Source of the DNA: an uncultured Myxococcales bacterium
GTDB taxonomy: Bacteria > Myxococcota_A > UBA9042
Assembly (NCBI GenBank): GCA_903842345.1
Contig: CAIMLR010000027.1
Coordinates: 62,001 to 126,000, forward strand
Direction: 5' to 3'
DNA length: 64,000 bases
Both the position numbers and the translations under genes were made by a program. Under the pieces are notes generated by a model. It was not told the DNA's origin. It worked only from the letters and a program-made list of their open reading frames with translations, and searched no databases. Shown here piece after piece: positions 1-64,000 of this stretch. Each line of letters opens with the position of its first letter. The first letter of the stretch is position 1.

Positions 1-49
1 GTAAACCGCGCGGCCATCAGGGCCAAAGTAGCCGCCAATGAGGAGCGTC

Positions 50-976
50 ATGCGTCGCAATGTTTTGAATTCTCTGTGCTTTGTGGTTCTTGCTGGCTCG
101 GCTGCCGCGTGTGGTGGCGCGCAGTTCAAGGCGACCCCGAACGAGAAGCCGCAGCGCGCACTGAAGCATGGCGCCAAGGTCGAAGTGGTGGAGACGGCGG
201 ATGCCCTGCCGCAGCCGGTGCTGGTTGTCGGCACGCTGACTGAAGTGACCAAGAAAGGCGAAGACGACCGCAAGAGCGTTGAGAAAGACTTCAAGTTGCT
301 GGCGGCGGGCCGCGGCTGCGACGCGGTTGTTGGCCTGAAGTTGGACGTCGAGGAGCAGCGCGGCAACCAGAAGGTCTACCACAAGGACGCGGACGGCAAG
401 GTTTCGATGGCGGTGGAAGAAGTCGTCACGCAGACCCACCGCTGGAAAGCGCAGTGCGCCCGCTCGGCGGCGGCGGATGGGGCTGCTCCGGTCAAGTCGT
501 CGGCCGTGGCGCCGGGTCCCGCGCCGGAGCCCGCTGTTGTTTCTGGCGACACCGATCCGGCTGTGCAGAGCGTCGCGGCCAAGCTCGCGGGTTTTGAGAC
601 CAACTACCTGCGCCAGTGGAAAGACAAACTGCACGCCACGACCGTGGATCCGTTGGACGCCGTGGGCGCGACGTTGGAGCTGATGGTGCAGGTCGACAAG
701 TTCTGGAAGGTGACCGTGCCGATGGATTGGCTGGGCTGCCGCACGGATCCGCGCAGCGAGGCGTGCGTCAATCATGCCAAGCTGATCAAGGATTTTCGCC
801 GCGCGGATGAACTGCGCCACGAGATGGAGCGCCTGGACCGCAGCGTGTCGGCGCTCAACTGGCTGCGCAAGAACGGCAGTCGCGTCGCGGTTTACCTCGA
901 TACCTTTGTGCCGGCTGAGACAAGCGACTCCGCGATGCGCGCGACGCAGTTCTGGACGGAGCATCAGGCGCGCTGA
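50..976 (+). CDS. putative lipoprotein, unknown function
   Basis: The 308-residue product starts with a basic MRR, a hydrophobic core and the lipobox AGSAAAC, so it should be exported and lipid-anchored at Cys ~21, followed by Gly-Gly. I chose ATG 50 over the in-frame ATG 38 because GAGGAG at 41-46 is well placed for it. After the lipobox come a small alpha/beta-looking segment containing GRGCDAVVG, an Ala/Pro linker (about residues 150-175) and a helical, charged C-terminal half with a second Cys pair. GRGCDAVVG loosely recalls small secreted domains in which a Cys or Gly precedes DAV, but the match is too weak to name a family. No partner is evident; the porin gene follows 146 bases downstream. 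Confidence 0.7.
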   Translation: MRRNVLNSLCFVVLAGSAAACGGAQFKATPNEKPQRALKHGAKVEVVETADALPQPVLVVGTLTEVTKKGEDDRKSVEKDFKLLAAGRGCDAVVGLKLDVEEQRGNQKVYHKDADGKVSMAVEEVVTQTHRWKAQCARSAAADGAAPVKSSAVAPGPAPEPAVVSGDTDPAVQSVAAKLAGFETNYLRQWKDKLHATTVDPLDAVGATLELMVQVDKFWKVTVPMDWLGCRTDPRSEACVNHAKLIKDFRRADELRHEMERLDRSVSALNWLRKNGSRVAVYLDTFVPAETSDSAMRATQFWTEHQAR

Positions 977-1122
977 GCGCACTTGCGGCCAAGGAAGCAA
1001 CCGTCCAAGATGGCTTGGGGCGCGTCGGACCGGGTCTATGCGCAGGGGTCAAGCACAACCAGACGGGCATAGCGACTGGCGTCCACGCGCGCTGGCAGCG
1101 TGTTTGCGCAAATGGGGCAGGC

Positions 1123-2580
1123 ATGCGGAACAGCGTGAATGTGAACGATCGAGCGGGGAAGTGGCTGCTGCTGGCAGTTGCGATTGGGCTCGCAATGCCG
1201 GGTCCGGTTCTGGCCAATCCCTTTGATGTCTATGGTTTGGGGGCGCGTTCTTCCGCCATGGGCAACGCGGGCACGGCGATCGCCGATGATTTCAGCGCGA
1301 CGTATTACAATCCCGCCGGACTCGCGCTCGCCCAGCCGACGTTCAGCGCTGGCCTGACGCTGACGTATGACGACGTCGCGATTCGCCTGAAAGACCGCCC
1401 CGCGGGCTACGATCTGCCGGATCTGGGTTCCAAGAGCCCGCTGATTCCGACCAAGTATCGCCTGTCGACGCGCGGCGATACCACGGATATCCCAGCGACT
1501 TATGCGCTGCACCTGGGCGGCGTCGTGGCGCCGTGGATCGACCAACTGCGTTTCGGTTTCGCCGCAGGGCTGCCGGTCGGGTCGGTGGGCGAGCAGACCG
1601 CGCGTTTCTCGGACGAGCGCGAGCAGTATTTCAGCAACCGCCTCGACTTTGAGCTGCTGGGTCACCGTCAACAGCAGATGTCCGTGCTCCTGGGCGCCGG
1701 CTTCCGCGTCACAGACTGGTTGGCGGTCGGCGTCGGCTTGTCCCTGCTGCCGAATTCCACGACAAACGCGGGCGTCTACCTGGCGGATTCCGGCCACCAG
1801 GACCAGATCCAGATGACGGTCCAGAACAGCCAGAAGTGGAATCCGACGATGCACGCCGGCTTGATGCTGACGCCATCCTCGAAATGGCAGTTTGGCATGG
1901 CGTGGCGCGGTCAGAACGCGTTCAACCTCGACATTCATAACGACGTCCAGATCAAGGGCTTTCAGGGCACGTCGAGCGGCTTTCCGATTCCGCAGAACGC
2001 GCATTTCGTGATGAATTTCACGCCGCACCAGTTCGTCGCGGGCGCCGCGTACAAGAGCGGCTCGGTGCTGGGCACGGTGGACGTTATCCGCTCGCTGTGG
2101 AGCCATTACGTTGACACGGTCGGCGATCCCGCTGGCTTCATTGACACGTGGAGCGTGCGGATGGGCGGCCAGTGGCAGGCCACCGAGCAGACGCAACTCT
2201 ACGCCGGGCTGCGCTACGAGCAGACGCCGGTGCAGGACCAGACGGGCCGAACCAACTACGTGGACAACGACCGCGTGGGCGTGTCAGGCGGCGCGCGGCA
2301 TCGCTTCGCGGTGGGCGAACGCAACATTGAAGTGGGCTGGTACCTCTCCGTGCAGCGGCTGCTGGCGCGCGACACCAACAAGTCCCAGACGGCGGCGCAG
2401 AACTGCGCCCCGGGCGTGAAGTCGGTGTGCGATGAAGTGCCCGATAACATCACCGATCCCGTGACAGGCAAGTCCGTGCCGCAGGCGCAAGGTCTGCAGA
2501 CCGGCAATCCGGGCTTCCCCGGCTTCCTGTCGTACGGCACGATTCTCGCGGTTGGTCTTGACCTGCGGATTCCGTTTTAG
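1123..2580 (+). CDS. OmpP1/FadL/TodX-family outer-membrane transporter
   Basis: This 485-residue protein is probably a beta-barrel porin for hydrophobic substrates such as fatty acids. Evidence: a signal peptide ending PGPVLA, then the family N-terminus NPFDVYGLGARSSAMGNAGT and a YYNPAGLALAQP motif (the NPA hatch signature), followed by alternating strands and a terminal Phe (LRIPF). ATG 1123 fits a GGGGCAG ribosome site and places the signal peptide at residue 1; the upstream in-frame start at 1015 would add a polar leader. One Cys pair near residues 430-440 may form an extracellular disulfide. The substrate cannot be read from the sequence. Confidence 0.88.
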   Translation: MRNSVNVNDRAGKWLLLAVAIGLAMPGPVLANPFDVYGLGARSSAMGNAGTAIADDFSATYYNPAGLALAQPTFSAGLTLTYDDVAIRLKDRPAGYDLPDLGSKSPLIPTKYRLSTRGDTTDIPATYALHLGGVVAPWIDQLRFGFAAGLPVGSVGEQTARFSDEREQYFSNRLDFELLGHRQQQMSVLLGAGFRVTDWLAVGVGLSLLPNSTTNAGVYLADSGHQDQIQMTVQNSQKWNPTMHAGLMLTPSSKWQFGMAWRGQNAFNLDIHNDVQIKGFQGTSSGFPIPQNAHFVMNFTPHQFVAGAAYKSGSVLGTVDVIRSLWSHYVDTVGDPAGFIDTWSVRMGGQWQATEQTQLYAGLRYEQTPVQDQTGRTNYVDNDRVGVSGGARHRFAVGERNIEVGWYLSVQRLLARDTNKSQTAAQNCAPGVKSVCDEVPDNITDPVTGKSVPQAQGLQTGNPGFPGFLSYGTILAVGLDLRIPF

Positions 2581-2682
2581 TCCGTGCTTTTGCAGAAGAA
2601 TGTGCGCGTTGCGCTGACTTCCGGTAGCATGGCTGGCAATGAATGGTGCGCGGCGACCCAGCTGGGTCGGAGGCGTGGAAGG

Positions 2683-5508
2683 ATGCAGATGAAGTGGTTG
2701 GCAGCGGTGCTGGTGGTGGTCGCGACGGCGTGTGGGACAACGGCAAGCGGCGGCGGTGCCGCAATTTCCGGCGCGGATTCCCTGGACGACGTTGGCCTGG
2801 CGGGCGACGCAACGGCGGTTGACGACGCGGACGCCAGCGTTGGGACGGATGTCGCGCCCGGCAATGACGTGATCCCTGGTCAGGACGTTGCCCCCGGTCA
2901 GGATGCGCTCAGCGACGTGGGCACGGATTCGGACGCGATGACCACCGATGCCGCGACCGACGCCGCGACGGCCGATGTGGCCGAGGACGTCAAACCCGCG
3001 TGCAGCGCCCAAACGTGCGACGACGGCGATCCATGCACCGACGATGGCTGCGACGCCGTGGGCGCTTGCGTCCATGGTCCCAAGCCGGGCTGCGGCAACA
3101 CGCCGGTGCCCTGCGGCCAGGCCAGCGACTGCACCAAGGGCACGTGCGACCTGAAACTGCACATCTGCGTCGCCTGCCAGAAGACCGCGGATTGCGGCGG
3201 CTTGGGCCAGTGCATCAACCAGAAGTGCGTCGCGGCCGTCGCGTGCGCTTCTGACGGCCAGTGCAAGGCGACCAATCAGGTGTGCGACAAGAACGCCGCC
3301 TTCTGCGTCGACTGCGTCACCGCCGGCGACTGCAAGATCGGCGAGACCTGCGCGGCCAACAAGTGCAGCGCGGCGCCGGCCAAATGCGCCTCGTCCAAGG
3401 ATTGCGCCGGCCTGCTGGTCTGCGACAAGGCCGCCGGCATCTGCGTGGGCTGCGTGCTTCCCGGCGACTGCACCGCCGCTGAGACGTGCCAGGCCAACGC
3501 GTGCGTCGCCAAGATCTGCACCACGCCGATCTGCCAGAGCAGCACTGTCTGGAATTGCAACGCCGAGGGCACGGGCTACGTGGCGGCACCGACCCCGTGC
3601 GATGACGGCCAACCGTGCACCACGGACCTCTGTGCGCCCGGCACCGGCTGCGTGCACCCGGCCAACGCGGACGCTTGCACGGACGGCAACGCGTGCACCG
3701 CGGGCGACACGTGCGCGGCCGGCAAGTGCGCGAGCGGCAAGCCGACCGACTGCAACGACCTCAACGTGTGCACGAACGACTCCTGCCAGCCCGCCACCGG
3801 CTGCGTCCACCTCGCCAGCAACGCGACGGCCTGCGACGACGGCAGTTTTTGCACTTCCGGTGACGCGTGTCAGGGCACCGCGTGCGTGGGCAAAGTAACG
3901 GTCAGCTGCGATGACGGCAACGCATGCACCGCCGACGCGTGTGACAAGATCGGCTGCACGCACACCGCCGGCGCTGGCGCCTGCGAAGATGGCAATCCGT
4001 GCACGGTGAGCGATTCCTGCGCGGGCAGCCTGTGCGCGGCCGGCATCGCCAACACGTGCGACGACGGCAACGAATGCACCGTCGACGCCTGTGAGACCAA
4101 GACGGGGTGCGCCCACACGTTGAAAGCGGGCTGCATCCCCGTCAGCCTGCCGCCGTGCGCCATCGACGCCGATTGCACCGCGGGCACGGTTTGCGACACC
4201 TCCGCGCACACCTGCGTGGCGTGCGTCAAGGATGCCGACTGCGGCGCGAGCGGCGTCTGCCAGGCCCACACCTGCAAGACCGCCGTGGCATGCCAATCTG
4301 ACGTCCAGTGCAAGGCCACCAAGCAGGTCTGCAACACGACAGCCAAGGCGTGCGTCGACTGCAACTTCAAGACCGACTGCGCCACGGGCGAGGAATGCCT
4401 CGCCAACCAGTGCGTCGCCGTCAAGGCGTGTACGTCGTCCAAGGACTGCACCAAAGTCTGCGACCAACAGAAGGGCGTCTGCGCGGACTGCCTGAGCGAC
4501 GCCGACTGCACCACCGCGCAGTTCTGCGGGACCGAGCACGTGTGCCACGCCGACGTCTGCGTCGGCCCGGCCTGCAACGGCACCAGCCTGTGGACGTGCA
4601 ACGCCAACGGCAGCGGCTACGCGAGCGCGACTTCCTGCAGCGACGGCATCCTCTGCACGATTGACTCCTGCACCGTGAAGGCCTGCGTGCACACGCCCAA
4701 GTTCGACGCGACGGCGTTTGAATTCCCCGGCAACGGCCTCGACGACAACTGCGACGGCAAGACCGACGACGTGGCGCTCTGCGACACCGGCTTGAGCAGC
4801 GCGACGCCGGGTGACTACAGCAAGGCGCTGGACCTGTGCAGCGGCACCAGCGACTTCACCGTCAGCGCCAGTGCGCAGGCGCGCGCCATCCGCGGCAAGT
4901 TCGGCAGCACGTTCGCGCCGCAAGCCGGCAGCAACATGGTCATGCTCTCCACCGGCATCGCCGCCGCGGAGGGCGAGGCTGGCTACGCCGCGCCGGAACA
5001 GGGCACCAACTTCCAGTTCACCACGAGCACCAACGTCAACCAAGGCAAGTGCGCGGGCAGCGCGCCCCACGACGCATCGGTCCTGCGCGTCAAGGTCGCC
5101 ATTCCCGCCAACGCGACGGCGATGGCCTTTGATTTCGCGCTATTCAGCGCCGAGTACCTGACGGCGCAATCCCAGCCGGATGGTTTCTCCGTCGTCGTGC
5201 AAGGCGCGGCCTACAGCGGCGACGTCGTTGGCGATGCGCTGGGCAAATGCTTCAGCCCCAACAACCTCGCTTTCACCAGCTGCGCGACGTGCAGCAAGGG
5301 CGCCACGGGGTTGACCGGCACGGGCTATGAAACCCACGGCGCCTACGGCTGGGAGACCGCCAGCTTCCCCGTCAAGGGCGGCGACACTGTGACCGTCGAG
5401 TTTGCCATCTTTGACGTGGGCGACGGCATCTTTGACACCGCCGTCCTCCTCGACAGCCTGCGCTTCACCAACGCCGCCATCGCCACGCCGACGCTCGTCG
5501 CCAAGTAG
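2683..5508 (+). CDS. Cys-rich surface lipoprotein with CTDC-like repeats and a choice-of-anchor-L-like domain
   Basis: The 941-residue protein begins with a lipoprotein signal (LVVVATAC, then GTT). An Asp/Ala/Val-rich stalk of about 90 residues contains GQDVAPGQD-type repeats. A long Cys-rich region follows, with units of the form CDDGnaCTxDxC...GC.H resembling Dicty_CTDC repeats, alternating with C.KD.DC units. One MopE-like motif (GNGLDDNCDGKTDD) precedes a C-terminal beta domain that ends FDVGDGIFDTAVLLDSLRF and contains ALFSAEYLT, as in choice-of-anchor-L domains. Starts at 2683 or 2689 both fit the GGAGG/GGAAGG ribosome site. The cysteines imply many disulfides and an extracellular location. 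The binding partner is unknown. Confidence 0.85.
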   Translation: MQMKWLAAVLVVVATACGTTASGGGAAISGADSLDDVGLAGDATAVDDADASVGTDVAPGNDVIPGQDVAPGQDALSDVGTDSDAMTTDAATDAATADVAEDVKPACSAQTCDDGDPCTDDGCDAVGACVHGPKPGCGNTPVPCGQASDCTKGTCDLKLHICVACQKTADCGGLGQCINQKCVAAVACASDGQCKATNQVCDKNAAFCVDCVTAGDCKIGETCAANKCSAAPAKCASSKDCAGLLVCDKAAGICVGCVLPGDCTAAETCQANACVAKICTTPICQSSTVWNCNAEGTGYVAAPTPCDDGQPCTTDLCAPGTGCVHPANADACTDGNACTAGDTCAAGKCASGKPTDCNDLNVCTNDSCQPATGCVHLASNATACDDGSFCTSGDACQGTACVGKVTVSCDDGNACTADACDKIGCTHTAGAGACEDGNPCTVSDSCAGSLCAAGIANTCDDGNECTVDACETKTGCAHTLKAGCIPVSLPPCAIDADCTAGTVCDTSAHTCVACVKDADCGASGVCQAHTCKTAVACQSDVQCKATKQVCNTTAKACVDCNFKTDCATGEECLANQCVAVKACTSSKDCTKVCDQQKGVCADCLSDADCTTAQFCGTEHVCHADVCVGPACNGTSLWTCNANGSGYASATSCSDGILCTIDSCTVKACVHTPKFDATAFEFPGNGLDDNCDGKTDDVALCDTGLSSATPGDYSKALDLCSGTSDFTVSASAQARAIRGKFGSTFAPQAGSNMVMLSTGIAAAEGEAGYAAPEQGTNFQFTTSTNVNQGKCAGSAPHDASVLRVKVAIPANATAMAFDFALFSAEYLTAQSQPDGFSVVVQGAAYSGDVVGDALGKCFSPNNLAFTSCATCSKGATGLTGTGYETHGAYGWETASFPVKGGDTVTVEFAIFDVGDGIFDTAVLLDSLRFTNAAIATPTLVAK
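3591..4140 (+). repeat. block of CDDG-CTxDxC (Dicty_CTDC-like) coding repeats
   Basis: Coding tandem repeat inside the lipoprotein at 2683-5508. Each unit of about 35-45 residues follows CDDGxxCTxDxC...TGCxHxxxxxxC. DNA identity between units is moderate, so this looks like an old protein repeat and not a recent DNA expansion. Confidence 0.7.
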
Positions 5509-5516
5509 CGCCGCCG

Positions 5517-7049
5517 ATGCCCGCGCCTGACATCCTGCTCGTCACGCTCAACGCCCGCTATTTTCACGCGTCGCTGGGCCTGCGCTACCTGTACGCCAAT
5601 CTGGGCGACTTGCAGCCGCGCGCGGCCATCCGCGAGTTCATCACCTCGCATCGGCCGATCGACATCGCGGAGCAGCTGCTGGCCGGGTCGCCGCGGATCC
5701 TCGGCTTTGGCGTGTACATCTGGAACGTCGCGGAAACGGCGGAGGTGATCGCCATCGTCAAGGCGGTCGCGCCGGAGACGGTGATTGTGCTGGGCGGTCC
5801 GGAAGTGAGCCATGAGTCGGTCGGGCAGGCGATCGTTGGGCAAGCCGACTACGTGATTACGGGCGCCGCCGATCGCGCTTTTGCCGAGCTGTGTGCCGCG
5901 ATCCTGCACGGTCACCCGCCGGCGCAGGGGATCCAGCACGCCGCGGACCTCGCGCTCAGCGACCTCGCGCTGCCGTACGCCTACTACACGGATGAGGACA
6001 TCGCCAACCGGCTGATCTACGTCGAGGCGTCCCGCGGTTGTCCGTTCAAGTGCCAGTTCTGCCTGTCGTCCTTGGACAAAACTGCGGTGCCGTTTGAGCT
6101 GGAGCGCTTTCTCGGCGCGATGGCGGAGTTGCACGACCGCGGCGTGCGCCACTTCAAGTTCGTCGATCGCACGTTCAACCTGAGCGCGAAGACCGCCGTT
6201 CGCATCCTCGAATTCTTCCTCGCGCGCCTGGACGACAAGCTGTTCCTGCATTTTGAGCTGGTGCCCGATCGCCTGCCCGACGCCATTCGCGCGCTGATCC
6301 CGCAGTTCCCGCCGGGGACGCTGCAATTTGAGATTGGCATCCAGACGTTCAATCCGGCCGTGCAGGCGTTGATCGACCGCAAGCAGGACGATGCCGAGAC
6401 GGACGCCAACCTGCGGTGGATCCGCGCGGCGACGAACGCGCACATTCACGCGGATCTGATCGTTGGGCTTCCGGGCGAGGATCTGGCGAGCTTTGCCGCG
6501 GGATTTGACCGGCTTGTGGCGCTCGATCCGCAGGAAATCCAGATCGGCATTCTCAAGCGGTTGCGCGGCACGCCGATCATCGCCCACACGGACGCGTGGC
6601 AGCTCCGCTTCAACGCGATGCCGCCGTACAACGTGCTGAGCACGGCGTCGCTGAGTTTCGCTGACATGCAGCGCATGAGCCGCTTTGCCCGCTACTGGGA
6701 TCTGGTGGCCAATTCCGGGCGGTTTCCCCGCACGCGGCTGCTGCTCCTGGGCGACCGGCCATTTGCGCATTTCATGGCGTTTGCCGATTGGCTCTTTGCG
6801 TCGACGCGACAGACCCACCAGATCGCCTTTGACCGGCTGTTTGAACTGCTGTGGCAGGGGCTGACGCAGGCGCTGGGCGTCGCACCGGAGCGGGCGCGCG
6901 AGGCGCTGGCGGAAGACTATCGTCTCAGCGGATTGCGCGGTGCGCCCGCGTTCCTTGCGCCGCCGGTTGGCGTGCCGGGCGGGACGACGGCGCGGCCGGA
7001 TCGCCAGGCGCGGCAAGCGCAGCACGCACGCCGCACAGCGGAGTCCTGA
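5517..7049 (+). CDS. B12-binding-domain radical SAM protein (DUF4080-like)
   Basis: 510 residues. The N-terminal ~140 residues form a cobalamin-binding-like Rossmann fold (LGGPEVSHE). The radical SAM core follows, with CPFKCQFC (C-x3-C-x2-C) to ligate the 4Fe-4S cluster, then FVDRTFN and a QTFN strand typical of TIM-barrel radical SAM enzymes. The C-terminal ~170 residues match the helical region found in the DUF4080 group. The reaction is unknown; relatives catalyse methylations or ring rearrangements. ATG lies only 8 bases after the preceding stop, so co-transcription with the Cys-rich lipoprotein is likely, though a functional link is not obvious. The tail is Arg/Ala-rich and probably disordered. 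Confidence 0.85.
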   Translation: MPAPDILLVTLNARYFHASLGLRYLYANLGDLQPRAAIREFITSHRPIDIAEQLLAGSPRILGFGVYIWNVAETAEVIAIVKAVAPETVIVLGGPEVSHESVGQAIVGQADYVITGAADRAFAELCAAILHGHPPAQGIQHAADLALSDLALPYAYYTDEDIANRLIYVEASRGCPFKCQFCLSSLDKTAVPFELERFLGAMAELHDRGVRHFKFVDRTFNLSAKTAVRILEFFLARLDDKLFLHFELVPDRLPDAIRALIPQFPPGTLQFEIGIQTFNPAVQALIDRKQDDAETDANLRWIRAATNAHIHADLIVGLPGEDLASFAAGFDRLVALDPQEIQIGILKRLRGTPIIAHTDAWQLRFNAMPPYNVLSTASLSFADMQRMSRFARYWDLVANSGRFPRTRLLLLGDRPFAHFMAFADWLFASTRQTHQIAFDRLFELLWQGLTQALGVAPERAREALAEDYRLSGLRGAPAFLAPPVGVPGGTTARPDRQARQAQHARRTAES

Positions 7050-7075
7050 CAATTGCGCAAAGTCGGCAAAAGCGG

Positions 7076-7104
7076 TTGCCAATCGCGGCGCGATCGCCTA
7101 CACA
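7076..7104 (+). promoter_or_regulatory. candidate promoter of the adenylate cyclase gene
   Basis: TTGCCA at 7076-7081, a 17-base spacer, TACACA at 7099-7104. The -35 matches the sigma-70 consensus at 5 of 6 positions and the -10 at 3 of 6. It shares the TAC-type -10 of other promoters in this window. Confidence 0.35.
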
Positions 7105-7211
7105 AAGGGACGCTTTAGTCGGTCGACGGGGCCGAAAGCCGAGTCTTTTGGCCGTAGGATGTGGATGTCTGGCGTCAGGCATTCCCCGCAGGCGAGCTCC
7201 CGAGGTGTTGT

Positions 7212-9026
7212 GTGGCCCAGCTCGTCATCTATCAGGGCGATGACTGCCGAACGCTGGAGTTGCGCGACGACAAGATCGTCACGATTGGCCGCGCGCGTGA
7301 CGCCGACGTCCACATCGACGATCCCAGCCTGTCGCGCCGCCACTGTGAAGTGCGCAAGCTCGATGGCCAATGGCTGCTGAAGGATCTTGGCAGCTTCAAC
7401 GGCACGTACTGCAACGACGGCATGGTCAGTGAGCATTGGCTGCGGCAGGGCGACCGCATCCAGCTGGGGCTGACGGTCCTGAACTTTGAGCAATCCGAGG
7501 CCGAGCAGCGCGCCGCGACCGCGGTGACGGAAAACGTCGCGCTGCCCGATGATCCGGACCTGCTGCAGCGCCGCCTGCGCAACTATATGGCATTGCTGGA
7601 GATTACCAAGGCTGTTTCCAGCGTGTTATCAACTGATAACCTGTTCCGCCTGGTGATTGAAAAGTCGCTGGCGCTGACCAACGCCGAGCGCGGTTCGCTC
7701 ATCGAGTTCACGGAAAAGGGCCCGGTGTTCCGCGTGGCGCGCAGCCGCGACGGCAAGCCGATTGACGATCCGGAGTCGACGGTCTCCAAGTCGATCATCG
7801 CCAGCGTCCACCAGAGCGGCGAACCGGTCGTGACGATGGACGCCATCAACGATTTTGGCGGCGTGAGCAATACCATCGCGCACCTGGACATCCGCTCGCT
7901 GGTCTGCGCGCCGCTCAAGGTCAAGGAGCGGGTGCTGGGCTGCATCTACGTGGACAGCCAGATTTCCGAGCGGGAATTTGGCGGCGAGGCGCTGAATCTG
8001 CTGCAGGCTTTTGCCGATCAGGCGGCGATCGCCATCGACAATGCCCGGCTGTACGACGAGATGATGAAGTCGCGCGAGCAGGAAAAGCGCGTGCGGCAGG
8101 TGTTCCAGAAATACGTGCCGGCGGACGTTGTGCGCCGCGCGCTGGAGATGGATTCGACCAAGCGGCTGTCCACCAAGCAGGTGTGCACGGTGCTGTTCAG
8201 CGACATTCGCGGTTTCACGTCGATGTCCGAGCGCATGGAGCCGGAAGCGGTGGTGTCGTTCCTCAACGATTACCTCCAGCGGATGGTCGACATCGTGTTT
8301 GACGAGGGCGGCATCGTCGACAAGTTCATCGGCGACGCGGTCATGGCGGTTTTTGGCGCGCCATTCCCCAAGCCGGACGACGCGGTGCGGGCGGTGCGGG
8401 CGGGCCACCGGATGCTGGAGGAACTCGACCGCTTCAACGAGGACCAGGCCAAGATCGGCGGCGTCAACATCCGCATTGGCATCGGCATCCATACCGGCCC
8501 GGTGATCGCCGGCAACATCGGCTCCGACAAGAAGATGGAGTACACGGTGATCGGCGACACCGTGAACATCGCGAGCCGCGTCGAATCCCTGTGCAAGGAG
8601 CACAGCACGGAATTCATCATCACCCAAGCCTGCTACGACGCGACGCGACGGCGGATTGCCGTGCGGCCGATTGGCCCGGTGTCCGTCAAGGGCAAAGAAA
8701 ACACGCTGATGATCTACGAGGCGCTGCGCCGGACTGTGGCGGGACAGGCCGCGCACGCCGCGCATGCCGCACCCGTGCCCGCAGGCGTGGGCGCGCGCGA
8801 GTTGCGGACGATGGAGGCGCCGGTCATCAAGCCGACGGAGCTGACGGGCAACCGCACCGCGTACGGCGCGCCGGAGCTTGTCGCGGTGCCGGCTGCCGCG
8901 CCACCGTCGGAACGCCGCGTGCGGCCGATGACGATTCCACCGCCGCCGATTCGGCCGGCAACAAGGCCGATGCCGGTGATTCCGCCGCCGCCCGGCGGTC
9001 CGGCGCCAAAAGATCCGACCAAGTAG
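7212..9026 (+). CDS. FHA-GAF class III adenylate cyclase
   Basis: 604 residues. FHA domain at about 5-90 (IGRARDADVHI, SRRHCEV, GSFNGTY), which should bind phosphothreonine. GAF domain at about 115-275. A short helical linker (EQEKRVRQVFQKYVP) leads to the cyclase domain at about 310-480. Catalytic features are present: metal-binding Asp in LFSDIRGFTS and FIGDAVMAVFG, Lys in VDKFIGD, and IGDTVNIASR, which supplies the Asp favouring adenine plus the Asn/Arg transition-state pair. A Pro-rich tail of about 100 residues follows. GTG 7212 is chosen because GAGGT lies 5 bases upstream and the FHA fold starts at once. The likely product is cAMP, gated by a phosphoprotein (FHA) and a small ligand or dimer signal (GAF). 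The protein is cytosolic, with no membrane segment. Confidence 0.9.
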   Translation: MAQLVIYQGDDCRTLELRDDKIVTIGRARDADVHIDDPSLSRRHCEVRKLDGQWLLKDLGSFNGTYCNDGMVSEHWLRQGDRIQLGLTVLNFEQSEAEQRAATAVTENVALPDDPDLLQRRLRNYMALLEITKAVSSVLSTDNLFRLVIEKSLALTNAERGSLIEFTEKGPVFRVARSRDGKPIDDPESTVSKSIIASVHQSGEPVVTMDAINDFGGVSNTIAHLDIRSLVCAPLKVKERVLGCIYVDSQISEREFGGEALNLLQAFADQAAIAIDNARLYDEMMKSREQEKRVRQVFQKYVPADVVRRALEMDSTKRLSTKQVCTVLFSDIRGFTSMSERMEPEAVVSFLNDYLQRMVDIVFDEGGIVDKFIGDAVMAVFGAPFPKPDDAVRAVRAGHRMLEELDRFNEDQAKIGGVNIRIGIGIHTGPVIAGNIGSDKKMEYTVIGDTVNIASRVESLCKEHSTEFIITQACYDATRRRIAVRPIGPVSVKGKENTLMIYEALRRTVAGQAAHAAHAAPVPAGVGARELRTMEAPVIKPTELTGNRTAYGAPELVAVPAAAPPSERRVRPMTIPPPPIRPATRPMPVIPPPPGGPAPKDPTK

Positions 9027-9032
9027 CCGCTG

Positions 9033-10664
9033 TCAGGTCGAAGCGAGGATGATCCGCGCCGCTTCCATGCCTTCGATCGCTGAACTGACGATGCCGCCGG
9101 CGTAGCCCGCGCCCTCCGCGCACGGATAGAGCCCGGCGTGGCTGATGGACTGGCGATCGGCGCCGCGCAGGACGCGCACGGGCGAGGACGTCGTGGTTTC
9201 GACGCCGATGATGCTGGCTTCTGCGCTCAGGTAGCCGCGCAACTGCAGCTTGTCGATTTGCCGCGCGCCCTGGCGCATCGCCGCGACGATGCGGTACGGC
9301 AAGAGCCGATCGATGCGCCCCAGCGTCAGCCCCGGGCGATAGGAGGTCCGCTCGGGCAGGCGCGTCGGCGCGCGATCGAGGACGAAATCCTGCAGCAGCT
9401 CCGCCGGTGCCGCATAGCCGCCGCCGCCTTCAGCAAAGCAACGCTGCTCCAGGGATTCCTGCAGGGCCAAGCCGAGGAGCGCGCCGCCGGCGACGTGCAC
9501 GCCAAAGTCCGGATCGCTGTCCAGATCGCCGGGCTGCTCCAGATAGAACTCCTCGCCGCGGATCTGCGCGACGAGGGCGGCATTGGCGAACTCGGAGCCG
9601 CGGTTGGAATTGGACATGCCGTTGACGTTGAGGCGATTGACGCTGGCCGGCGAGGGCAGGACGAAGCCGCCCGGGCACATGCAGAACGAGTAGACGCCGC
9701 GGCCCATCGCGTCCTGCGCGACGTGGTATTCCGCCGCGCCGACCTGCGGATGGCCTGCCAGATCGCCCAACTGCACGCGGTCGATGAGGTCCTGCGGATG
9801 CTCGACGCGCGCGCCGATGGCAAAATCCTTGCGGGCCATCGCCACGCCGTGCCGCGCCAGCATCTGGTACACGTCCCGCGCCGAGTGGCCGGTCGCGAGG
9901 ATCACGTGGCTGGCCAGCAGTTCGCGACCGTCGGCCAGCACCACGCCGTTCACCCGCTGCGTCGCCGGATCGATGAGCAGGTCCGCCATGCGCGCGGAGA
10001 ACAGCAGCTCGTGGCCCGCTTCCCGCAGCGCCACGCGCAGGAGTTTCATCATGGGAATCAAGCGATTGGTGCCGACGTGCGGGTGCGCCTCCGTCAGGAT
10101 TTCCTTGCTCGCGCCGAGCGCCACGAGCCGCTCGTAGACCTCCGGAACCGCCGGATGCTTGGACCGTGTGTACAACTTGCCGTCGGAATACGTGCCGGCG
10201 CCGCCCTCGCCAAAACACAGGTTGGACTCGGCGTTCAGCTTGCCGTGCACGCGCAGATCGCGGACGTCCAGGCTGCGCTTCTCCACTTCCGGGCCGCGAT
10301 CCAGGAGGGTGCAGCGCACGCCGGCATCGGCAAAAGCCAGCGCGGCGAAGAGCCCCGCTGGCCCCATGCCCACGATGAGCGGCTGCAACTGCGCATGCGG
10401 CTTGGCCAACGTCTGCGGGCGAATCAGCGGCGGCAGCGCGTCTTCGGGCGGAATCTCGGCGGCGCCAAACACGTCGCAGCGGTACACCCACGTCGGCTCG
10501 CGGCGCTTGCGGGCATCCAGAGAACGTCGGCGCACAATCACGGCGCCCAGCGCGTCCTTGGGCAAGTTCAGCGCCGCACACGCGGCCTGACGCAGCGCGC
10601 CCTCCACGTCAGGTGGCGGCCCTTCACGCGGCCCAATCGGCAATCGCAGTTCAACGTTCTGCAC
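9033..10664 (-). CDS. NAD(P)/FAD-dependent oxidoreductase (COG2509-like)
   Basis: 543 residues. After an ~80-residue N-terminal alpha/beta domain comes a dinucleotide-binding VGMGPAGLFAAL motif (about residue 97), then CFGEGGAGTYSDGKL, HPHVGTN, CMCPGGFVLPS and a C-terminal FAD motif EGAGYAGGIVSSA. These are the marks of the widespread FAD-dependent family annotated as uncharacterised dehydrogenases; the substrate is unknown. GTG 10664 has GGGAG five bases upstream and gives the usual short start before NVELRLPIG; a TTG at 10727 would add 21 residues. It converges on the adenylate cyclase with 6 bases between stops. Confidence 0.85.
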   Translation of the reverse strand: MQNVELRLPIGPREGPPPDVEGALRQAACAALNLPKDALGAVIVRRRSLDARKRREPTWVYRCDVFGAAEIPPEDALPPLIRPQTLAKPHAQLQPLIVGMGPAGLFAALAFADAGVRCTLLDRGPEVEKRSLDVRDLRVHGKLNAESNLCFGEGGAGTYSDGKLYTRSKHPAVPEVYERLVALGASKEILTEAHPHVGTNRLIPMMKLLRVALREAGHELLFSARMADLLIDPATQRVNGVVLADGRELLASHVILATGHSARDVYQMLARHGVAMARKDFAIGARVEHPQDLIDRVQLGDLAGHPQVGAAEYHVAQDAMGRGVYSFCMCPGGFVLPSPASVNRLNVNGMSNSNRGSEFANAALVAQIRGEEFYLEQPGDLDSDPDFGVHVAGGALLGLALQESLEQRCFAEGGGGYAAPAELLQDFVLDRAPTRLPERTSYRPGLTLGRIDRLLPYRIVAAMRQGARQIDKLQLRGYLSAEASIIGVETTTSSPVRVLRGADRQSISHAGLYPCAEGAGYAGGIVSSAIEGMEAARIILAST

Positions 10665-10837
10665 ACGCGCTCCCGCCAGCAGGAGCTGGACGCGCGACAG
10701 TGTCCGCGCACGCGCGGTGGCGGTCAATCGCCGCGGTGCATCAGGCGTGCACGGCGCGTTTCACCTAGCCGAAAACGGCGGTTCATGGTCCAATCGGCGG
10801 TCCGCGGCACCCCCGGTAACCCGTCGCGTGGAGTCCT

Positions 10838-13800
10838 ATGACCGCACGCCGTCTTGCTGTTGGCATCTTGATTTTGGGCTTTGGCTTCTCTGCGTCCGCG
10901 TATGCGGCCGATACCGACGCCGACGGCTTGGATGATGCCTGGGAAGCCGGCTACTTTGGCGATCTCGCGCAGACGGCCAACGGCGACCCGGATGGCGATG
11001 GCTTGTCCAACGCCAATGAGCAGGCGGCGGGTACGGATCCGACGCTGAAGGACACGGACGGCGACGGTCTCTCCGATTTTGCCGAGCTCTTTCCGCAGCC
11101 GGGCAAGTCCAAGACCCAGCCGACGTTGGCGGATACCGATGGCGACTTTCTGTCCGATGGCGATGAGGTGCTTGTCTACAAGACCAATCCGACCCTTGCC
11201 GACACCGATGGCGACAACCTGCCCGACAACCTGGAATTGCAGGTCTCCAAGACCGATCCGCTCAAGGTCGACACGGACGGCGGTTTTGCCGACGACGGCC
11301 AGGAAGTGCTGATCGACCATACCGATCCCAACAAGCCGGACGACGACAAGACCGACAGCGACGGCGACACGCTGACCGATTGGCAGGAAGTCAGCGTCTA
11401 CAAGACGGACCGCTTCAAGACCGACACGGATGGCGACGGCTTGAGCGACGGCGACGAAGTCAACGTGGACAAGACCGATCCGACAAAGAAGGACACGGAC
11501 GGCGATGGCCTGGACGACGGTGCGGAGATCGCGGCGACGACGGACCCGCTGCTGCCCGATACCGATGGCGATGGCCTGAAGGATGGCGAGGAAGTCAACA
11601 CGTGGAAGACGGACCCGCTGCTGACGGACAGCGACTGGGATTCCCTCAGCGATGCCGATGAAATCGCGACGTTCCAGACCAATCCGCTCAAGGCGGATAC
11701 GGATGGCGGCGGCGTGTACGACGCGGTGGAGATCAGCGATGGCTCGAATCCAAATCAGGCGGCGGACGATGCCGGCGCGGATCCGGATGGCGATGGCTTG
11801 TCGACGAATTACGAGTTGAAGGTGAGCAAGACCTCGCCGACGGATGCCGACACCGACGGTGATTTTGCCCCGGACGGCCAGGAAGTGCTGCCGCTGGACA
11901 ATCACCTTGTCACCAATCCGCTGGACGCGGACACGGACGACGATGGGCTGCTGGACGGCAAGGAACTCGGCGTGTTGGTGTTCAAGGTCAAGGACGGCAA
12001 GAACGTGGGGACCACCGTCTTTGGCGGCACCAATCCGCTGATGTTCTCCACGGACGGCGACGCGCTGGGCGACGGCCAGGAGATGGGCGTGACGGCCGCG
12101 CCGCTTTCTGAGAAGGCGACGGACGACACGGCGTCGCCGCCGTTCCTGCCCGATCTGGCGCCGACGGAGACGACCAATCCGCTGCTGGACGACACCGACG
12201 GCGACGGCCTATTGGACAGCGCGGAGGACAAGAACGGCAACGGCAAGTGGGAGCCTGAACTGGGCGAGACGGATCCGGCCAAGGCGGACACCGACGGCGA
12301 TGGCTTGGATGACGGCTGGGAGGTCAAGTACACCGACGATGCCAATGGCGCGGAGGGCAAGCCGCTGAACCCGCTGGACGCGGCGGATGGCCAGGGCGAC
12401 AACGACGGCGATGGCCTCTCGAACCTGACCGAGTACGCGCAGACGTGGCCTGACAAGGACGGCAAGGCCCAGCCAAACCGCACCAATCCGCGCAAGAAAG
12501 ACACCGACGGCGATGGGTCGACGGACAAGGTGGAGGTGCTGGGCGCGTATCAGGCGGCGCAAGCGACGGGCAGCAATCCCACCGAGCCCGACACCGACGG
12601 CGATGGCTTGAAAGACGGCGTGGAGGACAAGAACCACAACGGCTTGACCGACCCGGGCGAGAGCAGCCCGCGCAAGAAGGACAGCGACGGCGACGGGCTG
12701 GGCGACGCGCAGGAGGACAAGAACGGCAACGGCAGCTGGGACAAGGTGCTGAACGAGACCGGCGCGGCCAATCCGGACAGCGACGGCGACGGCTTGAACG
12801 ACGGCGTTGAGGTGCGTTTCTACGGGACCAACCCGCTGCTCACGGACACGGACGGCGACGGCTTGCTGGACGGCTTGGAGACCGGCAAGAAGGGCGACAG
12901 TGATCCCGGCACGACGACGAGCCCGACGAAGCCCGACTCCGATGGCGATGGCTTGAACGATGGCCAGGAGGACTTCAATCACAACGGCAAAATCGACGCG
13001 AAGGAGACCAATCCGCAGAAGGCGGACACGGACAACGACGGCATCAGCGACGGCGTGGAAGCGGGCAAGGCGGGTGACGCGGATCCGACGACGACGACCA
13101 ATCCGCTGAGCAAAGACAGCGATGGCGATGGCCTGAACGACGGCTTTGAGGACAAGAACAAGGACGGCAAACAGGAGTGGAACCCGGCGCTGTTGACCGG
13201 CGAGACCAACGCTGCGAAGGCCGACAGTGATGGCGGTGGCGTGGCCGATGGCAAGGAATTGCTGACGGACCTGACCAACCCGCTGGATCCGAGCGACGAC
13301 GCCAATGGCGACAATGACGGCGATGGCGTCAAGAACAAGACGGAGATCAAGCTGGGGCTGGATCCCAAGAATCCGGATTCGGACGGCGACACGATTTCTG
13401 ATGGCCAGGAGTCCAATGGCGGGCAGGTTGTGGACACGGACGGTGACGGCATTGTGGACGCCAAAGACCTGGACAGCGACGGCGATGGCTTTCCGGATGC
13501 GCAAGAAGCGGGCGACGGCAACTGGAAGACGCCGGCGGTGGATACGGATGGCGATGGCCTGCCCGATTTCCGCGATCTGGACAGCGACGGCGATGGGCTC
13601 AACGACGCCGACGAGCCGCAGTACAAGACCAACCGCTTGAAGGACGACACCGACGGCGATGGGCTGCACGATGGCGCGGAAATCAAAGCGGGAACTTCGC
13701 CGCTGGACAGAGACACGGACGACGACGGTGTGCTGGATGGCGACGAGTCGCTGCTGGATCTGGATGGCGACGGCCTGATCGGCGCGCTGGACCCGGATGC

Positions 13801-16800
13801 CGACAACGACGGGATTCTGGACGGGACGGAGCTCGGCAGGACGCTGGGCTCGATCGGTCCGGACACGAACCTGACCAAGCGCGCGTTTGTCGCCGACGCC
13901 GATCCATCGACGACGACGAATCCGCAAAAAGGCGACACGGATGGCGATGGCCAGCGCGATGGCGCGGAGGACGTGAACCACAATGGCCGGCTGGACGACG
14001 GCGAACGCAATCCGGCCGAGTCGGGCGAGACGCTGCAGTTGGCGGATCAGGACGGCGATGGCGTGCCGGACGCCGAGGAGAAAGTGCTGGGCACATCGGC
14101 GACGGACGCGGACAGCGACGACGACGGCGTGCCGGACGGCGTGGAATGGAACCTGTCCTGCGATGGCGACATGGACGGCGCGAGCAACGCCGCGGATGCC
14201 GATTCAGACAACGACGGCCTGCCCGATGGCCTGGAGCGCGGCGCGGGTGCGCCCGTGTCGGCGACAAACTTGCTGGCGTTCAGCTTTCGGGCGGACGTGG
14301 ATCCGGCGACGACGACATCGCCGTTGCTGGCGGACACCGATGGCGATGGCCAGCGCGACGGTCTGGAGGATCAGAACGCCAACGGGCAGGTCGATCCGGG
14401 CGAGGGCGATCCCAACGCGGCGCTGACGCAGACGATCGTTGTCGATCTGGACGGCGATGGCCTGTGCGATGCGGAAGAGCAGCGCGCGGGCAGCAACCCG
14501 CACGACCGGGACAGCGATGACGACGGCGTGCTGGATGGCGACGAGGCCAACGCGGCGTTTGATTTTGACCACGACGGCCTGCCTGGCGTGCTGGATCCCG
14601 ATTCCGACGACGATGGCCTCGCGGACGGGCTCGAGCGCGGGATTGCCCACGCCGACCCGCAGACGGACGTGGCGCTTGGCCGGTTTCAGACCGATCTGCA
14701 GCCCGCGACGCAGACCTTGCCGTTGGCCGCGGACAGCGACGGCGATGGCCAGCCCGATGGCTGGGAGGATCCGAACCTGAATGGTCGCGTGGACGCTGGC
14801 GAGGGCGATCCGAGTGACGCAGCGGTGCAGTCCAAAGTCGCGGACAGCGATGGCGACGGCCTGTGCGATGCGCTGGAGACGATGATCGGCTCGCGTCTGC
14901 ACGATGCCGACAGCGACGACGACGGTGTGCCCGACGGCCGGGAGTGCAACCCGAGCATGGATCTGGACGGCGACGGGCAGAACGCGCCGGACGATGAAGA
15001 CAGCGACGGCGATGGGCTGTACGACGGCACGGAAGTGGGCCTGACGCTGGCGACGCTGGCGTTTTCCAAGGACACGAACCTCAAGTCGAGCGTGTTTGTG
15101 GCCGACCGCGATCCGACGCACACGACCTGGCCGGCGAACGCCGATACCGATCGCGGTGGCCTGCCAGATGGCGTGGAGGATTTCTCCCACGATGGCCGGA
15201 TTGATTTGGGCGAGACCGATCCGCTGCTGGCGGCGGATGACGGCAACATCGACGGCGATCTGGATGGCGACAGCTTGGACAACAAGACGGAGCTGCTGCT
15301 GGGCACCAATCCGCTCAAGCGCGACAGTGACGGCGATGGCATCCTGGATCCGACGGAAGTTGTCGATCCGATCCATCCGCTGGACACGGACAAGGACGGG
15401 ACGATCGACGCGCTGGACACGGACAGCGACAACGACACGGTGCCGGACGCGTACGAGTCGGGCGTGAAGCCCGATGACACGTCGCTGCAGCAGAAGCTCG
15501 CGGATTCAGACGGCGATGGCCAGCCCGATTGCCGGGACACGGACAGCGACAACGACACGCTGTTGGACGGCGATGAAGTGTTCAAGTACCACACCGACGC
15601 GCGGCTGCCGGACACCGATTTTGGCGGCCTGAGCGACCCGATCGAGGTCCTGCAAACGCACACCAATCCGCTGGATCCGAGCGATGACGCGGAAGTGCTG
15701 GAATTTGGCGGGCGGCTGCGCGGCACGACGCCGCTGTCCTGTCAGGCGACGCCGACGCCGCAGGCCGGGGGAATGGCCGTGCTGCTGCTCGTGGGGCTGG
15801 CGCTGCTGCTCAGGCGGCGCGCGGCGCTGCTGGGGATGCTGCTGTTGCTGGTGGCGCTGCCCGCGACGGCGCTGACGCCGCTCGACGTCACGTCGGGCCG
15901 GCCAAATCTCGACGGCGCGGGCATCCTCGGCGTGGATTCCGCGCTGCAGTTGGACTTGCACGCGCTGTCCGTGGGCGCGCAGGCGCAGTACGCGTGGCGG
16001 CCGCTGGTTGTTGGCACGGAAACGCGCGTGCTGCGCGGGCTTGTCGATCAGCGCTTGCAGGCTGACGCGATGCTGGCCGCTCGGCTGTGGCGCGGGCTGA
16101 CGCTCGGCGTGGCGGTGCCGGTTTCCCTCTGGCAGAGCGGCTCGCAGCCGTCGCTCTACGGGCCGCAGTCGGGGCCGTTGGACAGTTCGACGGCCATTGG
16201 CGACATCGCGCTCGCGCTCAAGTACGTGTTCCTCGCCGAGCGGCAGGAGAAGCTGGGCTTGGCGGTCCTTCTGCCGGTGACGGTTCCCGTCGGCGACCCG
16301 AACCTGTACATGGGGCGGCCGGGCGCGACGGTGACGCCGACGGCGGTCGCGTCGACGGCGCTGGGTCCCTGGCGCGTGGCGGCCAACGTCGGGGTGCGCG
16401 CGCAACGGACGCAGACGCTCTTCAACCTGGTCGACGGTCCGGCGCTGCGTGTGGCAGTTGGCGCAAGCCTCAATGCGTCCGTGGCGCAGGACAGCTGGCT
16501 GGGCAAGTGGGTGCCGGACGGCTGGTGGCTGGACGCGACGCTTGTGCACGAGACGCCGCTGAAGAACGCCTACAAGAATGGCGCAGATGAGCGGCTGGAG
16601 GCGACGCTTGCCGTCGGCTGGCCACTTGGCGAGGACCTGTACGGCAGCATCGGCAGCGGTTTTGGCCTGTGGCCGGGCTTTGGCGTGCCGGCCTACCGCC
16701 CGTTTTTCTCGATTCGCTACGCGCCGCAGGACAAGACGCCCGACGTCGCGCCGCATCAGCCCGTCGCGTTGCCCGCCGCGGCCTCGCCAAGCGATGCGGT

Positions 16801-16837
16801 TGAGCCGGCCGCGGCGATCACGCCCGCTGCGCCGTAA
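10838..16837 (+). CDS. giant TSP3-repeat protein with internal MYXO-CTERM-like segment and C-terminal beta-barrel
   Basis: 1999 residues. A signal peptide (MTARRLAVG to SAYA) precedes about 1600 residues of TSP3 calcium repeats (DTDGDGLxDGxE), interrupted by units such as [13 protein letters not shown] and [13 protein letters not shown]. At Cys 1635 begins a tripartite segment: [12 protein letters not shown], a hydrophobic [13 protein letters not shown] and RRR, the layout of MYXO-CTERM sorting signals, but internal. Six residues later a second signal-like stretch ([12 protein letters not shown]) leads into ~300 residues resembling the N-terminal barrel of myxobacterial OmpA-type proteins ([22 protein letters not shown]), then an Ala/Pro tail. 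No peptidoglycan-binding OmpA domain follows. It may be a fusion of an adhesin and an outer-membrane protein, or an autotransporter-like design. The SD is weak (TGGAGTCCT before ATG). Confidence 0.85.
10905..15715 (+). repeat. TSP3 (DTDGDGLxD) calcium-repeat array, coding
   Basis: Dozens of 12- to 25-residue coding units centred on D-x-D-G-D-G-L/F-x-D. At DNA level they appear as recurring GACACGGATGGCGATGGC-like strings with varied spacers. Known TSP3 repeats bind calcium through the Asp side chains. The array explains the large antisense ORFs seen on the minus strand here. Confidence 0.85.
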
Positions 16838-17903
16838 ACTGTCCGGCAAGCCGCGCCGACAGCCCGCGCACCGCCAGATCGACCTCTGAGGCCCCCGGCA
16901 GTCGCCAAATCGGCCCTTCCAGTCCCGCTGCAACGGGCCCCAGCGCCTCCGCCGTGGACACCGCGATCAGGACTTGACCGGCAGCGGACCGCGCCACCGG
17001 CTCGATCTGCCACTCCAGCGCCAGCGCCCCGGAATGCCCTGGCAGGGCCGCGTCGTCCACCACCGGCGGCGTCAGCCCCGCCAGCCACAGACCGTCCGGG
17101 AGCGTCTGGACCGCGGTCGGCTGCGGCAGCCATGCCTGGGGCCATGCCAGCAGCGCATCGTTCACCGGGAACGCCAGCCGCGGCGGCGCGCTGAGCTCGC
17201 GCAGCGCAATCCCCGGCGGCGGCCCCAGCGGCTGTTCCGCACGCAGGATGGCGGTCAGTGGACCCGCGCTGCGCTGGGCGAGTTCGTGGAGCGTCCATGC
17301 GCCCGCGAGCGTTCGCAGCCACGTCCGCAGGTGCAGGAGCGCATCCGGACCTTCAACCGACAAAGCCGCCGTCCAATCGCACGCCGGCAGCCGCCACAGG
17401 TTCTCCGCGCGCCGCAGGGTCAGCGCCACGCCGTCCAGCGGCTCTCCGCGGGTCGGTTGGCTCGGGCAGGCCACCAACTGAATCGTCGACGGCGTCTGCG
17501 CCAGCCGCTCGCGCACGTAGCCCGGCACGCCCAGCGCGGGACCGCGCGTGTAGAGGAGTTCCCAGGGCTGCGCGCCCGCCGTGTGCACCAGCGCGTGCAG
17601 CGCCACGGCCCAGGTCTGCGCCAACGCCGGACCGCCCAGGCTGTCCAGCTCCGCCGACCACTGCCCCGCGCGACCGGGCGGATCCAGGTCCAGCACCGCC
17701 AAACGCAGCGCCGGTGGCTCCGCCGCGGTACTGGGGGAGGCCATCCGCAGCGTGACCGCATCGCCGTGCTCCAGCGCCACGGCTTGCTCGCTGACCGGGC
17801 ACCCGGCGGCAAAGGCGACGTCCAGCAGCGCCCGGCGAAAGGCCAGCGCGTCGCCGTGCAAGTGGCGCAGACGATCGGTGGCTTGGCTGACGTCAAACGG
17901 CAT
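16818..17903 (-). CDS. hypothetical protein, 361 residues
   Basis: I do not recognise the family. ATG 17903 is preceded by GGGGAAG. The protein has no signal peptide or membrane segment, is rich in Leu, Ala, Pro and Trp, and has an N-terminal region ([15 protein letters not shown]) followed by alternating strands and helices; it is probably cytosolic and globular. Its 3' end overlaps the tail of the TSP3 fusion gene on the other strand by 20 bases, so the two terminate into each other. Codon use matches its neighbours, and no other long frame here carries a recognisable motif on either strand, which supports it being real. Function unknown. Confidence 0.6.
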
Positions 17904-17975
17904 GGACTTCCCCGCGCCAAGAACTGGTCTTCGCGGCGAACTTGGATTATGGAGGCACGGGGCAGCGGGGGCAAC

Positions 17976-18425
17976 GTGCGGGCGGTCGTGCAGCGAGTCA
18001 GTCAGGCGAAAGTGGATGTGGCGGGCCAGACGGTCGGCGCAATTGGCCACGGCTTGTGCGTGCTGCTGTCGGTCGGCCAAGGCGATGGCGAGGCGGATTT
18101 GCGCTACATCGTCGAGAAGATCGCCGGGCTGCGGATCTTTGCCGACAACGACGGCAAGATGAACTGGGACGTCACCCAAGTGGGCGGCGCGGTCCTGCTC
18201 ATCAGTCAGTTTACGCTGCACGGCGATGTGCGCCGCGGCAAAAGGCCGGGCTTCACCGCGGCGATGGCGCCCGACGCCGCGCGGCTGTGGGTGGATCGCT
18301 GCGCGGAGGCCCTGCGGGCGCTGCCCATCGCGGTCGCGCAAGGCATCTTTGGCGCCGACATGCAGGTGGCGCTGACCAACGACGGGCCGGTGACAATCCT
18401 GCTCGATTCACAGAAAACGTTTTGA
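17976..18425 (+). CDS. dtd: D-aminoacyl-tRNA deacylase
   Basis: 149 residues, the normal length. DTD hydrolyses D-aminoacyl-tRNA (and glycyl-tRNA-Ala) in the cytosol, protecting translation. Both active-site signatures are present: SQFTLHGD, and the cross-subunit Gly-cisPro motif in NDGPVT. GTG 17976 is preferred because it gives the family start VRAVVQRVSQA and follows a GGGGG ribosome site; the ATG at 17949 would add 9 residues not usual in the family. An alpha/beta hydrolase gene starts 7 bases after the stop, so the two are likely one transcript. Confidence 0.95.
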   Translation: MRAVVQRVSQAKVDVAGQTVGAIGHGLCVLLSVGQGDGEADLRYIVEKIAGLRIFADNDGKMNWDVTQVGGAVLLISQFTLHGDVRRGKRPGFTAAMAPDAARLWVDRCAEALRALPIAVAQGIFGADMQVALTNDGPVTILLDSQKTF

Positions 18426-18432
18426 GGTCATC

Positions 18433-19338
18433 ATGTTGGATATTCACGCATCATCGGTACGCGCGCCCGACGGCACCGAACTCACCGCCTTTGAATGTGG
18501 CGGCGGCACGGGTCCGACGTTCGTGTTGTGCAATGGCCTCGGCGGCAACATCGACGCGTGGCGCTACCTGATCGACGATTTTGGCCCGCATCACCGCATT
18601 GTCTCCTGGGATTACCGCGGGTTGTACAAGTCCGGCCCCGCCGCGCCGGGCACGGGCTATGAGATCGAGCGGCAAGTGCAGGATTTGCAGGCCGTGATGG
18701 CGCACTTCGGCATCGAGCACGCCGTGCTGCTGGGCTGGTCCATGGGCGTGCAGGTGAGCTTTGAGGCGTGGCGGCGGATGCCGGACGTGATTGACGGGAT
18801 GGTGCTGATCAACGGCACGTACGGCAGCCCGCTGACCACGGCGTTTTCGCCGATGCTCAAGGACTCGCCGCTGTCGCAGATGCTGCCGGCGATCGCGCGC
18901 GGCCTGGAATCGATCGCGCACCTCGCGGAGCCGTTCCAGCCGATGGCGCAAAAAGTCACCAAAACGAAACTCGCGCTCAAGGTGATCAAGAGCCTCGGGC
19001 TGGCCAGCCAGGCGCTGGACGAGAAGATGTTCCTGACGCTGGCGTCTGAGGTCGCGGGTCTGCACATGCCGCGCTACATGGCGACGCTCAACGCGCTGGC
19101 GGCGCATTCCGCTTTGGATGTGCTGAGTTCGATTACCGTGCCGGTGCTGGTTGTCACGGGCGACCATGACCTGCTGACACCGCTGGCGCAGAGCCGGGAG
19201 ATGGTCAAGGCGATCCCGGGCGCGGAGCTGCTGGTGATCCCGAGCGGCACGCACTACACGCCGCTGGAATTCCCGGAGCTGATCCACCTGCGCGTGGAGA
19301 AGTGGCTGCGCGAGCGGATGGGGTTCACGCGAGTGTGA
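18433..19338 (+). CDS. alpha/beta hydrolase
   Basis: 301 residues with the complete alpha/beta-hydrolase set: oxyanion loop CNGLGGN, nucleophile elbow GWSMG (Ser ~98), acid in VTGDHDLLTP and base in SGTHYTPLE. No signal peptide, so cytosolic. The substrate is unknown; candidates are esters, lactones or thioesters. ATG follows dtd by 7 bases with TTTTGAGGTCATC upstream (GAGGT ribosome site), which supports coupling. A strong hairpin lies just after the stop. Confidence 0.88.
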   Translation: MLDIHASSVRAPDGTELTAFECGGGTGPTFVLCNGLGGNIDAWRYLIDDFGPHHRIVSWDYRGLYKSGPAAPGTGYEIERQVQDLQAVMAHFGIEHAVLLGWSMGVQVSFEAWRRMPDVIDGMVLINGTYGSPLTTAFSPMLKDSPLSQMLPAIARGLESIAHLAEPFQPMAQKVTKTKLALKVIKSLGLASQALDEKMFLTLASEVAGLHMPRYMATLNALAAHSALDVLSSITVPVLVVTGDHDLLTPLAQSREMVKAIPGAELLVIPSGTHYTPLEFPELIHLRVEKWLRERMGFTRV

Positions 19339-19345
19339 CCGCCGG

Positions 19346-19376
19346 TGCGGCGGCGTGTGTCTTCACCGCCGCCGCA
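19346..19376. terminator. bidirectional hairpin between convergent genes
   Basis: A perfect 10-bp stem, TGCGGCGGCG at 19346-19355 with CGCCGCCGCA at 19367-19376, extendable by GTG/CAC across one bulged base to leave a TCTT loop. It lies between the hydrolase stop (19338) and the amidase stop (19396). There is no clear U-tract, so it may act as a transcript 3' stabiliser as much as an intrinsic terminator. Confidence 0.5.
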
Positions 19377-19395
19377 TTCCGTCAACGCAAGGCGA

Positions 19396-20205
19396 TCAGC
19401 CCATCCGGCGGTGCTGGCCACACGGGAGATTGCGCCGAACGCTGGCGACTTTTTCCGGATCCAGCCACGCGGTCACGTAGCCTTCGCCATCCGAGCACTT
19501 GGCGATCACGTGACCCCACGGGTCGACGATCATCGAGTGGCCGTAGGAGTTGCGGATCCCGCCGTGGTGGCCCCACTGGCCGGGCGCCAACACGTAGCAC
19601 TGGTTCTCGATCGCCCGGGCGCGCTGCAGCACTTCCCAGTGATCCTTGCCGGTCTGCAGCGTGAACGCCGCGGGAATCAGCAGCACTTCCGCGCCCTTGT
19701 CGAGCAGTTTGCGGTACAGTTCTGGGAAGCGCAGGTCGTAGCAGATGCTCATGCCCCACGTCGTGCCGAACAGGTCGGCCGTCACGGCGTCGGTGCCGGG
19801 GACGATGAAGTCGGATTCCTTGAGGCTGACGGTGCCGGGGATGTCGATGTCAAACAGATGGACTTTCTTGTACTTCTGCACGATCGCGCCGTCCGGCCCG
19901 ATGAGCACCGACGTGTTGTGCACTTTGTAGCCATCGCCCGCGTTCTCCTGGATGGAGCCCACGAGGATCGCCGCGTCGATTTCCTTGGCCAAGTTCTGGA
20001 AAAACGTGGTGATTTTGCCGCCCGGGATCTCCTCGCCAAAGTTTTCCTTGGTGGCGATCCGCAGGAAGCCGACGTTCTCCGGCAGGGCCAGGAAGCGCGC
20101 CCCATCCGCACGGGCGGCACGGCACAAGTCCCCGGCCTGTTTCAGGTTTGCATCGATGTCCTCAGTGGAACGGGTCTGGATAACGGCGACTTTCTGGCGT
20201 TGCAT
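19396..20205 (-). CDS. carbon-nitrogen hydrolase (Nit1/deaminated-glutathione-amidase-like)
   Basis: 269 residues of the nitrilase superfamily. The catalytic triad is visible: Glu in LPENVGFL, Lys in YKKVHLFDID and Cys in ICYDLRFPELYR. KVHLFDID and RFPELYR are typical of the Nit1/NitC branch that hydrolyses deaminated glutathione, a metabolite-repair reaction, though other omega-amidases look similar. ATG 20205 follows GGGGA with 4-base spacing; the adjacent ATG 20208 is too close to it. It is monocistronic on the minus strand and divergent from eno. Confidence 0.88.
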   Translation of the reverse strand: MQRQKVAVIQTRSTEDIDANLKQAGDLCRAARADGARFLALPENVGFLRIATKENFGEEIPGGKITTFFQNLAKEIDAAILVGSIQENAGDGYKVHNTSVLIGPDGAIVQKYKKVHLFDIDIPGTVSLKESDFIVPGTDAVTADLFGTTWGMSICYDLRFPELYRKLLDKGAEVLLIPAAFTLQTGKDHWEVLQRARAIENQCYVLAPGQWGHHGGIRNSYGHSMIVDPWGHVIAKCSDGEGYVTAWLDPEKVASVRRNLPCGQHRRMG

Positions 20206-20259
20206 CATATCCCCATGCTCGGCCGATGGTGGCCCAGCGAGCGGCCGTACTTTGCTTGA

Positions 20260-21636
<1,377 letters not shown>

Positions 21637-21639
21637 TCC

Positions 21640-21668
21640 TTGAGTCTTGCGACCTTTGCGCCTACGAT
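21640..21668 (+). promoter_or_regulatory. candidate promoter abutting a lipoprotein start
   Basis: TTGAGT at 21640-21645, 17-base spacer, TACGAT at 21663-21668. The predicted start site (about 21675) falls on or next to ATG 21676, implying a leaderless or near-leaderless mRNA. Confidence 0.3.
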
Positions 21669-21675
21669 CGGAACC

Positions 21676-22065
21676 ATGAAGCAACTGCCCCTTCTCGTCG
21701 CTGTCCTGTTCGCCCTCGCCGCTTGTGGCAAGGACAAGCCCAAAGCCGCCGCTATCGCCCTTGACGCCGGCGCCGGCCCCGCCCTGCAACAGGACGACGC
21801 GCTCGCCGCCAAACTCGCGCTCGCGTATCCCAAGATCCGGTGCGCGCTGGCGGCGAACCAGAACAACGTCGCGACGCTCTACTCCGACCTGGGCTTTGCC
21901 GACGCGACGGCCTACTTCAAGGATTTTGAAGTGCAGGCCAAGGCCAATCCGGCCTGGGCGCGCAAGGTCACGACCGACGCGCTCACCAAGCCGTGCATTG
22001 AACCTCCGGCTGCCGCGACGCCCGTTGCTGCGCCCTCGCCACCTTCGACTGGGAACACGCCGTGA
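21676..22065 (+). CDS. small putative lipoprotein
   Basis: 129 residues: signal peptide with lipobox ALAAC (then GKDK), a ~90-residue helical domain with two Cys (IRCALAA and KPCIEPP) that could pair, and an Ala/Pro tail. The compact helical body with a single Cys pair recalls small periplasmic helical lipoproteins, but I recognise no family. It ends in TGATG, overlapping the next start by one base, so it is translationally coupled to the following Cys-rich lipoprotein. Confidence 0.7.
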   Translation: MKQLPLLVAVLFALAACGKDKPKAAAIALDAGAGPALQQDDALAAKLALAYPKIRCALAANQNNVATLYSDLGFADATAYFKDFEVQAKANPAWARKVTTDALTKPCIEPPAAATPVAAPSPPSTGNTP

Positions 22066-22442
22066 TGCCGTCTTGCCGCTGGTTCCTCGCCCTCCTCTTT
22101 TGCCTCGGCGCGTGCACGCCCGTGGTTGGCGACAAATGCACGACCGACCGCGAGTGCGGCGCCACGACCGGCCTGATCTGCGACCTGGCGTCGCCGGGCG
22201 GTTACTGCACCAAGACCAACTGCCGACCGGGCGAATGCCCGCCGGAAGCGACGTGCATCGATTTTGGCAACAGCCAGACGTTTTGCATGTATACCTGCGT
22301 GACAACAGGGGATTGCCGCGATGGGCTGGTGTGTCGTGGCGTTGACCCGTGCCCGCTCTCGGCGGAAGTCACGGGCACCGGCGCCATCAAGCCGTGCAGC
22401 GACGAAAACAAGTCCTTCTGCGGCGTTGCGCCCAAAGAGTAA
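22065..22442 (+). CDS. small Cys-rich lipoprotein
   Basis: 125 residues. Signal peptide with lipobox CLGAC, then about a dozen Cys in patterns such as CTTDREC, CRPGEC and CVTTGDC, like single units of the large Cys-rich lipoproteins in this window. ATG 22065 overlaps the upstream stop (TGATG). Likely an extracellular disulfide-stabilised module; function unknown. A PDZ lipoprotein gene starts 11 bases after it. Confidence 0.7.
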   Translation: MPSCRWFLALLFCLGACTPVVGDKCTTDRECGATTGLICDLASPGGYCTKTNCRPGECPPEATCIDFGNSQTFCMYTCVTTGDCRDGLVCRGVDPCPLSAEVTGTGAIKPCSDENKSFCGVAPKE

Positions 22443-22453
22443 GGGCTGTGGTC

Positions 22454-23002
22454 ATGGCGCGTCCGCTCGTCCTTCTGATGCTTCTGTCGGCTTGCGGCGG
22501 CGCCAACGCGGAGCGCACCGCGGCGGATGAGGCTGAGCCGATCGCGGCCGAAACGGCTGCGCAAGAGGCTCCGCGCGGGAGCGGTGCGACGGAATACGTG
22601 CCGGCCAAAGCGCGCATCCCGGACGGCGCGATTGACCGCGTGCTGCTGGATCGGGTGCTGGCGGCCGGTCCAGGCTGGCTGCTCGCTGAAGTGCCGCTCC
22701 AACCGACGTTCCTTGCGAAGCACAAGTTTGGCGGATTCAAGCTTCTCTCGGTGTTTCGCAATGATCCCAAGGTGCTGCGTTATGGAATTCGCCCTGGCGA
22801 TATCGTCCGCGCGGTGAACGGTCAGAAAATTGTGACGCCAGGCGACCTGCTCTCCGTGTTCGAGCGGCTCAAGACTGCCGATGTGTTGGAGATCGATATC
22901 CAGCGCGACGGCGCCGATCGGCAATTTCGCTTTCCCATTCTGCCCGCGCTCGGTCTGGCGGCGCCTGCGCCTGTCGACACGACCCCGGCGACCGCCCGCT
23001 AG
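22454..23002 (+). CDS. PDZ-domain lipoprotein
   Basis: 182 residues. Short lipoprotein signal (LLMLLSAC, then GGAN), an Ala/Glu-rich linker, then a C-terminal PDZ domain at about residues 95-160 (YGIRPGDIVRAVNGQKI, ELKTADVLEI-type strand). The placement resembles the PDZ of type II secretion GspC-like proteins, but there is no transmembrane homology region, so I do not call it GspC. ATG 22454 is chosen; a GTG two codons earlier is possible. It is the last gene of a three-lipoprotein unit after eno. Confidence 0.72.
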   Translation: MARPLVLLMLLSACGGANAERTAADEAEPIAAETAAQEAPRGSGATEYVPAKARIPDGAIDRVLLDRVLAAGPGWLLAEVPLQPTFLAKHKFGGFKLLSVFRNDPKVLRYGIRPGDIVRAVNGQKIVTPGDLLSVFERLKTADVLEIDIQRDGADRQFRFPILPALGLAAPAPVDTTPATAR

Positions 23003-23048
23003 ACAGCGCCAATCGTGCGCAGCAGACCACAACGCTCCGGCAGAAAAG

Positions 23049-23076
23049 TTGCCGCGTGTGGGGAATTGCGTATACA
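23049..23076 (+). promoter_or_regulatory. candidate promoter of the MBL-fold hydrolase gene
   Basis: TTGCCG at 23049-23054, 16-base spacer, TATACA at 23071-23076; 4 of 6 matches in each box. Predicted leader about 70 bases. Confidence 0.4.
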
Positions 23077-23150
23077 GTCCGCGCAGCCTGGAACACCCTC
23101 TGGCGGCACTTGCACGGTCGCTGCCCGCTAGCGAAGGAAAGTCGGACTTC

Positions 23151-24023
23151 ATGAGCCCTGCGAACGATTTCTCCGTCAAATACTGGGGTGTGCGCGGCAG
23201 CATCCCCTCACCTGGCGCGCATACCGTCCGCTACGGCGGCAACACGACCAGTCTGGAAATTCGCTGCGGCGAACAGCTTTTTGCCATTGATGGTGGCACC
23301 GGCATGCGGCTGTTTGGCGACGCGCTGATGGCGGAGCAGCCGGTTCGCGCGACGATCCTGATGAGTCACTTGCACTTGGATCACGTCCAGGGGTTTCCGT
23401 TCTTTGCGCCGTTTCTCATGGCCGGCAACCGTTTTGACCTGTGGTCAGCGCACCACAACGGCGTTGGCGTGGCGGACATCTTGCGGCAATTGTTCAACCA
23501 ACCGGCATTTCCGATTTCAATGGACATGCTCAAGGCTGAACTCAATTTCCACACGTTTACGCCCGGCGACACGCTGCGGTTCGATGACGTGACGGTCAAG
23601 ACCGCGCTCCTGCACCATCCCGGCGGGTCAGTCGGCTACCGGATGGAGTACGACGGCCGCTGCCTCGCGCATTGCAGTGACTGGGAGCATCCGGCGGACG
23701 GCCTCGACCCGACGCTTGTCGATCTCGTGCGGGACGTGGATTTGCTCAGCATTGATGCAACTTACACGGATGATGAGTACCACGGAAGGGTTGGCCCGCC
23801 GCGCATTGGCTGGGGGCACGCCACGCACACGACCGCGCTGGCGCACGCCGACGCGGCGCATGTGCGCAACACGCTGCTGTTCCACCACGATCCGGCGCGG
23901 ACGGACGAGCAGCTCGACCTCATCGCGCGCACGACGCTGGCACAGCGCCGCGATGTGCGGTTTGTGGCGGAGGGTCAGGTTTTCCAGGTCGGGCAGCCGC
24001 TGATGCTGCCGGCGCGGGCGTAG
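23151..24023 (+). CDS. MBL-fold metallo-hydrolase (RNase Z/cyclic-nucleotide phosphodiesterase-like)
   Basis: 290 residues. N-terminal WGVRGSIPSPG and RYGGNTTS are typical of a cytosolic MBL-fold branch related to RNase Z and class II cAMP phosphodiesterases. Zinc ligands are clear: SHLHLDH, His-His in LLHHPGG, Asp in SIDATYTDDEYHG and the late FHHDP. ATG 23151 follows GAAGGAAAG. If it is a phosphodiesterase it could oppose the adenylate cyclase at 7212-9026, but nothing in the sequence proves the substrate. It converges on the methyltransferase-MTHFR gene with 4 bases between stops. Confidence 0.82.
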   Translation: MSPANDFSVKYWGVRGSIPSPGAHTVRYGGNTTSLEIRCGEQLFAIDGGTGMRLFGDALMAEQPVRATILMSHLHLDHVQGFPFFAPFLMAGNRFDLWSAHHNGVGVADILRQLFNQPAFPISMDMLKAELNFHTFTPGDTLRFDDVTVKTALLHHPGGSVGYRMEYDGRCLAHCSDWEHPADGLDPTLVDLVRDVDLLSIDATYTDDEYHGRVGPPRIGWGHATHTTALAHADAAHVRNTLLFHHDPARTDEQLDLIARTTLAQRRDVRFVAEGQVFQVGQPLMLPARA

Positions 24024-24027
24024 CGCC

Positions 24028-25887
24028 TCAGCGCAGCAAATCGATCGCCATCTCAAACTTGTTGAACGGCGGCATCAGGTACGTGCCTGCGACGTACGGC
24101 TTGACCGCGGCCAGAAACTCGCGACCGATCGCCACGCCTTCCTCCGGACCATTGGGTCCGGCCTGATTCATGCGCGTGCGAATCGCCTCGGGAATCGCCA
24201 TGCCCGGCACTTCATGGTGGATGAAATGGGCGTGGCGGGCGTTGCGCAGCGGCAGCACCCCCACGAGGAGCGGAATTGTCGGCTTGGCACGCTCGACAAA
24301 ACGCTGGAGATCCGCGGGGTCGTAGAGCGGTTGCGTGAGCGCGTACGTAGCGCCGGCTGCCACTTTGCGGTGGAAGCGCTCAATTTCCCGGTCCAGATCC
24401 TCGCTCGTCGGATTCACCGCGCACGAGAGGCGGAAATCGCTGCGGAACGGCAGCGGCTTGCCGTTGGCGTCCTCGCCCTGATTGACGCGGTGCAGGGTTT
24501 GCAGCAGCCCGATGGAATCGACTTCAAACACGCCGCGCGAGCCCGGATAGTCGCCGAGCGACGGCGGATCGCCCGTGACGCAGAGCAAGTGGCGGATGCT
24601 CAACGCATGCGCGCCCATCGCTTCACTCAACAAACCGAGCACGTTGCGATCGCGGCAGGAGACGTGCAGCAGGATTTCAATGTCGATCTGTTGCTTGATC
24701 AGCACCGCCAACGCCAGCGGACTCATGCGTGCGGTCGCGAGCGGGGAATCCGCGATGTTGATGGCGTCCACGCCGGCTTGCTTGAGCAGGATCGCGCCTT
24801 GCACGAGGCGATCGCCATCGACACCGCGCGGTGGATCCAGCTCAACGGAGACGACGAACTCGCCGGCGGCCAGCTTGCGTTCAAAACTCGAGGTTTGCGT
24901 CAAGGTGGCGCTCGCGCTCGCCTCAATCGCCGCTTCAGTCGCCATGGAAATGTCGATTTCCCGGCGTTTGCCGGCAACCAACAGGTTGGGCGCGCGAATT
25001 CCCACGGCGTCGGCCATGCGCTGGATGTGCGCCGGCTTGGTGCCACAACAGCCGCCGATGGCCCGCACGCCCAGATCGGCGACGCGCACGGCCCATTCGG
25101 CGAAATAGTCCGGCGAGGCGACGTACACGTAGCGGCCATCGACAAGGCGCGGCATTCCGGCGTTGGGCGAGAGCATCACGCGCGCGCCGGGCACTTTGAG
25201 CATCCGCTCCAGCACCGGATCCAGCGCCTGAGGTCCAGTCGAGCAATTCGCGCCGACCGCCGCCGCGCCCGCCGCCGTCATCACGCGGACGATCTCCTCG
25301 GGCTTGTTGCCAAACAGCGTCTTGGCTTCCTCCGTGAACGTCGCCGAAGCGATGAACGCCGCGTTGGGCGCGAGTTCCGTCAGAACCGCCGCCGCGACCT
25401 TCAATTCCTCCAGGTCGCTGAACGTCTCGAGCAGGATAAAATCGGGATCGGCGCGCAGGATTGCCGTCATTTGCGCGCGGTACGCATCCGCCGCCGCCTC
25501 GCGGGTCAGCCGGCCAATCGGCGCCAACGGCTGTCCCAACGGGCCGACCGACGCCGCCACCAGCGGCCGATTCCGCGGCGGTCGCGCTTCTGATTCTTCT
25601 CGCGCCAGCTTGACCGCCGCCTCGTTGATCGCCCCAACCTGATCGGCAAAGTGCGAACGCGCGAGCCGCAGCGCATTGGCGCCAAAGGAGTTCGTCGTCA
25701 GCACGTGCGCGCCGGCGTTGACGTAGTCCCGGTGTACGCGCCGCACCACGTTGGGATGCGTCAGGTTCAGGCCGTCAAACGCGCGCTCAAAGCCAAAACC
25801 GTGTTCATACAGCTCCGTGCCCATCGCGCCGTCAAAAACCAGCACGCGCTCGTCAAGCAGGGCTTCCAGCTGTTCTCGGGTCCACAT
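24028..25887 (-). CDS. bifunctional homocysteine S-methyltransferase / methylenetetrahydrofolate reductase
   Basis: 619 residues, a YitJ-like fusion. The N-terminal ~300 residues are a homocysteine methyltransferase barrel (DGAMGTELYEHGF; zinc Cys in GANCSTGPQ and GGCCGTKP at about 278-283). The C-terminal ~290 residues are a MetF-type flavoprotein (VSVELDPPRGVDGD, CRDRN, LCVTGDPPSLGDYPG). Together they could reduce methylene-THF and methylate homocysteine in the methionine cycle; no cobalamin domain is attached. ATG 25887 follows AGGAAG; the GTG two codons earlier is less well spaced. It sits 84 bases behind the Cys-rich lipoprotein gene on the same strand, with no visible riboswitch in that gap. 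Confidence 0.92.
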   Translation of the reverse strand: MWTREQLEALLDERVLVFDGAMGTELYEHGFGFERAFDGLNLTHPNVVRRVHRDYVNAGAHVLTTNSFGANALRLARSHFADQVGAINEAAVKLAREESEARPPRNRPLVAASVGPLGQPLAPIGRLTREAAADAYRAQMTAILRADPDFILLETFSDLEELKVAAAVLTELAPNAAFIASATFTEEAKTLFGNKPEEIVRVMTAAGAAAVGANCSTGPQALDPVLERMLKVPGARVMLSPNAGMPRLVDGRYVYVASPDYFAEWAVRVADLGVRAIGGCCGTKPAHIQRMADAVGIRAPNLLVAGKRREIDISMATEAAIEASASATLTQTSSFERKLAAGEFVVSVELDPPRGVDGDRLVQGAILLKQAGVDAINIADSPLATARMSPLALAVLIKQQIDIEILLHVSCRDRNVLGLLSEAMGAHALSIRHLLCVTGDPPSLGDYPGSRGVFEVDSIGLLQTLHRVNQGEDANGKPLPFRSDFRLSCAVNPTSEDLDREIERFHRKVAAGATYALTQPLYDPADLQRFVERAKPTIPLLVGVLPLRNARHAHFIHHEVPGMAIPEAIRTRMNQAGPNGPEEGVAIGREFLAAVKPYVAGTYLMPPFNKFEMAIDLLR

Positions 25888-25971
25888 ACGCACTTCCTCT
25901 CGACCGCCGCTCAGCGCCTTGTTCGTCGCCGCGGGTCGCTCGCTATCCAGTTGTCCGTGCCAAACGCTGCG

Positions 25972-27942
25972 CTAGTTGCCCGTCACGAGATGGACGAACC
26001 AGGCAAGCACGCCCAGCGCCAGGCGGTGTGGAGACGCCGGAGTTTGCAGCGTATTCGCTGGTCGGTCCGGCGCCAATTGCACGTTCGCTGCCAACGTCCC
26101 GGACTTGCCGGCCGTTTGCGCGGCGGCGAAGGATAGCGTGACTGACGCCGCTGAACAGCCCTCGTCCGTGATTCCGTTGCACGAATCGTCCAAACCGTTG
26201 CACAGCTCGGCCGAGGGGACGACCTGCTCCGCGCACGCGCTGGCCAACACCCCGGCGGCGCAGTAGCGCAAACCGCCGTGACACAAGCCGGTTCCCGCGG
26301 TTCCCGGCGGGCCGTCGTAGCACGGCTGCGTGGCATTGTTGCTGGCGTAGCTGCAGCCGCTCCCGGTGGTGCAGGTGTCGTCGGTGCAGGGGTTGCTGTC
26401 GTCGCAGTTGACGGTCACGCCGGGCAAGCAGCCCCAGCCACCGCCGGGAATCGCCCCGCAGGCGTCGCCGCTGGTGCAGGCGTTGCCGTCCGTGCAGGAG
26501 CCGGTCTTGTTGGCAAAGAGGCACGCGCCGGTCTTGCCGTCGCAGGTGTCGATCGTGCACGGGTTGCCGTCGTCGCACGCCACAGGCGCACCCGCACAGC
26601 TTGTGGCGGAGCACGCGTCGGCCAAGGTGCATGGATCCCCGTCATCGCACGGTGCCTCGACGGCCAGGTGCTTGCACGTGCTGGCGCCGCCGTCGCACAT
26701 GTCTGCGGTGCACGGATTGCCGTCGCCGCAGGTGCCTTCGTCGGTCGTGCCGTTGCAGTCGTCATCCTGGCCGTTGCACGTCTCCGCGCTGGCCTTGACC
26801 GCGCTGGAGCACGCCGCGCTGCTGAACGATGCGCACACCACCTTGCCGCCCGCGCACGCGCCCGCTCCGCACGCCGCGCCCACCGTCAGGCTGCCGCCGC
26901 TGACGGGATCGCTCCAGGCGAATCCTTCGTCGGTCATGCCGTCGCAGTTGTCGTCGTCGCCGTTGCAGCTCTCCACTTTGGGCGTCTTGGCGCCCTGACA
27001 CACTTCCGCGCCGCCGCTGCACACGCGCTTGCCCACGCACGTGCCGATGAGCGCGCCGTCGGCGGTATAGGCGCTGTTGGCGCACGTGGCGTCGACGGGC
27101 AAATCGTCCGCGGCGCCGTTGCAGTCGTCGTCCTGGTTGTTGCACGTTTCAGCGGCGGGCGTCTTGGCGCTGCACGTCGTCAAGCCGCTGCCGTCGCACG
27201 TCCGTGTGCCGCTGCACGTGCCCGCGGGGTTGCTGTTGCTGCACGCGGTCACGGTGCCGGCGGTCTTGGCCCACACGGAGCAACTGCACGCGTTGCTCTT
27301 GGCCTTGCATTGTTTGACAGTCTTGCCGCCGCCGACCGGATCGGGCACGTCCACGCACGCATAGCCCGCGCCGCACGCGTTGTCGGTCGCGCACGCCCCG
27401 CCGCAAAAGTGGCCGACGCTGCCGTAGTCTACGCACAGCGCGTCCGTGACGCCTTGGGTCTGGCAGTCCTTGTTGGTGCCACATGGCGCGCACAGGCTCA
27501 GGTGGCTCGCGACGCAGTAGTTCAGCGGATCGCCGCTGCCCAGCGGTTTGCACGCGTAGCCCGCCGGGCAGCCGGCCTCAACGCACGTCGGCGCGCAGGT
27601 GTGGCCGTCGGGCGTCTCCAGGCACTTCGCGCTGTCGCAGTCGTTGTCGGATTTGCACGCGCAGAAGGGGCCGCCTGGGCAGCTGCCGCCCACATCGCTG
27701 TCGTCGCCGTCCCCCGGGATTGCCGCGTCCACCGCGTCGACGCTATCGGCGGCGTCGATGCCATCGGCGCCATCCGCATCCGCGCCGGTTTTGGCGTCAA
27801 CGTCCGCGACGACTGCGTCCGCGTCAACCTGATCGGCATCCACGCCGTCCGTCGTTGGATTTGTCGGGTGGCCGGAACAGGCGCACAGCGCGGCGACGAG
27901 CGCCAGCCACGCGGGAACTTGCCTGTTCAATTTGCCTGACAT
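25972..27942 (-). CDS. Cys-rich MopE-type surface lipoprotein
   Basis: 656 residues. Lipobox ALCAC then SGH; an Asp/Ala stalk (VDADQVDADAVVADVDA) of about 65 residues; then Cys-rich modules with C.TD.DC units, four MopE-type metal-binding motifs (CNNQDDDCNGAADD, CNGDDDNCDGMTDE, CNGQDDDCNGTTDE, CNGLDDSCNGITDEGC) and CDDGnpCT CTDC-like units between them. The end is unusual: about 50 residues without Cys, finishing with a hydrophobic GVLAWFVHLVTGN. ATG 27942 follows GGGGAG. Likely displayed at the cell surface and calcium- or copper-binding (MopE precedent); ligand unknown. Confidence 0.82.
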   Translation of the reverse strand: MSGKLNRQVPAWLALVAALCACSGHPTNPTTDGVDADQVDADAVVADVDAKTGADADGADGIDAADSVDAVDAAIPGDGDDSDVGGSCPGGPFCACKSDNDCDSAKCLETPDGHTCAPTCVEAGCPAGYACKPLGSGDPLNYCVASHLSLCAPCGTNKDCQTQGVTDALCVDYGSVGHFCGGACATDNACGAGYACVDVPDPVGGGKTVKQCKAKSNACSCSVWAKTAGTVTACSNSNPAGTCSGTRTCDGSGLTTCSAKTPAAETCNNQDDDCNGAADDLPVDATCANSAYTADGALIGTCVGKRVCSGGAEVCQGAKTPKVESCNGDDDNCDGMTDEGFAWSDPVSGGSLTVGAACGAGACAGGKVVCASFSSAACSSAVKASAETCNGQDDDCNGTTDEGTCGDGNPCTADMCDGGASTCKHLAVEAPCDDGDPCTLADACSATSCAGAPVACDDGNPCTIDTCDGKTGACLFANKTGSCTDGNACTSGDACGAIPGGGWGCLPGVTVNCDDSNPCTDDTCTTGSGCSYASNNATQPCYDGPPGTAGTGLCHGGLRYCAAGVLASACAEQVVPSAELCNGLDDSCNGITDEGCSAASVTLSFAAAQTAGKSGTLAANVQLAPDRPANTLQTPASPHRLALGVLAWFVHLVTGN

Positions 27943-27969
27943 CGCACTCCCCGCGATCAACCCGGTGAC

Positions 27970-27998
27970 ACCGTAGATCGCGCCTGTGCCCGCGTCAA
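27970..27998 (-). promoter_or_regulatory. candidate promoter of the MopE-type lipoprotein
   Basis: On the minus strand: TTGACG (27998-27993), 17-base spacer, TACGGT (27975-27970). The predicted start near 27963 leaves a ~20-base leader carrying GGGGAG. Confidence 0.5.
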
Positions 27999-27999
27999 A

Positions 28000-28959
28000 T
28001 CAGGGCTTGCTGTCATAGATCCGCAGCGTCCGGACGGCTTCGCCCCACGCGTTGGACACGGGGTCGTGGACGCGAATGTGCAGGTCCAGCCAGATGCCGC
28101 AGTACAGGTAGGAGCTGGCGGCCGGCACGTAGAACTGCGTCGGGACGCCGCTGGAGCCGACGAACACGTTGCTGTACGCGCCGCTTGTGGTTGGCACGGT
28201 GGCGACCTTGGCGGCCACGCCGCTCGCGACGGTGACGCAGCTTGTTTCGCCCCAGATCTGCACGTCGAGCGGCAAGGTCGGCGCGGTGGCGTTGGGGATT
28301 CCGTCCACCGTGAAACCGGCCCAAACGTGGAACGAGCCCTGCATGCCGTAGATGATGGGCACCCAGTCGTTGTCCTTGTACGCGACAAAGGCGTCGCCGG
28401 CGCCGAGGAAGCCGGGCGTAACGACGAGCGTCGGCGCAGGCGTCGGCGCAACCCACGTGGCCGGCGGCGCCGTGGTCGGGCAAGTCGTTGGATCTGTTGC
28501 GGTGATGTCGGCGACGAAGGCATCGCCGGACGGGGGCGCGCCCTTGAAACAGACGCCAGCTGGACCGGTATCCGCGGCCGGGACGTCCGGCACATCGGCA
28601 ACATCGGCAACATCGGCAACATCGGGGACGTCCGCGGCGTCCGCAGCGTCGGTGGCATCGGTCAGGACCTCGGCGGTCGCCGCATCCGCCAGCCCGTCTG
28701 GGGTCGTGGCGTCCGGCAGATCGGGCAGCGTGTCGGCCGTCGCGTCACCTGCGTCGGCAACGGCATCGGCAACGGCGTCCGCGGTCCCCACGTCAGCGAC
28801 CGCGTCTGGCGCGGCATCCTCGGCCACGTAGCCGTCGGGATACCAGTTGCTCAGCGTGCCATCGATTGCCGCGGGCACGGCCGCGGCCTGACCGCACGCC
28901 GCCGCCAACAGCGTCAGCGCCACCATCAACGCCACCTTCAGCAACCTCGCACGTTCCAT
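28000..28959 (-). CDS. Asp/Ala-stalk lipoprotein with a unique beta domain
   Basis: 319 residues. Lipobox LLAAAC then GQA, and an ~100-residue acidic stalk made of DAVAD, DATD and DVADVADVPDV strings, like the stalks of the large Cys-rich lipoproteins. The C-terminal ~185 residues have none of their repeats, few Cys, and look beta-rich (HVWAGFTVDGIPN, LYCGIWLDLHIRVHD). I do not recognise the domain. ATG 28959 has GGAGGAG about 10 bases upstream. The next gene on this strand starts 58 bases downstream, behind its own candidate promoter. Confidence 0.72.
   Translation of the reverse strand: MERARLLKVALMVALTLLAAACGQAAAVPAAIDGTLSNWYPDGYVAEDAAPDAVADVGTADAVADAVADAGDATADTLPDLPDATTPDGLADAATAEVLTDATDAADAADVPDVADVADVADVPDVPAADTGPAGVCFKGAPPSGDAFVADITATDPTTCPTTAPPATWVAPTPAPTLVVTPGFLGAGDAFVAYKDNDWVPIIYGMQGSFHVWAGFTVDGIPNATAPTLPLDVQIWGETSCVTVASGVAAKVATVPTTSGAYSNVFVGSSGVPTQFYVPAASSYLYCGIWLDLHIRVHDPVSNAWGEAVRTLRIYDSKP
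28592..28624. repeat. 9-bp tandem repeat in stalk coding region
   Basis: ACATCGGCA repeated three times exactly plus a decayed fourth copy; on the minus strand it encodes the DVADVADVADV stretch of the lipoprotein stalk. Such arrays can change length by slippage in whole three-residue steps without shifting the frame. Confidence 0.75.
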
Positions 28960-29004
28960 GATCGCCGTCTCCTCCGCCCGCACATTAGCCGATGCCGCCG
29001 CCGC

Positions 29005-29033
29005 TTGCGAGTCCTGTCCGTGGGCGTTACAAG
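29005..29033 (+). promoter_or_regulatory. candidate promoter of the membrane-anchored orphan
   Basis: TTGCGA at 29005-29010, 17-base spacer, TACAAG at 29028-29033, within the 111-base divergent gap. 4 of 6 matches in each box. Confidence 0.35.
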
Positions 29034-29070
29034 CGACAGGCGGGCCGCGGTGGCCTGCTGTGGACTCGCC

Positions 29071-29853
29071 ATGTCGCGGTTGCGTGTGTCGCTTGGGCTC
29101 CTGCTGGCGTTGCTGATCGCAGTGCTGGTCTGGCACTTTGCCCGGTCGACGCCGCCCGCGCCGGTCCCGCGCCAGCCGACGGCCAGTGCGCCGCCCGCGC
29201 TGCGCCCGCCGCCAGCCCCGCTGCCGCCCCCCGCGCCGCATGCGCCGCAGCCGTTGCCGGCGGCGGAAGACCTGGCCTTGCCGCTGCCCGATGGCAATCC
29301 CCTGCGCGCGCGCTGGTATGCGTCTGCGCTGGTGGAGGCGCCCATCATCGTGCTCGACGCTGGCGCTGGCGCCGATTTGCGCCCTTGGCAGGTCGCGATT
29401 GCCGAACTCCTGGCGCAGCGGCCCGCCCACGTGCTGTGGATCGACGACGTGCAGCCCCGCCACGCCGACGCCAGCGTGCGCGCCCTGCGTGCCTTGGCCC
29501 GCTGGAATGCCGCGCTGGCGTGGCTGGACGTGCGCGCGCCCCGCGGGCGGCTGGCGCTGATTGGCGCGCGCGAGGCCGGCGACGCGGTGTGGCTTGTGGC
29601 AGATCGGCAGCGTCCGCTGTCCCTGGCGGTCATCGCGCCGGATGCGCCGCCGCCCCAGCCGCTGCCGCCGGAAGTTGCCGCGCGTTTTGCCCTCGTGGCT
29701 GTCCCGCTGGCTGAACCGGCGACGCCAACCTGGCTCGCACAGCTGCACAACACCCGCGTTTACCGCCTCGTGGGACCGCCGACCGCGCCGCTGGATGCGC
29801 AACTGCAGAGCGATTTGGCCGGCTGGCTATTCGTCGCGCTCGGTCCGCGTTAG
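29071..29853 (+). CDS. membrane-anchored protein, degenerate hydrolase-like fold
   Basis: 260 residues: one N-terminal transmembrane helix (LGLLLALLIAVLVWHF), a Pro/Ala linker of about 40 residues, then a soluble domain facing the periplasm. That domain has an alpha/beta-hydrolase-like rhythm (PIIVLDAGAGAD, RLALIGAREAGDAVW), but the elbow reads GAREAG without the nucleophile Ser, so catalysis is doubtful. I assign no function. ATG 29071 is the first start giving a clean membrane anchor. serS follows 36 bases after the stop and may share the transcript. Confidence 0.62.
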   Translation: MSRLRVSLGLLLALLIAVLVWHFARSTPPAPVPRQPTASAPPALRPPPAPLPPPAPHAPQPLPAAEDLALPLPDGNPLRARWYASALVEAPIIVLDAGAGADLRPWQVAIAELLAQRPAHVLWIDDVQPRHADASVRALRALARWNAALAWLDVRAPRGRLALIGAREAGDAVWLVADRQRPLSLAVIAPDAPPPQPLPPEVAARFALVAVPLAEPATPTWLAQLHNTRVYRLVGPPTAPLDAQLQSDLAGWLFVALGPR

Positions 29854-29889
29854 ACTGCGCGGCCTTTCACGGGACTTCTGGAGCCTGCC

Positions 29890-31167
29890 ATGCTGGACAT
29901 TCGATACGTCGTCAACAATGAAGAAGCGGTCGCGCAGAACATCAAGAACCGCAACGCCAAGGCGGATGTGGGCGCCGTCGTCGCGGTGTACAAGCGCCGC
30001 AATGAGCTGCTGACGCAGTTGGAGACAACGCGCGCGGAGGCCAACGCGTCGGCCAAGGCGATGCAGGGCAAGATGGAGCCGGAGGAAAGGCAGCGGCGGA
30101 TCGAGCATGGCCGCGCGCTGAAAGTGCAGGTCGCGGAGCTGGAAAAAGAGACGGAAGTGCTGCAGGTTGAACTCGACATCGCGCTGCGCACGCTGCCGAA
30201 CCTGACGCATCCGGACACGCCGATCGGCAACACGGACGACGATCACAAGGTCCTGCACACGTGGGGCACGCCGCGGACGTTCGACTTCAAGCCGCTCGAT
30301 CACGTGGAGCTCTCCGAGAAGCTGGACCTGATCGATTTTGAAGGCGGCGCCAAGGTCGCGGGCCAGAAATTCTACTTCCTGAAGAATGAGCTGGTGCTGC
30401 TGGATCTGGCGCTGCAGCGCTTCGCCGTTGAACGCACGATGGCGCATGGTTTCAAGCCGGTTATCACGCCGGATCTGGCGCGCCCGGCGATCCTGGAAGG
30501 CATCGGCTTCAACCCGCGCGGCGAGGAAACGCAGGTCTACTCGGTCCAGGGCCACGATCTCTGCCTCGTCGGCACCGCGGAAATCACCATCGGCGGCATG
30601 TTCCAGGACCAGATTTTTGACGCCAAGGACCTGCCGATCCGCATCGCCGGTATTTCCCACTGTTTCCGCACGGAAGCGGGCTCGGGCGGCCGTGAGTCGC
30701 GGGGCCTGTACCGCGTTCACCAATTCACCAAAGTGGAGATGTTCATCTTCTGCGACGGCGATCTGGAGGTCAGCAACAAGCACCACGCGGAGCTGCTGGC
30801 GATCGAAGAAGAGCTGTTCCAGGCGATGGAGATTCCGTATCGCGTGCTGGATATCGCCTCGGGCGATCTGGGCGCGCCGGCGTACCGCAAGTTCGACATT
30901 GAGGCGTGGATGCCCGGCCGCGGGATGTACGGAGAAGTGACGTCGACGAGCAACTGCACCGATTTCCAGGCGCGGCGCTTGGGGATTCGCCACTACCCGA
31001 GCGAGCAGGCCAAGGCGCGGCCGGTGCACACGCTGAACGGCACGGCGATTGCGCTGTCGCGCGGGCTGATTGCGATCCTGGAGAACCACCAGCAGGCCGA
31101 CGGCTCGGTCGTAATGCCCAAGGCGCTGCGGCAGTACCTGCCGTTTGATGTGATCAAGCCAAAGTAG
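29890..31167 (+). CDS. serS: serine--tRNA ligase
   Basis: 425 residues, full length. Charges tRNA-Ser with serine in the cytosol. The N-terminal ~110 residues form the antiparallel coiled-coil arm that holds the tRNA (ETTRAEANASAKAM). Class II motif 2 is in FRTEAGSGGRESRGLYRVHQF, with Arg contacts to ATP; motif 3 is in NGTAIALSRGLIAILENHQ. ATG follows a GGAG about 8 bases upstream. Confidence 0.98.
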   Translation: MLDIRYVVNNEEAVAQNIKNRNAKADVGAVVAVYKRRNELLTQLETTRAEANASAKAMQGKMEPEERQRRIEHGRALKVQVAELEKETEVLQVELDIALRTLPNLTHPDTPIGNTDDDHKVLHTWGTPRTFDFKPLDHVELSEKLDLIDFEGGAKVAGQKFYFLKNELVLLDLALQRFAVERTMAHGFKPVITPDLARPAILEGIGFNPRGEETQVYSVQGHDLCLVGTAEITIGGMFQDQIFDAKDLPIRIAGISHCFRTEAGSGGRESRGLYRVHQFTKVEMFIFCDGDLEVSNKHHAELLAIEEELFQAMEIPYRVLDIASGDLGAPAYRKFDIEAWMPGRGMYGEVTSTSNCTDFQARRLGIRHYPSEQAKARPVHTLNGTAIALSRGLIAILENHQQADGSVVMPKALRQYLPFDVIKPK

Positions 31168-31177
31168 CGCTTTGGGC
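31158..31177. terminator. small hairpin spanning two convergent stop codons
   Basis: GCCAAAG at 31158-31164 pairs with CTTTGGGC at 31170-31177 (one bulged G), loop TAGCG. It covers the serS stop and ends on the stop of the opposite-strand HD gene. The stem is short, so its role in termination is a guess. Confidence 0.3.
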
Positions 31178-31731
31178 TACGGATACATCCGCCGCACTTT
31201 CGCCAGCAAATCCGCGAGCTCCGCGTAGAGCCAGCCGTCGTCCACCACCAGCGGCATCAGCTTGACCGGCGTCTCCACCAGGTACTTGCGCGCCAGCCGG
31301 TCGCGCGGCCACTTGAGGCACGACCGCAGGTTGTCGATGCGATCCGCGGCCTTGATTTGGCGAATCGCCAGCGGCGCGTTGCCCAGCACGCTCCAATATT
31401 GGTCGTCGGTCTTTGTCGCGCCGTCCACCATCCGCATTTCCTTGGACAGCGCGCGCACCGCCGCGCAGACGTTGCCGCCAAACGCGTCGGTCATGTCATC
31501 CGGATGGACCTGGCAGTCCTCCAGCACGTCGTGCAGCAGCGCCGTCGCCAGCACCCACGGATCATGCATCGCCGCGCTCGGGTGTTCCAGCAGCAGCACG
31601 TCGCGCACCGCCCGCGGGTGCACGATGTACGGCACTTCCGGCGCGCTGCCATCGCCGCCATTGCGGGTCTGGCCGGCGTGTGCCTTCGCGGCGAACGCGT
31701 CCACTTCGTCCAATGTCCAAATCGCGCTCAT
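31177..31731 (-). CDS. HD-domain protein, small alarmone hydrolase-like
   Basis: 184 residues, a stand-alone RelA/SpoT-type hydrolase domain without synthetase, TGS or ACT regions (MESH1-like size). Visible motifs: AKAHAGQTRNGG, PYIVHPRAV, the HD box TALLHDVLED, and IKAADRIDNLRS. The predicted reaction is removal of the 3'-pyrophosphate from (p)ppGpp, or of phosphate from NADPH as reported for MESH1. It is the last gene of an ATGA-coupled operon: its ATG overlaps the stop of the M16 gene upstream. Confidence 0.85.
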   Translation of the reverse strand: MSAIWTLDEVDAFAAKAHAGQTRNGGDGSAPEVPYIVHPRAVRDVLLLEHPSAAMHDPWVLATALLHDVLEDCQVHPDDMTDAFGGNVCAAVRALSKEMRMVDGATKTDDQYWSVLGNAPLAIRQIKAADRIDNLRSCLKWPRDRLARKYLVETPVKLMPLVVDDGWLYAELADLLAKVRRMYP

Positions 31732-33266
31732 GGCGCTCCTTCCGGCGCACCTTCGTCGCCATCTTCGGGTTCATCGCCTTCGCCGGTTTCGTCATCCGGC
31801 GATTCGGACGGATCGTCATCCACCTTGGGTGGCGGGGCCTCTTCCATCGGCGCGGGTCGCTTGCCCACGGCCTTGCCGCGTGCGCTCGTGTGCTCCGCCT
31901 GACCGTCCGCGGGCATCAACTCCACTTCAAACTGCGCCGCCGACTCGCGCAGCTTGCCCTCCAGCAGCCGCCCCTGACCCACGATCACCGCCGTCAGGTG
32001 CTCGGGCTTGATGTGCTCGTGGAGGACGCGCTGGATGGTCTTGTAGTCCACGGCCTCCACGTGCTGCGGATAGTTGTCGATCGCGTCCGCCGCCATCCCC
32101 AGTTGCTGCGCCCGCATCCGCATGCCCAGCTCGCGCTCCGCCGTCTCCAGGCTCGCCAGGTGCATGCCCTTCAGGTAGTCCTTGGCAAAACGCAGCTCCT
32201 GCGGCGTCAGCCCCTGCTGCGCCATCTCTTCCAGAATCTTGACCGCCAGCTCCAGCGCGGGCGTCGTGTCCGCCGTCTCCGGCGTGAACCCCAGTGCCCA
32301 GGTCGTCAGCTGCGGCCCGGACGACAGCGCCGACCACGTGTTGTAGGACCACCCGCGCAGTTCGCGGATCTCCCGGTTCAGCCGCGACGTGAACGTGCCG
32401 CCGAGGATTGCGTTGGCAATCCCGACCGCCGTCATGTCCTTGTGATGCGCGGCCACGGTCGGCCAGGCGATGACGACTTCAGACTGCGAGTGCCGCGGCT
32501 TGTCGATCAACAGCAGCCGCCGGCCATCGCGCACGACGCGCGGCAGCGTCACCTTGGGCGGCGTCCCCGCCGGCAAACCGATGTGCTTTTCAATCAGTGC
32601 CTTGGCCGTCGTTTCATCGACCGGTCCGGCAAAGCCGATCCGCACGTTGCCCGCAACCACGCTGTGCTTGTGAAATTGCCGCACGGCGTCCGGCGTAATC
32701 GCCCGCAGCGTGCTTTCCGTGCCGCCCGTCGGTCGGCCCAGCGCTTGACCGCGGTAGAGGTAGCGGCCAATCGCGTCGTGTGCCAGCGCGGAGTCATCGT
32801 CGCGCAGGTGCGTCAGATCGGCCAGCAACTGCGAGCGGACTTGCTCAATGTCCTCGTTCGCCAGCTTCGGCTGCAGCAGCGTGTCCGCCAGCAAGTCCAG
32901 GAACGTGTCCAGATGCTCCAGCAGCACTTCGCCCACCAGCGACGCGCCCAGCTTGTCGACCTGCACGTCCAGGTGCGCGCCCAGCGCGTCGAGCGCCTGC
33001 GCCATCTGCGCGCGATCCCGCGATCCCGCGCCGCGCAGCGCGGTGTCCCACGTCAGCAGCGCCAGCCCTTCCTGACCGGGCGGATCCGCCAGCGAGCCGG
33101 TGTTCAGGAGCACGCGCACTTGCACAACCGGCGGCCATGGCCGCTCCACAACGAGCACTGGGGGCATAACGCCTCGCTTCGGTTTGGCCAACGCGTCAGG
33201 CAACGCGATGCCGGTCAGCAACACCATCAGCAGCGTTGCCAGGAGGTGGCGGCGCGGCAAGCTCAT
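31728..33266 (-). CDS. M16-family peptidase-like protein, probably non-catalytic
   Basis: 512 residues with a signal peptide (LLMVLLTGIALPDALA) and the two-domain M16 fold (GGTFTSRLNREIRELRGWSY is the family's conserved C-terminal Arg-Tyr signature). The zinc motif expected near GQEGLALLTWDTALRG is not HxxEH, so it should be the inactive partner of a periplasmic M16 heterodimer with the next-upstream gene. An acidic, Pro/Glu/Asp-rich tail of about 50 residues follows residue 450. Both ends overlap neighbouring genes by ATGA. Confidence 0.88.
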   Translation of the reverse strand: MSLPRRHLLATLLMVLLTGIALPDALAKPKRGVMPPVLVVERPWPPVVQVRVLLNTGSLADPPGQEGLALLTWDTALRGAGSRDRAQMAQALDALGAHLDVQVDKLGASLVGEVLLEHLDTFLDLLADTLLQPKLANEDIEQVRSQLLADLTHLRDDDSALAHDAIGRYLYRGQALGRPTGGTESTLRAITPDAVRQFHKHSVVAGNVRIGFAGPVDETTAKALIEKHIGLPAGTPPKVTLPRVVRDGRRLLLIDKPRHSQSEVVIAWPTVAAHHKDMTAVGIANAILGGTFTSRLNREIRELRGWSYNTWSALSSGPQLTTWALGFTPETADTTPALELAVKILEEMAQQGLTPQELRFAKDYLKGMHLASLETAERELGMRMRAQQLGMAADAIDNYPQHVEAVDYKTIQRVLHEHIKPEHLTAVIVGQGRLLEGKLRESAAQFEVELMPADGQAEHTSARGKAVGKRPAPMEEAPPPKVDDDPSESPDDETGEGDEPEDGDEGAPEGAP

Positions 33267-34750
33267 CCCTTGGACCCGCGCGCGCGGCGTTTGCCGGCGA
33301 TCTTGGGCGGCGCCATCTCACCCAGCACCACGATCCGCCGATCGGCGACGAGGTACTTGGCCGCGACGCGCTGGACGTCCGCCACGGTCACGGCTTCCAC
33401 GTCCGTACTGAACCGCAGCAGCGGCTGCAGGGAACCGTAGCCCGTGAGGAAATGGCCGAGCTGTTCCGCGCGGCCATCCACGCTCGTCAGCGCGCTGAAG
33501 TGCGCCATTTTCAGGCGGTTCTTCGCGGCGCCGAGCTCAGCCGCCGTCATCGGCTCCGCGCCGTTCAGCGCCTTGATCGTCGCATCGACCCGCGCCAGCG
33601 CTTCCTTGGCCAACTGCCCGGGCAACAGCGTGACGTGGATTTGCAGCAGGCTGCCCAGCCGCGAATCGTTCAGGTCCGCCGACGCGTGCGAGGCGATCGG
33701 CTTGTCGTACAGGAGCGCGTGCGCCAGCCGCGTGGAATCGCCGTTCGCCAGCATCTCCGTCAGCACGTCCAGCGCGGCCATGTCGGCGTGATCGCCCGGG
33801 GGCAGGCGCCACGCCACCGCCAGCCGTTCCGCGCCCGCGTCGATCGCCAACGCCCGCTGCGCCGCACCAGTTGGCAGTGTCGCCGTCGGCCGCTGGCTGG
33901 CGACGCCCTGTGGCAAGCTTCCGTAATGCTTTGATATTTCCGTCAGCAGCGCGCCCGGGTCAAAACCGCCCACCAGCACGAGCAGCGTCTGCCCGGCCGC
34001 GTAATGCGTCTGGTAGAACTGCCGCGCGTCCGCCACCGTCAGCCCCGCGAGATCCTTCTCCGTGCCGATCACCGGATGGCCGTACGGATGGACGCCCCAA
34101 GCGAGTTCGCTCATCGTCTCGTCGATCTGGCCGTCCGGATCGTTGTCCACGACCTCACGCCGCTCATTGCGCACCACGCTCAGCTCGCTGCGAAACGCCG
34201 CCGCGGTCAGGTCCAGGTTGACCAAACGGTCCGCTTCCATCTCCAGCACGGTCGCGACGTGGTCGCTGGGCACCGTCTCCTGAAAAAACGTGTAGTCCAG
34301 CGACGTTGCCGCATTGGCAGAGCCGCCCATCTGCTCCAGCACGCGGTCGAGCGTGCCCGCCGGCCGCGTCTGCGTCGACTTGAACATCATGTGCTCAAAC
34401 AGGTGCGCGAGGCCGGTCTTGCCCGCGACTTCATCCGCCGAGCCGACGCTCAGCCACGATTGCACCGCCACAACGGGCACCTGCGCATCGACTGCGAGCA
34501 CGACCTGCAGCCCGTTGGCCAGTTGCCAGTGTTCCACGACGCCCGCGCCAAAGGGCAGCACGCTCCGCAATTGCAGCTTCACGCCATCGTGCTGGAACTT
34601 CGCCTCGCGCGTCCGCGCCGCCGTTTCGGCCGCCTGAACGTCCATTGGTTTGTGCAGTTGCATCGCGTGTCCTTTGCCCGCCGCACGCGGCTCGGCCGCC
34701 AGCGCGGCATGATTCATCGCCAGAAGCGCCACCAGCAGCCGCCACTTCAT
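33263..34750 (-). CDS. M16-family zinc metallopeptidase, active subunit
   Basis: 495 residues. Exported (signal peptide LLVALLAMNHAALA). The inverted zinc motif HLFEH lies at about residues 116-120, and the downstream ligand Glu in VVRNERREVVDNDPDG about 75 residues later. The C-terminal half carries the substrate-binding M16 domain. In M16B enzymes an active and an inactive chain often form a heterodimeric chamber that degrades peptides; the coupled gene downstream supplies the likely partner. The start overlaps the ATPase stop by ATGA. Confidence 0.92.
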   Translation of the reverse strand: MKWRLLVALLAMNHAALAAEPRAAGKGHAMQLHKPMDVQAAETAARTREAKFQHDGVKLQLRSVLPFGAGVVEHWQLANGLQVVLAVDAQVPVVAVQSWLSVGSADEVAGKTGLAHLFEHMMFKSTQTRPAGTLDRVLEQMGGSANAATSLDYTFFQETVPSDHVATVLEMEADRLVNLDLTAAAFRSELSVVRNERREVVDNDPDGQIDETMSELAWGVHPYGHPVIGTEKDLAGLTVADARQFYQTHYAAGQTLLVLVGGFDPGALLTEISKHYGSLPQGVASQRPTATLPTGAAQRALAIDAGAERLAVAWRLPPGDHADMAALDVLTEMLANGDSTRLAHALLYDKPIASHASADLNDSRLGSLLQIHVTLLPGQLAKEALARVDATIKALNGAEPMTAAELGAAKNRLKMAHFSALTSVDGRAEQLGHFLTGYGSLQPLLRFSTDVEAVTVADVQRVAAKYLVADRRIVVLGEMAPPKIAGKRRARGSKG

Positions 34751-35721
34751 CGCGCCGCCTCGCCTTGGCCATGGCGGCTTTCAGCTGATTCCATGCCGGC
34801 AACGACCGCGTCAGCCAGCACCTCAATTTGCGCGCGGCCGATGGTGCAAAACAAGTGCGGCAACTCCACGACGGGCAGCGCGGACGCCTTCTGCAAACGG
34901 CGGATCTGGGTCTGCTGTGCGTCATGCCAACGCACGTGCGCCCCGACGGCCGCGACGGCATCGACAAGCAGCGGCGTCTCGGGCTCGGCGTGCTGCAACG
35001 CCCGCAGCTGTCGGTCATCGACAAGATCCGGCAGGACCATGTTGACGAACAGGTTGCCTGTCGGCATCCCCAGCTTCCCGCGCGCCTCGTCGCACAATTC
35101 GAGCGCCTCGGTCGCCGGCAGCTCCTGCGGCAGCGTCACAACGTGCAGCGCCGTCCGCGCCGGGTCTTCCAGCAGCGCCTGCATCTGCCGCGCGTCGTCC
35201 GCCATGGGGCCAACCGGCACCGCGGCGAGGATCGTCTGCGGCAGGCGCAACAGTGAAACGCCGTGACCGGTGGCCGGCGCGTCGATGACGATGAGGTCCC
35301 AGGTCGGCTTGCCGTCGCTGTTGCGATCCTGCGATTCCATGTGCCACGCCTTGCCCAGCAGCACGAGTTCGTTCATGCCCGGAATCATCCGCAACAGGCG
35401 CTGCATCACGTCATTTTCAAAAACCAGCTTGTGCAGCGTGCGAAAGTGCAACTTCATCTGGCCGTACTCCCGCAGCGCGTCAGCGGGCCGCAGGTTGCAG
35501 CCAAAGAGCGGCAGACCGGGAGCCAGCGGCACCGGCTCATATCCGCTGGCGTCGACGGCGAAGATGCGGCCCATTTCATCGCGGGTGTTCAATTGCACGA
35601 CGCACGTGCGCAGGCCGTAGCGCGCCGCAGCCAAGCCAAGCGCCGCCGCCAGTGTGGAACGGCCGACGCCGCCCTTGCCGGACACGATGACAAACCGCCG
35701 CTGGAACATGCTGCTGCGCAC
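34747..35721 (-). CDS. ArsA/Get3-like anion-transporting ATPase
   Basis: 324 residues. The deviant Walker A GKGGVGRST carries the signature Lys but has Arg where the second Lys usually is. Switch I/II-like DAPATGHG (TWDLIVIDAPATGH) and the late PLLVDA region fit the ArsA/GET3 family, which act as dimeric ATPases. The arsenite-binding Cys pattern is absent, so arsenic transport is unlikely; protein targeting or complex assembly is a possibility. GTG 35721 is chosen since AGGAG lies 4-5 bases upstream; ATG 35709 is too far from it. First gene of a four-gene unit. Confidence 0.85.
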   Translation of the reverse strand: MRSSMFQRRFVIVSGKGGVGRSTLAAALGLAAARYGLRTCVVQLNTRDEMGRIFAVDASGYEPVPLAPGLPLFGCNLRPADALREYGQMKLHFRTLHKLVFENDVMQRLLRMIPGMNELVLLGKAWHMESQDRNSDGKPTWDLIVIDAPATGHGVSLLRLPQTILAAVPVGPMADDARQMQALLEDPARTALHVVTLPQELPATEALELCDEARGKLGMPTGNLFVNMVLPDLVDDRQLRALQHAEPETPLLVDAVAAVGAHVRWHDAQQTQIRRLQKASALPVVELPHLFCTIGRAQIEVLADAVVAGMESAESRHGQGEAAR

Positions 35722-35802
35722 TCAACTCCTGATCTACGCCCGCAAGGGGCCGCTGGATCGTCGCCGCAAGAGCACGCAAACGCAATACGCTGCGGGCAGT
35801 GA

Positions 35803-35831
35803 TTGATTCCGGCCGCTCATGCGTTTACCGT
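35803..35831 (+). promoter_or_regulatory. candidate promoter upstream of 35855
   Basis: TTGATT at 35803-35808, 17-base spacer, TACCGT at 35826-35831. The short predicted leader still contains the GGAGAG ribosome site. Confidence 0.4.
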
Positions 35832-35854
35832 GTGGGCTACCGTTGGAGAGTTCC

Positions 35855-37267
35855 ATGTACCGCTTTCTTGTTGTCCTGAACCTGTTCCTCGCCAGCGTCG
35901 CGTCGGCGCAAACTCAGCCGCTCGCACTGGAATCCGTGCGCATCCACGAGGCGTACGGGGATCATCCGCTTGTCCTCACCGTGCGATCGCAGGGCTATCT
36001 GGCGATTCTCGACCGCGAGAAAGTGCTGGACAAGCGGTTTCCCACCGATCGCGCGTGGGCGGTCGTGGACGCCGTGGGCGCGGAAGGCGTGGCCCGCCAT
36101 GCGGTCGACGCGTTTGTGACGCAGGGGCTGCTGGCGCGTCTGGCGATCGGTCCATCCGGTGCGCTGAAGAGCCATGACATCGATGTGGCGCAACTCGACG
36201 CGCGGCAGGCGTTCGTGCTCGGTTGGCTGCGGGCGCTGGCTGCGGGTGGTGAAACCAAGCGGCTGCTGAAGCGGTCGGCCAAAGTGAGCGAGGCGGGCGC
36301 GTTGCAGTTGCTGGAACACGCGGAGCAGCAGGCGCCGACGAGCCAGGCGATCCGTCTCGCGCACGAACTCGTCGCGACGGCTGCGGATTCGGATGCGCGC
36401 TCGGCGTGCGCCCACGCCGTGCGGCTGGCCAAGCTGGCGCGCGACGGCGGTTCAGAGAGCGTGCGTCTCGCAGCGGCGGAGCGGATCGACGCGCTGGCGC
36501 GCTACCTCGGATCGGCCTGCGCGGGCAAGGAGATGGCGGATGTGTCGGCCGCGATCCAGCTGCCGCCGCCGGCCGCGGAGGTTGTAACGTCCCAGCGCGC
36601 GGCTTCCAGGCAGAGCACGTCGGCGCCGCCGCCCGCGTCGACGCCCTTTGTCGTGACCGCGCCGTTTTTCAAGGGCTGGCTGCAGGATCCGCTGGTGAAC
36701 AAGCTGGCCGTCGGCACGCGTCTGGATGCGCCGATGCTTGTCGATGCGCTGCAGCGCGACGCCACGGGCGATCTGGCCATCGTCGCGCTCAATGCCACGG
36801 CGCTGGCCGGTCGGCAGACGGCGGACCAGACCGCGGAGCTGACGTGGCAAGCGATCGCGTCGCGTCACGGCGTGCGCGGCGATCCGGATGCGACGCGCAT
36901 TGGGCTGGCGCAGCTCACGCCGCAAGAGGCCATCGTTTACGGCTACGCGCAGGCGCTGAAACCGCAGGGAATCGCGATCAAGGAGGACCTGGCCGACGCC
37001 CGGCCGCTGAGTCCCACGACGCTGTTTGCGGCGGCGAAGGGCAAGCTCCCGTCCGCGGCGACGTTGGGGCCGCTGATGGCGTTTGGTCACGAGATCGACC
37101 TGGAGCGCGAGCCGAATCACTGCCGGCCGATCGACCTGGAAGACGCGTTGCGCGGCGTTGTCCTGCGGGCTACTTTGCCTGAACTGGCGCGCCTGCCGCT
37201 GGTTCAGGCGTTGGACACGCTGCTCGGTCAATGCAAAATCACGAGCCCGCAGCGACCCAAGCCCTGA
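35855..37267 (+). CDS. exported hypothetical protein, 470 residues
   Basis: No family recognised. Signal peptide (LVVLNLFLASVASA, cut before QTQP). The N-terminal ~220 residues are largely helical and Ala-rich, suggesting helical repeats; a Ser/Pro linker at about 245-265 separates a second domain with its own helical pattern and two late Cys. ATG 35855 follows GGAGAG; the in-frame ATG at 35819 would hide the signal peptide. Probably periplasmic. Another orphan gene follows 36 bases downstream. Confidence 0.68.
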   Translation: MYRFLVVLNLFLASVASAQTQPLALESVRIHEAYGDHPLVLTVRSQGYLAILDREKVLDKRFPTDRAWAVVDAVGAEGVARHAVDAFVTQGLLARLAIGPSGALKSHDIDVAQLDARQAFVLGWLRALAAGGETKRLLKRSAKVSEAGALQLLEHAEQQAPTSQAIRLAHELVATAADSDARSACAHAVRLAKLARDGGSESVRLAAAERIDALARYLGSACAGKEMADVSAAIQLPPPAAEVVTSQRAASRQSTSAPPPASTPFVVTAPFFKGWLQDPLVNKLAVGTRLDAPMLVDALQRDATGDLAIVALNATALAGRQTADQTAELTWQAIASRHGVRGDPDATRIGLAQLTPQEAIVYGYAQALKPQGIAIKEDLADARPLSPTTLFAAAKGKLPSAATLGPLMAFGHEIDLEREPNHCRPIDLEDALRGVVLRATLPELARLPLVQALDTLLGQCKITSPQRPKP

Positions 37268-37303
37268 CGCCACCGCCCGCAACCGCGCCAGACGAGGCCC
37301 CAG

Positions 37304-38230
37304 ATGCCCATGAATCGCCCCGACGTGTCGCCCGCTTTGCCTCTGCCGCCGCGCGAGGCGGACGTCACGCTGCTGCAGCACGGCACGCTGCCGCCGCCTT
37401 CGCGACCGTCGCTGCCGAATTTGCCGCCGCTGCCGGACCAACTGCCAGCGACGCCGCGCGTGCAGACCGCGGCGACGGGTGCGCGCGTGGGCATGCCAGC
37501 CGTGGAAGATTCGTCGGTGCTCAATCCTTCGCCGCACCTCAGCCGCGAGCCGGTGCCGGACGCTCGTCGGCCGTTGATGCCGACGCCTGGCGCCAACACG
37601 AATTCCACGTTGGCCGGCCAGCACAACACGATCGCGCCGCCCGGACTGGTGAAGCCGGTGCGCGCGCCGGAGAACTCGACGCGGCCGCCGGTGGGCATCC
37701 AGCACGAGTCGTCCGACCTGATCCAGACGTTTGAGGCGGGACCGGACGCCGCCCATCCCGGCGTGCCGTATCCCGTGGCGCCGCAGAAGACGATTCCGCC
37801 GGGCTCGGGCATGACCATTCCGCCGCCGGGCAAGATTCTCCGTCATGGTCCGCCGGGCCAGGCCAAGCCGCCCGCGCTGCGGCCCGTGCCGCCGGCGGTG
37901 ACGGTCCAGCCCCACCCGTTGCCGGCAACGGCCGTCCAGACCGCGCTGCCGCCGCAGGTGTTGCCGCTGCCGACGGAGCGCGTCGTTGCGCTGGTGCTGG
38001 AACACCGCCAGCGGTTGAAAGCGCTGGACACCTGGACCCGCGTCCTGGAGACGGCGGCCGTGCTGGCAGGCGTCGGCGCGCTGCTTGAAGTGGCGCTGGG
38101 GACTTTGCCGATCGCGGGCGCTTTTGTGCTCGCGGCCATCGCGTTGGCCGGTCAGGCGACGACGCTGCGCCATGTTGCGCATACTTCGGCGCAAGTTTCG
38201 GCGCTGTTGGACGCCCTCAGCCGCACCTGA
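37304..38230 (+). CDS. Pro-rich membrane protein, unknown function
   Basis: 308 residues. The first ~225 are low-complexity and Pro-rich (PPREADV, IPPPGK), with no Cys. Then comes a helical segment (RVVALVLEHRQRLKALDTW) and two close hydrophobic helices (LAGVGALLEVALG and AGAFVLAAIALAG). The likely topology is a disordered cytosolic or periplasmic arm on a membrane hairpin. I recognise no family. It lies between the exported orphan and gap, which has its own promoter. Confidence 0.6.
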   Translation: MPMNRPDVSPALPLPPREADVTLLQHGTLPPPSRPSLPNLPPLPDQLPATPRVQTAATGARVGMPAVEDSSVLNPSPHLSREPVPDARRPLMPTPGANTNSTLAGQHNTIAPPGLVKPVRAPENSTRPPVGIQHESSDLIQTFEAGPDAAHPGVPYPVAPQKTIPPGSGMTIPPPGKILRHGPPGQAKPPALRPVPPAVTVQPHPLPATAVQTALPPQVLPLPTERVVALVLEHRQRLKALDTWTRVLETAAVLAGVGALLEVALGTLPIAGAFVLAAIALAGQATTLRHVAHTSAQVSALLDALSRT

Positions 38231-38264
38231 GCCACGCTGGACCGGAAGCTTCCGCGGGCGCGCG

Positions 38265-38293
38265 TTGACCCTCGCCGGTGTTCGACTTATCAT
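38265..38293 (+). promoter_or_regulatory. promoter of the gap-pgk-tpiA-secG cluster
   Basis: TTGACC at 38265-38270, 17-base spacer, TATCAT at 38288-38293; 5 of 6 matches in each box, the best sigma-70-type promoter I see in the window. The predicted start near 38300 gives a ~35-base leader with GGAG before ATG 38335. Confidence 0.65.
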
Positions 38294-38334
38294 CCCGGAC
38301 CCCACGGGGTCATCCCCCCGCCATGGAGTCCAAA

Positions 38335-39366
38335 ATGTCCGCCACTCGCCGTCTCCGCGTTGCTATCAACGGTTTTGGTCGGATTGGTCGCTGCCTGACT
38401 CGCGTCGCTGCGCTCGATCCCAATTGCCCCTTTGAGCTCGTCGCTGCCAATGATTTGGCCGATCCATCCGCTCTCGCTTACCTCACGCGCTATGACAGCA
38501 CGCACGGCAAGTTCAAGGGCACCGTCTCGCTTGACGGCGATGTGCTGACCGTCGGCAGCCAGAAGGTCAAGCTGTTCGCGGCGATGGACCCGTCGACGCT
38601 GCCGTGGAAAGAGCTGGGCATCGATCTCGTCATCGAGTCGACCGGCAAATTCACCAAGCGCTCGGCTGCCGCTGCGCACTTGGCTGCGGGCGCCAAACGC
38701 GTGCTCATCTCTGCGCCGGGCGATTCCAAGGAAGCGCCGGATGCGACGGTCGTCTTCGGCATCAACACCGAGACGCTCAAGCCCGAACACACGGTCATCT
38801 CGGCCGCGTCCTGCACCACGACGTGTCTCGCGCCGTTGGCCAAGGCGCTGCATGAAGCGTTCGTGATCCAGGGCGGCGTCATGACGACCGTCCACGCGTT
38901 CACGGGCGATCAGGTCGTGCTCGACCTGCCGCACAAGAAAGAGCCGCGTCGCGGTCGCACGGCCAGCCAGAACATCGTCCCGACGTCCACGGGCGCGGCG
39001 AAGGCGATTGGCCTCGTGGTGCCGGCGCTGATGGGCAAACTCCACGGCGTCGCGCTGCGCGTGCCGGTGCAGGACGTGTCGCTTGTCGACCTCGTCGTCT
39101 CGGTTGAAAAGGCCACGACGACGGCGGAAGTGAACGACGTGCTGCGCGCGGCTGCCGCCAAGTACACGCCGGGCACCTTCCGCGTGGAAGACGACCTCGT
39201 CGTGTCGAGCGACCTGATCGGCGAGCCGACCGGCTCCGTGTTCGATCCGAGCATGACGCATGTGCAGGGTGGCAATCTCGTGAAGGTCGTCGCTTGGTAC
39301 GACAACGAATGGGGCTACACCAACCGCCTGTACGCGCTGGCCAACCACATTCTGACCGCGCTCTAA
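38335..39366 (+). CDS. gap: glyceraldehyde-3-phosphate dehydrogenase, type I
   Basis: 343 residues. NAD(P)-dependent oxidation of glyceraldehyde-3-phosphate. NAD motif INGFGRIGR; TVHAFTGDQ with the catalytic His; C-terminal WYDNEWGYTNRL. The active-site Cys lies in SAASCTTTCLAP, where the usual sequence is SNASCTTNCLAP: both Asn are replaced, although the Cys is intact. ATG 38335 fits GGAG six bases upstream; ATG 38323 lies within the ribosome site. First gene of the glycolytic cluster: pgk starts 21 bases after the stop. Confidence 0.97.
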   Translation: MSATRRLRVAINGFGRIGRCLTRVAALDPNCPFELVAANDLADPSALAYLTRYDSTHGKFKGTVSLDGDVLTVGSQKVKLFAAMDPSTLPWKELGIDLVIESTGKFTKRSAAAAHLAAGAKRVLISAPGDSKEAPDATVVFGINTETLKPEHTVISAASCTTTCLAPLAKALHEAFVIQGGVMTTVHAFTGDQVVLDLPHKKEPRRGRTASQNIVPTSTGAAKAIGLVVPALMGKLHGVALRVPVQDVSLVDLVVSVEKATTTAEVNDVLRAAAAKYTPGTFRVEDDLVVSSDLIGEPTGSVFDPSMTHVQGGNLVKVVAWYDNEWGYTNRLYALANHILTAL

Positions 39367-39387
39367 ACCGGAGCCGGCGGAGGTCAC

Positions 39388-40686
39388 ATGGATACGACGC
39401 AAAAGGCCGGAGAACCCGGGGCACTGCTCCGGGCGCTCGGCATCTTGTCGATTCGCGACTTGAACCGCGAGCCCGCCAATGGCCGGGATCAGGCGCGTGA
39501 AGGCCTGCTGGCGCAAAAGCGCGTGCTGATTCGCTGCGATTTCAACGTGCCGCTGGACGGCGACGTGATCACGGACGATTCGCGCATTCGCGGCGCGATC
39601 CCGACCATCGAGTTCTGCCGCAAGGCGGACGCGCGGGTGATCCTCTGCTCGCACCTCGGGCGGCCCAAGGGCAAGAAGAACGCCAAGTACTCGCTGGAGC
39701 CCGTGGCGCGCAAGTTGGCAGAACTGCTGGCGTGCGACGTGCTGCTTCCGGATGATTGCATCGGCGACGCGGCGATCCACCTGATTGCCAACCAGCGTCC
39801 GGGGCAGATCGTGCTGCTTGAAAACCTGCGGTTTCACCCGGAGGAAGAAGAGAACAGCGAGGATTTTGCCCGCAAGCTCGCGGACCTTTGCGACATCTAC
39901 GTGGACGACGCGTTTGGCTGTGTGCACCGGGCGCACGCGAGCGTGTCCGCGCTCCCGCGGCTGATGCCGGCGCGCGCGGCGGGTTTGCTGCTGGAGCGGG
40001 AAATTGAGTACCTGTCCAAGCTCACGCAGAGCCCCGAGTCGCCGTACGTGGCGATTCTCGGCGGCGCCAAGGTCAGCGACAAGATCGAAGTGATCGAGTC
40101 GCTTGTGCAGATCGTCGACGTGCTGGTGATCGGCGGCGCGATGGCCTACACGTTCCTGACGGCGCAGGGCCACAACATGGGCAAGAGCCTGGTGGAACGC
40201 GACCACGTGCAGTTGGCCAAGCACCTGCTGCAGCGCTGTGAAGAGCGCGGCGTCGCCGTGCTGCTGCCGCAGGATCACGTGGTTGTGAAGGAAGTGAAGG
40301 CGGACGCGCCGTCCCGCATCGTCGACAATGGCCATTTTGAAGACGATGACATCGCGGTGGACATTGGCCCGGCGACCATCGCCAACTACTGCGATTTGCT
40401 GGCGGGCGGCCAAGGCAAAGGCGCGCCGCGCACCATCTTGTGGAATGGCCCGATGGGCATCTTTGAGATGGACGCGTTTGCCGCGGGTACGATGGCGATC
40501 GCCAAGGCCGTGGCACAGACGGCGGCGATTTCCGTCGTTGGCGGCGGCGATTCCGTGGCGGCGGTGAAGAAGGCGGGCGTGACCCCGCTGATTTCCCACG
40601 TCTCCACGGGCGGCGGCGCCTCGCTGGAATTCATCAGCGGCAAGCCGATGCCCGGCATCGCGGCCTTGCGCGGCGGTCGGAGGTAG
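39388..40686 (+). CDS. pgk: phosphoglycerate kinase with N-terminal extension
   Basis: 432 residues, about 35 longer than usual. Transfers phosphate from 1,3-bisphosphoglycerate to ADP. Family motifs: RVLIRCDFNVPL, CSHLGRPKG, LLENLRFHPEEE, AILGGAKVSDKI, WNGPMGIFE and VGGGDSVAA. The extra N-terminal ~37 residues include SIRDLN, then a 17-residue insertion before KRVLIR. GGAGG four bases before ATG 39388 is strong, and no closer ATG or GTG precedes the conserved core, so the extension is probably translated. Stop to tpiA is 2 bases. Confidence 0.97.
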   Translation: MDTTQKAGEPGALLRALGILSIRDLNREPANGRDQAREGLLAQKRVLIRCDFNVPLDGDVITDDSRIRGAIPTIEFCRKADARVILCSHLGRPKGKKNAKYSLEPVARKLAELLACDVLLPDDCIGDAAIHLIANQRPGQIVLLENLRFHPEEEENSEDFARKLADLCDIYVDDAFGCVHRAHASVSALPRLMPARAAGLLLEREIEYLSKLTQSPESPYVAILGGAKVSDKIEVIESLVQIVDVLVIGGAMAYTFLTAQGHNMGKSLVERDHVQLAKHLLQRCEERGVAVLLPQDHVVVKEVKADAPSRIVDNGHFEDDDIAVDIGPATIANYCDLLAGGQGKGAPRTILWNGPMGIFEMDAFAAGTMAIAKAVAQTAAISVVGGGDSVAAVKKAGVTPLISHVSTGGGASLEFISGKPMPGIAALRGGRR

Positions 40687-40688
40687 CG

Positions 40689-41456
40689 ATGGCGCGGACG
40701 ACGGTGACCGGCGGCAATTGGAAGATGCACACGACGCTGCCCGAGGCGATCGCCTTGGCGCAGGAAGTGCGGCATCGGCTCGGTTCCCAGCGGCTCGGCG
40801 ACGTGCTGTTGTTTCCGCCGTTTCCGTTTCTGGCGACGGTGGCCGACAAGGTTGCCGGCAGTCACGTCAGCGTCGGCGCGCAGGATCTGTATTTCGAGGC
40901 CAAAGGCGCATTCACCGGCGCGGTTTCCGCAGCGATGATCGCCTCGACGGGTGCCACGCACGTGCTTGTCGGTCACTCCGAGCGACGTTCCGTGTTCGGC
41001 GACACCGACGAGATCGTCGCGAAGAAGCTGCGCGCGGCCCTGGGCGCGGGCCTCAAGCCGGTGCTGTGCGTGGGCGAGCAGTTGGCAGAACGGCAAAACG
41101 GCTCGACGTTTGCCGTTGTCGATCGCCAGCTTTCCGTGGCGTTGGATGGCCTGCTCGCGGATCAGCTGCAACACCTGATCGTCGCCTACGAACCGGTGTG
41201 GGCGATCGGCACGGGCCTCACCGCTTCCCCGGAGCAGGCGCAAGAGGTCCACGCGCACATTCGCGCTTGGCTGGCCACGCGTTTTTCCCCGGCTTTTGCC
41301 ACGAACTGCCGCATCCAATACGGCGGCAGCGTCAAAGGCAGTAACGCCGCGGGATTATTCGCACAAAGCGACATTGACGGCATGCTTGTCGGCGGTGCGA
41401 GCTTGACGGCAGACGAATTTGCCGCGATCGTCCGCGCCGGCCGCGCAAGTCCGTAA
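40689..41456 (+). CDS. tpiA: triosephosphate isomerase
   Basis: 255 residues. Interconverts dihydroxyacetone phosphate and glyceraldehyde-3-phosphate. Catalytic Lys in GGNWKMH, His in VGHSERR, Glu in AYEPVWAIGTG and the phosphate-gripping loop YGGSVKGSNA are all present. ATG follows CGGAGGTAGCG. It lies between pgk (2-base gap) and secG (43-base gap), the common gap-pgk-tpi-secG order. Confidence 0.98.
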   Translation: MARTTVTGGNWKMHTTLPEAIALAQEVRHRLGSQRLGDVLLFPPFPFLATVADKVAGSHVSVGAQDLYFEAKGAFTGAVSAAMIASTGATHVLVGHSERRSVFGDTDEIVAKKLRAALGAGLKPVLCVGEQLAERQNGSTFAVVDRQLSVALDGLLADQLQHLIVAYEPVWAIGTGLTASPEQAQEVHAHIRAWLATRFSPAFATNCRIQYGGSVKGSNAAGLFAQSDIDGMLVGGASLTADEFAAIVRAGRASP

Positions 41457-41499
41457 TCCGGCCGTTTGCGCCGCAGATCGAGAATCTTTAGGAGTTTCC

Positions 41500-41901
41500 G
41501 TGCTTTATTACCTCGCAGTTAGCATCTACGTCATCGTCTGCTTGTTCCTCATCGTCGTTGTGCTGATCCAGCCGGGTCAGCTCGGCCGTGGCGGTTCAGG
41601 TCTGGGCGGTGGCGGCGGCACGGGGACGGCCGGTCGCGGTGCGTCGAGCGTGTTCAAGCGTGTGACCACGGGTGCCGCGGTGCTGTTCATGGTCCTGTCG
41701 ATCGTGCTCTCGCGCCACAACGCGGATCATTCCGCCGTCGAAGACGTTGCCCCGATCGCGCCGCCGACGGCCCCGGCCACCCAGCCGAAGCCGGAAACTG
41801 ACGACAAGGCCCCGCCGGCCCAGCCGAATCAGGCTGCTGCGCCCGTTCCTGCTGCTGCGCCTGCTGCCCCGGCCGCCGCGCCGTCGCCCGTCGCGCCGTA
41901 A
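41500..41901 (+). CDS. secG: preprotein translocase subunit SecG
   Basis: 133 residues. Two membrane helices (YVIVCLFLIVVVLIQPG and TGAAVLFMVLSIVLS) flank the conserved QPGQLGRGGSGLGGGGG stretch of SecG, an accessory subunit of SecYEG. GTG 41500 follows AGGAG by 5 bases; the longer in-frame ORF starts inside tpiA. A Pro/Ala tail of about 55 residues after helix 2 makes it longer than most SecG. Confidence 0.93.
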   Translation: MLYYLAVSIYVIVCLFLIVVVLIQPGQLGRGGSGLGGGGGTGTAGRGASSVFKRVTTGAAVLFMVLSIVLSRHNADHSAVEDVAPIAPPTAPATQPKPETDDKAPPAQPNQAAAPVPAAAPAAPAAAPSPVAP

Positions 41902-42016
41902 GGATCTGCGTCAGGCAGTTGTCCCAGTCCTCGTGCTGTCAGCCGGGCCGCTCACCGCGCCCGTCTGCGTCGACACGCGCTCGCGGTGATTGATTCACCC
42001 GTCACAGGCAGGAACC

Positions 42017-42829
42017 ATGCAGTTCGCCGAACTCGTCTCCGCTGCCTACGCTGATCGCTCCCTGCTCGCTGAGCGGCGCTACGTGGAAGCCGTGCTCGAT
42101 ACCATCGCCGCGCTCGATCGCGGTGAAGTGCGCGTGGCAGAGCCGACCGCGGACGGCTGGATTGTCCATGCGTGGGTCAAGGAGGCGATCCTCCTGTATT
42201 TCGGCGTCGCGTCGATGACCGTGCATGAAGTCGGGCCGTTCGAATTCCACGACAAAATTCCGCTCAAGCACAACCTTGCCGGTCAAGGCGTCCGCGTCGT
42301 GCCCCCCGGCGTGGCGCGCTACGGCAGCTTCCTGGAGCCCGGCGTCATCCTGATGCCCAGCTACGTCAACATCGGCGCGCGGGTCGGCAGCGGCACGATG
42401 GTCGACACGTGGGCGACCGTCGGCTCGTGCGCGCAGATCGGCCGCGACGTCCATCTGGCCGGCGGCGTCGGCATCGGCGGCGTCCTTGAGCCGCCCAGCG
42501 CGCGGCCAGTCATCATTGAAGACGGCTGCTTCGTCGGTTCGCGCGCCATCGTCGTGGAAGGCGTGCACATTGAGAAGGAAGCGGTCATCGGCGCTGGCGT
42601 CGTGCTCACGAGCTCGACCGTCATCCTCGACGTCACCGGCTCCGCGCCCGTCGAATTGCGCGGCCGCATCCCCGCGCGCTCCGTCGTGATTCCCGGCACG
42701 CGCATCAAGCAGTTTCCGGCGGGCGAATACGGCGTCCCGTGCGCGCTCATCATCGGCCAGCGCAAAGAATCCACCGACAAAAAGACCAGTTTGAACGCCG
42801 CGCTCCGGGATTTCGCCGTAGCCGTTTGA
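42017..42829 (+). CDS. dapD: 2,3,4,5-tetrahydropyridine-2,6-dicarboxylate N-succinyltransferase
   Basis: 270 residues. Transfers succinyl from succinyl-CoA to tetrahydrodipicolinate in the lysine/diaminopimelate pathway. A helical N-terminal domain is followed by a left-handed beta-helix of hexapeptide repeats (NIGARVGSGTMVDTWATVGS, HLAGGVGIGGVLEPP). ATG 42017 has CAGGAA upstream; the GTG at 41990 would add 9 residues outside the family. It ends in TGATG, coupling it to the membrane protein that follows. The 115 bases between secG and dapD show no clear promoter. Confidence 0.96.
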   Translation: MQFAELVSAAYADRSLLAERRYVEAVLDTIAALDRGEVRVAEPTADGWIVHAWVKEAILLYFGVASMTVHEVGPFEFHDKIPLKHNLAGQGVRVVPPGVARYGSFLEPGVILMPSYVNIGARVGSGTMVDTWATVGSCAQIGRDVHLAGGVGIGGVLEPPSARPVIIEDGCFVGSRAIVVEGVHIEKEAVIGAGVVLTSSTVILDVTGSAPVELRGRIPARSVVIPGTRIKQFPAGEYGVPCALIIGQRKESTDKKTSLNAALRDFAVAV

Positions 42830-44043
42830 TGTTCGCTGAAATCCACAACGACCGGGCGCTGCGCATCTTTGGCGCGCTCCTGGCGCTCGCCCATGGCCTC
42901 ACAGCGCTGCATTGGGCGTTCGCGCAGCCGTTGGCGGCCATCCTGGCGCCGCAGAACTGGCCGGCCATCTGCTGGCCGCCGTTTCCGGACTGCGCCGCTG
43001 CGCACAATTTCACGCCGATGCAGGTAGAAATCGCGCTTTGGGCCCTTGGCCTCGCGTCCCTGGTGGTCGCTGCGCTGTTTCTCCTGCAAAAAAGCGCGGT
43101 TGCCTCGGTGTCGCTGGGTCTTTTGGCGATCGTCAAGTTGTCGATCGTCATGCTGGACTACCGCCTTCGGCTCAACCAACACATGATGACCGCCTGGCTC
43201 GTCGCCGCGTTCCTCCTCGTGCCGCAAAAACGCCGGGTGCTGACGGGGCTGATCGTCGCCATCTACTTCTGGGCCGGCGTGCTCAAGCTGACGCCCGAGT
43301 GGTTGAACGGCAGCGCACTGTATGGCCGCCTGCCGCTGCCGACCGCGCTGCTGGCGCCGGCGTGCTGGTACGTCGTGGTGCTGGAGCTCGTGCTGATTTT
43401 TGGCCTGCTGGCCCGGCAGCGCTGGCTGTTCTGGCTGACGATGGCGCAACTGCTGCTCTTCCACGCCGTGTCGCTGCCCGTGGTGAGTTTCTTCTACCCG
43501 GCGCTGATGCTGCTCATCCTCGCGTTCCTGCCGCTGTGCCGGGCGATTGCGCCGCCGCTACTCCAGGCACCGCTTTGGCCGGCCGCGGCGACGCTGGGGG
43601 CCTTCTCAGCGCTGCAACTGGTGCCGCTGACGTTTCCGGGCGACGTGCTGCTGACGGGCGAGGGGCGGCTCTGGGCGTTGCACATGTTTGACGCACCGCT
43701 GGAATGCCAGGCTTGGCTGACACCGCACGCAGCCGATGGCCGCTCGGGCGCGCCGACGCCGCTGCGGGTCGCGATGCTGTCGAACCGTGTCCTGTGCGAT
43801 CCGCTTGTGTACGCCAGTGCGTCGCGCGGGATCTGCGCGCGCAACGCCGGACGCGTGGGCGTGCTGGACCTGCACCTGCAGTCGCGGCGCGCGGGCGAGG
43901 CGGCATATCACGCGGTGATGGACGTACCGGATGTCTGTGCGCAGCCGCTCAAGTACAGCTTGCTGCGGCACAATCCGTGGATTCAGTCGGGGGAGACGCG
44001 GCGGCCCGCGCAGCCCGGGGTGCCCGAGCTGCGCGGCCGCTAG
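42829..44043 (+). CDS. HTTM/VKGC-like multipass membrane protein
   Basis: 404 residues with about eight hydrophobic helices in the first ~300 and a soluble C-terminal ~100. NQHMMTAWLV and AIYFWAGVLKLTPEWLNG resemble the membrane domain of HTTM proteins related to vitamin K-dependent gamma-carboxylase; the carboxylase active-site Lys cannot be identified by eye. The C-terminal segment has paired Cys (CDPLVY, GICARN). ATG overlaps the dapD stop by one base, so the two are co-translated. Function unknown. Confidence 0.68.
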   Translation: MFAEIHNDRALRIFGALLALAHGLTALHWAFAQPLAAILAPQNWPAICWPPFPDCAAAHNFTPMQVEIALWALGLASLVVAALFLLQKSAVASVSLGLLAIVKLSIVMLDYRLRLNQHMMTAWLVAAFLLVPQKRRVLTGLIVAIYFWAGVLKLTPEWLNGSALYGRLPLPTALLAPACWYVVVLELVLIFGLLARQRWLFWLTMAQLLLFHAVSLPVVSFFYPALMLLILAFLPLCRAIAPPLLQAPLWPAAATLGAFSALQLVPLTFPGDVLLTGEGRLWALHMFDAPLECQAWLTPHAADGRSGAPTPLRVAMLSNRVLCDPLVYASASRGICARNAGRVGVLDLHLQSRRAGEAAYHAVMDVPDVCAQPLKYSLLRHNPWIQSGETRRPAQPGVPELRGR

Positions 44044-44055
44044 CGTTCAGGCTAG
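44040..44055. terminator. short inverted repeat across convergent stops
   Basis: CTAGC at 44040-44044 and GCTAG at 44051-44055 with a 6-base loop, covering the stop codons of the membrane protein and the opposite lipoprotein. Only five base pairs, so weak as a terminator. Confidence 0.2.
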
Positions 44056-45980
44056 TCCCAGCAGCTGCCGATGCCGATCTGCGGCATATCGACGGTGAGG
44101 CCGGAGACCAGCGGCGCGATCGCCTCGACCGCGGTGATCTTGTAGCCAAAGCGGAACTGGAAGTGCTTGGTCAGCGCCTCCTTGGGGATGTACATATCCT
44201 GGCCGGTCGGCGTCAGCTTCCACGAACCCAGCCAGTAGCTGTCGTTGTAGTCGCTCTGCGCGTCGGCCAGCGTGGTCCAGTTCGTGCCGTCGCCGCTGCA
44301 CTGGACGATCATGAACTGGCCGGCCGAGCCGGACAGGCCGAGGAACATGCGGAACTGCAGGATCAGCGACTGATCGTACTGGTTGACGTTCGGATCGCCG
44401 CTGTACAGGTACGTCGAGGTCGCCTGCGCCGACAAGTCGATGACCGGGCTGGTCAGGAAGTACCAGTCGTGCGGCGTGTTGCTGATGTTGCCGCCAATCA
44501 CCGTGCCGGCCACGTAGCCGTCGTCGTAGTCCGCGCCCGGATCCGGGTAGCCAAACGTCTGGTCGGTGGACGCCGCGGCAAGGCCGATCTGCCATTCGCC
44601 TTGCAGCTTCCAGCCCGCCGCCGTCGCGAACGTCCCGTTCCACAGCAGGCTGTTCTGCTGCTTGCACTGGCCGTCGGTGTAGTCACACACCATCGTGTTG
44701 CAGCCGGAGCCGCTGTTGAACGCACTTTGACCGCAGGTGTTCGGCGTGCCTTCGCAGACCGTCTGGGTGCAGGTGTCCGCCAGCGTGCACGGGTCGCCGT
44801 CGTCGCAGGTCACCGCGTTGGCGAGGTTGACGCACCCGCCGGTGTCCGGGTTGCAGCTGTCGTTCGTGCACTTGTTGTCGTCGTTGCAGTTGGTCGGGTC
44901 GCCGGCCAGGCACGCGCCGTTGGCGCAGAAATCGCCATTGGTGCAGGCATTGCCGTCGCTGCAGGCGGCTTCCACGATGTTCGAGTGCTGGCAGCCCGTC
45001 GCGCTTCCCTTCGTGGTGATGCCGGATTCACAGTAGTCATACGTGCAGGCATTCTGGTCGTCGCAGCTCAACAAACCTTCGCCAGAGGCGCAATTGGCGT
45101 CCGCGTTGCACGTGTCGCCAACGGTGCAGGGGTTGCCGTCATCGCAGCTGGCGTCGCTGGGCGTGTGCGTGCAGATGCCGGTCGTGCTGTCGCAGTCGTC
45201 GTCGGTGCACTGGTTGTCGTCCGTGCAGTCCTTGATCGCGCTGTGGCAACCGCCGTTCTGACAGAAGTCCTCGATCGCGCACAGGTCAAAGCTGTTGCAC
45301 GGGCCGTCGTTGTTCACCGACGCGCAGCCCGTCACCGGGTCGCAGGTCTCCGTCGTGCAGACGTTGCCGTCTTCGCAGTTGACGATAGCGCCCGGCAGGC
45401 AAGAGCCGGCCGCGCACGCGTCATTCTTCGTGCAGGCGCTGCCGTCTTCGCACGTCGCGGCGTTGGCGAGAAACACGCAGCCCGCGGTCTTGTCGCAGCT
45501 GTCGTCCGTGCAGGGGTTGTCGTCGTTGCAGGACGTCGCGGCGCCGGGCAGGCAGGCGCCGGCCTTGCAGGCGTCACCGGTCGTGCAGGCGTTGCCATCG
45601 TCGCACGTCGCCGTGTTGCTGGCGTTCAGGCACACGCCGTCTTTGCCACAGCTATCGTCCGTGCACGGATTGCCATCGTTGCACGCGGCGGTCGAGGTGC
45701 AGCCGGCGGCGATGTCCGCGGTGTCCGCAGCGTCGGTGCCGTTCGCGTCCACATCGCCGCTGATCGTGTCGCTCTTGATGTCGAGCTTGCTCAGGATGTC
45801 CTGATCGACGTCCACGCCGTCCAGATCGATGTCGTTCAGGTTCACGCCGTCGAGGTCGATGACGTCGCCGTCGGGCAGCGTCACGGTGTTGCCGCAGCCG
45901 ATCGCAGCCAGGCTGACGAGCCAGATCGCCAAGAATTTCAGGTAAAAGCGAGAGGCGAAGCCTCGACAGAAAGCGCGCAC
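44052..45980 (-). CDS. Cys-rich surface lipoprotein with CTDC-like repeats and a jelly-roll-like C-terminus
   Basis: 642 residues. Lipobox LAAIGC then GNT; a stalk of Asp-rich LDGVNLNDIDLDG repeats; then about ten CDDGnpCTxDxC (Dicty_CTDC-like) units up to about residue 420. The C-terminal ~200 residues have a beta-sandwich pattern (TSPVIDLSAQ, GQFMIVQCSGDG) resembling MAM- or choice-of-anchor-J-like carbohydrate- or protein-binding domains; this is a structural guess. GTG 45980 follows GGAG with 5-base spacing. Divergent from the MopE-type lipoprotein at 46212 across 231 bases. Probably extracellular. Confidence 0.83.
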   Translation of the reverse strand: MRAFCRGFASRFYLKFLAIWLVSLAAIGCGNTVTLPDGDVIDLDGVNLNDIDLDGVDVDQDILSKLDIKSDTISGDVDANGTDAADTADIAAGCTSTAACNDGNPCTDDSCGKDGVCLNASNTATCDDGNACTTGDACKAGACLPGAATSCNDDNPCTDDSCDKTAGCVFLANAATCEDGSACTKNDACAAGSCLPGAIVNCEDGNVCTTETCDPVTGCASVNNDGPCNSFDLCAIEDFCQNGGCHSAIKDCTDDNQCTDDDCDSTTGICTHTPSDASCDDGNPCTVGDTCNADANCASGEGLLSCDDQNACTYDYCESGITTKGSATGCQHSNIVEAACSDGNACTNGDFCANGACLAGDPTNCNDDNKCTNDSCNPDTGGCVNLANAVTCDDGDPCTLADTCTQTVCEGTPNTCGQSAFNSGSGCNTMVCDYTDGQCKQQNSLLWNGTFATAAGWKLQGEWQIGLAAASTDQTFGYPDPGADYDDGYVAGTVIGGNISNTPHDWYFLTSPVIDLSAQATSTYLYSGDPNVNQYDQSLILQFRMFLGLSGSAGQFMIVQCSGDGTNWTTLADAQSDYNDSYWLGSWKLTPTGQDMYIPKEALTKHFQFRFGYKITAVEAIAPLVSGLTVDMPQIGIGSCWD

Positions 45981-46124
45981 GGGAACTCCGATGTGTTGCG
46001 AATAACGCAGTGGGGGCGCCCAACCGCATGGGCGACGGGTGGGAGCCTATTGGAAATCGGACCAAAAGCAACCTATTAGGTCTGCTTACCCGGTGGCGGT
46101 GCTGATTTCGTTTGCCGCAGCGAC

Positions 46125-46153
46125 TTGAGAAGCCGCCCCGGTACCGATAAGCT
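46125..46153 (+). promoter_or_regulatory. candidate promoter of the large MopE-type lipoprotein
   Basis: TTGAGA at 46125-46130, 17-base spacer, TAAGCT at 46148-46153. A second candidate lies upstream: TTGGAA at 46050-46055, 18 bases, TATTAG at 46074-46079. The 231-base divergent gap could hold both. Confidence 0.35.
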
Positions 46154-46211
46154 CACTGTGGGAGCGGCGCGGCCAAGACGGCGGCGACGCAGGGAAAATG
46201 GTGGGGACACG

Positions 46212-49200
46212 ATGCAGTTGAGCCAACACGCGCGAACGATGATCCGGTTGAGCTGCGGTCTGGCGGTGCTCTTGAGCGCTGCGGCTTGTGGCACGACCAC
46301 CGCGGCTGCGGACGCTGAGGCGGCCATCGACGACACGGGCGTGGACACCGGCAAGCCGCCCAAGGACACCGGTCCGGACTTGTCTGGCGCCAGCGACGCG
46401 GGCGACGACGTGGAAGCGGACATCGTCGCCAAGTTCGACGTCGACACCGTCGACGCGCCGGACGTGGAATCCAAGGATGTCGTCGTCGATCCCAACCTGT
46501 GCACGACCAAAGCCGCCGGCTATACGCCCGGCGATTGCGGATCGCCGTGCAGCAGCGGCTCGTCGTGCTCGTTCCTGTTCTGCGTCCCGACGCCGGACAG
46601 CGCCGTGTGCTCCAAGGACTGCGCGTTGGATACGATTTGCCCCGCGGGCTGGGTCTGCCGGCAGCTCTCGGCTGGAACGGACAATCAGTCGGGCTGCGTC
46701 CCGTCCTCGCCCAACATCGGTAAGCCGTGCACGAGCGACAACGACTGCCGCACCGCGGTCGGACTCGCCACGGCGGGCGGCAACGACTACTGCGTCAGCT
46801 TTGGCGACGCCGGCGCCTTCTGCGGCGGCGCATGCGAGGGCGGCGGCAGTTGCCCGACCCACTTCACGTGCCAGCAGGTCAAGAAACTGAGCGACAGCAA
46901 GCTTGTCTACCAGTGCGTCACGGACAAGGCCAACCTGAACTTCAACTGCACGCAGCGCTACGAGGTCGAGGGCGATGAAACGGTGTGCGGCAACAGCGTG
47001 GGCAAGGACAAATGCCTCGGCAAGCGCCACTGCGACACCGGCGCGTTGACCCAGTGCGATGCCGCGACGCCCGCGCCCGAGACGTGCAACAACGTTGACG
47101 ACAACTGCAATGGCCTGACCGACGAGCCGACGCCCGGCGCGACGTGCTTTGTGTTCTCCAGCAACGGCCAGTTGAAGTGCCCGGGCAAACCGTTCTGCGC
47201 CGGCGGCATCGAGACGTGCGTGGGCGCTGCGCCGCAGACGGAGTCCTGCGATGGCGCCGACAACGACTGCAACGGCAAGACCGATGAAGGCTGCGACGAC
47301 GACGGGGACGGTTACTGCGACGCCGCGATGGGCTACGACCCCGGCACCCTCACCTGCAAGAAGGGCGGCGGGGACTGCGACGACACCAAGGTCGCGATCC
47401 ACCCCAAAGCTCCGGAAGTGTGCGACGGCGTGGACAACGACTGCAACGGCTTTGCCGACGCGCTTGACCCGGGCCTCCCGCTCACCGATCCGCAGTACTG
47501 CGAGAACCAGTTGGGTGTGTGTGGCGGTGCGGCCAAAGTCATCTCACTCTGCACCGGCGGCGTCTGGCAGCCGTGCAGCCCGACCGACTACAAGAAGTTT
47601 GATAGCGCCTACAGCAAAGAAATTTGTGACGACAAGGACAACAACTGCAACGGCGTTGTCGATGAAGGCTGCGACGACGACAAGGATGGCTATTGCGACG
47701 CCGCGATCGCGACGCTCGGATTTCCGCTGTCCTGCCCCAAGGGCGGCGGCGACTGCGACGACACCAACAGCAAGACGCGGCCCGGCGCGCCGGAGTTGTG
47801 CGACGATCTCGACGAGAACTGCAATGGCGTGGTCGATGAAGGCTGCGACAAGGACAGCGACGGGTGGTGCGACGCGACGTTGGTCACGTTTGGTGGACCC
47901 AAGGCCTGCCCCTCAGGCGGCGGCGACTGCAACGACAACAACGCCAGCATTCGCCCCGACGCCAAGGAGAAGTGCAACAACCTCGATGATGACTGCAACG
48001 GATCGGTGGACGATGGAAACTGGTTTCTCACCAACTTGGCTGGGAGCAAGGTGCCAGTCGCCATTGGCGGCACATGTGGGGATGGATTGGGGCAGTGCGC
48101 AGTCAAGGGCACGGTGGTCTGCAAGGCGGACTACTCGGATGTCACTTGCAGCGTTCTGGCGGGTCCGCCGCAAGCGGAAATTTGCGACAACCTGGATAAC
48201 AACTGCAACGGCGCGATCGATGAAGGCTGCGACGACGACTTTGACCAGTATTGCGACGCCAACATGGGCGCGATCGGCCATCCGTACGCGTGCCTCGCGG
48301 GTCCGGGCGACTGCGATGACACCAACTCGGACGTGCATCCGGGCGCCAAGGAGGTTTGCGACAACGTCGACAACGACTGCGACGCCAAGACCGACTCCGA
48401 CGACGGCGATATCCTGAACGACGACCCGCAGCTGTGCGAGGCGCAGACGGGCGTGTGCGCGGGTTCCAAGAAGTACGCGACGATGTGCAAGGCCGGCATC
48501 TGGGCCAAGTGTGACGCGCCGCAGTATCACGGTTGGAATCAGTTCTACAGCACGGTTGAGGACTGCGACAACATGGACAACGATTGCAACGGCGCGAGCG
48601 ACGAAGGCTGCGACGCAGACGGCGACGGCTTCTGCAGCTCAATCAAGAAGATCGTCGGCGCGCCAACCATCTGCTCGACGAAGGATCCGCTCACCGGCCT
48701 CGTGATCACGCACGTCAACGACTGCAACGACAACAACGCGGCCAACTTCCCGGGCAACACGGAGTTCTGCGACAACCAGGACAACAACTGCAACAACCAG
48801 ATCGACGAGCAGTGCGACAAGGACAACGACGGCTACTGCGACGCCAAGCTCATCGTCATCAAGAAAGGGCTCGCGTGGCCGACCGTCTGCCCGTTTGGCG
48901 GCAACGACTGCAATGACGACAAGGTGGCCAACGGCTCGACCATCAACCCGGGAACGCCGGAGACGTGTTTTGACTACATCGACAACAACTGCAGCGGCAC
49001 AACCGACGAAGGCTGCAAGTGGTACTTCCCCAACGTGGCGTCCGCGGATTCTGCCAAGGAAGTTGGTCCGGACTACTCCGGCGAGGGCTTCTTCCAGTGC
49101 GCAGGCTACTGGGACCAGCCCTTGAGCCAGGAGATCCCTGACACCAACTGGGGCAGCTACTGTGCCAGCACCCAGTGGAAGCGCGTGCGCATCGCGTGCG

Positions 49201-49604
49201 GCCAGAAGCCCGCGGCGGGCGCAGCGGGTGCAGCGTGGCCGGTGTTGCGGTCGATCGATCTGGCGAGCAACGTCTTCATGCCCGGCTCGCTCAAGAGCGG
49301 CGTGAAGTATGGCGCCATCGTCAACACCAACAACTTCCCGGCTGACCTGGCGGCGGACATCCTGCAGACGAATTTGCTCAAGGTCTTCACCGCGCAGAGC
49401 GACACCAACAGCTACGCGCTGGACTACACGTACTCCTGGATTGGCAAGCAGCTCGGCTTCTCCGAGACGGACCCGAGCCTCATCGTCAACAATCCCGGCA
49501 GCCCATGGGAGGCCGCGAATTGCTTTGGTTTGGCGCTCTGGGACAACGTCTCGACGCCCAACCTGACCAACACGCGCTGGCTCCTCGTCTACGTCAGCAA
49601 GTAG
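46212..49604 (+). CDS. large MopE-repeat Cys-rich lipoprotein
   Basis: 1130 residues. Lipobox LSAAAC then GTTT; an Asp/Val stalk (TVDAPDVESKDVVVD); an N-terminal Cys-rich region; then six long units of the form CDxDxDGYCDA...GGGDCDD...PGAPEVCDxxDNDCNGxxDEGC (MopE/PF11617-like). The DxDxDG loops look like EF-hand-type calcium sites. The C-terminal ~190 residues (from WYFPNVASADSAKE) have no repeats and match nothing I know. ATG 46212 follows GGGGA; the upstream GTG at 46125 would put a basic leader before the signal peptide. Probably a secreted, metal-dependent rod on the cell surface. Confidence 0.85.
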   Translation: MQLSQHARTMIRLSCGLAVLLSAAACGTTTAAADAEAAIDDTGVDTGKPPKDTGPDLSGASDAGDDVEADIVAKFDVDTVDAPDVESKDVVVDPNLCTTKAAGYTPGDCGSPCSSGSSCSFLFCVPTPDSAVCSKDCALDTICPAGWVCRQLSAGTDNQSGCVPSSPNIGKPCTSDNDCRTAVGLATAGGNDYCVSFGDAGAFCGGACEGGGSCPTHFTCQQVKKLSDSKLVYQCVTDKANLNFNCTQRYEVEGDETVCGNSVGKDKCLGKRHCDTGALTQCDAATPAPETCNNVDDNCNGLTDEPTPGATCFVFSSNGQLKCPGKPFCAGGIETCVGAAPQTESCDGADNDCNGKTDEGCDDDGDGYCDAAMGYDPGTLTCKKGGGDCDDTKVAIHPKAPEVCDGVDNDCNGFADALDPGLPLTDPQYCENQLGVCGGAAKVISLCTGGVWQPCSPTDYKKFDSAYSKEICDDKDNNCNGVVDEGCDDDKDGYCDAAIATLGFPLSCPKGGGDCDDTNSKTRPGAPELCDDLDENCNGVVDEGCDKDSDGWCDATLVTFGGPKACPSGGGDCNDNNASIRPDAKEKCNNLDDDCNGSVDDGNWFLTNLAGSKVPVAIGGTCGDGLGQCAVKGTVVCKADYSDVTCSVLAGPPQAEICDNLDNNCNGAIDEGCDDDFDQYCDANMGAIGHPYACLAGPGDCDDTNSDVHPGAKEVCDNVDNDCDAKTDSDDGDILNDDPQLCEAQTGVCAGSKKYATMCKAGIWAKCDAPQYHGWNQFYSTVEDCDNMDNDCNGASDEGCDADGDGFCSSIKKIVGAPTICSTKDPLTGLVITHVNDCNDNNAANFPGNTEFCDNQDNNCNNQIDEQCDKDNDGYCDAKLIVIKKGLAWPTVCPFGGNDCNDDKVANGSTINPGTPETCFDYIDNNCSGTTDEGCKWYFPNVASADSAKEVGPDYSGEGFFQCAGYWDQPLSQEIPDTNWGSYCASTQWKRVRIACGQKPAAGAAGAAWPVLRSIDLASNVFMPGSLKSGVKYGAIVNTNNFPADLAADILQTNLLKVFTAQSDTNSYALDYTYSWIGKQLGFSETDPSLIVNNPGSPWEAANCFGLALWDNVSTPNLTNTRWLLVYVSK
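47278..49018 (+). repeat. six MopE-type coding repeats
   Basis: Units of 80-110 residues, each opening with a CDxDxDxYC calcium-like loop and closing with CDNxDNNCNGxxDEGC. Spacer length and sequence vary, so the array is divergent and protein-level. Confidence 0.75.
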
Positions 49605-49633
49605 TCGCGTGACCCAATCGTCACCTGCTCGCC

Positions 49634-49663
49634 TTGACGAAAACGCCCCCGCTGGCCTACCCT
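49634..49663 (+). promoter_or_regulatory. candidate pyrG promoter
   Basis: TTGACG at 49634-49639, 18-base spacer, TACCCT at 49658-49663. The ~120-base leader contains an AT-rich patch (AAAAGATATGTAATTT, 49729-49744) that could be a second promoter element. Confidence 0.45.
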
Positions 49664-49771
49664 TTGCTTCCGGGCTCTGACTGGCGCTCGCCGCATGTGA
49701 TGCGCGCGCTCGACTCGGAACTTTCCAGAAAAGATATGTAATTTCGCCATGTTCAGGCAATCCTTGCTTGA

Positions 49772-51418
<1,647 letters not shown>

Positions 51419-51421
51419 CCG

Positions 51422-52270
51422 GTGGCGCTCGATCCAGGCACGCTGTACGTCGTCGCAACGCCGATTGGCAACCTCTCTGACCTGAGCCCGCGCGCGGCCG
51501 AGGTGCTGGGCGCGGTGGACCTGTTGCTGTGCGAGGACACGCGCCATACGGGCCATCTGCTGGCGACGCTGGGCCTGAAAAAGGACACGTGGTCGCTGCA
51601 CGCCCACAACGAGCTGGCCAAGATTCCCGCGGTGCTGGCGAAGCTGCAGGCGGGCGCGACGGTGGCGCTGGTGTCCGATGCGGGCACGCCGGCGCTGTCC
51701 GACCCGGGGCAGCTTCTCGTCGATGCGGCGCACGACGCGGGTCTGCAAGTGCGGACGCTGCCGGGGCCCTTTGCCGTGGCGGCGGCGCTGGCGGCTTCTG
51801 GCCTGACGCCGATTCCGTTCGCATTTTGGGGGTTCCTGCCCAAGAAGCTCGGCGAGCGCAAGCAGCTCCTGGAACGCACGCTGCACCCGACCGCCGACGG
51901 CGAGCCGATGACCCACGCGTTCTACGTCCCGGGGCGCGACCTGGAGACGGTGACCAAGGACCTCGCGGAAGTGCGGCCGCAGGCGCGCGTTGTCGTGGCG
52001 CGCGAGCTGACCAAGGTGCATGAAGGCTACATCCGCGCGTTGGCCAAGGACGTGCCGGCGGCGCTGACCGACGAGATGCTGCGCGGCGAGGCGGTGCTGC
52101 TCGTGGAAGTGAGCAAGGCGAGCGCGCCGATCGCGGAGTTGCCCGACGCGCGTGTGCTGGTTGCGGCGGCCAAAGCCTCAGGCGTCGATCGCAAGTTTGC
52201 GACGCGTGAGATCGGCGAAAAGACCGGTCTCTCGCGCAATGAAATCTATGCGCTTTGGCTGGAAGACTGA
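51422..52270 (+). CDS. rsmI: 16S rRNA (cytidine-1402-2'-O)-methyltransferase
   Basis: 282 residues. SAM-dependent 2'-O-methylation of C1402 in the ribosomal P site. Family motifs: VATPIGNLSDLSPRA, LCEDTRHTGHLL, LVSDAGTPALSDPG and GPFAVAAALAASGL; a C-terminal helical region (FATREIGEKTGLSRNEIYAL) completes it. The start is GTG, 3 bases after the pyrG stop, with no separate ribosome site beyond the pyrG end, suggesting reinitiation. Confidence 0.96.
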   Translation: MALDPGTLYVVATPIGNLSDLSPRAAEVLGAVDLLLCEDTRHTGHLLATLGLKKDTWSLHAHNELAKIPAVLAKLQAGATVALVSDAGTPALSDPGQLLVDAAHDAGLQVRTLPGPFAVAAALAASGLTPIPFAFWGFLPKKLGERKQLLERTLHPTADGEPMTHAFYVPGRDLETVTKDLAEVRPQARVVVARELTKVHEGYIRALAKDVPAALTDEMLRGEAVLLVEVSKASAPIAELPDARVLVAAAKASGVDRKFATREIGEKTGLSRNEIYALWLED

Positions 52271-52282
52271 CCCCGACGCGCG

Positions 52283-52945
52283 CTACGGCGTGCTGCCCAG
52301 CCACTCCGCGCCGTCGTCCGTCACTTCCTTTTTCCAGATCGGCACGCGGGCCTTCAGCTCGTCGATGACCCACCGGCAGGCGAGGAACGGCTCGGCACGA
52401 TGCGCGGCGGCCACGGCGATCTGCACGGCGATATCCCCCACTTGCAGCACGCCGACGCGGTGCAGGACCTGCACGTCAATCAGCGGCCAGCGCTGCAGCG
52501 CCTCGGCGGCGATCGCCTCCATTTCCTTGATCGCCAGCGGCGCGTAGGCCGAGAACTCCAGCCTCGTCACGGTCTTGCCGAGGTTCTCCCGCCGCACGGT
52601 GCCCGTGAACGTCACGATCCCGCCGACGCCGTCCTGCTGGCACAGCGCTTCAGCCTGACCGAGCGCGATCGGCGTCGCCAGCAGCTGCGCCCGCGGCGCG
52701 CCCCCGGACGACGGCGGCAGCACGAGCACGTCGTCGCCGTTCTGGAGCACCTGATCGTCGTCGGCGAATTCGTCGTTGCAGCCCAGCTTGCAGATCGTCA
52801 GCAGGCGCGCCAGCGCCGGATGCCGGGTCGCGAGCATCGCGCGCAGTTGCCCCACCCTCGTCGCTTCGGCCAACTCCAGCGGCTCGGAAGCCATGCCGGC
52901 CAGATCGTGCGCTGCGGCGAAATAGCGGACCACAACCGTCGTCAT
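52283..52945 (-). CDS. MoaD-MoaE fusion, molybdopterin synthase
   Basis: 220 residues. Residues 1-82 form the ubiquitin-like MoaD fold ending in SSGG; residues ~84-220 are MoaE, with VTFTGTVRREN, HRVGVLQVGD and the catalytic-Lys segment VPIWKKE. Molybdopterin synthase converts cyclic pyranopterin monophosphate to molybdopterin using a thiocarboxylate on the last Gly of MoaD. Because that Gly is internal here (GG then APRAQ), cleavage after Gly-Gly is required or the chemistry differs; the mycobacterial fusion MoaX sets a precedent. Its ATG overlaps the pcrA stop (ATGA). Confidence 0.93.
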   Translation of the reverse strand: MTTVVVRYFAAAHDLAGMASEPLELAEATRVGQLRAMLATRHPALARLLTICKLGCNDEFADDDQVLQNGDDVLVLPPSSGGAPRAQLLATPIALGQAEALCQQDGVGGIVTFTGTVRRENLGKTVTRLEFSAYAPLAIKEMEAIAAEALQRWPLIDVQVLHRVGVLQVGDIAVQIAVAAAHRAEPFLACRWVIDELKARVPIWKKEVTDDGAEWLGSTP

Positions 52946-55239
52946 GCCTGCACCTGTACGAACCGCGCGACGAGCTTCTTGACGCCGACCGTGTCAAACC
53001 GGACGGTCAACCGCGCGTCGCTGCCGTAGCCGTCCACGTCCTGGATGGTGCCGCCGCCAAAACTGGCGTGGCGCACGCGCGCGCCGGGCTGGTACGGCGA
53101 GTCGGAGTCGCCGCGCTGGAAGACCGGCTCGTGTTCGGCGACCGGGCGCTGGCGGACGGGAAAGCCGCCGCCGGTCGGCTGCGGGCGACTGGCCCACGCG
53201 CCGTTGCGGTTGGCCGTCGTGCCGCCGCTCCAGCTGCTGCCCTGGGTCCAGTTGTGGGATTGCGACCGGCCGCCTTCCACGCGGATGCGCTCCTCCGGAA
53301 TCTGCGCCAGAAACCGCGACGGATCCGCCTGCATTTCCGGGCCGCCAAAGCGCCGTCGCGTCCGCGCGTGGGCGAGGTACAGCCGCTTGCGCGCGCGGGT
53401 CATCGCCACGTACAGCAGCCGCCGCTCTTCTTCCAGATCGCGACCGTTGCCGCTCTCTGCCAGCGAATTGGCGTGCGGCAGGATCCCCTCTTCCAGACCC
53501 ACGACCACGGCGACGTCAAACTCCAGGCCCTTGGCCGAGTGCATCGTCATCATCGACACCTTGGCGCCGTCGCCGAGCTTGTCGGTATCGGCGACGAGCG
53601 CGACCTGCTCCAGAAAGCCGCGCAGCGACGGATCTTCCGCCGTGTCCGCGTGTTCCGCCATCGCCGCCAGCAGCGCGCCCAGGTTCTCCAGCCGATCCTG
53701 CGCGTCCGGATCCTTGTCCGCCTGCAGCGCCGCCTTCAGCCCGGACGCCTGCAGCACCTGCGCGCCCACCGTGTCCGCCCGCAGGCCTTCAATGCCGTCC
53801 CGCAGCCCGCGCAGCAGGTTCTGGAACGTCCGCAGCTTTTCTGCCGAACGGCCGGCTTGATTCAGCAACAGCAAGTCATCCGCGGCTTCTGGCAGGGAAA
53901 TGCCACGCGCCCGCGCGCGCTGTGCCACCAGCTCCACCGTCGCATCGCCAATCCCGCGCCGCGGGGCGTGAATGGCGCGCTCCCAGCCCGCGGAATCCTG
54001 CGGATTGACCAGCAGCCGGAGCCAGGACAGCGCGTCCTTCACCTCCGCGCGTTCGTAAAAGCGCTGGCCGCCAATCAGCACGTAGGGCAGGCGAAACCGC
54101 CGCATCGACTCTTCCAGCACGCGCGACTGGGCGTTGGTCCGGTAGAAGACCGCCATCTGCGACGCCGACGTGCCCGCCGTCCGCAGCTGGTCCAGCGTGC
54201 GCGCGACCCAGTCCGCTTCGTCACGCTCCGTTTGCGCGATGTGCAGCGTCAGCAGCTCGCCATCGCCGCTTTCTGTCCACAGCACCTTGCCGTGGCGGTT
54301 GCGGTTGTGGCTGACCACTGCCGTCGAAGCAGCGAGGATGTGACCGGTGGAGCGGTAGTTGCGCTCGAGCTTGATCGTCGTCGTGTTGGGGAACATCTGC
54401 GGAAAGCCGAGGATGTTGCCGACCTCCGCGCCGCGCCACGAGTAGATTGACTGGTCGTCGTCGCCGACAACGCACAGGTTGCCGTGCTCGCTTGTCAGCA
54501 GCTTCAACAGCTCAAATTGGGCGGCGTTGGTGTCCTGGAACTCGTCCACAAGCACGTAGCGGAACCGGTTGGACCAGTTCTGCCGCAGCCCGGGATTGTT
54601 GGCCAGCACCAGCGTCGGCCGCATGATCAGGTCGCCAAAATCGACGGCGTCCGCCGTGCGCATTTCCGCTTCGTACGCGGCGTAGACGGCGAGCGCTTTC
54701 TTGTCAAAGTCGGACTCGATCTCGTCCAGCAGCTTGGGGTCATTGGGCAACTGCAGGCGGTTCTTGCACTTGTCGATGAACTGCGCGAACTGCTTGGGCT
54801 TGTACGTCGCGTCCGACAGGTTGAGCGCCTTCATCACGCGGTTGATCGTGCGCACCTGGTCGTCGGTGTCGTAGATGGAAAAGCCCGCGCGGAGGCCGGC
54901 TTGCGGCGCCAACTGCTGCAGCATGCGCACGCCGATCTTGTGGAACGTGCCCAGCCACACGTCCTTGGCCTGCTCGCCGACGGTGTGGATGACGCGCTCT
55001 TTCATCTCGCCCGCGGCCTTGTTGGTGAACGTCATCGCGAGGATCTGCCACGGCGATACCCGCTCTTCCTGGATGAGCCACGCGATGCGGTGCGTGATGA
55101 CGCGCGTCTTGCCTGAACCGGCGCCGGCCAACACCAGCAGCGGCCCGCGCGTCGTCGTAACAGCGCGGCGTTGCTCGGGGTTGAGGCCCTGCAAGAGCGG
55201 GTGATCGGACGCAGGATCGGGAAACAGGGACGACTGCAC
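52942..55239 (-). CDS. pcrA: UvrD/PcrA-type ATP-dependent DNA helicase
   Basis: 765 residues. SF1A 3'-5' helicase for repair and replication-fork maintenance. Motif I GAGSGKTRVITHR, motif II VDEFQDTN, motif III GDDDQSIYSWRGA, motif IV NYRS, motif V TMHSAKGLEFD and motif VI EERRLLYVAMTRARKRL. The C-terminus (RHASFGGGTIQDVDGYG to VRFDTVGVKKLVARF) is the Tudor-like RNA-polymerase-binding domain typical of PcrA. The start is GTG with GAGGT upstream. First gene of a two-gene unit with the molybdopterin-synthase fusion. Confidence 0.96.
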   Translation of the reverse strand: MQSSLFPDPASDHPLLQGLNPEQRRAVTTTRGPLLVLAGAGSGKTRVITHRIAWLIQEERVSPWQILAMTFTNKAAGEMKERVIHTVGEQAKDVWLGTFHKIGVRMLQQLAPQAGLRAGFSIYDTDDQVRTINRVMKALNLSDATYKPKQFAQFIDKCKNRLQLPNDPKLLDEIESDFDKKALAVYAAYEAEMRTADAVDFGDLIMRPTLVLANNPGLRQNWSNRFRYVLVDEFQDTNAAQFELLKLLTSEHGNLCVVGDDDQSIYSWRGAEVGNILGFPQMFPNTTTIKLERNYRSTGHILAASTAVVSHNRNRHGKVLWTESGDGELLTLHIAQTERDEADWVARTLDQLRTAGTSASQMAVFYRTNAQSRVLEESMRRFRLPYVLIGGQRFYERAEVKDALSWLRLLVNPQDSAGWERAIHAPRRGIGDATVELVAQRARARGISLPEAADDLLLLNQAGRSAEKLRTFQNLLRGLRDGIEGLRADTVGAQVLQASGLKAALQADKDPDAQDRLENLGALLAAMAEHADTAEDPSLRGFLEQVALVADTDKLGDGAKVSMMTMHSAKGLEFDVAVVVGLEEGILPHANSLAESGNGRDLEEERRLLYVAMTRARKRLYLAHARTRRRFGGPEMQADPSRFLAQIPEERIRVEGGRSQSHNWTQGSSWSGGTTANRNGAWASRPQPTGGGFPVRQRPVAEHEPVFQRGDSDSPYQPGARVRHASFGGGTIQDVDGYGSDARLTVRFDTVGVKKLVARFVQVQA

Positions 55240-55329
55240 GGGCTACCTCGGCGGCGGTTTGTAGCGCGGCTGGCACGCGATGGCTAGACCTGTAGACATC
55301 GTCCGCGAAGTCCGCTACGACGCGCTGCC

Positions 55330-56157
55330 ATGATGCTTCGCGACCTCATCCGCAATCCCTTTGGCGTCGTTTTCACGGAACCGTGGGCGCGCATTGACGC
55401 CAACGACCGCAGCGACCGCGTCGGCAAAGTTTCCGCGCGCACCGCGACGCTGGTGACCTGCCTGACGGCGGCGATCATGCTCGTCGTCCTGCGCTTTGTC
55501 GTGATGGACCAGGCGTTCCAGAGCAAGGCCGCGCAAGGCACGATTGACGCGGCTTATTGGCTGTACGAGCCGCTCGGCGCGTGGCTGGATCCGTATCACC
55601 GCCTCCTGCTGTCGCTGTCCTGGGTCGCGGGCAGCGTGACCTGCTACTTCATCCTGCCGGCGCTCGTCGTGCGGCTGGTCTTTGGCCTCAAGCTCCGCGA
55701 TTTCTACCTGACGCCGCATGAGTACCTCCAGCACCTGCCGTTCTACGCGCTGCTGTTCCTGCCGGTGGGGCTCGCGGTGCTCGTGGTGGCCCAGAGTCCC
55801 AACTTTCAGGCGCACTATCCGTTTTACGACAACGCGTCCGGCTGGCCCGATCAGGTCGTCTGGGAGCTGGGCTACGCGCTGCAGTTTTTTGGCCTCGAGT
55901 TCTTCTTCCGCGGCTTCATGTTGCGCGGCGTCGTGGCGGAATTGGGCAGCATGGGCGTCATGGTCATGATCATCCCGTACTGCATGATCCACTTTGGCAA
56001 GCCGCTGCCGGAGTGCCTGGGATCGATCCTGTCAGGCCTCGTGCTGGGTACGCTGGCGATGGACACGAAGTCGATTTGGGGCGGCGTGACGATCCACGTG
56101 GCGGTCGCTTGGCTGATGGACGGCGCGGCGCTTTGGCTGAAGGCGCACGCGGGGTAG
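55330..56157 (+). CDS. CPBP-family intramembrane protease, myxosortase candidate
   Basis: 275 residues with about seven membrane helices. CPBP (Abi/CAAX) motifs: Glu and Arg in ALQFFGLEFFFRGFMLRG, His in YCMIHFGKPLPE, and GGVTIHVAVAW. These residues form the glutamic-protease site of the family that includes CAAX proteases and the myxosortases, which process MYXO-CTERM proteins. The TSP3 fusion at 10838-16837 carries a MYXO-CTERM-like segment, a possible substrate. ATG 55330 lies 90 bases from the divergent pcrA start. Confidence 0.85.
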   Translation: MMLRDLIRNPFGVVFTEPWARIDANDRSDRVGKVSARTATLVTCLTAAIMLVVLRFVVMDQAFQSKAAQGTIDAAYWLYEPLGAWLDPYHRLLLSLSWVAGSVTCYFILPALVVRLVFGLKLRDFYLTPHEYLQHLPFYALLFLPVGLAVLVVAQSPNFQAHYPFYDNASGWPDQVVWELGYALQFFGLEFFFRGFMLRGVVAELGSMGVMVMIIPYCMIHFGKPLPECLGSILSGLVLGTLAMDTKSIWGGVTIHVAVAWLMDGAALWLKAHAG

Positions 56158-56183
56158 GGACGGGTACTTCAGCACTTTCACCC

Positions 56184-56212
56184 TTGACCGGCTGCCACCC
56201 CCAACCTACCAT
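56184..56212 (+). promoter_or_regulatory. promoter of the DksA-like gene
   Basis: TTGACC at 56184-56189, 17-base spacer, TACCAT at 56207-56212; 5 of 6 and 4 of 6 matches. The ~20-base leader contains GGGGAGG. Confidence 0.55.
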
Positions 56213-56239
56213 CAGTCCCCACGTACCGGGGAGGACACT

Positions 56240-56659
56240 ATGGCCGAGAATTTCGAGCTCCAACCGCTGACCGACGAGCAGGTCGAACAACAGCGCATCA
56301 TGCTGATTGAGAAGCGGGACCGCACCCTGGCGGCCGTCAAAGCCGCTGAACAGAATCAGGACCCCGATGAGCTGCGTGTGGCGGACGAAATGGACTTGTC
56401 CAGCGTCGGCTATGACCAGGCATTTGAATTCCGCCTGCGCGACCGCGATGCGACGCTGCTGAAGAAGATTGACAAGGCGATCCGCCGCATTGAAGCCGGC
56501 GAGTACAACTTCTGCGAAGAATGCGACGCCGTCATCGGCGCCAATCGGCTGCTCGCGCGTCCGGAAGCCAATCTCTGCATCGACTGCAAAGAGAAGCAGG
56601 AACACGTGGAGAAGATGTACGAGAAGCGCCGTCAGCGCATGACGTCTTTCGAAATGTAG
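56240..56659 (+). CDS. DksA/TraR-family zinc-finger transcription factor
   Basis: 139 residues. The N-terminal helix pair forms a coiled coil with an acidic tip, ADEMDLSS, where DksA has DxxDxA, so tip contact with RNA polymerase is plausible but the Ala is a Ser. The C-terminal four-Cys zinc finger reads CEEC...CIDC. The protein likely binds the polymerase secondary channel and modulates rRNA and stress promoters, perhaps with ppGpp (the HD hydrolase at 31177-31731 would reduce ppGpp). ATG follows GGGGAGGAC. The FHA activator gene starts 22 bases downstream. Confidence 0.92.
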   Translation: MAENFELQPLTDEQVEQQRIMLIEKRDRTLAAVKAAEQNQDPDELRVADEMDLSSVGYDQAFEFRLRDRDATLLKKIDKAIRRIEAGEYNFCEECDAVIGANRLLARPEANLCIDCKEKQEHVEKMYEKRRQRMTSFEM

Positions 56660-56681
56660 TCCTCCTGCGAGAGCGAGCGCG

Positions 56682-58115
56682 ATGACCTTTGCTTCGCCAT
56701 CGCCGACTTCGCTGACGCTTCGCCGCTGCAAGTTGATTGCGACAGGTGCGGACGGCAGCGCCACCGAGTACATCTTTGACCAGCCCAACGTCACGCTTGG
56801 CGCGCTGGAAGACAATGACCTCGTGCTGGATGACGATCGCGTCAGCCGCCACCACGCGCGGATTTTCAGCGACGGCGATGCCTTCCTGATTGAGGACCTG
56901 CGCTCGGTCGCGGGCACGTACGTCGACCGCGTGCGGGTGCGCGAGGCGTGGCTGCGTTCTGGCTGTACGCTGCGGCTCGGCGGGACGACGCTGCGGTTTT
57001 CCGTCGTGACGGAGAAACTGGACGTGCGGCCGCGCGCGGAAGGCCAGCTCGGCAGTCTTGTCGGTCAATCTGAATCCATGCGGCGGCTGATGGCGGCGGT
57101 GGAAAAGGTGGCGCCAACGGGCGCGACCGTGGTGCTGGAAGGGGAAACGGGGACGGGCAAGGAGGTTGTGGCGCGCACGCTGCACCACCTGTCGGCGCGC
57201 GCGACGCAGCCCTTCATCGTTTTTGACTGCAGCGCGGTGCAGCAAAACCTCATTGAATCTGAGCTTTTTGGTCACGAGAAGGGCAGCTTCACCGGCGCGC
57301 TGGCGACGCGCCAGGGCCTGTTTGAGCTGGCGCACGGCGGCACGATCTTCCTTGACGAAGTCGGCGAGCTGGCGCTGGACCTGCAGCCCAAGCTGCTGCG
57401 CGCGCTGGAGACGCGGGAAATTCGCCGAGTGGGCGGCAACCGGCCGATCAAGATCGACGTGCGCGTGTTGGCGGCGACGAACCGCGACCTGGCGGCGGAA
57501 GTGAAGGCCGGGCGGTTCCGCGAGGATCTGTTCTATCGTCTCGGGGTGGTGCGGCTGCAGCTGCCGCCGTTGCGCGAGCGCCGCGAAGATATTCGGCTTT
57601 TGGCCGAGCACCTGCTGCGCAACGGCACCTTCAACCGCGGCGGCGTTGGCGCCAAAGACCGCGCCAGCCAGCGCGTGAAGGGCATCAGCCAGGAAGCGCT
57701 GCAGCTCCTGCACGACTACGATTGGCCCGGCAACGTGCGCGAATTGGGCAATATCGTCGAGCGCGCGTGTTCTTTTGCCGAAGGCGACTTGCTGCAAGCG
57801 GACGATTTGCCCGAAAGTATCCGCGGGGCCGATGCGCCGCGGCGTCGTCAGGATGCCTGGGCGCCGACGGAACCGTTGCCGCCGCCGCTCCAGCCGAACG
57901 CCGCGCCGCCGCTGCATGTGGATCTGAACTTTCGCGACGCCAAGGAAAACTGGCTGGGGACTTTTGAGCGCGATTATCTGGCCGCCGTGCTGACGCGGCA
58001 TGGCGGCAATCTCAGTCAGGCGGCCCGCGACGCGGACGTGGATCGCAAGCATTTCAGGCGGCTGGCCCGCAAGTACAACCTGGTCGCCGGCAAGCCCGGC
58101 GATGAAGACGAGTAA
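56682..58115 (+). CDS. FHA-domain sigma-54-dependent transcriptional activator
   Basis: 477 residues. FHA domain at about 20-110 (VSRHHARIF), AAA+ domain with Walker A GETGTGKE (about 153), the sigma-54-contact loop GSFTGA (about 200; the canonical sequence is GAFTGA), Walker [13 protein letters not shown] and the sensor [10 protein letters not shown], then a Fis-type HTH ([21 protein letters not shown]). It should open sigma-54 promoters in response to a phosphothreonine signal from a Ser/Thr kinase, a common myxobacterial arrangement. It follows the DksA-like gene by 22 bases and precedes the glycosyltransferase by 10. ATG has GAGAGCGAGCG upstream. Confidence 0.95.
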
Positions 58116-58125
58116 GCCCAAGCTG

Positions 58126-60552
58126 ATGAGCACGCCCGAACCCCAACTGCGCCGATCGGTGGACCTTGGCATTGCCCTGGCGCTTTGGCTCGCGGCGACG
58201 CTCCTCCTCGTCATGACCAACGACATGGGCTTTGTGCGCGACGAAGCGTTCTATTTTGGCCACGCGGAGACGTACCAGGACTGGTTCGTCAAAGTGGAAG
58301 CCGGCGGCAAGACGCGCCAGGACGCGCTGGAGCGCAAGGCGATTCTCGACACGTGGCGCGCCAATTCCGAGCATCCGCCGCTGGACAAGATCCTGTTCGG
58401 CTGGTCATGGCGGGCTTTTGGCCGCAAGCTGCGCCCGGTCTCCAACATCCACCAACAGGACAGTGAGATCCTTTTGGACATCAACGAGCTGGGTCCGTCG
58501 CACGGCTACCAGCCCAGCAGCAAAATCTGGCTGCTCAAGCCGCAGATCGTCGGCAGTCCGGCGGACGTCAGCCCGCGGCGGCTGGTGCAGGGCAAGGTCA
58601 TCGAGCGCAAGAACGACCACGCGACGGTGCGGATCGACAAATCCGCGGATCTCGCGCTGCTCAAGGCGACGTGCCTCGCGCCGGGCCTTGGCGACAAGGG
58701 CGTGATTCGCCGGACCGGTTGCGAAGCGCTGGAGCAGCGCAAGCTGTACGTGATGTCAGAATCCAACGCGATGCGCTTTCCCGGCGCGGTTTTTGCCGGC
58801 TTGCTTGTGGCGCTGCTCTACCTCGCGGCGCGGCTGATGTTCACGGGACCGCAGACGGCGTGGGGTCCGGGTCAGGCGGTGCAGGCTTTTGCGGTGGCGG
58901 CTGGCGTCGGCTGGCTGTGCCTGCCGCAGCCGTTCTACCACGCGCACCTCGCGGGTTTTGACACGACGATTACCACGCTGCTCTTTGCCACGACGCTGGC
59001 GTACCACCGATCCCTGCGTTCGCGGCGCTGGATCCTGCCAACCGCGATTCTCTGGGGCTTCGCGCTTCTCGCCAAACACAACGCGCTGTTCCTGCCGCTT
59101 GTGCTGATCGGTCACTGGCTGTGGGACGCGGTCGCGGAGCGGCGGTTTGCAGTCGCGCTGGCGCCCGGCTCCTGGCTGCAGCGGGTGCCCTGGCTGATCA
59201 CGGGCGTGGCGCTGGCGGTGCCGGCCTATTTCCTGCATCCAGTGCTGGCCGTGGCCGTGCTTCTCCTGCCGCTGACGCGGTTTGTGCAGGTGTCCACGCC
59301 GCCGGTGCCCGCCGTGTTCTTCGTGATGCTGCCGGTCGGCTTTGGCATCCTCATCGCCGGCTGGCCGCTGCTGTGGGTGGACACGCTGGACAATTTCTTG
59401 CGCTGGCTGGAATTCCACATCCACCATGAACACTACATGCAGGTCTATTTTGGCCAGGTGCTGGCGTATCCGCCGTTCCCGCCGCAATTCGCCTGGGTCA
59501 TGACGGCGCTGACGTGGCCGCTGGTGCTGCTTGTGGCTTTTGCCCTCGGTCTGTTGGCCGTGTACTGGCCGCGGCGCCTGCCGGACTGGCTGCACGACCT
59601 TCAGGCGTGGCGGCAAGCGCGCAAGATCAAGCCTGAAGTGCAGCACGACGCGACGGTGCCGCTGGACGTGGCGACCAAACGCCGCGAGGAGACCGTGCGC
59701 GACATGGGTCGGCAGGCGGACGTGGACGCGTACCGGGCGCGCATGCGCCGCGCAGGACCGTTGGGTCTGGACGATTTTGGCCGCACGGCTGAGCTGCGCA
59801 GCTACGATCGCCTGATCCTGCTGAGCGCGATCTGGCCGATGGCGCTCATTTCCATGCCCGGGACCCCGATCTTTGGCGGGACCAAGCACTGGATGCTCGC
59901 GTACGCGTTCATGCTGCTGATCGCTGCGCGCGGACTCCAGGCGATTTGGCGGCGGCTGGCGGAAGCGATCGCGCCGACCGATGGCGCCGCGACCGACATG
60001 GAAGGCGTGAATCCCGGCAGCGTGGAAGCGGCGCTGATGCGGCAATTCGCCCCGCCGGCGCTCTCCTGGTGGCGCGGTCACGCGGTGCCGGGCTTGCTGG
60101 CGTGGGCGATGGCGCTGGCGGTGCTGCTGCCATCCGCGCAGGCGACTGCGGATTCCCACCCCCAGGGAACGGCGTACTACAACGACCTCATCGGCGGCAT
60201 TCCGGGCGCAGCGGAAGCGGGCATGCAGCGGCAGTTCTGGGGCGGCACGACGCGCGCGCTTTTGGAGGAGGTCAACCGCCGGGCACCGCAGAACGCCACG
60301 ATTTGGTTTCACAAGTCGGCTTGGGGCGCGTACGCCATGTACCAGCGCGAGGGCTGGTTCCGCCGCGATTTGCGCTACACGTCGGACGCCGCGGTGCCGA
60401 CCGCGCTCGGTTTCTACCACCATCAAAAAGACCACGACGACTACGAGTTGGACCTCTGGCAGGCCTACAAATGGCGCACGCCCGTGGCGCAATGGTCGCT
60501 GGACGGCGTGCCAATGCTGACCGTGTATGAAGCGCCGAAAAACCCCAAGTGA
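58126..60552 (+). CDS. GT-C (GT39/ArnT-like) glycosyltransferase
   Basis: 808 residues with about ten to twelve membrane helices. Typical GT-C marks: an acidic pair after helix 1 (GFVRDEAFYFGH), and NSEHPPLDKILFG, the lipid-sugar acceptor region of PMT/ArnT enzymes. Between helix 1 and helix 2 is an unusually long periplasmic loop (about 175 residues) containing a beta-rich insert (GKVIERKNDHATVRIDK). Probably transfers a sugar from a polyprenyl carrier to lipid or protein outside the cytoplasm. ATG 58102 is possible and would overlap the activator gene; neither start has a strong ribosome site. Confidence 0.82.
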   Translation: MSTPEPQLRRSVDLGIALALWLAATLLLVMTNDMGFVRDEAFYFGHAETYQDWFVKVEAGGKTRQDALERKAILDTWRANSEHPPLDKILFGWSWRAFGRKLRPVSNIHQQDSEILLDINELGPSHGYQPSSKIWLLKPQIVGSPADVSPRRLVQGKVIERKNDHATVRIDKSADLALLKATCLAPGLGDKGVIRRTGCEALEQRKLYVMSESNAMRFPGAVFAGLLVALLYLAARLMFTGPQTAWGPGQAVQAFAVAAGVGWLCLPQPFYHAHLAGFDTTITTLLFATTLAYHRSLRSRRWILPTAILWGFALLAKHNALFLPLVLIGHWLWDAVAERRFAVALAPGSWLQRVPWLITGVALAVPAYFLHPVLAVAVLLLPLTRFVQVSTPPVPAVFFVMLPVGFGILIAGWPLLWVDTLDNFLRWLEFHIHHEHYMQVYFGQVLAYPPFPPQFAWVMTALTWPLVLLVAFALGLLAVYWPRRLPDWLHDLQAWRQARKIKPEVQHDATVPLDVATKRREETVRDMGRQADVDAYRARMRRAGPLGLDDFGRTAELRSYDRLILLSAIWPMALISMPGTPIFGGTKHWMLAYAFMLLIAARGLQAIWRRLAEAIAPTDGAATDMEGVNPGSVEAALMRQFAPPALSWWRGHAVPGLLAWAMALAVLLPSAQATADSHPQGTAYYNDLIGGIPGAAEAGMQRQFWGGTTRALLEEVNRRAPQNATIWFHKSAWGAYAMYQREGWFRRDLRYTSDAAVPTALGFYHHQKDHDDYELDLWQAYKWRTPVAQWSLDGVPMLTVYEAPKNPK

Positions 60553-60572
60553 TCGGGATCGCGCCAATCCGG

Positions 60573-60601
60573 TTGCAGAGACTGGCCATGACTCCTACAC
60601 T
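60573..60601 (+). promoter_or_regulatory. candidate promoter of the TIGR04551-like barrel
   Basis: TTGCAG at 60573-60578, 17-base spacer, TACACT at 60596-60601. The -35 matches at only 3 of 6; the -10 at 4 of 6. Confidence 0.3.
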
Positions 60602-60647
60602 CCGCCGTCCCCGGAGCCATGTTGGCCCGTGCCTTGTCAGGACGTGA

Positions 60648-62267
60648 ATGCTGTTTTTCCGTTTGCGCGTCCGCCTCGGCCTTGCCATGACCCTTTGCGG
60701 GCTGTGGTCCGCATCGGCGTTTGCCGCAGAAGCGCAGGATGGTCAGCCGGTTCCGCCCGCCACGCCGCTTGTGACGCTGGATCTGCACGGTGAGATGCGC
60801 ACGCGCCTCGATTACCTGGATGGCGTTCGCTACACAACGTCCGACCCGAGCATCGCGCCGCACCTCGATGTGCGCCACGGCGAGTCCAATACCGCGCCGT
60901 CCGACGGCCGTATGGGCATTGGCGATCTGCGCTTGCGCTTTGATCCGACCCTGCACGTCGCGGAATGGGCGGACATCCGCACGCAGATCGACGGCGTCAG
61001 CAACATGGTGCTCGGCGGCCAGAACAACGCCGCGCGCGCGGGTCAGGATGCGCTGGGCACGCAGAGCTGGACGTCCGACACGGGCGGCTTCGCCTCAACC
61101 GCGAGCATCGGCGTCCGCCGCGCTTGGGTACACGTGCGCGTGCTGGGCATGGGCGAACTCGACATCGGCCGCATGGGCGACCACTTTGGCCTCGGCATGG
61201 TCCGCAACGACGGTCGCGATCTGTTCAGCGATTTTCAGACCGATCTCGACCGCATCCAGATTTCCGCCGAGTTCTTTGGCCTTCGCTTGAAGGCGGCGCG
61301 CGACATCCTGTTCAACGGTCCGCTCAGCTCGACTGCGCTGACGGGAACGTCCGTCCTGACCCGCGGCACCAATGCGACGGTGACCGAAGGCCAGCCGGTG
61401 CCGTTGCAGGACAGCGCCGACGCGACGCGCTGGCTGCTGCAGGCGGAGAGCGCCAAGTCCGCGGACGCGCCGGGCATGAAGTTCGCCGCGGCGCTGATGT
61501 ACCAGAGCATGGACAACGGCTTTTACGCGGAGCACGGCACCGATTGCGCCGCGCAAAAGACCTGCGACCAGCTGATTCCGCGTACGGTCCGGCAGTTTAC
61601 GCCGCAGTTGTATCTGGATTGGCGCGGCAAGTTGGCGGATGCGCCGCTGCGGCTGCAGCTCGAAGGCGCGTTTCGCTACGGCACCGTGCTCAACGCCGAC
61701 GAACGGTCCAGCACGGTCACGTCCAAGACGCTGGTCGGCGGCGGCTTTGCTGGCAAGGCGGAGATGCGGACGGGTCGGCACATGTGGAACATCGACCTCG
61801 GCATGGCGTCCGGCGAACGCGGCGGCGGCTTTGGCGTGAACGACCAGGACAACTGGCGCACTGGCGCGGCACCTGACGCCGCACCCCGCTCCTTCGTTAC
61901 CGGCTTCAATTTTCACCGCGGGTTCCTCGTGGACAACATCCTGTTTCGGGACATCATCGGCGCGGTGGCCAACGCTTGGTACTTCAAGCCGAACTGGCAG
62001 CTGACGCTGCTGGAGACGGGCGTGGACCAGGGCCTGTTCGTCAACGCCGGTTTGATGACGGCGCTCGCGGCTTCTGACAACGCCACGCCGGGCAAGGCGA
62101 CCTTCCTCGGCCTGGAGCCCGACGTCGGACTGTGGTGGAAGGCGCTGAAGACGACCGCAGTGGTGCGTGCGTCGTACCTGCTGCCGGGCGCCGCGCTGGA
62201 TGCGCCGTCGGGCGCGCACGCGCTCTCCGTGTGGCGGTTGGACGCGGCGCTGCGCTTCAAGTTCTAG
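60648..62267 (+). CDS. TIGR04551-like outer-membrane beta-barrel protein
   Basis: 539 residues. Signal peptide (CGLWSASAFA), then TLDLHGEMRTRLDYLDG and a series of amphipathic strands; WAEWADIRTQID-like and ELDIGRMGDHFGLGMVRNDG match the layout of TIGR04551 proteins of myxobacteria and relatives, which are predicted porins of unknown role. The terminal residues LRFKF fit a beta-barrel end. One Cys pair (TDCAAQKTCDQ) lies in a loop. ATG follows AGGA by 6 bases. Confidence in the family is moderate; in an outer-membrane barrel, good. Confidence 0.8.
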   Translation: MLFFRLRVRLGLAMTLCGLWSASAFAAEAQDGQPVPPATPLVTLDLHGEMRTRLDYLDGVRYTTSDPSIAPHLDVRHGESNTAPSDGRMGIGDLRLRFDPTLHVAEWADIRTQIDGVSNMVLGGQNNAARAGQDALGTQSWTSDTGGFASTASIGVRRAWVHVRVLGMGELDIGRMGDHFGLGMVRNDGRDLFSDFQTDLDRIQISAEFFGLRLKAARDILFNGPLSSTALTGTSVLTRGTNATVTEGQPVPLQDSADATRWLLQAESAKSADAPGMKFAAALMYQSMDNGFYAEHGTDCAAQKTCDQLIPRTVRQFTPQLYLDWRGKLADAPLRLQLEGAFRYGTVLNADERSSTVTSKTLVGGGFAGKAEMRTGRHMWNIDLGMASGERGGGFGVNDQDNWRTGAAPDAAPRSFVTGFNFHRGFLVDNILFRDIIGAVANAWYFKPNWQLTLLETGVDQGLFVNAGLMTALAASDNATPGKATFLGLEPDVGLWWKALKTTAVVRASYLLPGAALDAPSGAHALSVWRLDAALRFKF

Positions 62268-62300
62268 CACAGACGGCCCAGCAATCCGCCCTTTGTTCAT

Positions 62301-62330
62301 TTGTCTGAGCCACGCGGGGCGTGTTACACT
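62301..62330 (+). promoter_or_regulatory. candidate promoter of the truncated Cys-rich lipoprotein
   Basis: TTGTCT at 62301-62306, 18-base spacer, TACACT at 62325-62330. The leader would be ~130 bases and contains GGGAGAG just before ATG 62469. Confidence 0.35.
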
Positions 62331-62468
62331 CAGCAGATGCGTCTGCGACCCGCGGTGGTCTGCTCGCGCCACGAACTGCTTGTGCCACAAGGCCATGGCT
62401 TGCACGAACTGCCCTCCAATCGCCCGCCCCGGCGCCGATTGCGGTGCGGCTTGACCGGGAGAGACGCG

Positions 62469-64000
62469 ATGCGCAGTGCCTTGACGACAGGCTTTTGGCA
62501 GCGGGGACGCGGCGCGATCGCGGCGATGAGTCTGCTGGCCCTGCTGGCGGTCGCGTGCGGCACGACGTCCACGACGGGCAACGGCGCGGATGTGGCGACG
62601 GAAGACGCTGTGGGCACCGACGCGGCGGGCGACGACGCGGATCAGGACCTGCAGGCGACGGACAAGGATGCGACCGACAAAGCGGATGCGCCGGTTGATG
62701 CGGATGCGGCGCCGGATGCGGGCGAGGATGCGGCTTCTGACGCGCTGGAAGACACGGCGCCGGACGGCACGGATCTGACCGACGCGACGGACGCGAGCGC
62801 TGGAACGGACGCGATCGACGTGGCGGAGACCAAGGTCGATGTGCCGCCGGAGGACGCTGGCGGTATTGGCAAATCGATCCACACCACGGCGTGCACGGCC
62901 AACATCGAGTGCGACATTCCCTGCGCCAAGGGCGCGTGCTTTCAGGGCAAATGCTCGTACACCGTCAAAGGCAACGTCTGTTTGACGCCGTACGGCGACG
63001 GTCAGGTCGCGTGCTACGGCGCCGGGCTCGCCGATGACGTCACGCCGTGCCTCGCGTGCGCGCCCAAGATCGCGACGGGCAAGCTCAGCGCCATCTCCGG
63101 CATCGCGGCGTTGGATGGTCCGGGCGCCGGCGTCTCGATCGAGGACACCGCCAAGGGTGGCATTGGCTGGAATTTCAGCAGCCAGCGCAGCGTTTCCGGC
63201 GGCGCGAGCCTCTACTTTGGCGACCCGACGAGCCTGACTTACGCCAACGGCAAGCACGTGGCCGGCAAAGCGACGCTGCCGCCGCTGCCCGTTCCCAAGA
63301 CCGCGGGCGTCAATCCGGCCGTGTCGTTCTGGCTGTGGATGGACACCGAGGCGTCCGCAGGCTTTGACATGCTGACCGTGAACGTGCTCGACGGCGCGGC
63401 GACCGTGCCGGTGTGGAATTCCGATGCGCAGCTCAGCACGACGCATGGCTCCTGGCAGCGGATTACGCTGGATGTCTCGGCGTGGGCGGGCCAGTCGCTG
63501 ACGCTGCAGTTCGCGTTTGACTCGATTGACGGCAGCGTCAACGCGTTTGAGGGCGTGTACATCGACGAAATCGAGGTCTCCACCGGCTGCTGCGCCGCGG
63601 CGTCCGATTGCGACGACGGCAATGCGTGTAGCCTGGACCTCTGCCAGCCCACCAGTGGCGGCACGCCCGCGTGCGTCCACACGCCCAAGGCGGACTGCTG
63701 CAACACGGTCGGCGACTGCAACGACGGCAAGCCCTGCACGTTGGACCTCTGCCCGGTCGCGGGCGGCGCATGCGCGCACAGCGCCAAGGTCGACTGCTGC
63801 ATGAGCGCGGGCGACTGCGACGACGGCGACGCGTGCACGATCGACGACTGCTCCGCGCCCGGCGGCGGCTGCAAGCACCAGAACACGTGCTGCAAGACCG
63901 ACGCCGAATGCAAGACCGCGGACTCGTGCTTCACCGGCAGCTGCAGCGCCGGCCAGTGCGTGTTCCAGAGCGTCTGCTGCCAGAAGGACACGGACTGCGA
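62469..64000 (+). CDS. Cys-rich surface lipoprotein, truncated by the window edge
   Basis: Open from ATG 62469 to the last base (510 codons, no stop). Lipobox LLAVAC then GTTS; an Asp/Ala stalk of about 100 residues; a short Cys-rich module; a beta-rich jelly-roll-like domain at about residues 200-370 (GASLYFGDP, WQRITLDVSAWAGQSL, VYIDEIEVS) that resembles MAM/choice-of-anchor-J folds; then CDDGnaCtxDxC CTDC-like units continuing off the edge. GGGAGAG is the ribosome site. Domain order differs from its paralogs, which put the repeats before the beta domain. Confidence 0.85.
   Translation, partial: MRSALTTGFWQRGRGAIAAMSLLALLAVACGTTSTTGNGADVATEDAVGTDAAGDDADQDLQATDKDATDKADAPVDADAAPDAGEDAASDALEDTAPDGTDLTDATDASAGTDAIDVAETKVDVPPEDAGGIGKSIHTTACTANIECDIPCAKGACFQGKCSYTVKGNVCLTPYGDGQVACYGAGLADDVTPCLACAPKIATGKLSAISGIAALDGPGAGVSIEDTAKGGIGWNFSSQRSVSGGASLYFGDPTSLTYANGKHVAGKATLPPLPVPKTAGVNPAVSFWLWMDTEASAGFDMLTVNVLDGAATVPVWNSDAQLSTTHGSWQRITLDVSAWAGQSLTLQFAFDSIDGSVNAFEGVYIDEIEVSTGCCAAASDCDDGNACSLDLCQPTSGGTPACVHTPKADCCNTVGDCNDGKPCTLDLCPVAGGACAHSAKVDCCMSAGDCDDGDACTIDDCSAPGGGCKHQNTCCKTDAECKTADSCFTGSCSAGQCVFQSVCCQKDTDC

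Follow-up and report, generated by a model that had tools for sequence, protein, structure and literature searches.

How does one open reading frame come to encode a large surface adhesin with its sorting signal and, immediately behind that signal, an outer-membrane barrel with what looks like an export signal of its own? The question is raised by a frame found in a stretch of 64,000 nucleotides (hereafter the window) from the genome of an uncultured Myxococcales bacterium. Two answers had been offered in an earlier note on this DNA: either two ancestral genes have fused and a protease separates their products after export, or the barrel carries the adhesin outward in the manner of an autotransporter. 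We argue here that the frame probably encodes a secreted precursor of two proteins, from which two cuts would release a TSP3 adhesin with a lipid anchor and a barrel of the TraB type.

Organisation of the fused protein

The frame runs from ATG to stop without interruption, encodes 1,999 amino acids and is preceded by a GGAG-type ribosome site immediately 5' of its ATG (Table 1). The union of adhesin, MYXO-CTERM motif, second signal and barrel in this one frame, read previously from the letters, was confirmed, as were Cys1635 and the RRR. By its sequence, the first signal peptide is of the Sec type. It is followed by a strongly acidic calcium-repeat region (Asp and Glu make up about 26% of residues) that contains 51 DxDxD[GN] motifs and matches the Pfam family TSP3_bac (PF18884) in 21 stretches with 187 bits; the first cysteine of the whole protein is residue 1108. 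Downstream of Cys1635 come a 13-residue hydrophobic run, RRR at 1659-1661, the residues AALLGM and then the barrel-like domain. The second signal is short, and in this compact version of the genus the RRR probably doubles as its basic n-region. Two orthologs have TSP3 and OmpA at the position of the C-terminal tail.

Table 1. Position of the fused frame and of its parts in the window.
Feature	Position	Strand	Basis
Fused ORF: TSP3 adhesin, MYXO-CTERM, second signal peptide, barrel	10838..16837	+	single frame in 12 orthologs
First signal peptide, aa 1-23, without lipobox Cys	10838..10906	+	sequence; predicted cleavage position
TSP3-type calcium-repeat region, aa 24-1620	10907..15697	+	PF18884 TSP3_bac and motif count
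Internal MYXO-CTERM motif, aa 1634-1661 (Cys1635, hydrophobic helix, RRR)	15737..15820	+	TIGR03901 and TIGR03382 matches
Cys1635 codon, predicted lipidation and myxosortase cleavage site	15740..15742	+	conserved Cys; role suggested by PMC11980579
Second signal-peptide-like segment, aa 1662-1678, predicted signal peptidase I cut after ATA	15821..15871	+	sequence; rule-based homolog survey
Putative TraB-type outer-membrane beta-barrel, aa 1679-1960, about 12 long strands	15872..16717	+	NF033763, PF13557, AF2, Foldseek
C-terminal Pro/Ala-rich tail, aa 1961-1999	16718..16834	+	OmpA domain absent here

Identification of the protein as CglD was considered and rejected. It scores 598 bits against NF033765 (cut-off 400), but this score is collected from 15 repeat stretches, and its signal peptide contains no lipobox. 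An automatic pipeline would consequently mislabel it as CglD, since the equivalog cut-off is passed by way of the TSP3 repeats. Opposite these repeats (10838-15700, minus strand) lie antisense ORFs of up to 590 amino acids, which are a by-product of the repeated Asp/Gly codons and have no gene-like signs.

The single frame is conserved and both halves are under selection

The adhesin, the Cys/helix/Arg motif, the second signal and the barrel stand together in one frame in twelve orthologs from other genomes. Three of these belong to the same genus, with 81% identity over the aligned segment, and nine to the same family, with 34-53%. Alignment of the 12 revealed neither a stop nor a frameshift, so that the break near position 15,800 that the earlier note had named as a refutation was not found. 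A lost stop or an assembly error joining two genes might be suspected in a genome assembled in 50 contigs, probably metagenomic like its named relatives. However, because these 12 relatives share the single frame, the fusion is no sequencing error, and with a further line of 46 fused relatives (see below) an artefact of this kind is practically ruled out. A scan of genome contigs with an alignment of eight close barrels recovered only seven loci, all of them in uncultured Myxococcales MAGs.

Members of the genus give a dN/dS of about 0.1 for both the TSP3 region and the barrel, indicating that the two halves are both under selection, and of about 0.5 for the junction, termed here the hairpin after the topology predicted for it below. 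The length of the hairpin varies among orthologs by whole codons only. Fast as it evolves, it retains the Cys, the hydrophobic run, the RRR, the second hydrophobic run and a small-residue A-x-A-like end, and this combination of rapid change and preserved character fits segments that get discarded. Cys1635 itself is present in 13 of 13 aligned orthologs, in one of them with a shift of one column.

The barrel could in principle be made from an internal start codon, in which case the continuous frame would have no role in processing. There is an ATG at 15836 in the window's genome, and the barrel gene of some relatives begins at an ATGA overlap. Against this, no ribosome site lies within 16 bases of that ATG, and neither a conserved start codon nor a ribosome site exists in the junction among the four genus members, so that synthesis of the barrel requires read-through translation. 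Moreover, the product of an internal start would be devoid of a basic n-region, and the upstream protein would still lack a terminating stop. We regard this explanation as very unlikely.

Sorting signal and processing machinery

The search of Cys1635 against TIGR03901 that the earlier note had proposed gave a match of 24.8 bits (E = 2.4e-4), above the cut-off, in the genome search, and of 17.9 bits, just below the cut-off of 20, in a whole-protein hmmscan. TIGR03382 scored 16.4 bits at the same site, above its cut-off of 15.85. The profiles thus recognise the Cys, transmembrane helix and Arg cluster of a MYXO-CTERM motif, situated not at the extreme C-terminus but with 338 residues downstream of it; the remaining three sorting-profile matches in the genome are all terminal.

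In Myxococcus xanthus, MYXO-CTERM proteins are cut by myxosortase and exported via the type II system, according to Guo, Haft and Wall (2025; PMC11980579), who also studied TraA in laboratory E. coli in the presence and absence of the myxosortase. The window's genome encodes a protein with a myxosortase core (Mrt_core, 111.4 bits against a cut-off of 100) and GspD (469.7 bits against one of 351), and signal peptide, myxosortase and type II secretion, the combination expected for a myxosortase substrate, therefore occur together in it. The myxosortase-core protein (locus L031:1852-2856 of G000:C2) comes nearest to MrtP (185.5 bits, under the cut-off of 250). As MrtP and the other named subtypes all stay below their equivalog cut-offs, its sequence would possibly represent a further myxosortase subtype.

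Fused, split and stand-alone relatives

Across 53 related genomes, we sorted 102 barrel homologs into classes, assigning fused status by the Cys/helix/Arg rule; a home-made HMM rule was dropped, having missed obvious cases. Barrels fused in frame to an upstream MYXO-CTERM motif account for 46 of the 102, in 29 genomes, and about 50 are stand-alone. Five others lie directly behind a separate, stop-terminated MYXO-CTERM gene, which answers the earlier question whether the two halves also occur as adjacent genes. At three of these five split loci (L197, L049 and L050) stop and start share the four bases ATGA, an overlap of the length published for traA/traB (PMC3325183), and at least L050 and L197 have a ribosome-site-like sequence before the overlapping ATG. 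The fused L056 and L208 and the split L085 and L197 are homologous, with 50-53% identity in the barrel. One automatic assignment to the split class, L210, was discarded as spurious for want of a real sorting motif. Elsewhere, a stand-alone gene for a barrel followed by an OmpA-like part (L076, G012:C87) is 53% identical to the window barrel, and the genome that holds it also holds a fused form (L075).

A second export signal follows internal motifs

An export signal after the Arg cluster, defined by rule as a hydrophobic stretch followed by an A-x-A-like end or a lipobox, was found in 44 of the 46 fused homologs, and the two that fail the rule still show a hydrophobic stretch with an Ala-rich end behind it. 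Upstream control windows of the same proteins satisfied the rule in 146 of 2,250 cases (6.5%), shuffled junctions in 953 of 2,300 (41%): Ala-rich hydrophobic segments in GC-rich genomes resemble signals by chance fairly often.

We also drew an independent sample, 90 of the best-scoring MYXO-CTERM sites in relatives, chosen regardless of barrels. The statement of the earlier note that these motifs lie at extreme C-termini holds for 80 of them, where the protein ends at most 34 residues away, and fails for the other 10, which are internal. An export signal comes immediately after each of the 10 internal sites, and at half of them it includes a lipobox. The internal motif leads into a TraB-type barrel in L080 and into an outer-membrane barrel of the MXAN_2562 family (NF040596, 197 bits) in L087; L097 and L157 look like L087, and these FnIII-like proteins have the same arrangement with a second barrel family. 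In L092, L118, L119, L124 and L130 it is followed by a lipoprotein signal with lipobox. The L118 lipoprotein contains MopE-type metal-binding repeats (PF11617) that resemble the stretch immediately preceding the motif.

Since the junction always opens a new exported protein, whatever its type, which would otherwise be hard to explain, the halves are probably separated. A thinner, phylum-wide sample yielded one internal site among 26 (L178), and here too a signal peptide opens a further protein. Two other candidate internal sites were rejected: L193 is in fact terminal, and L192 is followed only by a 42-residue charged tail.

The barrel resembles TraB rather than an autotransporter domain

The barrel matches the TraB profile NF033763 (exchanger_TraB) with E = 1.7e-6, which assigns it to the TraB-type barrels, and the same profile matches 13 of 14 aligned barrel relatives; the full-length TraB score is 25.6-26.3 bits, far under the cut-off of 700. 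PF13557 is matched with 23.1 bits (cut-off 22), whereas a Pfam search found in the window protein no OmpA peptidoglycan-binding domain of the kind that TraB has. AlphaFold2 predicted about 12 long strands with moderate confidence (pTM 0.65, pLDDT 61.6). Foldseek placed FapF as the best match of this model (E = 3e-10), with a COG4313 channel lower and NalP also among the matches listed. By its profile match the barrel belongs with TraB; it resembles TraB, FapF and COG4313 and not a classical translocator domain.

These results bear on the second reading of the earlier note, outward carriage of the TSP3 region by the barrel, and on the related one of a one-piece protein whose barrel anchors it at the surface. 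The passenger-first, barrel-last order is that of classical autotransporters, FapF exports a polypeptide, and NalP figures in the match list. However, the linker consists of a sorting helix with its Cys, an RRR and a second signal peptide, none of which occurs in classical linkers; the alpha-helical linker and known 12-strand translocator of type V systems are missing, and no autotransporter family of Pfam or NCBIfam matches the window protein. The halves also exist as separate overlapping genes, other fused members end in OmpA or carry a lipoprotein in place of the barrel, and the barrel itself is TraB-like. With this Arg-cluster hairpin, these unfused relatives and a barrel of the TraB/FapF/COG4313 kind, outward carriage by the barrel is not supported and, like a one-piece protein, is unlikely.

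A model of processing by two cuts

From the frame, its motifs and their conservation, the fused and split relatives, the myxosortase-core protein and GspD, all of which were observed, we infer a topology, two cuts, lipidation, localisation and a function. The N-terminal signal peptide would export the TSP3 region by the Sec pathway until the MYXO-CTERM helix acts as a stop-transfer sequence, with the RRR on the cytoplasmic side; the following hydrophobic segment would then restart translocation as a second signal peptide, so that the junction would form a short membrane hairpin. A myxosortase-family protease would cut beside Cys1635, which is probably lipidated, and signal peptidase I after ATA1678. 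Once freed, the adhesin would be held at the surface by its lipid, and the barrel would insert in the outer membrane as its partner, like TraA with TraB. The pair would be a single-ORF counterpart of traA/traB and would probably act in cell-cell or surface adhesion. The proposal that two ancestral genes fused and that their products are separated by proteolysis after export accordingly gains support from the split relatives, the processing signals that have been kept and the encoded myxosortase, cleavage being predicted.

Only one of the two cuts might take place, leaving either the TSP3 region held by the helix after signal peptidase cleavage or the barrel anchored in the inner membrane by the hairpin after myxosortase cleavage. 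The borderline score of the sorting signal would fit this, as would the view in PMC11980579 that a part of the MYXO-CTERM protein left uncut in a myxosortase mutant presumably still arrives at the surface. But the Cys, the helix, the Arg cluster and the A-x-A-like end are all conserved in orthologs, and a myxosortase-core protein is encoded in the genome. A single cut therefore seems unlikely, if slightly less so than a protein left in one piece.

As to how widely the two-cut model applies, we see about even chances that myxobacteria commonly make secreted polyproteins in which a hairpin of sorting signal and second signal peptide is excised from both sides, with loci changing in evolution from one ORF to an operon with a 4-base overlap like that of traA/traB, or back. 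If so, one translation would give a lipid-anchored surface protein together with the barrel or lipoprotein matched to it. Viruses are a familiar source of processed polyproteins with internal export signals; to our knowledge such polyproteins are not familiar among bacterial surface proteins, and searching the literature for secreted polyproteins of bacteria that contain internal signals returned no relevant result. Should both cuts occur, they would provide a simple route to an adhesin and its barrel partner at a 1:1 ratio, partners would be predicted for many MYXO-CTERM proteins, and receptor-barrel pairs like TraA/TraB would appear to be a wide class and not one system. Annotation rules that expect MYXO-CTERM at the C-terminus overlook a sizeable share of sites (10 of the 90 sampled above).

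Relation to known systems

The idea of fusion and processing is not new, since it has already been proposed for MXAN_5598 of M. xanthus (Guo, Haft and Wall, 2025; PMC11980579). This protein is described there as atypical, its MYXO-CTERM lying internally, behind an adhesin region and ahead of an OmpA-bearing barrel, and the authors propose gene fusion and processing of its N-terminal portion and liken it to TraA plus TraB. MXAN_5598 also appears in proteomic data on outer-membrane vesicles of M. xanthus (PMC4158809). It shares with the window protein a large adhesin region, an internal MYXO-CTERM and an outer-membrane barrel in one ORF, but ends in OmpA domains and sits in the division cluster, whereas the window protein has TSP3 repeats and no OmpA. 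The paper calls internal motifs rare and, in the text available, does not describe a second signal peptide, lipoprotein versions or overlapping-gene relatives of fused proteins. New here are the frequency of the arrangement, the second export signal after every internal motif sampled, the lipoprotein variants, the traA/traB-like overlapping split versions and the TraB-type barrel.

TSP3 repeats also link the window protein to the myxobacterial cell-cell cohesion proteins MtsC and MtsD, the former named a MYXO-CTERM protein by NCBIfam. Its match to the MtsD profile (E = 4.8e-33, 114 bits) is repeat-based and far below the cut-off of 800, and we know of no barrel in either protein. FapF and the COG4313 (PF13557) 12-stranded barrels, among the top structural matches of the predicted barrel, have no attached adhesin or sorting signal. 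Internal sorting signals are reportedly processed by the archaeosortase ArtA (Abdul Halim et al., 2017, cited in PMC11980579), a system that resembles ours in that a tripartite sorting signal is functional though not C-terminal, and differs in that system and enzyme are archaeal and the substrate, according to the title, uses the Tat pathway.

TraA/TraB, the kin-recognition pair of outer-membrane exchange, likewise combines a MYXO-CTERM surface receptor with a barrel protein encoded behind it, and has the 4-base overlap (PMC3325183) seen in three split relatives. TraA and TraB are, however, encoded by two genes, TraA has PA14 and Cys-rich repeats in place of TSP3, TraB has OmpA, and the window barrel reaches 26 bits against the TraB cut-off of 700. 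The same genome encodes another fused protein (L059, G000:C44:48500-56487, minus strand), which is at least 2,601 amino acids long. It comprises EGF-like Cys repeats, TSP3-like repeats, an internal MYXO-CTERM, a second signal peptide and a TraB-related barrel, and by its sequence looks like TraA plus TraB combined in one ORF.
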